Assembly (NCBI GenBank): GCA_027946365.1
Contig: JAPEUQ010000003.1
Coordinates: 2,542,001 to 2,606,000, forward strand
Source: Kalmusia sp. IMI 367209
Lineage: Eukaryota; Ascomycota; Dothideomycetes; Pleosporales; Didymosphaeriaceae
Direction of reading: 5' to 3'
DNA: 64,000 nt
Below the pieces are notes generated by a model. That model saw only the letters and a list, made by a program, of their open reading frames with translations, was not told the origin of the DNA and made no database searches. Positions 1-64,000 of this stretch are shown here, one piece after another. Position 1 is the stretch's first letter, and every line of letters begins with the position of its first letter. Both the position numbers and the translations under genes were made by a program.

Positions 1-820
1 ACACGGAAAAGCCGCTCACAACCCCCGCGTCAAGGTCGAACCAGCTTACCCAGGCGTCTTCATCTACCGCTTTGCCGAGTCCTTCAATTACATCAATCAA
101 GCACAACACATTGACCATCTTCTCACACACATCTATACGCAAACGCGGCGCACTGTCGAAGATGACGGTGTCCCGCTCAAGGACCGGCTATGGAGTGATC
201 CTCCGCCGTCCACACACAAGACCGACCACGATGCCCCTCTAAAGCCGCTCCTACGCGCCGTCGTGCTGGACTTCTCGACCGTCAATGTAGTTGATGTGAC
301 GAGCGTGCAAGGATTGATTGATATGCGGAGGACGTTGGAGAAGTATGCAGCTCCGGGGGTAGTGGAGTGGCATTTCGCGGGTGTGCGGAATCGGTGGACG
401 AGGAGAGCCCTCGTGAACGCTGGATTCGGATACCCATCTACGAGAAATGCAGAGGCAATGCGGATTTGGCGTCCGGCGTATACGGTGGCGACGTCATTCG
501 TGGGCACTGGGGAGAACGGGGAAGGGAATCACCATAATCGCATAGCGCATGTGGATGAGCAGCTATCAAGTAAGAGCACGGCTACGCTTCAGCGCAACGC
601 GACTGGGTCGCAAGAGTCAATCAAAAATCTCGCGAGCGGAAAAGGTGAACTGGGAATAGTTATGGTTAGTAGTGAAAAGCGGAGATTGGAGCCTGTGTAT
701 GGAGTAGATAGACCGTTCTTTCACATCGATCTCGTGGATGCAGTAGATGCCGCAGTGCGAGATGCACGGAGGGCTGACGAGGCTTGCGCCGTCGACCACA
801 TGAACAATGCGGAAGTCTAG
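1..820 (+). CDS. Sulfate permease (SulP family), C-terminal STAS part, 5' end outside window
   Basis: Open from the first base in frame 2 to the TAG at 818-820, about 272 residues, so only the cytosolic tail is present; the membrane domain lies upstream. The segment starting PGVFIYRFAESFNYINQ is the usual first strand of the STAS domain of fungal sulfate transporters. After a charged insertion comes the core VVLDFSTVNVVDVTSVQGL (from about base 262), where the conserved DxS/T-loop sits, then VEWHFAGVRNRWTRRAL, and finally DRPFFHIDLVDAV near 709-745, which closes the domain. In this family the protein imports sulfate by proton symport at the plasma membrane, and STAS is needed for trafficking and regulation. 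The low-complexity linker at about 500-690 is normal for fungal members. The family call is firm; which sulfate transporter paralogue it is cannot be told. Confidence 0.9.
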   Translation, partial: HGKAAHNPRVKVEPAYPGVFIYRFAESFNYINQAQHIDHLLTHIYTQTRRTVEDDGVPLKDRLWSDPPPSTHKTDHDAPLKPLLRAVVLDFSTVNVVDVTSVQGLIDMRRTLEKYAAPGVVEWHFAGVRNRWTRRALVNAGFGYPSTRNAEAMRIWRPAYTVATSFVGTGENGEGNHHNRIAHVDEQLSSKSTATLQRNATGSQESIKNLASGKGELGIVMVSSEKRRLEPVYGVDRPFFHIDLVDAVDAAVRDARRADEACAVDHMNNAEV

Positions 821-1825
821 TGTAATATAAAATCGAACACACGTCCCCCATTCATATGCAATTATAATATCATAGGTTTATGTGTGAGGTTGTGGCGTGC
901 CCTGGCCAAGGCCAAGTTAGATTTGACCGGTTCCAGGTGGTATCGTGAGCAAGTATGGAAGGGAAAATACCCCTATCTCTGCACATTAACTAAAACCTAT
1001 AAGTCTCACATAATGTACTGGGTCGTGCGCAGATCATTAAAATTCCTTCCAAGCTAGAAGTACCATGGTTATCCCTCACTAGCACCAACAGGCACCAAGT
1101 TCATTTGAGAATAGCGACATCACTACTGGTTCTTGAAACATGGAAATATTGTTGAGTCACAATGAGCGAAAACTTGTATTATCGGATAAATACCTGCTCC
1201 CAGCGCGGGCTGGCCGATGAAGCAGACAAGCTGGCTCTTACACAAGGAACTCATTTCTTTAGACTGATTACACCTTCCACCTTGAAGCAGGCAATTGAGC
1301 TCCAGTCATAGCAGCGAGATCGAACAAGTGACGGCATTTGCACTCCAGCTCGAAAAGTGGCCGTCTTATCGCCTCTACGATATACAAAAAATCACTCGAA
1401 TGTATCAATGTCTAACCTCACTCACGACTCACGATCTCAAAGTTAGCGAAGCAGACAGACCGTCATCTGAGGTGCTCAATCTTTCACCTCGCCCTCGTGA
1501 ATCATTAGGTGCGACGCCTGGCTCGCACAGTTCACGCCCCTTGGAGTGAGAAAAATATAAAACGCCTACGCATCGGTCCCAGAAGTTGAGTATCTGACTT
1601 AGTACTCACTTCGTTGCCTGGCGGCACCACCACCACCTGCGCGGCAACTCTACACGCTGGAGGACCTCTTCAGATTCGACCTGCCGCTTCATAAACACCA
1701 CTAACACCCACACTTTCCAGATCAACTATCGGTCCATCAACTACAACTGAACAAATCCATACTGGTAAAATCATTCGCTGCAAAACTCACTTACACCGCA
1801 GACTCGAAACTTCGTATCAGCCGCT
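821..1825. other. Intergenic region, no convincing gene
   Basis: It holds the 3' flank of the permease and the promoter and leader of the next gene. An open frame of 84 codons at 1295-1549 has no recognisable domain or start context and I do not call it. A TATA-like box lies at 1556-1562. Confidence 0.6.
1556..1562 (+). promoter_or_regulatory. TATA-like box upstream of the 1826 gene
   Basis: The sequence TATAAAA stands about 264 bp before the ATG at 1826, followed by a C/A-rich leader typical of fungal 5' UTRs. Assignment rests only on motif and position. Confidence 0.35.
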
Positions 1826-3339
1826 ATGGATGATTATACAGCCCTCAATCGTGCCATTGCCGACGGTACGCTTTCTAACGAGGCTGCCATATCAGAACTG
1901 GTCACGCGTAAGACATACTTTGAGCACGCAGATGAGCTTTTTTCGCCCACATTTCGTGCCGAGGTATCACGTATCTTCGATGAAGCGCTTAGCAAGGCAC
2001 TGGTAGCCGTCGCTAACGGAGAGCCGGCCGTCAACGTGCTGAGAGCGACGATGCTTCAAGTCGGTCGTTTATTCCTGGAGGACAAGAAGGCTGCCGACGT
2101 GAAGACTGCTGACGCGAACGCTGTTGAGAAGAACGTGCCGATGCCTGCGCACGACGTCGACGAGCACATGACATCCGTCGACAACGAAGTCGGAAAGAGC
2201 GTCCCGCACGATGAGGATATGCACAATTCTTTCAGCGCGCCAGGCCATATGAACGCCGAATCACAGCTCATGGCCATTTCTAAGAAGGCTTCATTGCCTG
2301 TAGCAGTCAACAAGCGCCGAAACGCAGCTATGGGCCCGGCGAAGAAGGAACCTGCCCGCAAGCGCCGCAAGACCAAAGTGCCTAAATCTTCTGCCTACGT
2401 TGAGGACTCCGACTCAGCCGGCGAGACGCCGGCATTCGCAGATCCTTCCAAGGGCCTACCTGGCTTCGGAGACTGCGGTGCGACTAAAGGCGAGGAGAAG
2501 AATGAGAAGAGAACGAAGCGTCGCCGTGTGCTGGTGGATGGGGTGTGGCGGTGGTCGCTGAAGATCAAGCTGCCTATGCCGAAGAGCGTGCTGTTTGGGA
2601 AGAAGAAAGTCAATTGGTGGGATGCAACACCGGTGAAGGCGAAATCACCAACCGAACTCCAGAAAGCCAGGTCCGACCTCAAGTCGCCTTCCAAGGGCGA
2701 CGAACAAGCTCCTACCTCATCGAACCTCGCACCCAACCCTTTGCCCGCCCAGCGCTTCACCCTTCGTCTTAAGCTTCCACCACCACCTACTGCCGAACAC
2801 GAAGCATCTTCACCTTTGGCCACGCCCTCAGTGGACCCAAAGCAGCACCACGAGACTAAAATCACTACCCCACCGCCCGCCCTCCCTCTGCGAATAGGCC
2901 CGTTAGCGAAAACGGAGATCCAACCGGGGAAGAAATCTCCACATCCTCGCCACTAGCCCTCCACGCTTTCGCTCCTTTTCCACCCCTCACCCCGCGCTCG
3001 CTCGCCTCGTTCATCCGCGGCGTCCACATTGCAGTCGAGAACATAGTCACAGACTACACCTCGACGTCCGCTTCCTCCCTCCTCGAGATCCTCGCGGACC
3101 TCGAGGCAAACAAGCCCACGCTCCAGACCAAGCGCAACGAGTACGATGACCGGAAGCACGTGCTATATGGGGCCGACTATGTGTATGCGGCTGTGCGGCA
3201 GTGGAGGGAGGACGTGGGCGAGACGGTCGTGGGGAAGAAGGAGATGTTCGATGCGTTTGTCGATCATGTGGCGAGGGAGAAGGAGGGTGCTGAGCGGCAG
3301 TTGGGCGTTTCATGCGCGGAGCAGCAAGAGACTAAGTGA
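1826..3339 (+). CDS. Hypothetical basic nuclear-type protein with an apparent frame break
   Basis: I do not recognise the family. The first reading frame (1826-2956) gives 376 residues: a helical N-terminus, then a long Lys/Arg-rich region with bipartite nuclear-signal-like runs (KKEPARKRRKTK, RTKRRR). Two similar short strands, RWSLKIKLPMP and RFTLRLKLPPP, look like an internal repeat. The frame ends at a TAG at 2954-2956, but the +2-shifted frame carries on smoothly with a coherent helical segment (SLASFIRGVHIAVENIVTDY, then a charged region) to a TGA at 3337-3339. The change of frame must fall before about 2907 and after the shifted-frame stop at 2857-2859. No GT..AG pair between about 2684 and 2906 restores the frame, so this is either a small indel, a sequencing error in the C-rich stretch, or a longer unrecognised intron. 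Start chosen as the first ATG after the leader. A chromatin-associated role is only a guess. Confidence 0.6.
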
Positions 3340-4295
3340 CGGGGAGGAGTGAGGCAAGGCAGGAGATGACGAAGTTGGATGAGCGTTGGATAAGCTGAGA
3401 TGTAGACATGGCTGTTTAGGATCTGGATGTGAAGATCGATTGATAAGAGGTGCGTGAATGGAGCGAAGAGCTGCCACCACGGACATGGCATTTCTACACA
3501 TCGGTACATGTAACAATTGTAGGGAGAGTGTGTTCACGGATGGATGGGACATGCAGATAACGAACAAGGAATAAAGAACCATACGGTCTAACTCTTTTCA
3601 AGTACTTGACATTGCATATGTGAAGGTAGCTGTTTTCGACGACGCGATGTAAAAGACGTACATACCCAGACCTGCTGGTTGCCATCCCGACCTCACCTGG
3701 CAAAATCCATTTACGCGTTCTGCCATCTCTCCTCTCCGAATCGCTAGCTGATCGTACACTGCTTATTACCACCCCTAAAAGACCGTTGACGTGCCCTCAT
3801 GGTATATCATACCCTCCATATGCTGTTCCTCCTAGCGCCCGCACTTGTCCCGATAAAATGTGTCAGTACGCCATGTTACCAATGCTGCTATATTTTAGTC
3901 GCGATACATGCCACCTGCTCGCGCAATCGTAGCTATCATATCTCCGCCACACTCCATCGGCTTTTGTGTCGAGATGTTAATTTCTGAAGAGGACTGGGTT
4001 TTCTCGACTCAATCTGAATGTTATTTAGCATCACTCATGGATCTGTATGTAGAATAAATCCGGTATTCGAGTGTAGCTTCTGTTCAACTTGCACGCGACA
4101 CCGTGGTGCACGGTATCTTCGTCGCCAACCCGCTTCTGCGATAGGCTGTGATTGTGCTGCGTGAAGCACTGTAGACTCGTAGGCTCAAAATGTAGGGCAG
4201 AGGTGCTTCAAAACTTCCGCGACGCGCCAACAGTCTACAGTCTGCATATTGCAGCAGAATGTATGCGAACATTGCCAATAAGATGTTTTCCTCTT
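3340..4295. other. Intergenic region between convergent genes
   Basis: This is the 3' flanks of the 1826 gene (plus) and the 4296 gene (minus). Several open frames of 60-92 codons on both strands have no domain and no consistent codon bias; I see no gene. Confidence 0.6.
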
Positions 4296-6901
4296 TCAAT
4301 ACTGTGCCTGCGAATAAGGTCGGAAAAGTTGGTGGCTTTGTTGGATCATTTGCTCAATCTTGCTCGTCTCGTTGGCCTCGAAATCCTGCATAAGTTGCAT
4401 TTGTTGCTCTTGATTTAAGCCCATGCCTCTACCGACGCTTTCTTGACTCCACTGCGGATAAAGGTAGTCGGTCATGGGATATCCTTGGTTTGCTGCATAA
4501 CTCTCGTTGTAGATCGGCGAAGTCAACGGCTGCGTACTAATCGGCATGCCGAAGGTCTCTTGCGGTGGCATTGAAAAGGTCGGGTTCCAATGAGGCAATT
4601 CCGCAAACGTAGCTGGCAGAGGAGCGAATTGTGTAGTCTGAGGGTAGTTGAACGTGGGAACGTTGGTGTCGATCGAGGCCTTCGTACTAGACTCCATGTA
4701 AGGTTGTGGAGGCGGTTGTTGTGGTGACGTTTGGAGTGATGCAGGCTGACCATTCGGAGACGATGCCGGCATGTTTTGGTGAGAAGTATTGAAATTGTAA
4801 TGATTTTGATTCTGGTTCGTAGGTAAATAACCGAACGGGGGCGGTACAGTTTCGGAGGGCGTTCTCACAGAAGAGGTTGACGCTGACGCTGGGCTTGTTG
4901 TGCGGGACCTGTTGATGCCCTCGACGATGCTCGATGAGACGACCGAAGCGCTGTCGGATGGCGAACCGGCTGCGATTGGAATATCACCGTCTTTGTCGTA
5001 TATTCTCATACACGCACCGATAAGATTCTGATAGAGCTCAAGAGCAGATGCGACTCCAGGCCATCGCACGGATGCCAGTTCGATAGACTCAAGAGCAACC
5101 CTCAAATGTCCCTCAACCTCTTCTCGGCTATGATTGCGACGCACTTCCAAGTATGAAAGACTCCAAAGCATGACATTTACCGCCATGAAGATAGCTTGCG
5201 TAAAGATCCACGTGATATCAACGCTCTGCGTTTCGATCTGCTTACGAGTCATGTAGATGTTATACTCACAGGCATCAAAGCACAGCACGGCAGCGCGTGC
5301 TGTAGGACGCGGAATCTGAGGACATGGGCGGTATAGAAGACAGACCATGGTGTTGTATCTTCCAGTGAACCTAAGGTACTGTCAGACAGTGCGAGGGCAC
5401 GAGAAACATATTACCAACCAGACTTTGTTGAGCCCTGAGCCACCGTCCATCTCAGGGCTCGTATCCCTCCACGCTTCCATCTTCGCCTGCATTTCGACGA
5501 ACCAGGGGTCTTGGTCGTCTTTGGGTTCAGGCCGCTTCTTGAGGTAGAGTTTCCTTCGCATCTCGAGCTGAAGCAGTCGCATCTTGTAAAAATGAATGGC
5601 GATCCATTTCTTTAGTGAGGCTTGCGGGGCCGGCCGAATGCCCTCTTTCGTGATAAAAGGGTCGTCGACAAGCTCGCAGAAGTTGACATCAATGTGTTCG
5701 CGGCGAGTGGCAAAGTGACTGGGTCGGCCGAGACTGTGAGACAAACCGTAGTCCATAGTGAGGATGCTCCAGAATACCCGTCGGCGCATGTCAACCTCCA
5801 GAGGATCGGCAGGCCTGCCGCCAGGGCCCATGGTGATGGTCTTCTCTTCATGCAGCCCTAATGCCTGGCACAATCTGACTCCTAGACCAATTATATAATA
5901 GACGGCAGTTCGAGTCGGAGTCAATAACGAGTAGCCAGCGATGAGCGTGAAGCACTGCAGGGTCTTGAGGTTCATGGGCTTGATTGCCTGCTCGAAGAAC
6001 TTGAGTGCGGCAAGATAATAGCTGTCTGCAAGACCAGCGTATTGCGTGTCCATCCTTTGAAGGCTTATAGCAATCACCATTCGAAGGCAAAAGTTCTGGT
6101 AGGCATCCGTCGACCCGCAATATACCTCCTCAACTATACGGGTAAAGGTCGGCTCGTGAAAGATGGGGTACATGGGATGCACTGTGGCTGTTAGCTTCCT
6201 GCAATTGGACAGAGCGAAGACAATACGCGCCTTTGCAGTAGAAGAGCTCAACCAGGAGATTGGTCAGGTCTCTGTTCGGCAGCTCTTCAGCCGCAACGTC
6301 GCTCACGAGCGGGTAGACTTTGGACGTGGGTCGGGCGTCCTCCTGGTCGAAGGTCGCTTTGATTGACTTTGCGCGCGCATCGGGCACGATCTCGGATATG
6401 CTCTTCGAGTCGGTGAATTGTTTTGCCAGCTGCATGACCAGGCGCGTGATGGTGATGCCGCTCGAGGGACCTAAGAACTTTGACTCGTCCGTATCCTGCA
6501 CCTTGACGGCGGCTGCCCCGCGCATCACATCCTCGGGGTCCGGCTCGCCATCGTCCTTCTCAAGCTCTGCGAGCTGCTTTTCGAGCTCGCGCACCTTATG
6601 CTGCAGGTGCACCACATAATTGCGAGGAATCTTCCGGCCTTTCGCGGGGTCATAGTACTCGCAGTGGGAGTTGGTCCGCTCACAGGGACCGCAGCGGGGC
6701 AGGCCAGGATCGCATCGCGTCTTGCGCTGTAAAGTCTCAGTACATGTCTGGGCCCCCCTTCCTGGCGCGCGAGGAGCTTACCGTGCGACAACGACAACAA
6801 GCCGTGAGCGTGTGGGCAATGCGGTTGGGTGAGCCGGTGGCCTCCTCCTTGGACTGCAGCACGCCGTTCTGCGGGCTGTTGTGCTGGATCTTCGTGGCCA
6901 T
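4296..6901 (-). CDS. Zn2Cys6 transcription factor with fungal-specific middle homology domain
   Basis: Four exons on the minus strand: 6901-6782, 6726-6231, 6181-5419, 5370-4296, giving 817 residues. The binuclear zinc cluster spans the first intron: ACCRCRT before it, then RKTRCDPGLPRCGPCERTNS and the last Cys, with C-x2-C-x6-C-x6-C-x2-C-x6-C spacing. A heptad-like linker (HLQHKVRELEKQLAELEK) follows, the usual dimerisation element. The Fungal_trans region starts at VHPMYPIFHEPTF and includes the family signatures AVYYIIGLGVRLCQALGLHE and RRRVFWSILTMDYGLSHSLG. The C-terminal 200 residues are Gln/Pro/Asn-rich, as in activation domains. Intron 2 (6182-6230) keeps the conserved FYCK-VHPMYP continuity only if a GC..AG intron is used. 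Intron 3 is 5371-5418. The protein should bind CGG half-sites as a nuclear regulator; the target pathway is unknown. A second Zn2Cys6 gene starts 987 bp away in the opposite direction. Confidence 0.88.
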
Positions 6902-7888
6902 GGTCACCATAGGAGGTTTCGCGCACGCGCTCGCAGGAGAAGTCCGGCGTGGGGAACGTCAGCGGATATAGCGACGGCGCGCACGTCCATCCAGGGCAGT
7001 CGGCGGCAGCAGGCGAAGTGCGGGACGTGTGGAAGAGTGGGAGAAACGGCGAGGCACCGACCTCGAGCGTGGCACAGCCAAGGGCAGGCAGATGCGGCGC
7101 CGACCGTGGTATGTACGTATGTATCGACGGCACCTAGGGTGTAGTTGACAGACGTCGCCGCGGCGCGACAAAGATTACCAGCCGTTCATTACGCCTCGTT
7201 TCCCAATCAGCGGCGCGAAAGCGCTGCCATGCGGATGACAATAGAACGCTTGGCGAGTCGCGGCCGCTGCTAACAGGCCAACCCGCCGCCGACGCTGCAT
7301 CCAGTTGGGCGGCGTGGGCTTCCCCCCTGATAGGCTGTGGACGTCTCGTCGAAAAAACGGCAGGGCGCTGCGGCCTCACTGCTCACCGCTAACAGAGGCA
7401 GCCTTTCACCCTTTACCCCGCTGGAACTGACGTCTGTCTGCGCTGCATCTTGCGGGGCTTCGAGCGGAAACCAGGGCGCCATTCCTCCCGCAGCCGGTGA
7501 GGCCGGTCCCGTTGGCAATCAATCCAGAAGGCTGAGTGCATTGTGCTTCTGCTGCGCCTCGCGCCACCCTGTCCCCCCTCAACACCACGTCGCGCCACGA
7601 TAGAACGACGCACGAGCTGAACCGCCCTGTCGCCTGTGCTGCGAACCATCCATGGTCCATTTGAGCTGGCCCTGTCGCACTAAGCCCGTATTGTATCCTC
7701 CACCGACTCGGTAAGTCCATTTGGCTCTGTCGACACCTCAGTCCTCAGCCCTGCCCACGCCGCTCCCTCGTGTTCTCTAGCTTTCTTTATCCTGTGCAAT
7801 GTCCACTTCTGCATGGGCTTCTCGCGCTGGTGCCGACTAAGCTTCCTTCCTCCATGTCGGAGACGCTCTACTACTTTCCTCGTCGATC
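6902..7888. promoter_or_regulatory. GC-rich divergent promoter region between two Zn2Cys6 genes
   Basis: These 987 bp separate the start codons of the minus-strand and plus-strand regulators and must carry both promoters and leaders. The stretch is visibly GC-rich with C/T-rich tracts toward 7700-7880, as in fungal promoters. Open frames seen here on both strands lack any domain. CGG triplets are frequent but I cannot define an operator. Confidence 0.5.
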
Positions 7889-10252
7889 TTGTGTGATTGC
7901 GTGTTGATGTTGGCCATGATACCAGATCTCGACGTTTACCCCCTTGTAGGGAACGACCTCATGGTGTTGGAAACGCCACTGCTCCGCGTGAGCAGGCCGG
8001 TAGCTGCCTGCCAACGATGCAGGGCTGCCAAAATCAAATGTGACGGGAAACTGCCCGCATGCACAGCATGCGAGAAGTCCAACCGCGCTTCGGAATGCTC
8101 GAGCACCAACGATCAGTTTGCGCGCGGGAAAGAGAGAAGTTATGTCGCGACCCTGGAAGCTAAAGTTGAGAGGCTGGAAAAGAAGATCGCAGAAGCGAAA
8201 GCGCGGAGGAAGTCGTCTATCATGTTGCTCGACACCGACATCGCAAGCCCGCGTCGATCTTCCGTGGAGACGGTGAAGGCAGGGAGTTCTAACAATCGCG
8301 CAGCGCAGCGCAGAGAAGCTTCGAGCATAGACGAATTGGTGTCCGACTTTGGACTGCTGTGAGTACTTTGTGAGCGGTTCCGCGAACTCGTGTTGACATT
8401 GATCAGTGCTGTGAACGCCACTGCCAGGGACTTTTACGGCTTCACCACCGAGATGTCATACGCTCGCCTGATATTGTCGGCGAGCTCCAAGGAACCTATG
8501 CCTGCAGGTCTCACAAAGAAGCTTCCTCCGCGATATGCGGCAACACCGCTAATCCAGCAATATGTGAACAACATGTTCACCTTATTGCCGATTTTCGAAG
8601 AAGCAACCTTGTATGCGTGCGTAGACGCCGTGTACCACCTGGACGGGGTAGCCAAGCCATTCGACATCTGGGTGGTGCGCATGGTGCTGGCTATCGCCTG
8701 TCTATCTCAGTCTGAGCAGCGCGGTGACACGTTGTACTCGGATGCGGTAGGCCATGTGAACGCAGCGTTGGAGCAGGCAGAGAAGGTCCTACATCCTGGC
8801 TTCATCAGCAGTATCCAGGCACTCGTTCTGCTGGTCATATACGCTACCATGGACCCCCACCACTTCGACAGCTGGACCCTGATCGGCGCTGCGTCCAGGG
8901 CCATGGTCGACCTTGGCATCCACCAGGACCCCTCCAAGAGCTCTTCGGTTCCTCGCCCAAAGCTGGAGATTCGACGGCGCGTGTACTGGTGTGTGTACTC
9001 GCTGGACAGATCCACCTCACTCGTGCAGACGCGCGCCTTCTCTTTCTCAGATGACTCTGCGCACGTGCACCTGCCGTTTCACAGCTCGCCTACGTCACCC
9101 AAACACTCGTCACCACAGAACCACGTCTTCCTGCAGGCTTTCGACTCCGCCCTCGACCTGTTCAGAATCCGCCAGATACAGTCCGAATGGTACATGGACT
9201 TGTTCCAATCTGGCCGCGAACCGTGGCACGATCCTTATCCGTATATCTGGAAGATGTACGCCCGGATGACTGACTGGTTCCAGTCCATGTCGCAGAGCAC
9301 TCTTCCAGCGCTGAGATCCTTCTTCGAGCTCGAGCTTCTCTACAGCTACGTCTACATTCTGTCGCCCAGTTCCCGTGTGCCGCATATCCAGGAGTATGCG
9401 CAGCGGCTGATTTTCGAACACTGCATAGCATACTCGACAAATCTTCTCGCGCAGATCAACAAGGCGTCCAACACGACGAAACCGCCAGTCACCTTCTACG
9501 ACGCCATGCGGGCCTACATGACGGGCCGACAGTTCGTTGATGTGCTGTCCCGAAACATGGATGCAATTCTAAATCCCATACCGCCCACTCCACCGGCTCC
9601 TTCGGCTCCGCCTAGTGTATCTGAAGATCCTCTTGCCCCTCCAGCTCCAATCTCAGCACCACCTTTCCCTGCACCGCTGTTGCCGGATGGTCATACTATG
9701 CCCCAAGATCCCGTCACGCGCGCTATCAACGCAATGAACGACTTTACGACCATTCTTTCCCGTTTCGGCCTACGATTTGGATTTGCTCATTGGCGGGATC
9801 GGTTCCAGCGCGAGTCCCAAGCCCTCCTCACGCAATTGTACAATCGCGCCGCTGCCTCGCCGCATTCCCCTCCGGCACCACAAACAATGCCTCCCCAATA
9901 CTTTAACCAGCCTTGGGTGAACGTGCCAGCATCCTCGCCACAGCAGCACCTATATCAAGGTCACCCAACAACACCACCATCTATATATCCTCCGCAGTCC
10001 AACCCTTTCTCAACAAGTCCGTACAATGCGCACGGTAGCCCGTTTGCGTCGCATTCGCCAGTTCAGATACAGGACTGGAACACGTCATCGCCGCAATCAA
10101 TGCAGGACATGCCCCCTCCGAGTGAAGGAAGAATGCGACAAGCTCTAGTGTATGGCCCGGGGCTGCCAGTAACACAGCAATCGCATTCTCCAGGGGCAGA
10201 ATCTGGCGGGCCTGTACAAAATCCGAGTACAAACCACGTCAACTGGGGATAA
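7889..10252 (+). CDS. Zn2Cys6 transcription factor with Fungal_trans domain
   Basis: Two exons, 7889-8358 and 8407-10252, joined over a 48-nt intron (GTGAGT..ATCAG), give 771 residues. The zinc cluster is ACQRCRAAKIKCDGKLPACT plus a further C-x8-C, near residues 37-66. A coiled-coil linker (YVATLEAKVERLEKKIAEAK) follows. The Fungal_trans core includes TLIGAASRAMVDLGIHQDPS and EIRRRVYWCVYSLDRSTSLV, the signature of this family. The C-terminal third is rich in Pro, Ser and Gln, as in activation domains. Later in-frame ATGs at 7910 and 7919 are possible starts; the zinc cluster is unaffected. It should be a nuclear sequence-specific regulator; I do not recognise a named orthologue. It belongs to a run of four regulators. 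Confidence 0.88.
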
Positions 10253-11461
10253 CTAAGGCAGGCGTTTTTTGATATGTCGACATTAGTATTAATAGCACTT
10301 ATATCTTTCACGGTGTCACGCCATTTTCAACGTGGTTCCTAGCGCGGCGTTACGACTGAGACGTTCGTTTCCCATTATGAATAAATCTACTTGGCTAGTA
10401 TGACACAATCTTCTTATAAACCTACTTTTCCGATTCGTTCTTCGACGCCGGCTCCATCTCGTGCGAAAGAGTATCAACTTCGTTGACTCAATCCTATGTA
10501 AATGCTGATAAACACATTTCTATAACCGTCTCCGAGCATTTGTCACCGTAGTTTTAGCTCGGATACTCCCTTAAGCTCCCTCATTCTTATGCTGGCTTTG
10601 ATCAACTAACGTCTAAGGATCGGGCTTGGGCTTACTCTTGCTTGGCGGACGCATAGTGATAGGGGATATGGTCCACTGTATTGTGTAGACGACCTATTTG
10701 TGTTACGCCAAGGACGAATTACGATCTGAACGTGAAGACTTTCGCCCCATTGAAGACGTGTACCTTGCTTGCGCCTCAAGTTTCGGCCCCTGGCGAGCGG
10801 GCCAATTATTCTTCCGAGTCGAAGACCGAAGAATATATCACAAAATCAATGTAATCATGATGTGCGTATCTCATAGCGATTGGGAAATGCTTGCGATGTG
10901 ATTGATGGTGGTATTCATCAGCGCACCTCAGTGTTGAGCTAAACAACGTGGATATGTTTGTCGTCGACAAGCTCGACAATGCAAGCTTAGGATCTAGTGC
11001 TGCAGTCGCGACAAAATCAGCTAACACACTATCATCTATCCTATCCTATCTCTTCCTGCTAGCTGGATTATGCTTTGTTTTTCTATTTAGTTGTAAATAT
11101 CTGCGGGGCCGACGTGTACACTCACCCTGTAAACCCTTACGTCAACTGTTTTTGGATCTAGCCAAGGGGACAGACGGGCGGCGACACGTATTTCGGAGAA
11201 TTCTTGGGCAATACTAAGACACAACTGTAATGGCTATACGCAGTCGCAGGGCGAATGCTGACCAATCCTCAGCCTTATGGTGATGTATACAAGCCACCCC
11301 CAAGGAAAGTCTTACGCTAACCCTACAGGGCAACTTTTTCGCGAGCGACTTCAATCTGTCGCCTCGCCCTCAATTTCACACATTCTGCATTAATATGCTC
11401 CCGGTCACAAACTCAATTCTAGTGTAACAGCCGTTATCTGCGCCTTCTTGCGTGGTACAAT
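10253..11461. other. Intergenic region
   Basis: This is the 3' flank of the second Zn2Cys6 gene and the upstream region of the third. An open frame at 10948-11217 encodes 89 residues with one hydrophobic stretch (ILSYLFLLAGLCFVFLFSC), which could be a tiny membrane protein, but start context and conservation cannot be judged and I do not call it. Confidence 0.5.
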
Positions 11462-13372
11462 ATGGTGAACCTTGGACGATCATGGGGATGCAGGATGTGC
11501 AAGCAGCGACGCATCAAATGCGATGAGACGGAGCCGGCCTGCAAGAGGTGCACCAAAAGCGGCCTTGTATGCTCGGGCTACGACGCCGAAAAGCCACTAA
11601 AAATCAGGTTTAAGGACGAGACGGCGTTGGTCACGCATCGGGCGGGATCCAGCGGCCCGCCTCGAGGCCCCTCTCCATTGCCGCACCCTGCTTTGCAGGA
11701 AGGATTCGAATCACAGGCGTTTAATTTCTTTATACTAAACTTCGCAACTTCTGGCAGAGGGATGGGCTCGAGTCGGGGGCTTTGGGAAAATGTGGTGCCT
11801 ACACTGAATCTGGTTCCAACCACCTCACCGGCTGCTGAGGCGGCTACTGCTGTCGGTGGGATCTTGTTCAACGTTTGGCGGCTACAGGGCAATGGCCCTA
11901 GTGCGCGGAATCCCGCATTTCAGCGAGCTGTACGGGGACTTCGCCAGCATCTCGAAACTCCAGGTCCAATCAATGGTCCCGAAATCCTGATGACGATCCT
12001 GCTTCTGCAGTTCCACGAAAACATCGCTGCTGTGTTTGGCTTACGCACCGCTTCTCGGGTACACTACAATGGTGCTCTGGCACTAATTCGACAATTACCG
12101 ATTTCGAGTTTCTCTACCATGGACTCGAGAGGCTTGCTGCTAAATGTTCTCAACATCGAGGTATCGCTGGCGATACGCGAGTGTCAGCCTGTACGTAGAG
12201 CCAGGGCACGAAAAGACCTTGTCTCCGCTAGCTTGCCTCCATGCAGCAAGGATCTCTTCCTTGGTTTAGCTGAGGCGCGCGTGGATGGCCTGCCCTAACT
12301 CCCCAATCTGAACTATGCTGACCTTTACCTCCGAATTTAGGTCGATCCAGAGCTGGTACCTTGGTTTGCGTCTCTTCCGTATTCAATGCCGTTGAATCCG
12401 GCTATAAAACTCAGCTGCATCGGTATCAGCGTGGCGAATATTCAGTATCGCTTTGAACTCATTCTGAAAGAGCACTTGAATTGCCCTATCGGGGAATGTT
12501 CGCACAGCGCCGACATTGCTCAACTCTACAAAGAGATCATCGAGTTTGAGATAGCTTCTTCTGAGTGGGCACAAAGTATCCCAAAATATTGGAAGCCACA
12601 CATTTGGGAGCCAAAAGCTAAGTATTCAGGCGCGCCAATCCCCATGTACCAGGAAACGTGCGAAATCTATCCTTCGGTTCAGATCGCCTCTGTCTCTAAC
12701 ACCTGGCGAGGCTATCAGTTAATCATTTGCAAGATCCTCGCTATCATGCATACACACGCCTGGGTCGAACCTCATACCAGCGCTCAAATCCGTTTCTCGC
12801 CCGAGAAAGTCATCCAGTCTCTCGTAGACTCCATGTGCTATTCCATCCCCTTCTACCTCGGAAACCGTCAGGGCATCCACTACATCTCCGACCTCACCAA
12901 TCCAAAACCTCACCACTTCTACCCTGCATATCACAACATGCGCGACCCCCCAATAGCAAAAGAGCACATCCTTCATGAAGATGTACACATGAAACACGTT
13001 GTGGCATACGGTGCTTGGCACTCGATGTATCCCCTCACCATGCTGGTCACAATATTCACCAACCACTCAGGTGACTGCGACTGCATAGCACGGATACCAC
13101 GGCCCGGCCAGGTCGCCTGGATCGGCTCGCAACTCCTCCGGACGATGAAGCTTTTTGGCTTGGATCGTAACCTCGGTGGTGCGTCGGCGGGAGATCCCGA
13201 GGAATATGCGCGAAGCGTGCGGCGCGCTCTAAGGTTCGTATACAAGGAGTGCATTTCCCAACTTCTAGGCTTCCCGGACGATGGCGCGAGTTTTGTCATC
13301 CCCATAGTAGATCCGGTGAAGTACCAAGACAGGTTTCCCGATTTCGACTACAAGCCTGGGAGCCGGCGATGA
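11462..13372 (+). CDS. Zn2Cys6 transcription factor
   Basis: The N-terminus reads WGCRMCKQRRIKCDETEPAC then KRCTKSGLVC, a C-x2-C-x6-C-x6-C-x2-C-x6-C zinc cluster beginning within 12 residues of the ATG, typical of regulators with Fungal_trans_2-type middle domains. One intron ends at the TTTAG at 12337-12340. The donor is ambiguous: GTGGAT at 12281 (60-nt intron, 616 residues) or the stronger GTACGT at 12191 (150-nt intron, 586 residues). Both keep frame, and the downstream exon continues VDPELVPWFASLPYS to the TGA at 13370-13372. The second exon has conserved helices (VSNTWRGYQLIICKILAIMH and SLVDSMCYSIPFYLGN) common in these proteins, where they form the regulatory region. It is likely a nuclear regulator; targets are unknown. 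Confidence 0.85.
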
Positions 13373-14000
13373 TCTTTGGTCGGAGCGACTGAATGGTGCT
13401 GACGGTGTGGTTTACCAGGTTGATGGTCGGATCGTAAACGATAGCGGGTCATTGTCGGTGCAGCTTGTACAAGAGCGCTAACGCGTGGTTGCTTCTAGGT
13501 TGGCGACCATTGCATGGATGTATTCGTGGGCGGAGTCGGTTTGGGGGCCTTGATATGATTTGAAGGCTGAACTGGTGTATGATCGGACTCGACCGGTGCT
13601 AGAGTATTGAATCCCATTAGTATGTAATAACCACAGGTGATTCTTCTCAATTGTCAAGAGCTAATATGAGTTCTAGTAAGCTACATGGAAGATAATCAGC
13701 ACTGATGGCTGTAAATCTACTTGATGAAAGATTGTTCCGAGATCTATACTAGCGGATTTCATGTCAATATTCATCCTATATTCGTTTCCCTTCGCACGAG
13801 CAGCACTATGATTGATGTACTCGAAGCGGACGACTATGCCGGACTTTCGGGGACGCGACCGTTAACTCCTAGACTAACCTTTAAAGGCATAGCGTCGGTG
13901 ATCATCAGCCCAACCTTCAGTGAGGTCCGACCGGCAACTTCATCATACATCTGCATAGCGAGAGTCCAACTCGCAGCGACCCTTGTCAAGCAACATCAAC
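13373..14000. other. Intergenic region
   Basis: This is the 3' flank and the promoter of the next gene. An open frame at 13721-14044 on the plus strand overlaps the next start and shows no domain, so it is treated as noise. Confidence 0.55.
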
Positions 14001-15551
14001 ATGGAGCAAACATTCTTTTTCGTAAATGGCACGCAACACGATAGGACTGCCAAGAGACAGATGCGCCGACATGTCATGATCGGCAAGAACGCAGGCAGAA
14101 CGCTGCAACGGAAGTCCAGACCAAAGAAGCTACGGTGCCAACCATTGACCCCCCCAGATGAATTCTCACGGGACGTGCAGCAGCTAGCGCAGTGGGATAG
14201 AAGATCTAAGTTAGGCTTTTATTCACCGGAAAACATATACAGCAATGTGCTTGCTGGCCTGTCGTTTCCAGTAAAGCTAACACCCCATTTTGCCGAGATC
14301 ATCTCGAACTGTAAGTTTGAATTCACACGTAACTAGTCTTGATTCCCTGACTTAGCTTTAGTCCTCTTGTTCATTGCCAACAAACTATACCCTGTCCAGC
14401 TGGGCATTTCGATGGATGCATCGAAATACACATGGATCAACGTTTTGATGTCAGACGAAGCCGGTACTTCTCCATGCCATTGAATAGCTAATCTCAATAT
14501 AATTGATATCATCGCCAGCTTTCTACTGCAATCTCGCTCTAATGCAAGCCTGCAACGAACTCTTCTTAGGGGAAGGCGAAGACTCGCCGAAGGCAATCTA
14601 CCACCTCTCCAATAGCCTTACCTACGTTAGAGAAAGGTTGGACAGTGGTGAGGCGTTGTCTGACTCTACTATGGGTATTGTGATGTCGCTTATCACACAG
14701 GAGCAGGTGCGGAAGAAGCAGAAAGCGGCAAAGATACATATGGATGGCTTAGCAAAAATGATTGAGCTGAGAGGCGGACTGGAGAGTCTAGAGGGGAGTT
14801 TGCCTGTGCTTTTGAAGGCGTGCAAGTAAGTCTGCGATACACCGGAGTGAGAACCTACTAATCTGATTCATCGTTAAGGACCGATATCATGTTTACTCTT
14901 CATCACGAAGATGTCCCACGGTTCTATCGTGACAAATTGCCTGAAATTAAAGCCAATCTGGAGGCCATGAATATACCATTTGACAGAGACTCAGCGCAAA
15001 AGCAAATCCAACACCCCAGCTTGAACCCACGTTTTCTTGACATTCTATTAGACGTTATCAATACGTCCACGTTATTCAACGATCTACTATCAACGCATAG
15101 AGTCGACCTCTACACATTTCAAGAGATTCTCGTATCGATCTGTTACCGCCTATTCGCCTTTGACGCCCAAAGAAACACCGAAAAACCTACAATCCAGGAT
15201 GCATATCTCGTTGGACTGAAACTCTTCATGATGTCTCTATTCTTGCAAGTCGGTCGGCAACGTTTGATGGAGTATGATAACATGACGTGCCGACTGCGGG
15301 GTGTACTCGAGAGGGGGGCGTTGGACGGGGAAGATGAGCTGAAATTATGGCTGTTGATGATGGGAGGCGTCTGGATACTAGATGATGTAGATGCAGAGTG
15401 GCTTGTGCCAATGGCGAAGGAACAGGCTAGAAGGATGGGTCTGAGTAGATGGGACGAGGCGTACGAGGTTCTGAGGAAGTACCCGTGGATTGAAGCGCTA
15501 CATGATGAGTCTGGGAGGACAGTCTGGGAGAGGTCGCACCGAGGCGATTGA
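14001..15551 (+). CDS. Fungal-specific transcription-factor-like protein without zinc cluster (Fungal_trans_2 type)
   Basis: Four exons, 14001-14310, 14356-14463, 14519-14825 and 14879-15551, with introns of 45, 55 and 53 nt, give 465 residues; every junction keeps phase. The N-terminus MEQTFFFVNGTQ followed by a basic RRHVMIGKNAGRTLQRKSR run is the hallmark of a large filamentous-fungal family that carries the Fungal_trans_2 helical region but no Zn2Cys6 motif. The middle (AAFYCNLALMQACNELFLGE, then KAIYHLSNSLTYVRERL, and IHMDGLAKMIELRGGLESL) fits that domain, the last one strongly. The C-terminal WERSHRGD is also family-like. The ATG at 14001 was chosen over an upstream non-ATG frame opening. 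Such proteins are annotated as regulators on the basis of homology; DNA binding is not evident, so it could be a co-regulator. Confidence 0.82.
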
Positions 15552-16151
15552 AAAACGCCCATGATCCTACAGAGGAAGTATAGCACTCCCGATTCACATT
15601 CTTTGACAGCAGATGATGGGGCGTTGTAGCACATATTAAAACCCCTAAATCCGTATCGCTACGCTTCCGGATTTAAAGAGTCTCCATCTTACAGGGCAAT
15701 CCATATTGGAAACCTACTAAACAAATATTCTTATGAAACAAACTGCAGACCATGAGCAACATGCAGTTTCATTGGGCGGTTTTCGTCGATAAGGGCGCTA
15801 TACCGCATCGGGCAGCAAATCTCTTATTGGCTGACACTAGCTTTGCTACGACCGGTGGTTCCATATATACCAAGACAACGGATTTAACGCGGAGTATTCT
15901 ACTTAGTTCAGGGCGTTTCATACTCAGCGCACTCCCAAAGAGGTCGGAAGTCTCTGATTCGATGAGGATGCTGAGTGGGCACCAACAACAGCAGAACTGA
16001 GAGACCGGTATAAGTAGATCAAGTATTCCCCATGCGTAGAAGAGATTCCAAGCCTCCATTCTCCAATTTTCTAGTCCTCGCTTGAAGCCACCTTCCATAA
16101 ATCAACACCAAGCTTCTACAGATTGTTCAGGCACTCCAAAGCAGAATCAGA
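15552..16151. other. Intergenic region
   Basis: It holds the 3' flank of the regulator and the promoter of the dehydrogenase. Frames at 15752-16000 and 15769-16098 on opposite strands overlap and lack domains; no gene is called. Confidence 0.55.
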
Positions 16152-17293
16152 ATGGCCTCAACGACACATTCCAACTTCGGTCACGACACTGAAGCGCTCG
16201 AAGTCGCTCAAGCTTTTTCAGATAGCATTCGTGCCAAGACAATCATTGTGACTGGCGCCAACACCAGAGGTATTGCTTATACCACGCTACAAGCCTTCGT
16301 ATGCATCTGCCATATGCTGCATCTACGAATTTCCAGAGTCTAACCCAGAACCAGGCTTCTCAATCTCCCGCTCACCTCATCATTGCCAGTCGTACGCCAT
16401 CCAAAATCCAAGAATCCATCACCAAGCTGCGCAGCGAATATCCCAACGTAGACTACCGCGCCCTCACGCTCGACCTAGGAAGCCAGAAAGCAGTGCGCTC
16501 CGCCGCCTCGGAAGTACTCTCCTGGACCGACGTACCCACTATCGACATAATGGTGAACAGTGCAGCAGTAATGGGCCTACCCAACCGCACCCTCACCCCC
16601 GACGGCATCGAGGCGCACTTCGGCACCAATCACATCGGCCACTTCCTCTTCACCAACCTGCTCATGCCCAAACTCATCAAAGCCGCAGAAAGCAACCCCA
16701 AAGGCGCGACTCGCATCGTAAATGTCACTTCTCTCTCGCCCCTCGTGGCGGGCGTCCGCTGGAGCGACATCAACTTCGACAAACTGAACAAAGATCTCCC
16801 CGAGGAGGAGCGCCCGAACGAGGGCTTGCTCACGAGGTGGGGCTACAAGGATATCTTCGAGAAGAGTTATATCCCGCTCGAGGGCTACAATCAGTCCAAA
16901 GCGGCGAACGTGCTCTTCGGTATCGCCGCTAATGCACGCCTCTACGAAAAGTACGGCATCTTCAGCACCGCCGTGCATCCTGGTGTCATCCCGACGGAGC
17001 TTGATAGGAACTTTGGAGAAGAGACGCTGCAGTTGATTGAGGAGATGCTTCAGAGTAACGTGTATAAGCTTAAGACGCTTGGCGCGGGTAGCTCTACGAG
17101 TCTGGTCGCGGCGCTGGATCCGAAGCTTGCGGTGGGAGTGGGCGAGGAGAAGGATGGCAAGGTTGTGGGGGCGTATTTGATTGATTGCCAGGTTGCGGAA
17201 GCGGGGCCGAGGGCTTCAAAGAAGGGGGAGGCGGAGAGGTTGTGGGGCGTTAGTGAGGGTTGGTGGGGAAAAGTTTCAGTGGTGAAGGTTTGA
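16152..17293 (+). CDS. Short-chain dehydrogenase/reductase (retinol-dehydrogenase / WWOX-like)
   Basis: Two exons, 16152-16298 and 16355-17293, with a 56-nt intron (GTATGC, branch TCTAACC, CCAG), give 361 residues. The Rossmann dinucleotide motif is TIIVTGANTRGIAY near residues 32-45; the last Gly of the usual TGxxxGIG is Ala. Next come LIIASRTPSKI (strand 2), LDLGS, NSAAVMG in place of NNAG, and VNVTS with the catalytic Ser. The catalytic YNQSKAAN pair (Tyr and Lys) is intact. The family reduces or oxidises carbonyl/alcohol groups with NADP(H) or NAD(H); substrate cannot be predicted. The insert after the active-site Ser and the long C-terminus match the NAD-binding retinol dehydrogenase-like fungal group. 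It is cytosolic by lack of signal peptide. It sits between the regulator run and a dioxygenase, without proof of a shared pathway. Confidence 0.88.
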
Positions 17294-17588
17294 TCGGCCT
17301 TCGTCTAGATACTAAGCATGTCTAGGAAATCTGCTTGCTCGAGACTACAGAAATCGAGTAACCTGTGCATGCTCCCAGTCTCATAGACTGGAGGCACTAA
17401 AGTAGTGTCGTATAGCTTATCACTATTGCTCTCTTGGTAATAAGTCCGTGCTCGAGCGCACACATTTTAACATTGAGCATCACTTAAGAAGCAAGTGACG
17501 GAATTGCGGATATTTGATGAAATCTGATCTGATAGCTACGGCAGACACAATCTCATCCAAACCAGATCTGCTCCCAACTAATTTGAGA

Positions 17589-18972
17589 CTAAGCCACACC
17601 AGCTGTCTGTGTCGGCTGAGCCTTAGAAGGCGACCCGCTCACACTTGCCGTTGCACTCGTTCGCGGTCCGCCCGGCGGGAATGGAAACCCTGTCGGGAAG
17701 CCGGTAGGGAATCCTCCCGGGAAACTGAAGCCTGGAGGGAACCCACCAGTGGGGAAGGGCGGCATGCCAGGCCCGCCGGGAAACCCTGGGTTTGGATTCG
17801 CCTTGCCACCATCCTTTCCATAGTTAGCGGCCGCGCTGACGGTCTTGTTGGCTTTCGGGTCGACGCCAAACGCAATCCAGCCGAAAAGTCCTTCCTCGAT
17901 CTTGTTGCCGACCAGCGTGTAGTGGAGGACCGGATCGGTGGTCTCGGATTCTTGAGCCATGATGAAGTCTTGTTCATTGGTTGTGAGGGGCTGTGTATTG
18001 GTATTATACGGAGACGTGGCTTCGACGGCGGAGATGAGAGATTGGTCGAAGAAGAGTTGGCCGACGTGGGAGATGGTGCCGCCAGAGATGGTGTTGTTTG
18101 GAAGCACAGTTGTGTTGAAGTGTGCCATGACTACGTATCATCAGATTAGTCATTGAAGAAGGCGTTGTATAGCAAGCTGCAATTCTTACCGTGAATATGT
18201 GGTGTTCGACCAATGTAATGGCCGGGAAATATAGTCTCAAAGGTTACGACACCTTCTTCTTTGCTTGGTTGAATACCTCGCAACATAGTGTTATTGAGCT
18301 CCCGATCATCAGAAACACCGTTTGCATTACCACCTGCAATGCCACCGTAAACGCCCTTTTGCTGTTAGCACATGTCACATGAAAGCTAGCAGACCTGCTC
18401 ACTGTGCTGTTGCAGTGCCACATCTCCAACATCACTCCCGTCAAAGGCTCGCAAGTATTGATATCGATAACCTGGACCTCATATGTGAGAGGAACACCAG
18501 TTTCTTTTTCGATCACATTCTCTCGGATAAGCTCTCCGGTGACATCTTTCACAATTAGCCGCATGTCCATCTTGATTCAGAAATACGCACAGTAAGGGCC
18601 TTCGGTAACCTCAGGAGTCAAAATGCAAGAATTGTTTCCTATAAACAAAATGTCCGCGGGAGTGGAAGTGTTGTAGTACTCCGTGGAGTGATGAGAGGTG
18701 TTCAGCACCTCCTTGAAATTGCGAGGCTCGAGCGAGCGCTTCTTGCGTAGTTTCTCGACCGCTGCCGAACGGCGGGCGATGGAACGTTGTTCAATGCCGC
18801 GATTCTTTAGCTTCTCCGCACAATGCGAAAGGGAACGGTGCTGCATTTGCGCCATTGAGGCGGCACGTTCTGAAGCTTCGGCTTTGACATTATGGCCAGG
18901 GTGTGCGGTAACCAAAGCAGGGAGAATCAATCCCGCAAGAAGAGCAAACTGCTTCATGGGCGGAATCATCAT
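17589..18972 (-). CDS. Secreted intradiol ring-cleavage dioxygenase with Gly/Phe/Pro-rich tail
   Basis: Four exons on the minus strand, 18972-18591, 18545-18403, 18355-18190 and 18130-17589, with introns of 45, 47 and 59 nt, all in phase, give 410 residues (405 if the ATG at 18957 is used). The N-terminus MKQFALLAGLILPALVTAHP is a signal peptide. The catalytic region shows TEGPYYVTGELIRENV, then CEPLTGVMLEMWHCNSTGVY, GVVTFETIFPGHYIGRTPHI followed by His-Val. The Tyr and His residues in TEGPYY and GHYxGRxPHIH are the usual non-haem Fe(III) ligands. Such extracellular fungal enzymes cleave catechol-type rings between the hydroxyls, probably lignin- or polyphenol-derived. The last 60 residues carry repeated GFP/GGFP/TGFP blocks, which are disordered and low-complexity. 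Two convergent starts of splicing were fixed by protein continuity, so the model is strong. Confidence 0.9.
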
Positions 18973-21398
18973 GTGATGAGTTTTGAGAAAGAACCCTGTC
19001 GATGGTTGTTAGACTATTTCGCACATCCTGTGAGCAATTGTCAAATTTGGATCTGCGCACCCGCACGACGGTCCCAACACCTTCCCAGATCGATGGTGAA
19101 GATAGACTTACAAATTATGAAATAGCTGAGATGGCTTGAGATAGTTGGAATCGTCGTTGGAGGTTCAGGCAAATCTCCGACCTTTATGTGAGCTCACTAG
19201 GACACGATAGCATGGATGTAGTGCCCCACATATCGACCGTTTGCTATGGCATGGTACATTTCTACTCTGTATTTATTGACTTGCGAATCCTTTGTCTCCT
19301 TCGGTGCTCCACCTGCAACAACGCATACGCAAGCTCTGTGTGGTGCACAGAAGTTGAACGACAGCACTAAACAGTAGTACGCGATGTCAATGGAAGAGCC
19401 TGTATGCGAGACATCTCATATATGATGCGACCAATGAAAGGGACTGTATTTCAAGCGGAGAATCAAATTATGGTCCGATTCACATTGTCGTTGGGGTCTG
19501 TTGTTCAGTCAAAGCCATTCGTTGCCGGTTAAAGTCGCCGTCGGTTGAAGCAATTTAATTTGCCACGCCTGGTGCGTCGTAAGCCAAATATAAGAATGTC
19601 GGAGATAATTCTACGTTTCTATAGTATAGAGGCGAAGACTTTGACATGGCGGCGCAGTTCAAGCCCAGTATGTGGGACCTTGACATTGCGCAGAGTTCGA
19701 GAGGAACAGCCTGCAAGATCGTGTTGATCAAAAACGAGAACAAGGAGTCGGATATCTTTCCATACTTGGATGTGAAAATGAAAAACCAGTCAAAGATACC
19801 GATTATGGTAGAGTGAACAGCTTTGCGACACGCAAAAGCGATACCGGAAGGCTTATACCATATGGAGAGCTTTGGTGTTGATCGCGAAGAGCACCCTCCA
19901 CCTTCTTGTGTCTGAAATTATCAAGACATGATTCTGACTGCGATGATTTGCATATGCTGCCATTCTCATAACAAGGCTCGATCAGGGTTCAATTGGCAGC
20001 GATGGATATTTGAAGAGTTTACACCTTTTCGCTTGTCTTGCTTGAGACGGTATGCTTTCCCAGTGTGATCTGTAACCATTCGTAATCTCGGAAATTTTCT
20101 ATAGATCTTGGATGCATTTTGGCTAGTCGAAAGATGTGCTTACCGTCGATGGCGTCGTTATGCGCGCGATGTGCGATACTTAGGTAGATATGCTTTCGAA
20201 ATGCATAACGAGATAGAATTTTCTAGTTATGGACGCGAAGATGTGTCCACGATAAGTATGCAAAAGGGATAAGATAGGTCTTCACAAGTCTAGGGTAGCA
20301 CAGTCACTGACAATGACGTAATCAATTTCCGACTCCGCCTAATTACGCCGGCTTCATCTGTCCAATTGATCCTGAACAGCAAAATACGACTTGCTAATCG
20401 TGAGATTCAATATGTTTCAAAGGGCTCGAACAAGAAAATGCATACTGGATCGGCGCTTGCAGATAGAACATCCATCTGGGGATGAGCAGTTACGAGCAGC
20501 TCGCTTTGTACGACTCTATTGCGTCTAATCTACTTTTTGCTGTTCGCTCACTATATCGGTCATGCTTTATCTCTGAATCCTTTGAAAATAACCAGAGAAT
20601 CAAGCTCCATGAACGCCAAGGCCATACTTTACCAATATCCACGGAACATCAACAATACGCCAACTAAGGGGGGTAAAGAGTTGCCGCATTATACCTCTCA
20701 AATACAATTCTCTTCAAATTACTTTTGCGAGAGGAATTCTAGCAGCTTCTGGTTCTTATAAAGTCTCTCAGTGAACTTTATTTGCCAATGAAGCACTTTT
20801 TTTTTTTTCGAAGAAATGAGTATACAGTCCTTGTCTACGAGGCCATCCTGAGATGGCCATAATGAAAGCATTCAACAAAGCTATTCTACCTATCTCTTCC
20901 AAGTACTCCATATGCGTAAAGAAAGTGAATTGGTAACGTTACCTGACTTCTAGTGTGAATATAGTGGGATTCGTAAATGCAGAGGAGCAACAGACCCGTC
21001 CTCTGCTAGTTGTAGTAGTGTATGAGTCGAAGAGATACGAAACATGGAGTGCAGCGTGCTACCACAGAACTTCCGTGGATTAATCGCGTCATCTATGGAG
21101 AAAACCCTACAATGCAGTCCTTTATTTGTCGTAGTTGATCAGGACCATGGATCGGAGCGCGCTTAACGTTGACAAAGGGGCTATTCTTTGAGTAAAAATA
21201 GAATGTCTAAGGCATTTTGTACAGGAGCACAAAGGCTAAAGGCATTGTGAACGTACAACTCGATATCGTCACCCTTATAAATCAAAAGGATTCTCTCCAG
21301 CGGGGAAACCAAACTCATCTCAAAACTTCAATTTCAATATCAACATCATTCATAATCGAACATATCCCCAACAATCACTAAGTCTTCTCGCCAGCATC
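18973..21398. other. Long gene-poor region
   Basis: This 2.4 kb region holds the promoter of the dioxygenase at its left and that of the RING gene at its right. Open frames are all at or below 80 codons and without domains. A 10-T run lies near 20802-20811. I see no RNA gene or mobile element. Confidence 0.55.
21276..21282 (+). promoter_or_regulatory. TATA-like box of the RING gene
   Basis: TATAAAT stands 117 bp before the ATG at 21399, followed by a CA/TC-rich leader (21300-21390) typical for fungal transcripts. Confidence 0.45.
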
Positions 21399-22532
21399 AT
21401 GTCAAACTCGGGTAGCCTTCAGGTCACTTCGGATGAATGGACACCCGCCATGGAGATGAAGGATGACCATTTCATCATGTGGCCTGTCCTTGCGATCGCG
21501 CGGTTGGATGCAATAGGCAGTTCATTACTTGGCCCTGAGAGTGAACGACTTCGTTCTATTATCACTCGGATATCCCGTCATTTTTCCCTCCATGAGCGTA
21601 TGGGTAGCTTAGGATGGGTTGGTTACCCACACAGTACAACATCCATGCTATTGGTACAGCTCAAGCTCGCCTGCATCCAAGTAAGTGTGGCTCGTTACGA
21701 AGAACCAACAGAGTTCAAATACCTGTACACCATTCTAGAAACCTTCCATAAGGCGACTAGAGCACCAACGACTGGAGCGCCTGGTAGTTTTGATCCAAGA
21801 CATATGATAGACAAACTCGCCGAGCATCTACAAGGGGAGGTATTCGGTCCCATCGTGAGCGAGCTTGTAGATGGCCTCAGTAATCTCGCTACGATTGGTC
21901 CTGAGGAAATCGATACGAAACTGACGGATCTCAAGTCATCCGCTGAATCGAAGATCTGCCATCAGATGCGAGACTATATTAAGCGACACGACGCTCTGAA
22001 TATGCTCGGGAACTTTGATCTCGATGGCGCTTTTGGTAGTGGCATGGTAGATGCGATTGAAGAGTCCTTTTATGATCACGTCTATGTGGTCATTAGTGAT
22101 TTCGTCCCGCGCATGCGTACGGCACTTTCCGGGTCGGATCGACAGAAGCAAAACACATATAAGTGGTGCATATCAAAGCTGTCGAAATTCTTTAGTCAAC
22201 GTAGCCCGATCCTTCGAGGCACTATATTTGATGGACCGGTCTTTCATAGCGATGATGAGGACATGGAGGATGACGAATATGAGCCGTTTGATGATGACAA
22301 TCTCCAAGACGTGCTACGAGGCCCCAAATTTGCCTCCATCGATCAAGTGAGTATCTCCATCCCCACTCATAAAGAATCGTCCTGCGGTATATGTTTTGAT
22401 CGGCATGAGAAGATGCGCAAGGTCAATGTGTGCAGCCACGAGTTTGGAGAGGAGTGCTTGGCGACCCAATTGACGACTGTATACCACAGCCGTTACAAGT
22501 GCGCTTTATGCCGAGCAGAGTTCTTCCCTTGA
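21399..22532 (+). CDS. Hypothetical protein with a C-terminal degenerate RING finger
   Basis: Single exon, 377 residues. The first 280 residues are helical and unrecognised, with an acidic stretch (SDDEDMEDDEYEPFDDD) near residue 285. The last 55 residues form a RING-like zinc module: CGICFDRHEKMRKVNVCSHE then FGEECL and KCALCR. Cys-x2-Cys, Cys-x-His, Cys and Cys-x2-Cys are present, but the fifth ligand, normally Cys or His right after the Phe of CxHxF, is Gly. Seven of eight Zn ligands remain. RING proteins are E3 ubiquitin ligases; this one may still fold but could be weakened. The start is the first ATG after a clear TATA-like box and leader. It stands alone in a gene-poor zone, which suggests an accessory gene. 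Confidence 0.75.
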   Translation: MSNSGSLQVTSDEWTPAMEMKDDHFIMWPVLAIARLDAIGSSLLGPESERLRSIITRISRHFSLHERMGSLGWVGYPHSTTSMLLVQLKLACIQVSVARYEEPTEFKYLYTILETFHKATRAPTTGAPGSFDPRHMIDKLAEHLQGEVFGPIVSELVDGLSNLATIGPEEIDTKLTDLKSSAESKICHQMRDYIKRHDALNMLGNFDLDGAFGSGMVDAIEESFYDHVYVVISDFVPRMRTALSGSDRQKQNTYKWCISKLSKFFSQRSPILRGTIFDGPVFHSDDEDMEDDEYEPFDDDNLQDVLRGPKFASIDQVSISIPTHKESSCGICFDRHEKMRKVNVCSHEFGEECLATQLTTVYHSRYKCALCRAEFFP

Positions 22533-23639
22533 CGAAGATGGTGAAGACGTTGAGATCCGAGGGTGAGACCGAGTGTAAACCTACCTAGCGGATCAATTTC
22601 GTTACGTCGTGTTTTATTTTCTGTTTGCTTTTCTGTTTGCTTTGAAATCTGAGTAAGGTCACCCACCGTGACCCGAGACACACAGTGTCGCGAGACACTT
22701 TTGTATCTAAAGCTCGAAATGTTCCCATGTATTAAGAATCTCATCCTAAAACTTTTGGGATCGATCGAATAGCATATGTTTTCTATATCCCTACATCATG
22801 GCCATGAATCTCCCACTGTTGCTCGAGATATCGATGATCTTGTAACTTCCGAAGTCCGTAGAGCGTTGATTGATCGCTCGGTGGTCGGAGTAGAGGGTTT
22901 GAGCGGTAAAGATTGTATTCCAAGCGTCTTGCGATGATCGGCCAGAGAAACACTTCTCGAGAGTTTCTCCGTGCTCTTCTGGGAGCGATCAATTTAGTGG
23001 CGTTTTACGATACATAGCAATGATTATCTAATCTATTTCACGTCTATACCCGATATGGCATACTGTCTAAAAATAACTGTGGCTCTTGTTCCTGCTGCCG
23101 CCCTTGTTCAATGTGTCCTTTGTCGCGCGGCAGTGTAGCTCTGCTACATCCGTCAATCCTCTGTACGACTAACAACAGCAAGTCGATAGACATGAATAAG
23201 GCAAGTCAGGTCTTAGCAGAAGGAGTCCCTGTGTTACCCTCACCTTTCGCTTTCTTGCAGATCATGGCGAGGTTCCTCGGTCGACTCTCCATCATCGTGC
23301 ACGCGGCCGAAGGTCGATGCCAGCTAAGGCGCAGGACCAACAGTACCTCCTCAGAAAAAGATATTAATAAGATAATTACAATTGTTACAAGTTTGCAGCA
23401 GAAAAGACGCTATACCGGCAGACGTGAATCGCGAAAGATGGTACTTCCTAACAAAATTCCTGGGGAATTACCGTGGGAGTAGGTGCAAATCATACGGTTG
23501 ATGACTTTGTCGGCAATCGAGAGTGAAACATGCTCGTCACAATTGCGGCACAGAGATACGAGCATACCATAGCTGTTGTTTTCTTCTGTAGTTGTGTAAT
23601 GTCCTATGCAATTTACAGCACATGTCTTATGTAGACACG
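22533..23639. other. Intergenic region
   Basis: It consists of 3' flanks of two convergent genes. The frame at 23111-23482 (123 codons) has no domain and no family I know. The segment 22617-22640 holds a short direct repeat of TTTTCTGTTTGCTT. Nothing else is supported. Confidence 0.55.
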
Positions 23640-24308
23640 TCACCGCTTCCCCTGCTTCCCCTTAATATTGACACCAAAGACATTCAACTGTGCTCGGCTC
23701 CCCCTTTCTACAGGTCTTAAATCGGGGTCTTTATTCTTCTCTTTAGCCTCTCGTCTCGCCTTGCGCTCACGCCACCGCTCGGACCAGGACATGGCTTTCC
23801 GACGCTCATCTTCTTCGTGCTGCTCGGCTGTCACTGGCGCACATACAGCGTTGACTCTGGCCGCGATCGCCTCGTCGTTCGCTGCTTTCGTCTGTGGTGT
23901 CTTGGTCATCCAGAATGGCGGTGGCAGATTCTTGATGTAGTCGTCATAAGATTCTTTGGCCGCTTGTGATCCCTGAGTTGTTTGTGGTTTCTGGGGTACT
24001 GTTGGATCTTTTGGGGTTGAAAAGTTTACGTCATCGCGGAGGTCTGAGCGGGCGACTGAGCTCTGCTGTTTGAGGTCGGCAGTCGCATTGTGGGTATCCT
24101 CATGGGGCATTTTGGACAATTTCACGAAGGTTGCGAGTGGAGAGATTATTGAACGAGTGCATTTGAGTACGCGGAGTGTCCTGCGTGCCACTGTCTTGGA
24201 AGGAAGCTTGGAGCGGGGCTCCGTTGCGAAATCTCTTGGAGAGAATGTGTCAGCAGTTCTCTCGATGACTCTGGTGATCCTATCATAAAAAGGCTGACGC
24301 ACAGCCAC
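23640..24308 (-). CDS. Hypothetical basic protein with charged C-terminus
   Basis: Single exon, 222 residues from the ATG at 24308, or 156 from the ATG at 24110 (MPHEDTHNATADL), which has a good AAA context. I do not recognise the family. The sequence is hydrophilic; a Pro-rich middle (NLPPPFWMTKTP) is followed by a Lys/Arg/Glu helix (SWSERWRERKARREAKEKNK) and a conserved-looking end, NVFGVNIKGKQGKR. This layout (short PPPFWMTKTP motif plus basic helix) is typical of small uncharacterised fungal proteins. There is no signal peptide or membrane segment. Function unknown. Confidence 0.6.
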   Translation of the reverse strand: MAVRQPFYDRITRVIERTADTFSPRDFATEPRSKLPSKTVARRTLRVLKCTRSIISPLATFVKLSKMPHEDTHNATADLKQQSSVARSDLRDDVNFSTPKDPTVPQKPQTTQGSQAAKESYDDYIKNLPPPFWMTKTPQTKAANDEAIAARVNAVCAPVTAEQHEEDERRKAMSWSERWRERKARREAKEKNKDPDLRPVERGSRAQLNVFGVNIKGKQGKR

Positions 24309-26201
24309 AAGCTGCTGACCACATCACTTCGCCAAGGTCATTACATAAGTTTTGATACCAGTCTATCGTCCGTGCGGATCTTGATTGGCGTCGGGCATTG
24401 TAGTTTCAGCTACCGAACAAGGTTGCGTCGACGCATAGTCTCACTTGTTACAGCTACCACACAGTCTATACTCGCTGGCTAATGGACTGGTGATGTTTCT
24501 TACCAATCACTGAAGATTATGATGCTCTGTAAAGCTGTCTTGGGTCGGTGTGCACCCTTGGAGACTGAGGTGTCTTTAGGAAGCCGAATAAGCCGCTCTC
24601 CTGGAGTCGGCGTAAAGAATATTGAACAACTAGTAATTTTCCATATGTAGACCAGGGAACCATTGCTCAGGTCCTATAGAGTATAGCTATGGCAAATTAT
24701 ACTGAGGGACAAGCGTTGCTGACTAGAAATCATGGTTAAATATCAAAATACCTGTCCTTTGTCTCGCGTCACAGTGCAGGACGTTACAAGCACTGTGATT
24801 TCACAATTTTTGAGTAGCGTGCATCTGTATGTGACAGTACAGCATATAGACTCCATAGTTTGATGTAATACATAGATAGTCTTTAAACATCTTTGATTGT
24901 TTTCTGTCTCACATGCCAAGATTAATGCGGAGCCCCTTAACCCCTATCTAAACAAATAATACATTCGTATAGTCGCTTTACCATCTGGTTCACGAAGGTA
25001 AGCCTTTCGAACCTTTGCGCTACCATTACACCTACACCACTACCACAACCCTTCAGCGCCCTGGTCTAAGTCCAAAGATTCAATATTGTCACGCACGAGC
25101 CCCAGATCGCCATGACTCTGCGGGTAGCAGTTAGTTCATGCGAGGCCTCTATTCCCATCAATACCTCCAACCCAATCCTCCCAAATAGGGCGATCTTGGA
25201 TCTTCGGTGAAGTAACTCTACATAGTCTTTCAATACGCTATCTTCCAATTTATATGATCCCCAGAATGTGTAGCCTATGGCTTTATCCTCTGTGATAGGC
25301 CTGATCGGTGCCATAGCCAACGTAGACATGTCCTGCTAGACCTATTTTAACGATACAGCGTTGAATCGTGAAAACCTGCTAAGCCTTACCGCACTAAACG
25401 ACAACATCTCTAACACCTATGGAACGGTCTTAACGTATTGTCAGCTTAGGCAGGAGCATTTCTGAAAACACTATCTCCATCGCGACCTTAAACACTCGTT
25501 GAACTATGGGAGCAACTAGCGTGACAGGAGCTATTGACGTAGCCGCCAAAGGCGCGTCGCTCTACTTTAGTACTTTCTCTACATCTTAATAGAGTTATGC
25601 CGAACGAAAGCTATGTTTTCTGGTGGGGTATAAACGCCATTGAAACGGGCTTAACCCGAAAGCGTCTAAAGCATAATTCTGACCTATGTTAAGCAAAAGT
25701 CTTTGGACCTGATCTGCAAAGTGCATTTTAAACCTCCATGAGTGCAGATGCGCGAATTACAAAAGTATGAAATTATGCTTCTCTATAACAGCTCAGGTTT
25801 GCAAAAATGTGTCTGGTGCAAGCCAGGTGTTCTTCTGACTGTAGCTACATCAAAGGGGAAACAATTTTATTGCTTGTAAAAATCAACATTTTCAACTCCA
25901 CGGTACATTCGAATCCATTTGTTGGATATCCATTGACCCTCGTAATGAGGCAAGCTACATATTGTTCATCAAGAAGTCGTTCATGCCTATCCGTGAGTAT
26001 ACACCCTTATCGATTGTTCCTGACTGAACGTATGCTCTTTGATGCCCCAGTCCATGTGATTGTGTTAGATATTGAGCCGGTATCGTACCAATCCACTAAC
26101 AAGATGATCCACCCTACTGCCGTCCTCGCGATCTTGAAGGTAAGATCGATCGAATGCTGTCTAGTGAAATTTGATATCCTGAACGTTGGGGGCCGCCGAA
26201 T
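24309..26201. other. Gene-poor region
   Basis: No reliable gene. A frame at 25066-25329 (minus, 87 codons, MSTLAMAPIRPITED...) has hydrophobic/charged alternation and could be a small protein or a relic, but no family is recognised. The frame at 25807-26466 on the plus strand overlaps the 3' end of the coiled-coil gene and is judged its shadow. Confidence 0.5.
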
Positions 26202-28412
26202 CTACGTGGCAAAAGTGTCGCTCACAGTAGCGTTGACGTCGTGGATTTTAGATTCCATCGATACCATACGGAACTCGATATCCTCCACATCACTAGCGAT
26301 GCTATCTAATATCTCTTTGATGTCCTTCAATGAAACAACCGCAGATGTGTCCTCGCTAACATCAGTGCTCAACGTCGTTGCCAATGCGATTTGGATCTCG
26401 TCTAGGGTCTTGAGGCTACCAACAATCTCTTTCACGTATTGCTTGATCTCTGTTGAGTTTGCGTGATTCACTGTCTTCATCCAAGCCGAGAGACGGTCCA
26501 CAGCGGACTTAAGGGCTATCATGGATTCAGTTTGAGATGAATTCCTGATAGTTAGATCTTGTATCGAGACGTAGAAGCGGCTCAGAGCCTCCTTGATTTC
26601 TTGAAAGCCCTCAGTAATCTCGGTAACCCTTCCGGTATTAGCCTCCACCTGATCTATGCTGTTACAGGCATCAGTAAGGGATTCTTGGATGCTGCTTAGG
26701 TTGTCTTTGATGCTTTCCAGACCCTTGGTGCTCTCGGAGATCTTATCCAAAACTTTCTTCGTATTGGTTGCATTGTTCTTGACGATCTCGTCTAACATCT
26801 TCTCGATGTCCATCGAGTTTCTGGCGTTCTCAACTACAATCTGAAGGCTTTCCTTGACATCCTGCATAGCCATGGAGTTATCGTTCAGGGCGCTAGTGAG
26901 ATTCTCCCAGGTGTTAGCGAGATTATTTAAGTTCTCAATCTCGGTAGCAGTGCCCTCCTCAGTAGCTTTAACGCGCCGATTAGTCGCTTCCATTTCGTCT
27001 GCCATCTCGTCCATCATACACTCAATGTTACTGACGGTTTTATGGGTAGCAGCGATATCCTGTATGATCTCACGACGTGCTTCTACCACAGCATCATTGA
27101 CGTTGATTATTTGATCATTGTGCTCGACGAGCATCCCATGAATATTGTCATGCATATGGGTCCAGCTTGTGATGGCCCCAACATCATGGGCAATGTCGTC
27201 CATCTTTTTGATCCTCGATGTATGGCCAACAACGATATCGACAACATCTTTGATGCTCTTCATGTCCTTGATTTTGACAGTATCATGGAAACCAATACTG
27301 ACAACTTCCTGAATGCGCTCTATGTCGTCCCGCAAAGCCTGCAGCGTTTCCTTGATCGGATAATTGTGGAAATGTTTACTAACAAGCTTCACGAAAGCCA
27401 TGATATTGTTTACATCGTGTTTGATAGCTTCGAAGTTCTCGGCATTTTCCTGCATCGGTTGCAATTTAGAAGCCACATATGAGACAGCTTTGTACACTGC
27501 TGCGATGTCACCCGTGGTATCCTCGATAGACTTGCCGAAGGCAGTAACGCTGACTTCAACATTTTGGAGGCACTCGATGATGGCATCCATCTATGTGCGC
27601 TTATCTTCGCGTTCGTACTTGAGCTGCGTCTCCACAGATTCGAGACGCTCCGCTACGATAGCCATCTGTGTTTGCGTGTCATCATGATCATGGGAGCCCT
27701 GCGATCCCAAAGCTTCGATACAGGAAACTACTGACTCTAGACCTGAATGGATCTTGTCCAACGCTACAGCTTCGATATGGTCGTTAATAGCTTCCATACT
27801 GGAGCCCATAGAGGTGAGTTGATTGTCTATCGTGTCGAAACGCGCGTTGATATCGTTCATCTCATCTAGTGCTGCGGCTGTGATGCGGGAGTTCGTAGCT
27901 TCTATGCGAGCATCCATCGATTCGAGACGTGCAATCAGTTTGTCTAACTGCACGGCTTCAATATGAGCTTCGATGGCTTGGAGGCGTGTATCCATCTTCT
28001 CCACAACTTCGAAACGAGTATTGAGGTTATCCATAGCTTTAAGGCGCTCACCCATCTTAGCCACGTCTTCGAGTCGAAGATTCATCTTATTCAACAACTT
28101 CGCCACAGACTCCAACCCAGCGCGATCGATGTGAGTCTCCATATCATCAAGGCGCTTAGTCAACCTATCAATCGAGACAGCTATGGGATCTTCTTCGACT
28201 TGGGCATAGTCGCGAGCCTCCTCTAAACCCTGAATGATGGCACGGATATTTTCGACAACGGTAGGGAGACCCTGCTCATGATCGACGAGAGCGCCTTTAA
28301 GGGCGTCGGCCGCTTTGGCGTAAGGATCTGAGCGCCAGTCTTCCCCTAAAGATTCATCAGTCACAGGATCTATGGAAGTGGTGGTAAGCAGCCTACGGAT
28401 GACTGGCTCCAT
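26202..28412 (-). CDS. Long coiled-coil protein; reading frame interrupted by one TAG (or spliced by a 69-nt intron)
   Basis: From the ATG at 28412 the frame runs 273 residues to a TAG at 27593-27591 and, in the same frame, starts again at once with ATG and runs 462 residues to the stop at 26202. Both halves are one type of protein: repeated amphipathic units such as RLQAIEAHIEAVQLDKL and SMEAINDHIEAVALDKI, and later DIAATHKTVSNIECMMDEM, predicted continuous coiled coil. Two explanations fit. A 69-nt intron (27618-27550, GTACGA..GTCAG) would remove the stop in phase and give about 712 residues; it lacks a good branch site. Otherwise a nonsense change split the gene. I recognise no family; the pattern resembles structural or septal coiled-coil proteins generally. 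The ATG directly after the TAG would also allow a separate downstream protein. Confidence 0.65.
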
Positions 28413-28927
28413 GACAGTGTTTGTTGAAAGTCAGATCTGAGGGCGGTGCTTCAGTGACCAGGTATGGTTGTGTTTTGAGGGTGTAGAAGGTATGTGTGGT
28501 TCTTGTAGCGGCTTCAAGAATGACTTGTCGCGGTCTCGTCTTCGCAGAACTGGCTCATGTGATCGAATAGTAGTGCGCTGTCTGTGGTGCAGGCGCGGTT
28601 GGTCGTACCTAGCGCCGTGGAAGGAGCTGGTCGGTGAAAACCCAACAAAACACTCAACCAGGGAACCTTATCAATGGTAGCAGCATGACTCAACACTGTC
28701 TACGCGCTAGCCTGTTCTACCGAAGCCTAGTTATACTCAGCATAATCCTCTCCCATAGTGTGGCAGAACACCCGTGCCTTCCTTCAGATCCAGTAGCCTC
28801 CTGGCTTCCGCCCTCACTCAGTGGCTTCGATTGAATAATACCGCCCTTTACATCACTATTCATTCCAAAACTTTGCCAAACACCACCACGCCTCTCTACG
28901 GCCATCATAAACTCACACCCACTTAAC
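28413..28927. promoter_or_regulatory. Divergent promoter between coiled-coil gene and small helical protein
   Basis: These 515 bp lie between the start at 28412 (minus) and that at 28928 (plus) and must hold both promoters. A C-rich leader with CACACCC and ACTTAAC precedes the plus-strand ATG. No other gene is seen. Confidence 0.45.
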
Positions 28928-29299
28928 ATGTCTTCGACTACCTCCGACCTCCGAACAACCCTCCTCCGTCGCTCAGCGCACATCAAACAAGCCGCTCACG
29001 AGCTGGAACGCCTCCGCGCACAGAATGCTATGGACCCCAAAAGTGTCAGAGTGCTCCGCCGCTCCCAGTTTCAAATCGAAAATCTGCATCGAAAGACGGC
29101 TGCAAGTATAGCCTTGAGTGGCGATGAGGATTTACAGGAGTGGAAAGAACTCGAGATGAGTATGAACCTGATGAGGGGGACACTACAGGGTGTGTTCAAG
29201 GACTTGGACGCGCTGAGGGACGAGAAGAAGAGGTGCCACAGAGAGGGGACAAGGGGCATGAAAGTGACGGAGAGGTACTTCAGCCTGACTTGCTCTTGA
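28928..29299 (+). CDS. Small helical hypothetical protein
   Basis: Single exon of 123 residues starting after a CTTAACATG context. The protein is almost entirely helical with heptad-like spacing (LRTTLLRRSAHIKQAAHELE, ENLHRKTAASIAL, MNLMRGTLQGVFKDLDALRD) and a basic tail ending in Cys-Ser. I do not recognise the family. It is divergently paired with the coiled-coil gene, which might indicate co-regulation, but nothing proves partnership. Codon use looks like a real gene rather than noise (GC-rich third positions in Leu and Arg codons). Confidence 0.6.
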   Translation: MSSTTSDLRTTLLRRSAHIKQAAHELERLRAQNAMDPKSVRVLRRSQFQIENLHRKTAASIALSGDEDLQEWKELEMSMNLMRGTLQGVFKDLDALRDEKKRCHREGTRGMKVTERYFSLTCS

Positions 29300-30218
29300 A
29301 AGCCTTCCTAATTGAATGAGTAGAGAAGGTACACTTGAAAATATCGTCACAGTCCTTCAGTATGCGCTATTGTTGGTTTGCTGTATGTTAATGATGGGCG
29401 CTCTGCTCGCATTGTTGCTTTGAGCGTCGGTGAACTGGCTAGTTAGGGTGGCGCAGATGTAGCAAAGAATTAGCTTTTGAGAAGACTAATGTCAAATATT
29501 ATTGTTGGCGATTTTCCCGATTACATGCCTGAGGATGAGACTGTAGATTTTCCTAAACATATGCCACTATCTGCCCGTGACTCCAGTAGTAAATAAGCTT
29601 TCCGAAGATAGCTGAGAACAGAACTCAAATGGCCCGTGATTCATATCCTTGTAACTCTTTGTCAAATTTTGTGTCAGGCTTGAGGGTGAGTCAAGTTCTG
29701 TTTAGTCTACTTTTTGCATCAAACCCATACTAGCATCTCTTTACTCAAAAACATAAAATGCATACTTTCCTTTGCTAGGATGCACGCTTAGTTGTAATTC
29801 TTCACATTGCTTCCCAAACAACGAAAAGACGTCGCGAAATTATCATTACTCTCAAATTCTGTCGTAGCTGCAGAGAGATCGAAAGAAATCATCTGGACAG
29901 GTTAAATGTTCATTGTTGATCATTGCGAGCGTAGTGCACAGTTATCTATTGATTAGACCGGGCTCAGTTATCAGCGCGATGGCATCGTAATCGTTAGTGC
30001 CGAAGAGGCAATGCATGGAGACGTATAACCCATTTACCATGAACGCACAGGCACGACAAATAGTAGCTAAGATAGAAAGTAGAAACAATTCTTCAAAGAG
30101 GCACAGCATGCAGGAGTTGATAATTGATTGAGGTGCTAGGCTAATTATCAGCACTGTGCACCGTTACATGTTAATAATACCGAAAAGATCTAGAATAATG
30201 CAGAGCTATGTACCGGCA
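29300..30218. other. Intergenic region
   Basis: It is composed of 3' flanks of two convergent genes. A frame at 29942-30154 (minus, 70 codons) has no support. AT-rich stretches are ordinary. Confidence 0.55.
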
Positions 30219-32788
30219 TCAAGGGTTTGCGAGAGCTAAACATGCATCAACAGCAAGGCCGACCCTGGTCAATTTTTCAGCTCATGCTTAACAATATTTT
30301 GTGTGGATAGATGGATAGCTTACCGGCCTTCTTTCAAGCGGACCACGTCGTCGATGACATCTCGATCTAGCTGAGGAAACATGCCTGCTAATGTCTCTAC
30401 CACAACAGTATGCTCTTGTCGCTGTATCCGCCGCGCTTCCTCCGCCTCAGCAGAGGCTTGGCGAGCCGCAGCCTCCTCGGCCGAGAGTCTTTGTCGGTGC
30501 CTTTCTTGCTCTGCTGACAGCCGCTGTTTCTCATTAAACTGCTCCACTGGAACGTCCCCAGAATATTCTGAAGATCGACCTGGAAGCGTGGGTGGCTGTG
30601 GTGTCAGTCGTGGGGTATTACCGGGTTGTGGAGTGGCTGCAGGCCCTGAAGACGAAGTTGTGGTATCATTATCAGAGAAGATACGGCCGATGGTACTTAG
30701 TGGGCGCTGTATCGTACGGAGTAGACCTGCAACGGCGGCGTTCTCCTCCTCTGGCGGATCACTTTCGTTTTTGCTTGTACGGTTGCTTGTTGAGCGTCGT
30801 GGTCCAGCCTGCTCAGCGTCTAATGAATTTCGTGTGGTCACTTCAGGTCGAGACGGTGTTGACTTCTCTGACAAGTGGAGTGAGTGGGGTGATGGCATAC
30901 GGCGATGCCCAGGTGTTGTAGGAGGTTGCATTCGGGGTGGATTCTCGGTAGTGTCTGGCACAGCAGTCTCCGCATTGTGCCGTTCGGCAATGGCGGACAC
31001 GGCGGCTTCGACGTTCTTCTCGAATTCTTCGTCTGATATGGTAAGCGATGTTTTATCAAGGCCTTCGATAAATTGTATCGCTCCCATCAAAGACGATATG
31101 TAGTAACCGGCCTCGCCGCCCAACTTATCCTGGTTTCGGAAGCGGAGAATATACTGAACGTTCGACACTAGATGATCTGGATTTGCGTGCAGCACGGTAT
31201 AGATGAGAAGCGGCACGAAAGCGTCAGCAGATTGGTCCCCTTTTGACGCTGTTCGCAGATAGCCAAATATGACTTTACAACAGTTAAGAATGCATATGAC
31301 TTTGTCTCGGGGCGCTCGGTAGCTTTTGATCTTTAGTAGCTCCTGCTGCGCTAGATGTAAAAACTTTTTGCCTTTGTCGCCAACCGGCTGAATGTCGAGA
31401 TGCTCTTCCTTCACCCATCCATAAATCCGTACTTTTTGGGCAAGTACCTCGTCTCGTTCAACATCTTCCTGGTGCTGTCCCCTGCGACCGGGGCCGGGTG
31501 GATCCTGCCTCCGCCTGCTTCTGGAAGGAGCGATCGGCTCGGGTGGGGGTATCGCCGGCGAAAATGTTTGTGTATAAAGCCTGTTCATGACGAGCTTCTC
31601 CATTCCTTCTCTTGCATTGTCGAATTCGGCATCAGACACGGTCCGCCAGACCTCACACTGGGCCATCTTTTTACTGATGAATTCCAGGAAGTCGCCAATG
31701 ATCTTCACCTGCTCGTGCACCATCCATTGTTTCTTTGCAAACTCGAGGAGGAATGAACGCAGGAACTTGGCCACAGGGTCAGCAGTTCGGTGTCTTAGCT
31801 GCTCGAGGAATCTGTGGAAGTCGAAGGGAAGATCTGGTTCGGGGTCGGGCGGAGGGGCGGGGGTCTGGAACGATGGCGCATGTGCGCTTGGTGATGAGAC
31901 TTCAGTTAAAGAAGTATTAGTCCCGACGCGGTACAACGAAGACGTCCGTAGAGGTGGGGACTTGAGAGGTTGCTCGGAAGACGGGCCATCAGCTGGGATG
32001 GGCAAGGGTTTGTCCACCGGAGCCAGGCTCGACTGGCGCGGTGGATGTGTTATCGGCGTATCTGGGAAAGGTTGGGCAATCTCTAAGCGGGGCGACATTA
32101 TCTCGTCTGCGCCTGGCCCGCTGTGTCCGTCTGCGAACTGGTCCATGATGCTCTGTATCTCCGACTGCGAGTCGTCGACAGTGTCGTCGGCGCCGTCATG
32201 CTTTGAGGTATATTCAGCAGCGTCGGGGTCCTCAGAATTCCTCCTGCTCAGCTGGGTTTGCGACACGGGCGATGTGGCACGGCTGGGGACGTTGCTCGTC
32301 GAAAGGTATTTGTCGTCTTTGGGAGGTGGCGGCGGAGGTGAAGGTGAGCGAACGGGTGCTTTCCCAGCAGCTTTCTCTGACTCTGGAGGGGGCGTGTACG
32401 CTCGTGGGGGCTCATTCGCCTTGTCGGTCTCATTTGCTGCTGCGGGTGCTTCCAGAGCGCCTGGTGGTATTTTTGTATCATTCTTTACGGAGTCGATGGG
32501 TACTTCCACAGATCTTGAGTCGGTTTCGTCCTCCTCGACCTTGCTGCCCACGTCCCCTACAGTCTCTTGTTCTATCTTTCCAACATCGTCGGAGTTGGGT
32601 GCATGCCCCGCATCTTTATTTTCACCATGAAGACTGTCTTCCGTGCTTGACGCTTTTGTTCCTTGCTGTGTCGATTCTGCTGGCATCGTTGCCCCCTCCA
32701 CCTGACCTGTCACCCCATTTCCTAGCTTCGGGTCGCGGGAGCTATCTTGAGCTTCATCAAGGTGCGGCGCTTGATTCGGGGGAGACAT
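30219..32788 (-). CDS. VPS9: Vps9-type guanine nucleotide exchange factor with C-terminal CUE domain
   Basis: Two exons, 32788-30324 and 30264-30219, with a 59-nt intron, give 836 residues. The N-terminal 290 residues are Pro/Ser/Glu-rich and disordered. The helical bundle starts at FDFHRFLEQLRHRTADPVAK; the VPS9 core shows DKVICILNCCKVIFGYLRT, ADAFVPLLIYTVLHANPDHL and GEAGYYISSLMGAIQFIEGL, the catalytic signature with its conserved Asp, Pro and Tyr residues. The C-terminus is a CUE ubiquitin-binding domain (VETLAGMFPQLDRDVIDDVV, completed by exon 2 VGLAVDACLALANP); without exon 2 the CUE domain would be cut off. In fungi this protein activates Rab5-type GTPases (Vps21) on early endosomes and binds ubiquitin through CUE. 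It shares a 282-bp divergent promoter with the ASNSD1-like gene. Confidence 0.93.
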
Positions 32789-33070
32789 AGACCGTTGGGC
32801 GCCTGCGGGGATGGTAATGGCGGCGGCTCAGTTCACGATGTGTCCATGAACTCTTCGGGAGTCCTCAGTGGGTCAGGCGTGTATAGCAAGGGCAGATTAG
32901 CAGTATCTCGCTGCGTGCGTAGGCCGTCAACTGTTTGGGTTGCCTCGTGCCCACACACGCCAAGACATTCGCCGGCGTTTGGGAGACTCCGCCGCCCCTC
33001 TAGCGCCACTGGTTTTCCAGCCACCCAGCCTCAACACCAGCCCTGGCCCCTGCATCGCTATCTTGCTGTC
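32789..33070. promoter_or_regulatory. Bidirectional promoter, VPS9 / ASNSD1-like
   Basis: Only 282 bp separate the two divergent ATGs. The region is moderately GC-rich with no clear TATA box, as often found for housekeeping gene pairs in fungi. Confidence 0.5.
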
Positions 33071-34835
33071 ATGTGCGGCATCTTCTTCTCACTCTGTCAT
33101 CGCGACTTCGTCTCACCGGACGCAGGTACAGCTGAGCTCCTCAAACACCGTGGCCCAGATAGCCTAGGCACGCGGCGGATTGCAATCACTACTATTCCTG
33201 TCGACTATGACACAGCTGCGCCCCGGCTGCATGCGACTTTCGTCTCAACCGTGCTCTCGCTGAGGGGTACGACCATCACTCAACAGCCACTTGTAGACGA
33301 CTCCTCAGAGTCTTCACTCTGTTGGAATGGCGAAGCTTGGAGCATCGAGGGAAAGCCAGTCTCCGGCAACGACTCGCAGCTCGTCTTTCGAGCCTTGCTC
33401 GAGGCATGCAAGACAGAACCCAATCAAGGAAATAGCTCTACGCAGAGACGCGTCGTCGACATGCTGTCTTCAATTCGAGGACCGTATGCCTTTGTATTTT
33501 ATGACGCTGCGAATCAATGCCTTTATTATGGTCGCGATTGCCTTGGGCGACGCTCGCTGTTAAGAAAGCGCACTCTGAAAGACGAATTGATCATATCTAG
33601 CGTTTGCAACAGCCCAATAAAGGAAGATTGGGAGGAGATTGAGGCCGACGGTATAAACTTAGTCGATCTTAGGGCACTTAAGAAGAAAGGGCCACTCTCC
33701 ATTACCCACATCCCTCATCATCGCCAGGGAAACGAGATCACTCAGCTATCCTTTGTAGGTAAGTCCCTTCTGACAAAATGCGTGCTAAGACTGCCAGCGT
33801 GTTCCTTTTCCAACCTTGAACCCTACTATGCCACCGGACCGGCATGCGCATCCAGATCTCGAGGTCGTCAAAGAATTAGGCACCTCTCTGCGAAGCTCAC
33901 TTGCCCTCCGAGTACAGCATGTTCGCGAAGCCGCAAATTTGTCAGATTCTTACAATACCAAAGACGAAGCCCGGATAGCTGTACTATTCTCTGGAGGCCT
34001 CGATTGCACCATTCTCGCGAGATTGACACACGAGCTCATCCCTCTTGAGCAAAGCGTGGATCTGTTAAACGTAGCTTTTGAGAATCCCCGCATCCATAAC
34101 AACCTAGGACCGGACGAGTCACCTTACGAGCTATGTCCGGATCGCATCACGGGCAGGACCTCGTATCAAGAGCTTTCCGAAACCTGCCCTGATCGCATCT
34201 GGCGTTTCGTCGAGGTTGATGTTCCTTACAGTCAGACTCTAGCTCATCGGAGTAAGGTCATGACACTCATGCATCCTCACAATACAGAGATGGATCTGTC
34301 CATCTCATATGCTCTCTACTTCGCATCCCGAGGCTGCGGGCGTGTACGCAATCTAGAAGGTTTTTACATAGATTACATTAGCCCCGCGCATGTGCTTTTG
34401 TCGGGTCTCGGCGCCGATGAGCTCTTCGGCGGTTACCAGCGACATGCGGTCGCATTCAGTCGACAAGGCTATACAGGTCTTATTACTGAGCTTGAGCTTG
34501 ATTTCAACAGGCTTGGAAAGCGCAATCTTGGACGCGATGATCGTGTCATAAGTGATTCGGGTAAAGAAGTCCGCTTTCCATATCTAGACGAGGACTTCAT
34601 TGCACTTGCTCTTCGACTCCCAGTAACCTCGAAATGCGACTTCGAAAACACGCAAGTGGAAGATTCAGATGATCCAGCTAGAATATTAGAGCCCGGTAAG
34701 AGAACACTGAGGATGCTCGCATGGGAACTAGGTATGAAAGGCGTGGCAGCGGAAAAGAAACGAGCTATTCAGTTCGGCTCTCGCACCGCGAAGATGGAGA
34801 CAGGCAAGACGAAGGGAACACATGTGTTAAGCTAG
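33071..34835 (+). CDS. Asparagine synthetase domain-containing protein (ASNSD1-like)
   Basis: Two exons, 33071-33754 and 33798-34835, with a 43-nt intron (donor GTAGGT, acceptor TGCCAG), give 573 residues. The protein begins MCGIFFSL, so Cys2 is available as the class II glutamine amidotransferase nucleophile. Further glutaminase motifs are LKHRGPDS and WNGEAW, then IRGPYAFVFYD. The C-terminal half is an asparagine-synthase-type ATP pyrophosphatase: AVLFSGGLDCTILARL is the PP-loop, and VLLSGLGADELFGGYQRH and RFPYLDE are the usual downstream signatures. The length and motif order match the ASNSD1 family (yeast YML096W) rather than true Asn synthetase. The biochemical role of the family is not settled. 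The frame upstream of the ATG stays open but the Cys2 start is compelling. Confidence 0.92.
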
Positions 34836-35753
34836 GACAAAATCCCGGTAAGTCAAGACGTTTCCTTTCTCTAAGTGAAGTGGCTATGATTAGGGGACAT
34901 ACCCATAAAAGGGCCAAATGGGTGAGACATCCGGACGCTACTTCGCACCTCTACCTAGTACGTACGTTGTAAGCCCGTGGTGTCGATGATCTCGATACTA
35001 CGTGTAAAAGGCAAGTCTGAGCCTTCACAAGTAGTCGTAATGCTGTATGTGTTCAAGAAGACCAACGCGCTAACATCATGCAGGAGTGACTATCGCTCGG
35101 GCATTTAGATTGTCTTTTTCGGTCGGCATACACGATCTCGCGATCTGCATAAATGCGCCTGAATGCAATTAACTTCAAATGTAGAGCCCAGACAGGAATA
35201 CTCAAGAGGTAAATGCTGTATCGGCTAGATTCGAACTTTCATAGCAATGCCATAGTATTATCCATCGACATCTAGATCCGTAGCCATACCATCAATCAGA
35301 CGTTAATGATACATGTGAACTCACACCTCTACGGCCTTCACGGGCTAAGCTGATTATCTTCTTCAGTGCTGATAAGTGGAGTACTGCGGAAAAGTTGACC
35401 TACAATCGCAATGACTTGACACTGTATACAGCTGAATTAGAGGTACTAGATAAACATCGGTTACTGAAGAGGACTGCAGCCAGACTATGCGCATAAGGTG
35501 TACTATTGATGTATCGCCACGTAATTTTTCATTGTTCAACAACATGGGTGCGCCTACGGGGACTCTCTTCTTTCGTCAGTGCTGTGACAATGATCTGATG
35601 TACTACCACCTTATCGTGTACACGCATTATGTAGGGTCACACAGGCTCGACCCCGCTTTCTGCATTTAATTCGAACTTCATTCACTATAACGACTTCCCA
35701 TCTTTCATTTGATCCAACACATCATATAGTACAAGAAACAATTCCTCTTCATC
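34836..35753. other. Intergenic region
   Basis: It holds the 3' flank of the ASNSD1-like gene and the promoter of the zinc-finger gene. Short open frames only. A stretch around 35225-35236 resembles a tRNA B box on the minus strand, but no tRNA fold was found. Confidence 0.55.
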
Positions 35754-36340
35754 ATGGCGTATCCATGTGCCATCTGCACCAAACAATTCGATACTAAGAG
35801 AGCTCTTGAAGCTCACACCGGCACCAAGAACCCGGCGGTCCGCAAATCGCATACATGCAGCAAATGCGATCAAGTGTTCTGCAGTGAGACGGCTCTGGAA
35901 AACCATCGAAACGCACCTTCACATGCCACTATGTTTCGATGCAGCCTCTGCAATCGAAGGTTTGGCAGCAAACACGCTATTCGACAACACAAAAATTCGA
36001 ATGCCCACATAAAATTGGGCCAAAAACACAGATCTCCTCCTAAGACTGTGGGCGCTTCGAAGACAGCACATGTACGCTCATTTAGGACACAAGATGTTCA
36101 AGGTGCTGACCGCAAGCATAGGTTCTAGGCATCAAGGGCATTGCTCATAGAACGTCTAACGCGAGCAAAGAGCACACACACAGCAACGATAATATCGAGA
36201 TTTCAGACTCCTACGAAAGAAGCGACGAGGAGGAGTACCAGAGGAACTTCAGTCTGGGGGACTGGGATGATAGTCTGGACTGGGCGCTATGTGACAAGGA
36301 TTGTGGATGGTGTGGTCACTGTGCCGATGGCCGCTACTAA
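35754..36340 (+). CDS. C2H2 zinc-finger protein with Cys-rich C-terminus
   Basis: Two exons, 35754-36071 and 36122-36340, with a 50-nt intron (GTACGC, branch GCTGACC, CATAG), give 178 residues. The N-terminus contains a first finger-like unit (YPCAICTKQF, His later irregular), then two good C2H2 fingers: HTCSKCDQVFCSETALENHR with the second His after five residues, and FRCSLCNRRFGSKHAIRQHK, again H-x5-H. The linker and spacing differ from TFIIIA-type arrays and resemble the U1-like/JAZ-type fingers that can bind double-stranded RNA or DNA. Exon 2 is acidic and ends CDKDCGWCGHCADGRY, a short Cys-rich tail. Without the intron the frame would stop at 36128 and lose this tail. The fungal family with this tail is common but uncharacterised. 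Confidence 0.8.
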
Positions 36341-36928
36341 GCGCATGTTTGGACACAAGGCTCAAGAACTGAAGGTGGAGTCGGAGCACGATATAATTTA
36401 CTGCCTAAATAATGTATGATGAATACAAACAGTGAGGTAGTATGTTGTATGAAAACTAGTGTATCGCTCGCTGATCGCTGAGCCAATGCCATACCGTATT
36501 CCATTAGGTTCTGGAGTGAAGGCTATGAGCTGACATGTTCACGGAGCAGGAGGTAGTTCTGTAATGTAGACGAGTCATATGACCAAAAGACTAATGTCCT
36601 ATGAGCTCTCACGCTCAAAGGATCGTATCCACTTTGAACTTCTGAGTATCGTCCTTCATTTACAAGGTAATGGTTGGTAGATGAAATCGAGACTTTTACC
36701 CACTATGGATTTGGCACCGAAAATCTGACGTGCAATGAGATGTATAGTGGCAAGTCACGTGTTAGAATGTTCTAGCCACAGTTGCACAGCCACAATGACG
36801 TGGATAGATTTTGCGTATATAGTAGTAGATGCCTTTGCTCACAACCACTAAAATCGCTGCCATCTACGCAAAAAAAACCGAAGCAAATTTCCACATCCTT
36901 TCGGTCGTTTTCCACAATACAATTCAAA
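36341..36928. other. Intergenic region
   Basis: It contains the 3' flank of the zinc-finger gene and the promoter and leader of the small protein at 36929. The leader ends in a CA-rich stretch (CACAATACAATTCAAA) before the ATG. Confidence 0.5.
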
Positions 36929-37141
36929 ATGCCTGTTCCAATGCCTTCTACTACCGACAAGTCCACCGACAAGTCCACCAGCTCAGCGACTGCACAAACG
37001 GCGCATAGAGTCGAAAACCCTTCTACACAGAGCGTAGCTTCGGCCACTCATACCCAGAAGACGGAAGCCGAGTTGGAAGCTGAACGTCTGTACGAGGAAC
37101 GCATGGAGGAGGAGTATGCGAAAAGAGAGGGTGGCGCATAG
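36929..37141 (+). CDS. Small hydrophilic hypothetical protein
   Basis: 70 residues from the ATG at 36929 (CAAA context). An upstream in-frame ATG at 36782 would add 49 residues of leader-like sequence and is not preferred. The protein is Ser/Thr-rich with a tandem STDKSTDKST, then an acidic helix (TEAELEAERLYEERMEEEYA). No family is recognised and no signal peptide. Such small acidic-helix proteins are common in these fungi. It is convergent with the DUF4202 gene, 123 bp apart. Confidence 0.5.
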   Translation: MPVPMPSTTDKSTDKSTSSATAQTAHRVENPSTQSVASATHTQKTEAELEAERLYEERMEEEYAKREGGA

Positions 37142-37264
37142 GCGCTCTGCACCGTCCGACCACGACTGCGATGATCAATAATTCCATCGACTCAATTTGA
37201 GATATCCCTTCCGCTCCCAGGGCTTCCGATTTATGTAGCATAATCCAATCCAATCACCATTCAA

Positions 37265-37873
37265 CTATCCGGCTAGTGCCTTCTGTATCAACTCCTTTGG
37301 TCGCCCCTCCATCGGTATTTGTAGCGCAAGTTCATGGCCTTTCTCCGTCATTTTCACCCAGGTCTTCTTTAGAATCCCTATTATCTTTTCTTCATCATGT
37401 TCCCCTTGAAACTTCTCAAACTGATCGTCTAGAAACACCAAGCACGCCACATCCTCTAATACCATAGCCTCCTCGTCTCCCTCCTTCAGACCCTCTTTCT
37501 TGATCAAACTACCCACCCTAGACATGAACTCGCTAGGTCCTGACGCTGCACCTTGGAGACCGTACCCTTCCTCGTCGAGAATGCAGAGCACAAGGTCGGC
37601 TTGTCGTTTCTTGAGGTGCGTGCGCCATGTGTGGTACCCGATGCGCGTCATAGGGTAGGAGGAGCGGGGGACTTCCCAACGGCGGAAGTGTTGGGCGCGG
37701 ATAGCGAGATGGAGAGCTTCAGAAGCTTCGGGGCATCGTTTCTCGAGGTAAGAGGTGCATTTTTGCGCGTAGTGTAGTTCATAGGGGACTTCTTTGCCAT
37801 CGATGGTGATTTTGTTGGGATCTTTAGCGTGGGCCTCATCAATGGCTGCGAGGGCTTTATCGTAAGGCGTCAT
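37265..37873 (-). CDS. DUF4202 family protein
   Basis: Single exon of 202 residues. The sequence runs through the family signature in order: ALAAIDEAHAKDPNKITIDG, LHLAIRAQHFRRWEVPRSSY, RIGYHTWRTHLKKRQADL, VLEDVACLVFLDDQFEKF, and EKIIGILKKTWVKMTEKGHE. The conserved QHFRRWEVPRSSYPM and LEDVACLVFL blocks leave no doubt about the family (PF13875), found in fungi and bacteria. Many conserved His, Arg, Glu and Asp residues suggest a metal-binding, HD-like helical enzyme, but no activity is established to my knowledge. Full length compared with its relatives. It lies 186 bp from the MITE at 38059, which would be in its upstream region. Confidence 0.9.
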   Translation of the reverse strand: MTPYDKALAAIDEAHAKDPNKITIDGKEVPYELHYAQKCTSYLEKRCPEASEALHLAIRAQHFRRWEVPRSSYPMTRIGYHTWRTHLKKRQADLVLCILDEEGYGLQGAASGPSEFMSRVGSLIKKEGLKEGDEEAMVLEDVACLVFLDDQFEKFQGEHDEEKIIGILKKTWVKMTEKGHELALQIPMEGRPKELIQKALAG

Positions 37874-38049
37874 TGTGAGAATGAAAGGAGTGAATAAGTC
37901 GCAGAGAGTAGGTGCTATCTCTGAGAGTATTGATATCTTCTAATGATAATGAACCGCATTTGGTTGGCTGCTGCGGGGTAGCCCTGTGGGAAGGAAGTAC
38001 CGAGATCGGAGCTTTGAGGGGAAGCTGCAACCGAGGCTAGGTGCACTGA

Positions 38050-38358
38050 GTCATTCCACAGTCTGCAGGTCAAACTGACTTGACTTTTGACGAGCTTTAC
38101 TTGACTTTTGACGAGCTTTACTTGACTTTTGACGAGCTTTACTTGACTTTTGACGAGCTTTACTTGACTTTTGCCGAGCTTTACTTGACTTTTGCCGAGC
38201 TTTACTTGACTTTTGCCGAGCTTTACTTGACCTTACCTAAAAGGGTATCTACAAGTGTTTGCGCACTAACCTGTTGCGCTGGCAGAGCCGCGCTAGCTCA
38301 TTTTCAAGTCAACCTCGGCAAAAGTCAAGTCAGCTTGACCTGTCGCCACGTCATTCCA
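38050..38358. mobile_element. MITE-like element, copy 1, with 9-bp target duplication and expanded internal repeat
   Basis: A 291-bp element (38059-38349) lies between two identical 9-bp direct repeats GTCATTCCA (38050-38058 and 38350-38358). Its ends are inverted repeats: CAGGTCAAACTGACTTGACT on the left (from 38066) against the reverse complement of the right end, differing by one base over about 24 bp; the outermost 7 bp of the left end have diverged. It has no coding capacity of its own. A second copy of 165 bp in inverse orientation lies at 46661-46825. Small size, terminal inverted repeats and a 9-bp duplication suit a non-autonomous DNA transposon, most like Mutator-type elements. Confidence 0.8.
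38079..38225 (+). repeat. Tandem 21-bp minisatellite, seven units, inside the MITE
   Basis: Seven perfect-length units of CTTGACTTTTGACGAGCTTT plus A start at 38079, 38100, 38121, 38142, 38163, 38184 and 38205. The first four have GAC in the middle and the last three GCC. The other element copy has a single unit with GCC. The frame stays open as LTFDELY/LTFAELY repeats, but this follows from 21 being a multiple of three, not from a gene. Confidence 0.95.
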
Positions 38359-38780
38359 GATGCTGACTCCACACACCAACGACCTGGCAACCTTTAACAT
38401 AGCTCCGCCAAATCCAGCCTGCAAAATCGACAAAGGTGTAGATACTTACTCGGTGGTTCTTTGAAGAGTCGACATAGAATCTCATGCTTCTGAACTTTTA
38501 CCTCCGCACATCTGGAGATCTAATCACTGATGCGGAACCAGCAACAGCGCACGTCACTCACACCTTGCATAATGATACGGACAAATCAACTTTTATTTAC
38601 AAAGGTGAAAGAATTGCACATGAAAAAACTTTGCACCGGCTATCCGGCAACATGAAGAGTTAAAAATAGCTATCTACTGAAGATTGTATCGAGTCAGTCC
38701 AAAATCATAACTGATGTCATCATATCAATACCGCCATCCCACTACCGATACTTCTAGGAACAAACATTGGTCACATATCA

Positions 38781-39137
38781 TTAGGCTCCACTCGCCTCGC
38801 CCTCACCCTCGCGCTTGGCTTCCTTTCCTTTTTTGGTAGCCTCCTTCGCAGCCTTCTTGTCGGCCTCCTTGTCCCTCTTTTCTTCTTCTTTCACATCTCG
38901 TTCGCTCATCTCTCTGTCTATACTAAACTCTGCGTCGATCCAACAGCCTGCGCAGATTCCTTTATATGGGTTGTCATCAGGTCTGAGTCTTCTGCAGCCT
39001 GAGATCATGCATCTCGCGTTTGTGTTGTAGGTCCTCACAACTGGTGGATTGGAATTCAAGGGTGTCCCGCTTTTCTTGAAGGGCGCCGTTATGGTTTCAA
39101 TTTTGATTGCTAGACGACTATCTCTTGCGGGCTGCAT
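38781..39137 (-). CDS. Small hypothetical protein with Cys motif and basic coiled tail
   Basis: From the ATG at 39137 the protein has 118 residues; a longer frame opens at 39380 but the additional 81 residues look like untranslated leader. A Cys-rich core, ARCMISGCRRLRPDDNPYKG followed by ICAGCW, has a C-x4-C...C-x2-C arrangement that could bind zinc. The C-terminus is a run of alternating Lys/Glu/Asp/Ala (EEEKRDKEADKKAAKEATKK). I recognise no family. There is no signal peptide. Function unknown. Confidence 0.55.
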   Translation of the reverse strand: MQPARDSRLAIKIETITAPFKKSGTPLNSNPPVVRTYNTNARCMISGCRRLRPDDNPYKGICAGCWIDAEFSIDREMSERDVKEEEKRDKEADKKAAKEATKKGKEAKREGEGEASGA

Positions 39138-40205
39138 GGTGGGTTTGCTATCGGGTTTCTGGGAGGATCTGAAAATTAGTGAATTAATGACGGCTTTGCT
39201 GAATAAAAACGGCTTGAGAATCTGCCCGAAGATGGGAATGGTGATTTTTTGACGAGAGATAGGAGAGGGCGCATTCAGACCTGAGCATTTATAGGAATGA
39301 TGCGTCACACTTCTTGTGGTAAGGTGGTGAGCAGCACTTTGAACAGCGTGTCTGAGGATAAGGGTCAAGTTCTGACACATCTATTGGTAGGCAATCCGGC
39401 TCTCGCGTAAAAAATACGGCGAAGAACACCTTGGAGCTTCCAATCAAGTCTAAAATGGCCTGTAGTCACTAATAATATGGGCAATCTATATAGTAGTGTT
39501 AGTTAACACCATGTTCAATTCGCTCTGTCAGAGGTGGCTCATCACACGTTTGTTGACTCGAATTCGCGCGCAACCAACCTTTGGCCTTGTGCACTTGACA
39601 CATACATACGGGCAGGTACCAATATACTTACCCGATGCTAGCTTAGTAGGTTCACGTACCTTAGTACGGCCCGGCTGCTACCTTTAAGTATAGAATTTAG
39701 ATTTCTAGGCCCTATCGTAGTGCCATTTCTCTATACTATATTATATATGCCTGCCCGCTACACACTTTAACTAATTCTGGATGAAGACTGAACTTGTGAT
39801 ATCCAGAATCGCACAAGCGCCTAGGGAAGAAGTTAATCTAGCGAGACATGGATAAAGAAATGTGAGGAGGTGCTAAATACGAGGTACGGCTAGATATAGG
39901 AAAGGACTAATCACATTAGACCCTTTCGTTGAGAGATGTATGTTGACGTTGACAATCTTCTTGAATGGGAAGATGATATCATACAGTGGGAAAGAGATGT
40001 CAAGCAATTGTTGTTTCACTCTCGCTCGGTCTTGCCGTCTGTCCTCATAGTGAAGGCGTCGTACACCATGATCCGTTTGTTAGGAACTAATGTCTCATAC
40101 GCTCCTGCCATGTAAATTCACACGCACCCGTAACAATCTCGCTGTTGTGTTCCAACTCTCTACCATACCGCTTACATTTTGTATCGATACTCAAGCAAAT
40201 CCACC
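39138..40205. other. Intergenic region
   Basis: It is the divergent region between two hypothetical genes. 39490-39780 is rich in TA steps and short stop-filled frames, like a decayed element, but no repeat partner or domain is visible. A CCACC context precedes the next ATG. Confidence 0.5.
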
Positions 40206-41099
40206 ATGACTGCTATGGACACTGACCCGATCGAAAGCCTCTTTCCTCCCTCCTACAACCGCTACATGGACATCGAGTGGCCCTTGTGGAACTATGACGT
40301 TCTATATAACAGTATCAAAAAGCGCGACGATGGCTATATCCTCGCCTTCTTCGCAGGTAACAATTACGTCTATCGCTCTCTTACCTTTGAGCTTCCCGCT
40401 CCGCTTCAGCCTCCTCAGAACCGCGTCGACACAGCAACCCGGAATTACCTCCTTTTTTGGACCATGTCCGAGTTCAAGGTCGATCCGAAAGAATACATGG
40501 AGATGATTGAGGATGATCAGGATCTGTTGTCGAGCTTTCTGTTGGGTGTATTGTACATGATTGACAAGTTGAAGAAGGCCGTTGTTCCAGAGGTTGTCCA
40601 AAAAGAGCGTTTTCTGGAGCTATTGACTTCGTTGGAGGTCAATGCGCATCAGCAGTTTACGACCTATTATGAGGCTGAGGAGGAGATTGATAAGTTTCAA
40701 CAGTCTGCGGCCTCCACAAAGAATGAGATTGAGAAACTGAAAGACATTTTAATCACTCTGGAGGATTATATGGAAAAGCTGAACCAGATCGACCCTGGTG
40801 AGAAAGAGGAGAAAAGTGACACTCGGGGCGAGAGCGTGGCGGTTGGGGAGCATGGGAACGTGGAAGGAAAGGAGCAAGATCACGAGAAAAAAGACGATGG
40901 GGAAGAAGGAGTGCGAGGAGTGCAGATAGAACACGAGGACGAGAAGAAGCAGGACCGTGATCTCGACGTGGGATCAGCCGAAGATGAAGGTGTGGGTGAT
41001 GAGGCTGTTCGACCGGGTAGCGCGAAAGTTCCTACAAAGGCTAAGAAGAGGGCTAAGAGCATGAAAGCGAAGCAGGCGATGGAGCAAGAGCAGAAGTAG
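40206..41099 (+). CDS. Hypothetical protein with helical core and charged C-terminus
   Basis: Single exon, 297 residues from the ATG at 40206, which sits in an ideal CCACCATG context; an in-frame ATG 27 bp upstream is less likely. Residues 1-105 form a globular aromatic-rich part (YMDIEWPLWNYDVLYNSIKK, then RNYLLFWTMSEFKVDPKEYM). Next comes a helical segment with a coiled coil (ASTKNEIEKLKDILITLEDY). From about residue 190 the protein is acidic and Lys/Glu-rich, ending in a basic KAKKRAKSMKAKQ run that could act as a nuclear signal. I recognise no family. There is no signal peptide or membrane span. Confidence 0.65.
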   Translation: MTAMDTDPIESLFPPSYNRYMDIEWPLWNYDVLYNSIKKRDDGYILAFFAGNNYVYRSLTFELPAPLQPPQNRVDTATRNYLLFWTMSEFKVDPKEYMEMIEDDQDLLSSFLLGVLYMIDKLKKAVVPEVVQKERFLELLTSLEVNAHQQFTTYYEAEEEIDKFQQSAASTKNEIEKLKDILITLEDYMEKLNQIDPGEKEEKSDTRGESVAVGEHGNVEGKEQDHEKKDDGEEGVRGVQIEHEDEKKQDRDLDVGSAEDEGVGDEAVRPGSAKVPTKAKKRAKSMKAKQAMEQEQK

Positions 41100-41920
41100 A
41101 TGATTCTTGAAAGAAAGCAAGACATGAGACAAATGGTGGCACTCAAATGAAACAATAGGTTAGGCATTTCAATTGTGGTTATTCATAATGAGCTTCGCCG
41201 GGGCGTTTTTCTTAGCTAAAACAACCAAAGAGTAGTCATTTTCTCCCTGACGTCTTAGAAGGCTGGCAATACCAGTCGAGACCCATGTCTAACGTAACTC
41301 TACGACTTAAGCTGATCGTAGCGGAATGTTTATCACGTCCTCTGCAATTTGACAATATTCTTAAGGAAACTCATGAAGGGTCGTGTGTAAATCATAGAAT
41401 ATCTGCACGAAAGATTGCACTGCTCTTCCACGAAACTCATTAGAGCAACTTCGGCTGGTTGCGTGAATATATGTCGGGTTCTACGTTGGTTCCTGTACTG
41501 TGTCGTGGTTCGAGGCTCTAGAAGTGCCCAATGGCATCTTGTTGAAATATTCACGGGGTGATCCTTGCGTACTACTAGAGGTCGTTACTTATGCAATGAT
41601 TACTTGCCTACGAGGTAAAAGTTATCTGGGTTACGGAGATGGTTAGTTGAGGACGCCAATTGTCCAGAGGGTGGTGTGTGGTGAGAGTTTGGTGCAAGCC
41701 ATGCTATCACGGTAACTGTCAAGTCTAATATGGACTGTTGAGAATGGTCTACGGTCCTGGAGTAATGGTTCATGGGAATGTCTCGCTGATATACTCGTTT
41801 GAGCCGAGTAGAATCGTTTGGAAATATCGGTGCAGGCATGATCAGATGTTTCATTTCAAAGTAATCATCTCTGTTTGGGCCTCTGTACTTTCTCTACACT
41901 TCCTCTACTACCAATATTGA
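41100..41920. other. Intergenic region between convergent genes
   Basis: It contains only 3' flanks. Frames at 41333-41554 and 41600-41854 (minus) have no domain and are not called. Confidence 0.6.
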
Positions 41921-43381
41921 CTATAGGAAGAACACGGCTAGCATCGCGAAGGCAATGACCAAATTGCGCGACGCGATAAGTGCATCTGCACCACCGGTAT
42001 TCTCAGCAGGCTTGCCACTACCCGTCGCAGTTGGAGAGCCCGCCGCTGAGTTCTCTGACGATGTTCCATTGCCACTAGACTCGGTAGTAGGTGCCTTCGC
42101 ATCCGAAACCAACAGCGCCTGCACCACAGACAGCGCACTGAACGCTTCTCCCAGGCCACCATCAACTCCAACGGGGTCTCCGTTCCCCGTCCATTTGAGC
42201 GCGCACTTCAAACTATCCTTTTCGCCCTCACAACTGTCAGCCGCGCCTTGCGCAGAAGCTTGTAGAATAGGTATAAGCGAGCCCGAAACGAAAGGAGCAG
42301 CTTGAGCGGCACGGGCGAAAGAGCGAGTAGCGATGCCTTTGAAGGCACGTTGGTCGGTGTTGCATTTCCCGTTTCCTTCACAGGCAACTTCGACGAGAAC
42401 AGAGCTGTCTTTTTGGAAGATAGTGGTGTCGTTGACGAAGCCGGTGACTGCTTCCTTCCACGTATCGTTGCCGTTGGTCTGTGTGTATCAGCGAATGCTT
42501 TAAGGAGGTATGCGCTTGGAATACTTACCACATTGTACATAACGGCGGCGCCCTCGGTGAAGATACCGAGGCCGTATGACCACTGTATGCGATTGATCTG
42601 AGAGCAGTTTGTGCTCTCGTCGGTCCCATCATAAACGTGGAACTTATCATCAATCAAGCCGATATTCTTCGTCCACTGGAAAGCCGTCTCTGCCCATTCT
42701 GAGTATGTTGAGTTCCCAGTGAACTTAGCAAGACGAGCAGCGAGTAGGAAAAAGTTTCCATTTGTGAAGCTGTTCTTGTAGGTGTAACCGCTGTTGAACG
42801 CGTAAATCTGCCATTTCAAGCCACCGTCGCAAGTCTCGGTGTTCCAGCGCTGGACCTGGTCGTTGAACACATTGATGGCGAAATCAACCCATGAGTGGTT
42901 TCCAAGTTTGGACGTCGAGAACCCATCTTCGGCAGCCGCCATAGCCGTAAGTCCCCAGATGCTTTGATCTTCGTTGCCCAAAGTTTTGGTCTGGTTCGGG
43001 GGCATGAAAGAATATGAGTCGCTAACCTGGTGCATCACACCTTCCGCGATAAGATCGTCATATTGATTGTCGCCAGTCAAGTACGAGTAGTCGATTAAAC
43101 TGCCTAGGACAGCGCCGGATTCCCACCAGTAATACGGATCATTGAAGAGGCCAGGAATAAGCTCATCTTTGAGATCTTTGTTGTATTTGGCGACAATGCC
43201 ACCGGCGATTGTTTTCGCAGCGCTTTTGATCGAATCTGAGATAGGTTAGATCGGTATCGGTTTTCTCCTGAACTTTAGAAATTCCCATACCCTGGTTTTT
43301 CACATCAATGTCCAAGGCGGTGCTCGAATGGGCAAAAAATGAGGTAGCGAGCGACAGAAAAAAGAAAGAAACAAACATCAT
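41921..43381 (-). CDS. GPI-anchored GH76 endo-1,6-alpha-mannosidase (DFG5/DCW1 family)
   Basis: Three exons, 43381-43291, 43235-42529 and 42478-41921, with introns of 55 and 50 nt in phase, give 451 residues. An N-terminal signal peptide (MMFVSFFFLSLATSFFAHSS) is followed by a GH76 domain: DPYYWWESGAVLGSLIDYSY, TLGNEDQSIWGLTAMAAAED with the acidic pair of the active site region, GGLKWQIYAFNSGYTYKNSF, NRIQWSYGLGIFTEGAAVMY and FKGIATRSFARAAQ. The C-terminus has a Ser/Thr/Gly/Asn linker and a hydrophobic end (LVIAFAMLAVFFL), a GPI-attachment signal. Members transfer GPI-linked wall proteins to the glucan by acting on the mannose of the GPI anchor at the plasma membrane and wall. All expected blocks are present. 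It is probably one of several paralogues. Confidence 0.92.
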
Positions 43382-43678
43382 GGAAGGAGTGACGTAAGAT
43401 TTACCTGCTTTCGCAAAGGTGGAGAAAAAGAGTGCAGTCCCCGTGAATTTAACATTGCGATCCTCTAAGCTTGGCGCTAACCGGCGTGAGCACTCAGCCT
43501 CGTGCCAGCCTACACGCACGGATCAGCACACCAGGCAGCCGACCCCGCGGAGCCAATGAGCACCGAACCCGAAATTAGAAAGACCGCAGTCACCCCCTAG
43601 CCCGAACTATTCAAACCCTTCCTCAAACGAAGGATCGTAGGAGGTGCACGAAGCCACTCTAAGGTTTCTTGCACGAGA

Positions 43679-44929
43679 TTAGTGCGTACAATGCTCTTGA
43701 ATCTTGTCCATTAATGCTTCTGCTATTTCATGAGCGAAGCTTGTGTCGTTGATGTCTCGGACATCTTCCTTGACCTGTATGCCGCTGCCATCGAGGCTTT
43801 GCTTGACGGCGTTGAACAGAGCCTCATCGACCAATGCATCCGCAAATGGTCCTTCAGGCGTCGAAATCATACTAATACCTCCTCGAGGCAACCACACTTC
43901 GATGCTAGTCGGATCTAGGGCGTGCTGACGTAATTGAGAACCGATGAAATGTCCGACTTCTGTTGCCTCTTCCTCGGAAGTTCTCATCAAGGTGACAACT
44001 GGATTGTGCTCGTACAGCTTCCGTGACTTGTAGCGCTCTGGCACAGTATTCTTCGGTCCAAAGTTGGTCATGTCGGTTGCACCGACTGACACGATATTCG
44101 GTATGCCGGCTTTTGCTGCTGCTTCGAGACGATGCTCTCCGGCACTCATTACACCGCCTGTAACGAGGTCGCACACCTCTGTAGTGGTGAGATCTAGCAC
44201 AGCATCGAGTCCGCCTTCGCGGACCAGCCGCTCCATAGCTTTCCCTCCATGGCCGGTTGCGTGGAAGACGTAAGTCTCGACGTCATAATTCGATTCAAGG
44301 TGCTTGCGTATCGTGTCTACGGCTGGAGTCGTCACGCCGAACATGGTAATTCCGATTCTTTTTCTGGACGAAGAAACACTTCCTGAGCTCCGTGCAACAT
44401 ACGAACGAGCCATCCCTGCAATGGCCGCACCGGCATTGCTGAGCACATTGCGCAACACTTGATTGAGGCCGGCAATATCCACAACGGAGTACATCAGCGT
44501 GATATCCGTCTCCTCGACGATAGGTCCCGTATCGCCACTCGCAATCGTTGAGACGATCAATTTCGGAAAGCCAAAGGGAACTGCGTTCCTCATCACCTCC
44601 GCAGCGAGCGATGTACCTCCAGAGCCTCCAGCAGAGATGATGCCATGAATCGAACCGGCGTCGTATAGTTCCTTCACTAACTTGGTTGCGTAGCCTGCCA
44701 TCGTCTTGATGACCTCTCCACGCGGCAGCTCTTCAATATCCTGGCCTTCTCCATACTTCTGTACTACCTCCCTCTTCTCGAAATCAATGGCTGCGTGGGG
44801 GGTGTCATGCCTTCCGACATCGATGAGTGTGACCTTGACCTGCGGATCTGAAAGCTGGATCGTTTCGCGTAGGAACAGCAGCTCTTCTAGTTTGGTATCG
44901 CAAGTGCCCAAGAGAGCTACGGTAGCCAT
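43679..44929 (-). CDS. UPF0261 / Tm-1-like ATP-binding protein
   Basis: Single exon of 416 residues from the ATG at 44929. The sequence starts MATVALLGTCDTKLEELLFL, the characteristic start of UPF0261 (Tm-1-like) proteins. Further blocks are GIISAGGSGGTSLAAEVMRN, ASGDTGPIVEETDITLMYSV, IAGLNQVLRNVLSNAGAAIA, KRIGITMFGVTTPAVDTIRK, YVFHATGHGGKAMERLV, and GIPNIVSVGATDMTNFGPKN. In the tomato Tm-1 protein the same domain binds ATP and forms the N-terminal half of a fusion with a TIM-barrel. Function in fungi is unknown; bacterial relatives are small-molecule enzymes of unclear role. It is full length for the family. The partner TIM-barrel gene begins 161 bp away on the other strand, so the two genes probably work together. 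Confidence 0.92.
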   Translation of the reverse strand: MATVALLGTCDTKLEELLFLRETIQLSDPQVKVTLIDVGRHDTPHAAIDFEKREVVQKYGEGQDIEELPRGEVIKTMAGYATKLVKELYDAGSIHGIISAGGSGGTSLAAEVMRNAVPFGFPKLIVSTIASGDTGPIVEETDITLMYSVVDIAGLNQVLRNVLSNAGAAIAGMARSYVARSSGSVSSSRKRIGITMFGVTTPAVDTIRKHLESNYDVETYVFHATGHGGKAMERLVREGGLDAVLDLTTTEVCDLVTGGVMSAGEHRLEAAAKAGIPNIVSVGATDMTNFGPKNTVPERYKSRKLYEHNPVVTLMRTSEEEATEVGHFIGSQLRQHALDPTSIEVWLPRGGISMISTPEGPFADALVDEALFNAVKQSLDGSGIQVKEDVRDINDTSFAHEIAEALMDKIQEHCTH

Positions 44930-45090
44930 GATAATAAGCGGCGAGTTGTCATCACTCTTGATGGAGGGTGTGAATAGGGTGAATGTTATTTGCCCTCCAT
45001 TGTTGGGTCCCGCATTAGCCCCGCTCTGTTGACGTCAGCGCACCTGCCACGTTCGATAGCGACACGAAAGAAAACCTCCTCAACACCAGT
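44930..45090. promoter_or_regulatory. Bidirectional promoter, UPF0261 / TIM-barrel pair
   Basis: These 161 bp contain both leaders and must contain both promoters. Divergence at such short distance suggests shared regulation. No clear TATA box is seen. Confidence 0.55.
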
Positions 45091-45983
45091 ATGGCGCCTC
45101 CTAACAACAGAAAAGATATACTGCAGAAGCTGCGCAACTCTATCTCGGATGGCATTGTCATCGTTGGTGCTGGCGCCGGGATCGGCTTGTCGGCCAAATT
45201 CATCGAGCAGGGCGGCGGTGACCTGATCATCATCTACAATAGCGGACGATTCCGTATGGCTGGCAGGGGCTCATTAGCCGGACTGATGCCGTATGGAAAC
45301 GCGAACGACGTTGTCTTAGATATGGTGCGCTATATGCTAGGTAATGGTTAAATCGTATAACTAACGATTGATTGTAGGCGAACGAAGTTCTCCCTGTTGT
45401 GAAAAAGACCCCTGTTCTTGCAGGTGTATGCGCTACGGACCCTTTCCGCGACATAGATCGGTTCCTCAAACAGCTAAAAGACCTTGGTTTTGCTGGAATC
45501 CAAAACTTTCCAACGGTCGGTCTCATTGATGGCCAATTCCGTCAGAATCTCGAAGAGACGGGCATGGGGTACGACGCCGAGGTCGAGCTCGTTCAAAAAG
45601 CACGTGAGCTGGACCTAATTACAACACCATATGTCTTCAATGTTGCAGAAGCAAGAAAGATGAGTGAGGCCGGGGCCGACATAATCGTCGCCCATATGGG
45701 TCTCACTACGTCTGGGTCAATAGGTGCGACTAGCGGAAAGAGCTTGGATGACTGCGTAAAATTGATCCAAGAGATCCGTGATGAAGCAACGAAATCAAAC
45801 CCAGATGTCATTGTTCTGTGCCACGGCGGGCCAATCGCCGCGCCGGAAGATGCAGAGTACGTGATCTCACGCACGAAAGGCGTGCACGGCTTTTACGGTG
45901 CAAGCTCGATGGAACGGCTGCCGGTAGAAGAGGCAATCACCAATATCACCAAGACTTTCAAGAATTTGAAACCTAGCTCTTAA
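45091..45983 (+). CDS. TIM-barrel signal-transduction/PEP-hydrolase-like protein (Tm-1 C-terminal domain homologue)
   Basis: Two exons, 45091-45324 and 45378-45983, with a 53-nt intron (donor GTGCGC, branch AACTAACG, acceptor TTGTAG) give 279 residues. The sequence matches the TIM-barrel family that includes the C-terminal half of plant Tm-1 (PF09370): [115 protein letters not shown] and [20 protein letters not shown]. The downstream [20 protein letters not shown] is also typical. Choosing the apparently better GTAATG donor 16 nt downstream breaks the frame; the chosen junction reads [17 protein letters not shown], as in relatives. Enzyme activity is not established for the family. Pairing with the UPF0261 gene is discussed in the findings. 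Confidence 0.93.
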
Positions 45984-46029
45984 ATCAACTCTGGTAATGG
46001 CTAGATATTGTCCTCGTAGTGTGTGTTTT

Positions 46030-46570
46030 ATCATTTCTTCAAGATATCACCCGCCGCCTTCAATGCCTCCACACGCGCCTTTAGCTCTTTGTTGTACTCT
46101 TCAAACCTTGTCTTTGCGATTGAATATAGCGGCCATCCTTCCCTAAACATTATTTTGCCTCATCCAATGTACTCGTCGCCATGCAAAAGCAATGTACCAC
46201 CCGGCACAGTCTTACTATGTGTGAAAGTCCAGAAGTGAATCGCAGCCCAAGCGCCGTATCCTACCTGAGCCGACCAGCGAAACTCTTGCGGTGTATTGCA
46301 AACAATTACGGGGTGTGTGCTCGCTTGTTCGAATTCGGTATGCAGCTGATCACCTTCAACGAGCTCTAGGCCTGTTTTACCCTCCGGAAGCTTGATGCTT
46401 TTTGGAAACTTCGACTGCCACTCTGCATAGCGCGCAAAATCCAGCATCTATTGCTCTTCATCAGATATATCGTTTATATGGCATAGCGAACGATAATGGC
46501 ATACCACGGCTCTGACTTCCTCCGGAGATGCTGCGATCTCAACTTCAGTGTGAACGATGTTGGCTGCCAT
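46030..46570 (-). pseudogene. SRPBCC (polyketide cyclase-like fold) protein with in-frame TGA
   Basis: Exon 1 is 46570-46505 (MAANIVHTEVEIAASPEEVR then AV), a 57-nt intron (GTATGC..CAATAG) follows, and exon 2 starts at 46447 with MLDFARYAEWQSKFPKSIKL. This is the START-like SRPBCC opening (strand, helix with DFARYAEW) and it continues through GLELVEGDQLHTEFEQAS and AAIHFWTFTHSKTVPGGTLL. At 46162-46160 an in-frame TGA interrupts the protein after HGDEYIG. The same frame then carries on with FREGWPLYSIAKTRFEEYNK and ELKARVEALKAAGD to the TGA at 46032-46030, which is the expected C-terminal helix. A 30-nt GT..AG segment could remove the stop but is too short for a fungal intron. The stop probably arose from a TGG or CGA codon. 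Proteins of this family bind small hydrophobic ligands. Confidence 0.7.
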
Positions 46571-47011
46571 GGCTCAAATTTCGTCACGGGTGAACAGAAA
46601 GTGAAGTGCATCGCCAACGTTGTGTTCATCGAGATGGTATGCGCAAGGTTCGCCATACGGGTGGCGACAGGTCAAGCTGACTTGATTTTTGCCGAGGTTG
46701 ACTTGAAAATGAGCTAGCGCGGCTCTGCCAGCGCAACAGGTTAGTGCGCAAACACTTGTAGATACCCTTTTAGGTAAGGTGAAGTAAAGCTCGGCAAAAG
46801 TCAAGTCAGTTTGACCTGTCGCCACGCAACCTGGCCATATGGCGTATTCAGGAGAGACCTGATCAATTCGGCTAGCTCCGATCCTTCTACCTAACCCATG
46901 TACCTTTTTCTATATTTGGAAATACAGTTGATAACCGTGCTCACAACCAGAAACACTTTGCGACAGAGCGACAACATATGGTTTGCCGCACATCGATTCG
47001 CCTATAACCAT
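46571..47011. other. Short intergenic region containing MITE copy 2
   Basis: It holds the element at 46661-46825, the promoter of the SRPBCC gene and the 3' flank of the AA9 gene. A frame at 46574-46825 on the minus strand is the translated element. Confidence 0.6.
46661..46825. mobile_element. MITE-like element, copy 2 (165 bp)
   Basis: This copy runs from GTGGCGACAGGTCAAGCTGA at the left to the matching inverted end ...GACCTGTCGCCAC at 46825. The two ends are inverted repeats of about 35 bp with two differences. The core (CAACAGGTTAGTGCGCAAAC and neighbours) is identical in inverse orientation to 38230-38350. Flanks GCCATACGG and GCAACCTGG do not form a target duplication, so it is older or rearranged. 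It sits 90 bp upstream of the SRPBCC start and 187 bp past the AA9 stop. Confidence 0.8.
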
Positions 47012-47934
47012 CTAATCCCTCCACACGCTCGGGCCCGGCATCTTATATGTCGGTATTCTTGTAGCTCCACCGGGTGCAAGATACTCTTCCAACCTATCCT
47101 CAGGCACTGGAAAACTAATGTACTCCTCATCCGCTGGATACCTCCCCTCCGCCTTCCCCTACAATCTGTACCTGCGCACACCCAGCATAGAACTGCGTAT
47201 AATTCCCACCATTTGGTAGCAAACTATCCATGCGCATCAGATAGTACCCCGCCGGGGGTGTCCTTATTGGAACTGTGAAATTGAACTGCAGCAGGGCGTA
47301 AGCACAGAAATAGCCGGATAGATTGTATGAAGACGCACTTCGCTGAATTGGATACCCTCCAAGTCCTCTCTTGAAAACCAACTCTGGTTGTTCGACGGCC
47401 CGCGCTCGGCGATTTTGAAGAAGGCGCCGCCGGAGCCATCCCATGCTTGCAAGCCTTCAGGGCTCTGCACGGGGCTACGTGCCAGATACGCAGACAACGG
47501 ACCATCGTGTAGGACGAGAGCATGGGAGCCGGTCTATCGACATATCAATCTAGTGCAACGCTGAAGTCGCTCATACTCACTGCTTTGATCCAAAAGTTCG
47601 GTCGAAATCCGACTTTTGTGCCAGCTATCACGGTAGCGACTTCGGTGTCGATGCCGGAGACGGTGGCATTGCGACCGCAGCGAATATCGGACGATGAGAG
47701 GTCTCTCGCGTAGAAGGGGGGATAGCTGGGTCCGTTCCCGGCGTGGGTTGCGTCTGAGACGCGGCGAGTATACTTGAATGCGCTGCTCATCGTCTCGTTG
47801 ACGAGGAAGTAGGGGAAATTATCTGTTTAGAGTAAGATTACGCATCTTCCGGAACGCCGTAGACAAAGCTTACAGTGCGCATCGCAGAGCTGGAAGGAGG
47901 ATGCCACGAATGCAATTGCAAGCTGAACTTTCAT
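47012..47934 (-). CDS. AA9 lytic polysaccharide monooxygenase with a one-base frameshift near the 3' end
   Basis: Four exons, 47934-47874, 47822-47581, 47533-47339 and 47285-47012, with introns of 51, 47 and 53 nt. Exon 1 encodes MKVQLAIAFVASSFQLCDAH: a signal peptide ending right before a His, which would be His1 of the copper brace. The second brace His is in GSHALVLHDGPLSAYLARSP (family: HxGPxxxYxA). The core has GGAFFKIAERGP and the axial Tyr in YTQFYAGCAQVQI. The second-sphere His common in AA9, upstream of the Gln, is not seen. In the assembled frame translation stops at 47129-47127 after a G-rich run (about 218 residues), but one base off, YPADEEYISFPVP and RIPTYKMPGPSVWRD run to 47012. 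The IPGPxVW-like end is typical of AA9, so a 1-nt insertion near 47134-47150 is likely. The enzyme would oxidise cellulose or a related polysaccharide outside the cell. Confidence 0.78.
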
Positions 47935-50468
47935 TTTGGAACGATTATGCTCGGGATACTCTTTCGTGAAATATGCAATGTAAAAAAGTATGGTGATGAT
48001 GTTGCTTAGGAGTAGGTGGATGGTGACGGTATTTATCCATGCTATCCGGCAGCATTATACTGACACGCGTGACCCAAATCTAGCATGCCACCCGAAAAGG
48101 CCTTCTATCATTTACACTCGTGCGAGAATGAATCTAACAATCTTGGCTATGCATTCAATAAACGCTGAGTATGGCCTTGTACTATCTATTGAACGTTTTT
48201 CCACTGTGTTCAATGTTTTAGTAGCTGCTACTGTTGTAATAATGCCCACGATGAGGATGCTGTTCGAACTCCGGCCCAATCACATTCTGGTTCTCAAAAT
48301 GTACCTAGGGAACATTTTGCTCAGCTAATTCCAAATTTGGTCCAGTTTGTCTTGTCGAAAATTATTTTGACATACACAATCACACCTTTCGTGACCCAAA
48401 AGAGAAGAGAGTTGAGACGGGAATCTACACTGAAGTTATGAACAACATGATTCGAGCACATTCCTTACCACACCAGGTCTAACCTCTCCATGATAATATG
48501 GGAAAAGAGACCTAAGGTAATTGAGTCTTCGGTATTGCAGGCCTTGCCTCTCCCGCCGGGACTCAATAAATTTAAAGAACCGGAAGCTTCTTTTCTCTTT
48601 AAATACCAACCGCTACTGAGGCATTACTGGGCAGCTGGGCGGGTATGGTGCCACGCATTGTCTATTTGAGCAGACACATTGCTTGAAAAGAAACGCTCGG
48701 TGTTAGTTCCCACTTACTCTTTGTCACCGCTGCCAATTGACATCGTCTAATCAATTCACAGGTGATACTGACTCCTATCAGTTACCTGCATCCGCCATAT
48801 TCGAGTGCTCGATGCGCATTATCTTTCTGCATTGTCTCTCACGTGAAATAACTCCGTGTAAGATGCTTATATATGCGTAGATCATGGCTGCAGCATCACT
48901 ATTCATTTTTACCATGGGCGCAACTACCACGCCTTTTGGTCTGCCATCTAAAGCGTACTTCTATCTGTTCAAGACACTTAGCCCTCAGCGCAATGGTCCG
49001 GGTCAGAGCAACAGCACTACACGGGTATCTCATGGGGATGACTCTCTGAAAATTTGTGTTAAGAATATTATACGCTAAACATACTGCTCTATGGGCTCTA
49101 CGTGTGCAAAGTAATTTCTCTAACCTTGTAGAAGCGTAAAGACTATTCAGTATGTGATAATACCTGACAAGTGAATAGATACGCTCGCGTTGCACTTGTC
49201 GCTTTTTAGTGACTGAGAGAACTCACTGTGGCAAAGGCAGACTTAGGAGGTGAATTCTTAGATCCATACGAGTAGATTTCATAGCAATCCGCAAAGGAGC
49301 AGCCAAGTAAGCAAACGCTCTCACAATAGCGGTTGAGCTTTCTAGCATACAAGATCATCTAACAATCGATCAGATATAGTCGCCGCCGTCCATCGTAATG
49401 GTAATAATGATGCCGGTCTATCTGCAACAGATAAACGAAAGGCCAGAGAGAAGACACAACCCGCGAAGACAGTTTCTTCTTCTTGGTCCTTTTTGGTTCC
49501 AAATCAAGACATAAAAGACCTCAAAACGGAGGACCTGGCGCCATTGTAGAGGACTACCGCAGAATTTTGAACACTGCAAGCATGGAACATCAGGTGCCAG
49601 ATACGCAAAGGTAGGTGACGATGCTGGCAGCGCGGGCAAATCCTTTGCAGGTCAAACCCCGGACCATAACTCTAGAAATCCATCTAGCCCTGCATTGATC
49701 TTTAGTAGCAGTGAAGGTGTTTTTGGTGGGCGTGAGGACGCCGGTTCCTTCGGAGCCTCAGTACTTCCAGAGGATCCGCGGACTCTCCCAGCGGCGAAGT
49801 CTTATGCATTTTTCGATATTCAGGATGGCTGAGATCTAGCTACCTCTACGTGTTATAGAACTAGATACTTATATCGGATCCAGCTGCTTTCAGCTCTTCT
49901 TGTATATCATATAAGGCTGGGAGGATTTCTCCTCTACCAATGACGCGCAACTTTATAATATAATTTAGCAGATCGCCATGCACCCCGTGCGCGAGTCGAT
50001 GATTACCAGCAGGTACGCGTTATACGTCCACTACTCCACTGACCTGCTGAGTCATTTTGACTCTTATCGCTGTGCTTCACTCTCGTCGCTTCTGGTACGA
50101 CTAGCATTGGCTTACTAAAAGATGCAACCAAAAAGACCCGCTCCTCACCAAATCAGCCCTCAAGCTTTCTCTCTGAGTTCTCAACAGGCTCAACTCTTAC
50201 GCCGCAAAATCTGTGGGTTCAGTAACCGCATCACTGGTACCGCTCAACCCTCGAGGCCTCTACACACACAAAAAATTTCTCCGACAGAAATATTATTGAC
50301 GTCTCCACTGGTCCCTACTCGGTAGGTCACCGCTACACTTGCATTTTGCAATCATCGAGGACTCGTCATTCAACTAATGCATGCAGAATATAAAAATAGT
50401 CCATCCAAACTTTGCTAAAGCGTCCGTTGCTCCGGTTTGCTTAAGATCCAAAACTTGTATAGGTTATC
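47935..50468. other. Long gene-poor region
   Basis: In these 2.5 kb I find no frame with a domain; the longest is 112 codons at 47990-48328 (plus). The left end is the AA9 promoter, with AT-rich stretches at 47960-48010. The right end leads into the orphan gene at 50469. No repeat or RNA gene is apparent. Confidence 0.55.
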
Positions 50469-51907
50469 ATGAATCCATCTCGCCGCGGTCGCGGTACCAT
50501 TCTGCCGCGCCTATCAACGGGACACGGACTCGACTCGCCTATTGGTGCTGGCCAACGCTCTCGTCCATCCACGATCGATATATCTCGTTTCGAGGCTGCC
50601 GATGGCATTTCACACGTGGATGATCTCAGTAACGGCAGTGGTAAGTAGCATAGCCTTGTAGGCGCCTCAGAGAGCACGCTACTCACAGCTGAGTAGGTTT
50701 TACCTCTCCCAGCGACGAACGCGCGTTGACTCACCCGGTAATTGGCAGTGCACCACCAGGAAGTTCTGCCACTGGAATATCCCAGGGCTGCATGAGTACC
50801 TTGCAATTACCGGATACACAGACTACCAGCACGTCTCCCTTTATTGCTGCGCAGGGTTCGTTGAAGCGGCAACCATCCAATGATGACGGCAACAACGCTC
50901 AGTCTACTTTTGCTCGTTCCACCAAGAGGCAGAAGACTGAGTGGAAGATCCAGAAGAATTGGAACCCAGACTGTTGGTACAAGGCAGAAGCGACGTTCTC
51001 AGACAATACTATGAAGAATAAGGCTCTTAAAAATGGGATGTCAAAGTTTCTGGATGATGAAGGCATTGACCCCACCCAGTTCAAAAGTAGAGAAAGTCTC
51101 AAGGACAAGTGTAGGGAGGTCCACCAGATACTAATCGACATGAGACTGGCCGGAGAAGCCATATACCCTGGGGTACTCGCTGATAAATCTCCACCAGCTG
51201 GCTGGGGTCCATCTCCTGGTAGTCAGTCCAGACCCAGTGCTTCTCTGAGGAAGAGGGTTCGACGTGCTACTCGTGCTACGCCCGTGTCTGATACTCATTC
51301 TTCTCCTGACTTGCGCTCTGAGATAAAGGTCAGCGAAAGCACATACGACGGATCCGAAGCGAGTAGTGACACTGACGAATCCTTGTGTGATAGTCACGGA
51401 GCCCCGGCTGCTCAATGGCCGAATAAGCTGCCAGTCCTTGTCGCACGCCAGGATTCTGCAACTTTTCATAAAGCACGGGCAGACATCAGGAAGCTAAGGG
51501 AACAAGCCACTGTCGATATCCATAATGCTACTGTCGAGAAAACGGCCTACGTTTATACCATAATTGATGGCAGTAGCAGGACAAAGACCACTTTACCTTC
51601 ATGGGCGCTGTTCGATCACCACAATCGTCCACTGCTTAACATCAAGGCTCAGGCCCTTATCCGCCGCTCCGTTGGGTACTGGACCCAAGTCGAGAGCCTG
51701 CGACAGCACCATGGAAGAAATCCACCACTTAATAAGGCTGAAAAGGCGCGGTTCTCACAGAACCGATTAGATACTATCAATGCCTACCAGACAGCTCGCT
51801 CGGGTCTGGTGCATGAGCTGTCAATTGAGATTGATTGGAAGCGCAATTTGAGAGGCAGAGAGATGGCTCATAAGCTTGTGGCCGAGGAGTTTCCGCTGAA
51901 TGTTTAG
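50469..51907 (+). CDS. Orphan basic nuclear-type protein
   Basis: Two exons, 50469-50640 and 50697-51907, with a 56-nt intron (GTAAGT..GAGTAG), give 460 residues. I recognise no family. The N-terminus is Arg/Ser-rich and disordered (MNPSRRGRGTILPRLSTGHG). A nuclear-signal-like STKRQKTEWKIQKNW precedes a conserved-looking block, NPDCWYKAEATFSDNTMKNK and KFLDDEGIDPTQFKSRESLK, about residues 135-190, which could be a small globular DNA-binding or interaction module. A second basic patch (SLRKRVRRATRAT), an acidic middle (SDTDESLCDSHG) and a helical C-terminal part (HKARADIRKLREQATVDIHN) follow. The C-terminus could be a dimerisation helix. It is the plus-strand gene next to the convergent HeLo-GTPase gene, which suggests accessory content, but no role is shown. 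Confidence 0.7.
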
Positions 51908-52557
51908 CAAGTGTGTAGACATTACTCCCTCAACCGTTTCTTCCAAAAAACCGTCTCGAGGTGTGTAAGATAATTATTTATGAGAGATGTATTTGGTTCC
52001 GAAAACCAAAGCAGCGCCGAATAGGATCTCCTCCAATGAATGTGCATCTGGATGAAAAGTCTTCTATTGTATATTATCATCGTCGCAGCTCAGAAGCAAG
52101 ATCTTGGAGAATATTGTGATAGTAACTCCATTCCCGGAAAATTTAGAATCTTCGGTCACCGCTTTTGGTATCACTTGCCCCTAAAGTCCCAGACTTATCC
52201 CTATAGCCCGTCAGCTCTTATTGGTTAACTTCAGTACCTTCCCATGCCCTCATTGCTTCCAAGGTTCCAAAAATCACACGAGCCGAGTGGGCCCAAAAGC
52301 GAACCTATATCCATCCTATCAGTATATTTTGGACGCTTCTCCTGCCACATGACTTAGAAGAGGGTATGATGATTAAATGCGTACTTGAGCTAGAAGCATG
52401 GTAGGTTCAATTTCGTGTAGCTCTATATACGGCAAGTTCTGTTGCACGAGCCACCAGTCTGCACGAGAATTTAATTAACAATTATTCATACAATTGTAAA
52501 CACAACCACACCTAAGACCATTTTAACAGAGAGGTCGACTCCAAACACAGAAATACA
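51908..52557. other. Intergenic region between convergent genes
   Basis: It contains only 3' flanks of the orphan and the HeLo-GTPase gene. A frame at 52040-52228 is unsupported. Confidence 0.6.
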
Positions 52558-54376
52558 TTATGTGTTTGCTTCTTCACGTGTTTCATTTACTATGGGTAGC
52601 CCAGGGCGTTCACTACGCCACGGCAGCCTGAAACTGCGAGACGGAGGCGAAGAGGCTGAAATGGCAGCTCGTATTGCCTGTGATCTTTAGAATAGCCCAT
52701 AATACTAGCTATGAGAAGTAAGCAACGTACGGATTCGAAGATGTCATCCACACAAGCACCAGTCTCTAGTTTGCATTGAATGTAAGTCGCAGCACCAATT
52801 TCCTTAGCGAGGTTGGTTCCATTGATAAAATCGGAATCCAGATATGTGTAGGAGCGATCTGGAGCTACGCCTACAAGAATGTGGCGAGCTTTAGGGCAGT
52901 ACGAGTCCACATAGACGGTCCATTTCTTTCGTACCTGATCATAGTCTGGTGATGCGCCGAGAGGGAAGCATATGATAACGACGTCTGCGCCTGCATAATA
53001 GCGAGCTTGTAGGTTTTCATAATCCTCGCATCCGCTTATGTCCCGCAGGTAAAGCCTAGTCTGTTGACCGTCGATCCTGATAAGAAGCTTAGCGATGAAG
53101 ACTGGACCCCTTGATGTGTAGTGGGTCCACTACAAATTAAGGAGGTAGTTTAGACATGCCTTATGTCATTTATACAATCGTTGAAAATGACCGGTGAATA
53201 ACTGGTAGTATAATATCCACGTGTAAATGTGGAAAGCAATTGTGTCTTGCGAGCTGATGCCTCGCCTACTACGACAAATCTGGTCCTAATAAGAGAACAT
53301 CCGTAAAACTGGCATGATCAGATCAAGGCTTACTTATAACTTTTCTTGACCCTTTGCTTGATAGCAACGGGAGCTTGTTGTCTCGTATTGACAGGGAATT
53401 CTGTTGTGCTCAACCGCCTACTCAGCCTTCTTGCAGCAGTAGAAACAAGCTCTTGTTGCATCTCATCCGAGAGAAGTCGCTTGCCGTTGGGCTCGCGAAC
53501 TGCTATTTCCTGTTCTATAGAGATAGGCCTCGACCCCCAAGACTCAGCAAAACTGCTGGTTCTCGAAAGGTGCGTCCTCGCTGTGTAGTATGACTCCAGA
53601 GTGGTGAAAGATCCTAGGTATCCGGTGTCCATAGAAGAGCGTATACTGGTCGTCCCCTGAGAGATTTGTTCTAGTCGCACACTTGCGGCGTCCGAAACTG
53701 CATCTTCCTCTCCCTCTTTTGCCATTTCAATTTCTTCTAGCTCTTCTACATCATCAATACATTCAATTTCATAATCTATGAAGATCTGCTGACGATGTTG
53801 AATTTCTGTTGCTTTGGTCAAGTTTTCCAGGTCGTCGATGAAATCCTTAAGGTGCTTGATGAGCTCTGCGAACTTTTCACGGTCATCAATAACCCATATT
53901 GCTACTGCTACTTTCGAGTTTGATGGGCTTTGCTGAGATCTCGATCGTCGTCTGAGGAGGCGAGTGAGGCTGCTTCTTCTTTCTAATTTGCCTCCTGAAA
54001 TTATTGAAGGAGAGTTCGTCATGATAGCGCTTTCGCCTTGCATTGCGTCGGTGGGTTCCGTGTATGGTGCTAGGCCATAGCGGTCTTTTAGTCGTTTTGC
54101 ATCGTTCAATAACAGGCTGATGCACTCTAGCGTCGACACCAACTGGCGATTTAGCTCCGGCTCATCTAATCGCGCATCGTACTGAGTTTCATCGATAAGA
54201 CCGCATGCACGACCCCAAGCACGAAGTCGAAGTTCTTGGTTGCTGAATTTCGTTTCGAATATTTTGTAGTCTTTGTCGAAAGCGCGGCCCTTCTGGACAA
54301 GCCTGAAGGCGCTGGTGCACGCACTAAAAAGCCCGGCTAATCCAGCAATACCAACCACGAGGCTAGCTGCTTCCAT
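52558..54376 (-). CDS. HeLo domain fused to a degenerate Rho-family GTPase
   Basis: Four exons on the minus strand: 54376-53334, 53285-53176, 53101-52731 and 52677-52558; introns of 48, 74 and 53 nt, all phase-consistent, give 547 residues. An upstream in-frame ATG at 54412 would add MLLLFAFLLLPD. Residues 1-215 are a HeLo domain: MEAASLVVGIAGLAGLFSAC, FETKFSNQELRLRAWGRACG and WVIDDREKFAELIKHLKDFI match the HET-S/prion-inhibition type. Residues about 220-345 are a Ser-rich linker. From 348 on a Rho-like fold follows: TRFVVVGEASARKTQLLSTF (P-loop), RLYLRDISGCEDYENL (switch II), GADVVIICFPL, ARHILVGVAPDRS, and DDIFESAIRAAIS. The G3 Gln is Cys, the G4 TKxD is VAPD, the P-loop Gly before Lys is Arg, and there is no CAAX box. 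HeLo domains cause membrane-targeted cell death in fungal non-self recognition. I infer a death effector with a pseudo-GTPase control module. Confidence 0.82.
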
Positions 54377-57281
54377 GTCTGGGAGCAACAGGAATGCAAA
54401 AAGCAGCAACATTGGAAAGAGTTGTTGGGTTATTAAGATCAGCTTTTGGTAAGCAAGGCTGAAATTAACGGGTGAGAGCTCGTGTGGCTAAGTTAACCTC
54501 CGGGGCTGAGTGCATGCAGGCTTGTAACTCGGACCCAGCCAATGAAATAATCTCCTTAGCTGATTTACGATATTTGAGCTTCATGGTGTATTGGATATGT
54601 GTTGCCTGAAATAATAGCTTTATATAACCTCATCAAATATAAAAATTGATGCATATCCACTCTACATTTACCGTTGATAATGGCGAGCTATCTACGAGGA
54701 ACCTGGCTAGTTCAACCTATGACGACCTATACTACTAGGTCAGAAGCGCTGGGCATGATTATACTAAATCTATCAGTGTCCTTGCGCAACGTATTACATA
54801 TCTGGTAGCTGGTGAGCAAGCACGCTAGCCTGAGCTGCTTACTAAGGTCTGTTACACGTACTATCCGGAGAAGACCCTTGGTCGTAGAGGCGCTAGGAAA
54901 AGATGAGATCCTTAGAGGACGCATAGTAGGAGGGTGAGTATTTGATAGATATTCGAAGCGGCGGGTTCAAGGCGAGGAATAAAGTGAGGGATCGCACTAT
55001 TTTCAAAGTGGAAGTCTTAGATGGGGATTGCTGGCACTCTACAACTGTGCTAAACAACCATTGAATCTCACAGCCAGTGAAGCTCCCCAGGCTCTTGTTG
55101 AGCTAATTTCAAAAAACTAACGCCCTTAATTTATTCTATATTGTCTCTAAACGTAAGTGTCAGAATGACATTGATCGTGGTCATGATCTTCTCCAGCGCT
55201 GGAAAAAGGATGCCCAGCGTTCGCTGCAAATTATTTTGTTCGATAAAAGCGGAAGCTCATTCTTAGGCTAGGCAATTCAAAGGCTTGCAAGGAGCTTGAA
55301 CCACAGAGGGATCCATATAAGCACCGTGTCTGGCTCGCATTAGACCGTCGTGTTTTGTGACTCACGCATGCGGTCATTTTCAGTTCTATGCCAATCCACG
55401 CCAGAACCGCAAACTTAAATGACTGAATCGACGCTAGTTTTGAATAATGTGATAACTTAGGCCCAGAGAGATGTGGTTGAGCCACCAGTTCAGGTGTCCT
55501 GTCACGCATCGTGAGGATAGGTTCTCCTGAGTATGACTCAGGGGCTTTGGTGGAGCAGGCTCTTCGATAGTGTTGAGGTATTCTGCCACACCTAGTAATA
55601 GTATGATTTCCTAGGCATGACTTTTGCGTTGGTAGCATAGGCTATGATCAAATAGTGTTGATCTATAGTTGAAGACAGCATGAGATGCATTAGATATTGG
55701 CCATTGAAAATAGGAACGTTTCTGCGAAATTATTGCTTAGTAGTGAAAATAACAGCTAGCATTATATGAACTGTTCTGTTCCTGTGAAAGCCTTTCTTGA
55801 ACTCATTTAAGGCTCATCATACAGAGTATCCATTCATCCAGTCCCCAGAAAACTAACCTAAATTAAACGGTTGAGTTTTTGCGAACAATCTCACTAACCA
55901 CTTATTTTCGCCATCTCGATATCTGACAAGTTCATCATGTGCCCTTTTCACGTGCCTTTACACATTAGATGGCGCGTGTAGGATAATACACAAGTCTCTG
56001 GTCACATCATCGTTCCCATCGCAACGTGGAAGATATCCCGATTACATACTTAGGAGCGCTCCAATCTCCGTCCAAATAATTTAGCCATGATGAACGCAAT
56101 GACTCTGTCCGGATGGAACCTATGGAAGTGGATGCGCCTCCCGGAAGTATCGCATATTGGGCACTACTGTGAGAAGGATCTTCTCAATTTGACGAGTCGA
56201 TTTCTTAATTCATCATTGTCAAACAAAGTGCTTTCAATGCTTGATGGTAGCTCTTAGGATTGCGAAACTTGTAAGAATATGTGACGCAGGAGAATTGGTG
56301 TGACACAAGAGCTCGAAAACGGCGCAGTCAATGAGAATTAACTTTCATTCGAGGCCCAGCATAAGTTCCTCTGAAGTCATATTTGCTCTTTGATTATTCG
56401 CCGAGGTTGCACCCACAGTCTCTTGGCGCTTCGGAAGATCTGCAGCCGGGGGCTGTGTATCGCGTACATCTATGGGTGCTCTGATGCAAAGGTTATAATT
56501 GGAAATATCTATTCCTGTTTGACCACACACTGGGATTTTTCTTTTCCGTACTCGTTTTGGAACTCTTTCGGTAGGCCAACATGCGTGGCACGGACCCTGG
56601 TAGTTGCGACGGCAAGAAATTAGTGTGAGGACAGCTTCGCGGCCAGCCCAATGATTTCGCGTTCAGAATTAGGCGGGACCACTCCCCACTATAGCGTAGT
56701 GATGGTGAGAAGGGAGACATGATTTTCATGTGTCGGCGAAGCGATGGCTATTGCTGAAAATAGGAGCGATATGGATATTTGGATCTTACGTTGCGAGTGA
56801 TTAGATTAAGTAAGAGAATGATCTATCTCAACAATCTCGGAAAAATCGATTTTCACGCATGAGACTCAAGCTAATCGACGCATATACAGCAGTTGTACTT
56901 AGAAAAAGCTTCACAACGGTCGAGCAGCCTCAAGATCCGGAATGTCGTGGAAAAATATCTCAACATTTTTCCAAATCATGATTTATCAGTTTGCCTTCGA
57001 ATATCAGTGGATTTGCCCTATCTGTGTTGTAATAGAATACTTTTTGCTTCGTTCACACATGTTCGTTGCCCTAGCAATCGTTACGCATAAGAGTTATTGT
57101 CGGTGGATGGGGCAGCAACCAGATGAGCAATCGCTGACACCGCTGTTCCCTTATTAAATCCTTTGCGCCACTCACTCTACTCTACTCATCAACCTCGTCG
57201 ATTTAGCTAACCTACGGTGAGCTACCTAGCGCAGGCTTGGACGGTTAATCTGAATGATTCTTATATAGCAAGCTCGAAATA
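54377..57281. other. Long gene-poor region upstream of the HeLo-GTPase
   Basis: 2.9 kb with no supported gene. Frames up to 135 codons (55231-55638, minus) lack domains. At about 54680-54810 (plus) a short open stretch, TRSEALGMIILNLSVSLRNV, is reminiscent of copia-type gag proteins, but stops follow at once; at most it is a relic. Left flank carries the promoter of the HeLo gene. Confidence 0.5.
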
Positions 57282-58116
57282 ATGACCCATCGCGACGGTG
57301 TAAACAAGGCCGTGAAGAGAATGTGTAGCCCGCGCAAGGATACAGGTATAGTTCCGCCTCAACCTCCCGATTTGAATTGGTCGCTCTATTAACACACTCC
57401 GCTGTACAGAACTCGCATGTTCCGAATCTACTGTCTGCTCAGGGCCCTTTGTATACCTCTCCTCCAGCGAAAAAACGATGCTCGACACCGTCGAGTGCGG
57501 CTTCAGGCGCATCAAGATTCCGACCGACGCCGTTGACTACAACCCGCCCCGTCCGAAGTTTCCCGCAGACGAAAGATTCGCGCAAGAGATGATGGCCCTG
57601 ATGCAGAATAAGCTTATAATCTTGCGCAACTATTTTATGGAGGAAGCAAAGGACCTTATCATCAAAAGCGTAGACAAAACGAAGCGCGGCAACAGTGAAC
57701 AAGCGATGTTGGACGAGGCTGCAAATCCGGCGAAGTTGTTGCCGGTCACGACCCGCGCGCAGGATCTGTTGCGCCTTGTCTTATACTATGTGGTTCTCTT
57801 ACCGATTGAGAGAATGTATATAAACCGGGATGGTACGAACGGCGCTCTACAAGCGGAGCATGCGATTAACATCAGGAACCATCATGCTTGTTGGCTCAAG
57901 CTTAGGACCGAAATTGGGGAGCAGCTGCCGGGAGATAGGAAGAAACGGGCGTCGCGTGCTGGAAATATCCTAGAGAAAGTTCTGGAACTCGCGGTCGATC
58001 ATTGCGATCAGGAGCCCGAAGAAACAGTGGATGCGTTAGAACAAGAGTCGCTACGTGAGAGTTTTGTGGTGCGTAGCGATGATGATGCGTCAACGTCAAG
58101 CGACGACTCTGACTAA
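57282..58116 (+). CDS. Hypothetical protein, acidic C-terminus
   Basis: Two exons, 57282-57345 and 57410-58116, with a 64-nt intron (GTATAG..TACAG) in phase, give 256 residues. The in-frame ATG at 57478 is a shorter alternative start (212 residues) without an intron. I recognise no family. The middle is helical (FAQEMMALMQNKLIILRNYF, AQDLLRLVLYYVVLLPIERM), then LQAEHAINIRNHHACWLKLR, and the end is an acidic DDDASTSSDDSD tail, as in many nucleolar or chaperone-like proteins. There is no signal peptide. Function unknown. Confidence 0.6.
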
Positions 58117-58545
58117 ATCTGGCGCACGCAGGATGAGGGAAACGGGTGGAATCATGATAGGAAGACTGAATCGTGTCTATTTGCACTTTCCTAGGGTCGC
58201 TTTCTTCCCTGTTTTTCCGCTCGAAGATTTCATGCACGTGCATGAGAGTGTTTTTCCGAGTGGAATCATGAAACATAGCATAGCTTGGTATATAGATAGA
58301 AATGTCTAGGCCAGATGACCTAGGGCTTTGTGCGACAAATATAGTCAATCATCTCTATGGAAACGTAACAAACATAGTGAGAAATGCTATAAGTAAGGAC
58401 TACATACCACTAAATGCATCTTCACCAAAAGTGTACACCATTATTGCACTCATGTCTCTCCCCAAAGAACAACTTCGCACCGCTCTTAATCATATACGCA
58501 TATTCACCATTAGTTTCACAGCATCAAACAACTTACAAGTCTTTC

Positions 58546-58845
58546 ATGACAACAACGAACTACGCATCTGGAGCTTACTTACAACCAACAACGGCGGCGA
58601 AGTTGTACTTTCGTGTAAAGTCCAAACCTTGTGCTAGAAATTACACTATTATAGAAACGCCTTTGCGAGATGTTTCGACGCCCCAAAACGACAGAGTATA
58701 CGACACACTATTTCCAATGTTCATGGAACTAGTCAGAGCGGTACAAGAATTACCTTTGAGTGAGGATGTGGGAGATGTGGGAGTATTGGTGGAGGAAGTC
58801 TTCGTGGATTGTGTGACTATGATTGGAATCGGGAGAGTTCAATGA
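58546..58845 (+). CDS. Small hypothetical protein
   Basis: 99 residues from the ATG at 58546, preceded by a CA-rich leader (CATCAAACAACTTACAAGTC) like those of other fungal transcripts here. The same frame is open from 58414 but the extra part looks non-coding. Segments TIIETPLRDVSTPQNDRVYD and FMELVRAVQELPLSEDVGDV look protein-like. No family recognised and no signal peptide. It may be a short orphan or the end of a degraded gene. Confidence 0.35.
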   Translation: MTTTNYASGAYLQPTTAAKLYFRVKSKPCARNYTIIETPLRDVSTPQNDRVYDTLFPMFMELVRAVQELPLSEDVGDVGVLVEEVFVDCVTMIGIGRVQ

Positions 58846-59788
58846 TTTGAAAGTGGATACTATAGGACACTTGTGATCACGGATGGTAGGCAAGTTGAAT
58901 GAGGTATAGATGGGTGGATCAGCATAAGAATGAGGCTATGATCTAGGTTTTATTATCTACCAATTCATTGGATCATTGTCAGTCTACGATTACTATGATA
59001 TTTCGCTCGCTAAGACTCTTTGGATGTCCCGTTTCACATTTTTCAAGGGCTACCGTCTTGATGCGCCATTCTGAAAACCTGCAGTAGTTACAACCTAGAT
59101 ACAACGACGATGTTCTACGTAAAATTGACTATCTAAAATCCTCCATCTCAGTTTCCGTGGTTCTGCTATCGATACCAATAATTTGATTCGACGACTCGGA
59201 CTCATGCATTTCTGAAAGCCAAGACTTTCTCTCTTGCCTATCCACGTCACGTCCAGTTTGCTCAATAATTTGACCCTAGGCCTTCTAGAACGCCATTGCC
59301 TCATCCGATATTTGCCGTCGCACGTTTGAACTACACAAGTCTGCATTCCGGGACAGCATCGTCAGTCTCGTCAGCCGCAGAACGACCATTGAAGGTTTTT
59401 GATTACATACTAATGTAAATGTGACATAGGTCGCAATAGATGCCTTCGTTTCTTGCGCAATTCAGGTTGCAAACGGTGGAAAAGGTATGATTTTGTACAA
59501 GGGCCAGCGAGCTCATTGGGGGAGTTCATGCTGCTCGTTCCGTGCATGATAGTGCTTCCTGTTTTAGGTTAAGCTGATGCCGACTATCTGCATCAGGTAC
59601 CGTGTTTTTGTGCGCAAAGATATAGTGATGCTTCGACTGCGGGTTGTTCTAATCAAAGGTGCATGCTGCTGTGAAGTCACATGGGTTCGTGAAAGCCTAG
59701 GTCACGTGACAGCATTTTCGTCGTGGCGGGGACGAGGAATGTAAAGCAAATCCGCCCTTCGTCAACAACTCGACTTACAGAATGCTGA
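58846..59788. other. Intergenic region before the spherulin-4 pair
   Basis: No gene is supported; short frames on both strands only. The right end contains the promoter of the first spherulin-4 gene. An ATG at 59782 opens a different 32-codon frame overlapping the gene start and may be a short upstream ORF. Confidence 0.5.
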
Positions 59789-60967
59789 ATGAAGCAGACA
59801 CAGATCTGGACAATCACGATGCTGTCCGCCAAGCCTTCTCAAATGTCATCCGAAAGGTTCCTACATCCACATGGCACGACTAGATCGAATGAGAAAGTCT
59901 CCAGCGCTACTAGCTCCCGCGAAAAGCTACTCGGCTCATCCAGCTTTGTTGACATACCACTGCAAACTTTCAGCGCGACCTCTTCATCAACAAAGCTTGT
60001 CTTCACAGACTGGCACGGGCAGCCCTCGAAATCGAGAAAGCGGCCTCCTCACCAAATCGATGAACGCGTCCTCGCTCTCTCGGTAACGATAACCCTTGCT
60101 CTTTTAGTCCTTATAGGCGTGCCGCTCAGCGCTATCCTGCCACAAAAATACGTCGTCCAGCTGCCGATCAACATCCTTGTTCCATTCTATGTGTACCCAG
60201 ATCCGGGTGCGTTTGATAGACTGTATAGTGCGTAAGTATTTGCACTTTCTGCCGGTCTAAATACAATAGCCCGCGCGTGCTAACGGCATTCGAACAGCTT
60301 CATGAAGCATCCCGACTTAAATTTCACCGTAATTCTGTCTATCAACCACGGTCCCACCACCAACGCGTGGCCCTCGGGGGTCTATATCACTCCTATCAAG
60401 AGACTCAGCACACTTCCTAATGTCCAGACGATTGGCTACATCGACACCGCTTACGGCGCGCGCGACGTTGAGATAGTACGCAAGGAGATCGCGACATACG
60501 CAGGTTGGAACAATTCCAATATCGCCATCTCCGGTATCTTCTTTGACCACACACCAACGGAAGATGTCGACGATGCACGCGCTTATCTGAAGAATGTAAG
60601 CGCGACAGTGAGGCACTCGGATGGGTTCTTAGACCCGCGGATGGTGATTCATAATGCAGGCAGATTGCCTGATGTAAATATGGCGAGCTATCGTGCCGAT
60701 GTGACGGTGGTATTTGAGGGTGAGTATAAGGACGTGCCAAAGAGGGGAGAGCTGAGGGGAAAGCTGCGAGACTTGCATGGTCGACGGGAGGATTACGCTG
60801 AGTTGGTGCATTCGGTACCACAGAATGTAAGTCGAGGCGGGATTAGGAACATCATCAATGCAGCTAGAAGAAATGTTGGCTGGCTGTTTGTCACAAATCG
60901 TACGGGCGACGATAGGTACGAAGGGTACAGCGATCGATTAGAGGAATTTTTGGATTTGGCGTGGTAG
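59789..60967 (+). CDS. Membrane-anchored spherulin-4 family protein (GH135-like)
   Basis: Two exons, 59789-60231 and 60298-60967, with a 66-nt intron, give 370 residues; the ATGs at 59819 and 59843 are alternatives. A Ser-rich cytosolic N-terminus of about 95 residues is followed by one membrane span (VLALSVTITLALLVLIGVPL) and then the spherulin-4 domain: INILVPFYVYPDPGAFDRLY, LNFTVILSINHGPTTNAWPS, TIGYIDTAYGARDVEIVRKE, IAISGIFFDHTPTEDVDDAR, and TVVFEGEYKDVPK. This type II topology is as in Aspergillus Sph3, a GH135 hydrolase acting on galactosaminogalactan. The acidic pair after GIFF is Asp-His here, while the next gene has Asp-Glu, so activity is uncertain. Tandem with the next gene (212 bp apart), same strand. 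Confidence 0.85.
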
Positions 60968-61130
60968 AACCGCACACAAATATATAAGCAATAGTTCTCA
61001 AATCTTATTACACTACAAGTGTCTGTTGGCAAGAAGGCGGCAGGTGTTGTCAAAATTTATGCTAGCGGTTTTAGTTGGAAGAAACGTGGCTATTCATTTA
61101 GTAGTCAGCTATAACAGGGATGTCGGCAAA

Positions 61131-61139
61131 TATATAAAA
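61131..61139 (+). promoter_or_regulatory. TATA-like box of the second spherulin-4 gene
   Basis: TATATAAAA lies about 41 bp before the ATG at 61180. It is unusually near the start and would imply a short leader. Confidence 0.35.
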
Positions 61140-61179
61140 ACACTCACGATCCCGTATTTGCTATCCAGCACTAGTCAGC

Positions 61180-62047
61180 ATGTCCGCTCCAGCTCCAAAA
61201 CTGAAAGTACTCCTGCCTTTATATATTTACCCTGACGCAGGTGCTTGGGAACCCCTCTTCGAAGCGTACCGTTTCCGTTCCCATGATCTTTCTGATCCCC
61301 ACTAATATGTCTAGCATTGTATCAAACCCAACGCTCGACTTTATCGTGATCATAAATCCGCATAATGGTCCAGGATCTGAGCCTTGGTGGCCAAACATCG
61401 ACTATGTTCGCGAGATACCAAGATTCAACGCTCAGCCTAATGTGCGAATAGTGGGCTACGTACATACGATATACTGCAAACGGCCAGTTGAGCAACTCTT
61501 CGCGGATATCGATCGATATGCGAGCTGGTCAAGGGACGATAGCCTTCCAGGCCTAAGCCTGGGTGGAATATTCTTTGATGAAACGCCTGATGTGTTTTCG
61601 GAAGAGTCGAAGGAGTACCTAGATGTCATTACGCAGAAAGTAAAAGAAACCGATGGATTGGTTGGCGAGAGATTGGTAATGGTTTGATTCCAATATACAA
61701 GGTTTCCTTTAGCTAAAATCCGACTCTAGGTCATTCATAACCCGGGAACATCGATTGATCACCGGCTTGCAAGCCCAGGTTTAGATATTGCAACTATCGC
61801 AGAATTGGCATACTCTGATTTCCGAACCGCGGAATGTCAAAAATGGCTTGCAACTTCGCTTTTTGATAGTAGTAAAGCGAGCTACATGATACATGCGGTA
61901 CCAGAAGAAGATACCGAAGACTTTGTGCGGACTCTGAGAGGAATGGCGGGGTACGTCTTTGTAACAGATCTGGAAGCAAATGTCTATCATAGTTTTGGCT
62001 CGAGTTGGAAAAGGTTCATAGCTACTATGGTGAAATTGGCAGCTTAG
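61180..62047 (+). CDS. Spherulin-4 family protein (GH135-like), no signal peptide
   Basis: Three exons, 61180-61265, 61315-61675 and 61730-62047, with introns of 49 and 54 nt, give 254 residues. It starts MSAPAPKLKVLLPLYIYPDA at once in the domain, without signal peptide or membrane span. Blocks are LDFIVIINPHNGPGSEPWWP, VRIVGYVHTIYCKRPVEQLF, LSLGGIFFDETPDVFSEESK, VIHNPGTSID, and DIATIAELAYSDFR. The Asp-Glu pair in GIFFDE is present, as is a later Glu in the position of the third acid. The second donor GTAATG at 61676 restores the VIHN block as in the neighbour (MVIHNAGR); GTTTGA at 61682 is an alternative. Most likely a cytosolic paralogue born by duplication; the substrate is unknown. Confidence 0.85.
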
Positions 62048-64000
62048 AGGCTTCTGACGAGGGAATATCAGCAAGAATGAGTGAGATATGTACGACTATA
62101 GGATCGCTAAGTCAGTTCTGAAGGGGTTAAAAACTTAATGCGATTGGAAATTTGAAGACACGGTGTACATACTGGCCTATCACCCAGCCATTTCTACGTT
62201 TAATATACTGAAACCATGATGTTATGGTGAATGAGTAGTCGAAAGATAGATGTGGGGGCTGTTCGGGGATAATGGTGTAGCACTAATTGGAAGATAAAGC
62301 GAGGCTAGTCTAATCTTTTATCGGCGCTACTGGCTACCTTAAGACCATGGCGACGCAGTTGAATTTGATATAATCTCCTCAATGTTGAGATTTTTGGAGA
62401 CTCAGCACGATGATGTCAACCTCTTGTTTTGTCTCATGCCTTTCCCTTGCCCGCTGAAGCATCGCAGATCTTAGCATAGCGCCACCGGCGCTATTGTTTA
62501 ATTACGCTCGTGAGATCCAGATATTCGGTAGATATCAGTTTCGGTATGCCAAACACTTCGAACACCCTTCGAGACTTCCGAGATCATATAGTGTCGCGAT
62601 CAATTCTTGTCTCATACTCCCCTCATATTCGTACTACACCCACACGAGAGCCTTATATGCTCGCCGGAAAGAACATCATTGAGCGTATAGATATGGCCCC
62701 ATAGCTCCGAAAGTGGCATGCAAGTTCCAACGCCGGCCATCAGATAGCTTCGAGACTGAAGCATGAAGGGAAGCTGCTTTAGCGACATCTATAGGTGCTA
62801 TATCACAAACTAGGCTAGTGGAACTTGTTAACAATGCCAAACGCGCGAACTATCCCAATAGAGTTGTCGAGTTGTCTACCGCAAATGATGAGGCTAAGCC
62901 AATATCGTGGATAACTACTATGTGACGGAGAGGAAATGTTATCTAGGTTCATGAATTATAGGCTATTGATCTAGGATGGTAGGCAAACAAAGAGAAATGT
63001 TAGAGATAGTAGACGAGCGAACAGCCTTAAAGCCAAGAATCCAGGGCATTACTCCTTGTCTGCCACTTAAATCTGAATGCGCAACGCGAGTGTGATAGCT
63101 CTAAATGTTTGTGGAAACATAGAATACATTTTTAGGTGTGTTCGAGACTGCATAGCGGTAGTAGCATTAGTATTGGTTTATCAGAAATGTATCTATATCC
63201 CTTTTTCATATGCTCCTCTTTGTGATTCTATCCGGACGCGTTCCTGACTTGGCTCTGCCCTAACAAGACCAAATGCCTTGTAGGCAGTTGGTAGCCCTCA
63301 CCACGGACAGGTGCAGGATTCGACTTCGAGGGCCACACTGTAAACGTTAGCAAAAGGTGAGCGCTGACTCGAGACTCACAAATTTCAGCGACCTCCTCTA
63401 TGCCAAGGTCAAATGTTAGTGAGGATTTGCGGTCATCGCATGCCTAACAGTAACAGGCCAGCCGTTCGGAGTCAGACCTGGAGAGAGATGATCGTGTTCT
63501 TTCAGCACATGGGGTCAGTCGAGAGTCGCATCTCCTAGCCGGAGATTACAACTCCCCATCCACCGCACAAAGTCGCGAGCGACATAAGTATCGGCTTCAC
63601 CCAACCAGCAATCTACAGTCTGACCCTTGAGCTCAACGCACTAACAAGCCAGCGTCGAGTTCCAAAGTTCATCACACATCCTCATCGAAGTCAAAGTAAC
63701 AGGGCGTGCCGCCGTACGGTCGGTCAAGCACCCCGCCACTTGGCCCGACTCGGGGAGTTGGTATTCGGCCGTTACAATGGAGCCGCCAACCAGCTCCATA
63801 GCTAGCCTCCTCCAGACATGCTGGTTGTCGACTTTGATCATGCTGCATACTGCTTTCGGCATCTCGCCTAATACGATATGGTTCATGGTCTCGTGGAGGC
63901 ATTGATCTCGACACGTAGGAAATCCTACGCGGAGTTCAGCACACATCCTTACCAGACCAAAAGGAGACGCCATTTGCAGAAACCCAAACTAGCAGAGGCA
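62048..64000. other. Terminal region without supported genes
   Basis: Short open frames only; the longest (63641-63973, minus, 110 codons) has no domain and overlaps an alternative frame. A real gene may begin at the right edge but cannot be shown. Confidence 0.5.

What the first reader, a model, noticed from the sequence alone, without database searches (positions are those of the whole stretch)
52558..54376. HeLo domain fused in one gene to a Rho-type small GTPase
Three phase-consistent introns connect a HET-S-type HeLo domain (residues 1-215) to a full-length Rho-like GTPase (348-547). HeLo domains are known as N-terminal cell-death effectors of fungal incompatibility and NLR-like proteins, coupled to NACHT, prion-forming or kinase parts. 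I know of no described HeLo with a Rho fold. The likely role is regulated cell death or sensing of attack on Rho signalling.
Basis: partly seen in the sequence, partly recalled or inferred. Interest (0 to 1): 0.9.

Follow-up and report, generated by a model that had tools for sequence, protein, structure and literature searches.

The report
Fungal death domain fused to pseudo-GTPase
A fungal gene joins a cell-death domain of the membrane-attacking kind to a Rho GTPase whose nucleotide-binding site looks damaged, and the same pairing occurs in two classes of fungi, which suggests a cell-death switch worked by a dead GTPase.

Summary
The fusion is real. The minus-strand gene 54376-52558 (very likely Kalmusia sp. 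IMI 367209) encodes, in my corrected model, 542 aa: a HeLo domain (PF14479, 153 bits) and a Rho-type G domain (PF00071, 79 bits). Two searches found 14 proteins with both domains, this gene's deposited version included, in Dothideomycetes and Sordariomycetes. All three then share column and phase with the introns of this genome's cdc42. The 'GTPase' looks like a pseudo-GTPase: both later P-loop glycines are replaced in 13 of 13 readable HeLo-Rho rows and none ends in CAAX, though the P-loop lysine is mostly kept. HeLo is the better-conserved half in 12 of 12 comparisons. Most likely it works like MLKL: a HeLo membrane executioner controlled by a nucleotide-independent Rho-fold sensor. Anatomy and conservation are shown; function is inferred. 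Five full-text searches found no description of the pair. New variant of a known kind.

The parts
52558..54376 (-). HeLo-Rho fusion gene, start codon to stop codon, 542 aa in the corrected model
   Evidence: relatives
53334..54376 (-). Exon 1: HeLo domain plus linker up to YK, where the Rho fold begins
   Evidence: most relatives start at the matching Met; the deposited model P0001 starts 12 residues upstream
53732..54361 (-). HeLo domain, residues 6-215 (PF14479, 153 bits, cut-off 23.2)
   Evidence: HET-S/HET-s crystal structures 2wvo, 2wvn, 2wvq matched at 2e-17 to 8e-15
53334..53731 (-). Ser/Arg-rich linker, residues 216-346; holds VSDAAS and, in 10 of 10 Dothideomycete rows read, a shared (L/M)(E/D/Q)SYxTAR segment
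   Evidence: read by eye; low confidence in the model of the Zopfia relative
53280..53333 (-). Intron 1, GT-AG, phase 2, 54 nt; same column and phase as cdc42 intron 1; if retained, stop TAA follows at once
53160..53279 (-). Exon 2, 120 nt: degenerate P-loop and switch I; frame-neutral if skipped
53243..53266 (-). P-loop GEASARKT; canonical here GDGA(C/V)GKT, both later glycines replaced
53077..53159 (-). Intron 2, GC-AG (GCATGT...TATCAG), phase 2, 83 nt; same column and phase as cdc42 intron 2
52731..53076 (-). Exon 3: switch II region (DISGCEDYE) to IFES
52678..52730 (-). Intron 3, GT-AG, phase 0, 53 nt; same column and phase as cdc42 intron 3
52558..52677 (-). Exon 4: last helix of the Rho fold and tail, no CAAX, stop TAA
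52642..53336 (-). Rho-type pseudo-GTPase domain, residues about 347-515 (introns included)

Best explanation
A conserved fungal cell-death protein. The N-terminal HeLo domain is the executioner: its hydrophobic first helix enters the membrane once released. The C-terminal domain is a pseudo-GTPase, a Rho fold that has lost normal nucleotide handling. It serves as a protein-binding sensor or clamp that keeps HeLo quiet until a partner (Rho regulator, altered Rho, or foreign protein) binds or changes it. This is the logic of MLKL (four-helix killer plus pseudokinase) with a pseudo-GTPase in the regulator's place. Shown: domain pair, gene model by homology, conservation, changed active site, no prenylation signal. 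Inferred from HET-S and MLKL: membrane killing by HeLo. Inferred without direct evidence: control by the Rho fold, and its ligand.
For: PF14479 and PF00071 far over their cut-offs in one protein. Twelve of 32 hits with both domains, 14 of 49 (both searches scored only about 8000 candidates). Members lie in Pleosporales, Zopfiaceae, Mytilinidiales, Sordariales and Lulworthiales (lineages of five species looked up). HeLo aligns with HET-S/HET-s structures at 2e-17. The N-terminal 19-residue hydropathy maximum is 1.67-1.99 in 14 of 14 fusions, and the residue aligned with HET-S H33 is never Pro in 14 of 14 (HET-S numbering counted by hand on the alignment); H33P converts HET-S to the non-toxic type (PMC3531502, passages). 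The two later P-loop glycines are lost in 13 of 13 HeLo-Rho rows and kept in 4 of 4 canonical Rho proteins of this genome; no fusion row ends in CAAX, against 3 of 3 canonical rows with a complete end. In human RhoA the G17V change at the second of these places impairs GTP binding and sequesters GEFs (PMC6678807, passages). The HeLo part is more conserved than the Rho part in 12 of 12 comparisons.
Against: No toxicity, expression or binding data. The position aligned with HET-S E86 is Cys in 14 of 14 fusions (E86K makes HET-S non-toxic), and the position aligned with HET-S A23 is acidic in 3 of 14, as in non-toxic HET-s with D23. The model of the Zopfia relative has low confidence in HeLo (pLDDT 30-56 per 10-residue block), so no HeLo-Rho interface can be read from it. 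The P-loop lysine is kept in 11 of 13 fusions, the following Thr in 13 of 13 and the switch II DxxG in 11 of 13, so some nucleotide or phosphate binding is not excluded. The guanine motif is a weak argument: this genome's own Cdc42 also lacks its lysine (TQVD).
Confidence: 0.55

Rival explanations
1. Integrated decoy: the Rho fold copies a real Rho so that a toxin or effector aimed at Rho proteins hits it, and the hit releases HeLo. A one-protein fungal counterpart of pyrin-type guarding of Rho. (A special case of the best explanation.)
For: The Rho half diverges more than HeLo and its P-loop is damaged. Fungal STAND proteins carry HeLo as N-terminal effector in front of a receptor part (PMC3321046, passages). 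In mammals pyrin and NLRP3 detect changes in Rho activity made by bacterial effectors (PMC11781737, passages). In the Sordariomycete-type rows the switch I Thr is kept (P0018, P0022, P0033, P0035: 4 of 4) and the switch II Gln in 3 of 4.
Against: In this protein the residues that known Rho-modifying toxins hit (recalled) are gone: switch I Thr is V, switch II Gln is C, the Asn after switch I is D. Over 13 HeLo-Rho rows Thr is replaced in 8, Gln in 8, Asn in 11. No family member has been seen responding to anything.
Confidence: 0.3
2. Not a death protein: HeLo is a membrane anchor that replaces the lost prenyl group, and the pseudo-Rho is a constitutive GEF trap or scaffold that damps Cdc42/Rho signalling in polarity or wall synthesis.
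For: No CAAX in any of the 13 rows. RhoA G17V is dominant negative through GEF sequestration. Membrane binding by HeLo is separable from leakage in HET-S.
Against: Switch I and II vary strongly across the family, which is not what a conserved GEF interface should show. The HeLo proteins described in the passages read act in cell death.
Confidence: 0.15
3. Active but atypical GTPase switch: the nucleotide state of the Rho part turns HeLo on or off despite the altered P-loop.
For: P-loop Lys kept in 11 of 13 HeLo-Rho rows and 2 of 2 Fusarium rows, P-loop Thr in 13 of 13 HeLo-Rho rows, DxxG in 11 of 13. RhoA C16R, next to G17, is fast cycling rather than dead.
Against: Both later P-loop glycines lost in 13 of 13 fusions and in 2 of 2 Fusarium proteins. 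K and D of the guanine motif kept together in 1 of 15 rows (3 of 4 canonical rows), C-S of the last loop in 2 of 15 (4 of 4 canonical).
Confidence: 0.12
4. Two neighbouring genes, or an artefact of splicing choices: HeLo ends at TAA 53330 and the Rho part is separate or dead.
For: Exon 1 reads into an immediate TAA; 8 of 20 short HeLo-only hits end at that place. Exon 2 is missing from the deposited models P0001 and P0007.
Against: The frame of exon 2 has no ATG ahead of FVVVGE. P0033 (source tag lgn, no name given) has both domains in one predicted protein. All three introns coincide with cdc42 introns. Twelve further deposited proteins carry both domains.
Confidence: 0.03

Closest known systems
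HET-S / HET-s (Podospora anserina) and other HeLo effectors
   Same: HeLo domain over its whole length, hydrophobic N-terminal helix, N-terminal position
   Different: C-terminal part is a Rho fold, not an amyloid prion-forming region; no NACHT or NB-ARC match within the 64 kb window, whereas HeLo gene L005 of this genome has one 1.2 kb away and L006 a sub-threshold one; E86 equivalent is Cys
MLKL (metazoan necroptosis)
   Same: In logic: four-helix death domain related to HeLo (PMC10197012, passages) fused to a catalytically dead regulator domain
   Different: Regulator is a pseudokinase there, a pseudo-GTPase here; no sequence test against MLKL was made
Fungal NLRs with HeLo N-terminus
   Same: HeLo as N-terminal effector joined to a nucleotide-binding fold (HeLo with NACHT/WD or NB-ARC/TPR; PMC3321046, passages)
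   Different: Small Rho-type domain instead of a STAND NTPase; no repeat domain found by Pfam
Cdc42 / Rho2 of the same genome
   Same: Rho fold; the three introns match those of cdc42 in column and phase; best own-genome protein match outside the gene is Rho2, 77.9 bits, then Cdc42, 50.6 bits
   Different: P-loop glycines, C-S of the last loop and CAAX lost
RhoBTB (the label on the deposited proteins P0001 and P0007)
   Same: Atypical Rho domain in a larger protein (recalled)
   Different: No BTB domain found by Pfam; HeLo at the N-terminus
Fusarium proteins P0049, P0050
   Same: About 370 residues followed by a Rho domain with damaged P-loop (MKN in place of GKT)
   Different: N-terminal part is not PF14479; only a sub-threshold PigL_N match, 8.5 bits against a cut-off of 27.2

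Membership tests
HeLo domain (PF14479) | Profile match over full length above the curated cut-off | tested here: met
   153 bits, positions 2-204 of 205
HeLo domain (PF14479) | Hydrophobic N-terminal helix that can enter a membrane | tested here: met
   Best 19-residue Kyte-Doolittle mean 1.90 at residue 6; hydropathy only, no membrane-helix predictor
HeLo domain (PF14479) | Toxic-form residues of HET-S (not Pro33, E86, A23) | tested here: inconclusive
   Ala at the H33 place, Cys at the E86 place, Ser at the A23 place
HeLo domain (PF14479) | Kills cells or leaks membranes | not testable with these tools
   Needs expression
HET-S/NWD2-type amyloid-controlled effector | C-terminal amyloid repeats | tested here: inconclusive
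   Rho domain found at the C-terminus instead; linker only read by eye for repeats
HET-S/NWD2-type amyloid-controlled effector | Adjacent NLR gene | tested here: not met
   0 of 56 NACHT and 0 of 23 NB-ARC matches of the genome lie in the window; divergent NLRs may be missed
Fungal NLR | NACHT or NB-ARC domain | tested here: not met
   Pfam finds HeLo, Ras, Roc and a sub-threshold Arf only
Rho GTPase | Ras-superfamily G domain closest to Rho | tested here: met
   PF00071 79 bits; best solved relatives Rnd3/RhoE, Rac-like, Rho1, RhoA; fold of the Zopfia relative best matched by Rac/Rho
Rho GTPase | P-loop GxxxxGK[ST] | tested here: not met
   GEASARKT; the Gly before Lys lost in 13 of 13 HeLo-Rho rows, kept in 4 of 4 canonical rows
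Rho GTPase | Guanine motif (T/N)KxD and CSA loop | tested here: not met
   VAPD and QCKLE here; of the 4 canonical rows 3 have K and D (own Cdc42 has TQVD) and 4 have CS
Rho GTPase | C-terminal CAAX | tested here: not met
   Ends REEANT; 0 of 13 fusion rows have CAAX, though some models may be cut short
RhoBTB | BTB domain | tested here: not met
   None in this protein or in P0001, P0007

The most novel reading that the evidence does not exclude
A fungal immune receptor class without an NLR: a HeLo killer gated by a dead Rho that acts as built-in bait or sensor for attack on, or mismatch in, Rho/Cdc42 signalling. It arose by exon shuffling through an ancestral Rho/Cdc42 intron, perhaps more than once (HeLo-Rho in two classes; another N-terminal part plus dead Rho in Fusarium).
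Probability: 0.3. Interest if true: 0.92.

Novelty: new variant of a known kind. Interest (0 to 1): 0.73.

Why it matters
HeLo domains are known under amyloid or NLR control. A dead-looking Rho fold as partner, found in two fungal classes with the same P-loop glycines lost in every row read, points to a further way of gating membrane-disrupting cell death, parallel to the pseudokinase of MLKL. It gives a concrete set of proteins in which to test whether fungi guard Rho signalling as animals do. It also shows that deposited models (two of them labelled Rho-BTB, with exon 2 missing) hide the family.

Tried and rejected
Two other GT-donor choices for intron 2 gave stops. RhoBTB label: rejected, no BTB. 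Decaying pseudogene: rejected, HeLo well conserved and both domains present in 14 proteins. HeLo paralogue with a Rho part elsewhere in the genome: none seen; 9 matches to the Rho part, 3 of them pieces of this gene, the other 6 not at any of the 11 HeLo places. Parent of the Rho half: unresolved. Introns say cdc42; protein similarity says Rho2 first; by eye Rho2 has an acceptor one codon before its KLVIIG. The tree has long branches, and the canonical Rho proteins form a clade of their own (97/98) apart from the fusions. AlphaFold of the Fusarium pair: useless, mean pLDDT 31.6. AlphaFold of the Zopfia relative: good only for the Rho part. Search with the Rho part of P0003 among proteins of 0.55-1.75 times its length: 4 hits, all HeLo-Rho proteins; it missed 10 of the 14 known fusions, so it does not show that no other partner exists. 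Repeats around the gene: nothing of note.

Literature: (HeLo or prion-inhibition together with Rho, Ras or small GTPase) gave 0, 0, 1, 1 and 0 papers; both papers were seen by passages and do not describe the pair. Searches were seen as listings, and one paper each by passages. Of the 30 papers listed, seven were opened, by passages only. Supplements, subscription papers and preprints were not searched.

Chosen rows: the motif tables use 13 HeLo-Rho rows: this gene in the corrected model plus 12 of 13 others; P0007 was left out because its model skips exon 2. The two Fusarium proteins are counted apart unless 15 is given. The domain-identity comparison uses the same 12 others.

Full report
What is there. 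On the minus strand at 54376-52558 an open frame of exon 1 (54376-53334) continues through three short introns. The corrected protein matches HeLo (PF14479; residues 6-215, 153 bits, cut-off 23.2) and Ras (PF00071; 348-508, 79 bits, cut-off 21.6). By sequence the HeLo half finds the HET-S/HET-s structures (2wvo, 2wvn, 2wvq; E 2e-17 to 8e-15). The contig of the window (C23, 3,992,429 bases) has the same length as the contig of P0001, a Kalmusia sp. IMI 367209 protein that agrees with this gene apart from its start and splicing, so the window very likely comes from that fungus (Didymosphaeriaceae, Pleosporales).

Corrected gene model. Moving the intron 1 acceptor from 53286 to 53280 and taking a GC-AG intron 53159-53077 gives YKFVVVGE and NDCINDIRIDGQ, 542 aa against 543 in Zopfia. 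A further check: exact threading puts the three introns of the own cdc42 gene at I|KCVVVGDG (phase 2), V|MIGDEP (phase 2) and FDE|AIVAAL (phase 0); the corrected gene has Y|KFVVVGE (2), I|RIDGQQ (2) and FES|AIRAAI (0). In the alignment these are the same columns (6, 61, 212), three of three. The introns found in Rho1, Rac (first 160 residues) and Rho2 (from KLVIIG on) lie elsewhere, though by eye Rho2 has an acceptor one codon before KLVIIG. The deposited model P0001 starts 12 residues upstream, lacks exon 2 and has another C-terminus; P0007 also lacks exon 2. Exon 2 is 120 nt and frame-neutral, so skipping is possible, but a donor missed by annotation is the simpler reading here; the donor in Didymosphaeria was not seen.

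Not a lone oddity. A search of 5.8 billion proteins gave 32 hits, 12 with both domains; a profile search gave 49, of which 14 have both; each scored only about 8000 candidates. Besides this gene they come from Zopfia, Lentithecium, Clohesyomyces (two), Lophiostoma, Bimuria, Didymosphaeria, Mytilinidion, Lophium, Naviculisporaceae sp., Zalerion, Immersiella and one unnamed source. Lineages looked up: Dothideomycetes for Kalmusia, Zopfia and Mytilinidion, Sordariomycetes for Zalerion and Immersiella. Other hits are HeLo proteins without Rho: 20 are under 400 aa, 8 of which end in YK or LK where intron 1 begins, and longer ones such as P0026 and P0027 have another C-terminal part. In this genome the fusion is the only one seen: of 11 HeLo matches and 9 matches to the Rho part, only this gene has both.

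The GTPase looks dead, with reservations. Aligned with the genome's own Cdc42, Rho1, Rho2 and Rac, the P-loop glycine before the lysine is replaced in 13 of 13 HeLo-Rho rows (7 R, 3 H, 1 Y, 1 Q, 1 D), and so is the glycine three places earlier; both are kept in 4 of 4 canonical rows. Two Fusarium proteins with another N-terminus have M and D there. K and D of the guanine motif are kept together in 1 of 15 rows, but only in 3 of 4 canonical rows (own Cdc42 has TQVD). The C-S of the last loop is kept in 2 of 15 rows and 4 of 4 canonical rows; no fusion or Fusarium row ends in CAAX. Against a dead enzyme: the P-loop lysine stays in 11 of 13 fusions, the next Thr in 13 of 13, and DxxG in 11 of 13, so residual binding is not excluded. 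In human RhoA, G17V at the glycine before the lysine impairs GTP binding and sequesters GEFs, while C16R cycles fast (PMC6678807, passages). The model of the Zopfia relative has a confident Rho fold (15 of 17 ten-residue blocks from 341 to 510 at pLDDT 83 or more) but an uncertain HeLo part (30-56).

The HeLo half looks usable but is not proven toxic. The first helix is strongly hydrophobic in 14 of 14 fusions and the H33-equivalent is never proline, but the E86-equivalent is Cys in 14 of 14 and three rows have an acidic residue at the A23 place (HET-S numbers counted by hand). In HET-S the released N-terminal segment of about 34 residues goes to the membrane, and H33P or E86K give the non-toxic type (PMC3531502, passages). 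HeLo identity to this protein exceeds Rho identity in 12 of 12 relatives compared (44-86% against 28-81%).

Mechanism. The best reading is a membrane executioner gated by a nucleotide-independent Rho fold, as MLKL is gated by a pseudokinase; fungal reviews relate HeLo to the MLKL four-helix bundle (PMC10197012 and PMC12881547, passages). What the Rho fold senses is open: Rho regulators, an altered Rho, a foreign protein or an allele of itself. Guarding of Rho exists in mammals through pyrin and NLRP3 (PMC11781737, passages). In this protein the residues hit by Rho-modifying toxins (recalled) are not kept; over the family switch I Thr is replaced in 8 of 13 rows, switch II Gln in 8 of 13 and the Asn after switch I in 11 of 13, while the Sordariomycete-type rows keep the Thr in 4 of 4. 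The simplest decoy version is thus weak for the window's branch and less so for the other. No NACHT (56 matches) or NB-ARC (23) match lies in the window, so the usual HeLo-beside-NLR arrangement is not seen, while HeLo genes L005 and L006 have NACHT matches 1.2-1.3 kb away (the L006 one is under the cut-off).

Novelty. Searches found no paper that describes a HeLo-Rho fusion. The main texts of PMC3321046, PMC12881547, PMC10197012, PMC9815663 and PMC4986451 hold 'HeLo' but not 'GTPase' (term counts and passages). Protein databases already hold the pair as automatic domain labels. I therefore call it a new variant of a known kind: a HeLo cell-death protein with a new kind of control domain.

Noticed in passing
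P0049 and P0050 (Fusarium), residues about 369-566: A second kind of fusion: unassigned N-terminal part (weak PigL_N match, 8.5 bits, under the cut-off) plus a Rho domain with M at the P-loop Gly and N at the P-loop Thr; possibly an independent dead-Rho fusion.
   Followed up: partly
window 53160-53279: Exon 2 (P-loop and switch I) is 120 nt, frame-neutral, and absent from the deposited models of Kalmusia (P0001) and Didymosphaeria (P0007); either an unusual donor missed by annotation or a real cassette exon.
   Followed up: partly
linker, residues about 255-275 of the fusion: Shared segment (L/M)(E/D/Q)SYxTAR in an otherwise variable, low-confidence linker of the 10 Dothideomycete rows read; possible interaction motif.
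   Followed up: no
L005 (G000:C25:3002041-3005604) and L006 (G000:C7:387935-391498): HeLo genes with NACHT matches 1.2-1.3 kb away in divergent orientation, like HET-S/NWD2 pairs; the L006 NACHT match is under the cut-off.
   Followed up: partly
L001 (G000:C1:150281-153865): HeLo ORF with an N/G-rich tail (GSHNTGVQIGHNSG) and, on the other strand, frames reading AGARNQGLQIGDNTG near what looks like an NLR; a likely amyloid-signalling pair, read by eye only, and not among the NACHT or NB-ARC matches.
   Followed up: no
window 43682-45980: Divergent pair of UPF0261 and PEP_hydrolase-like ORFs.
   Followed up: no
window 60284-61684: Two tandem Spherulin4 ORFs on the plus strand.
   Followed up: no
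window 50693-51904: 404-aa open frame next to the fusion gene with no Pfam match.
   Followed up: no
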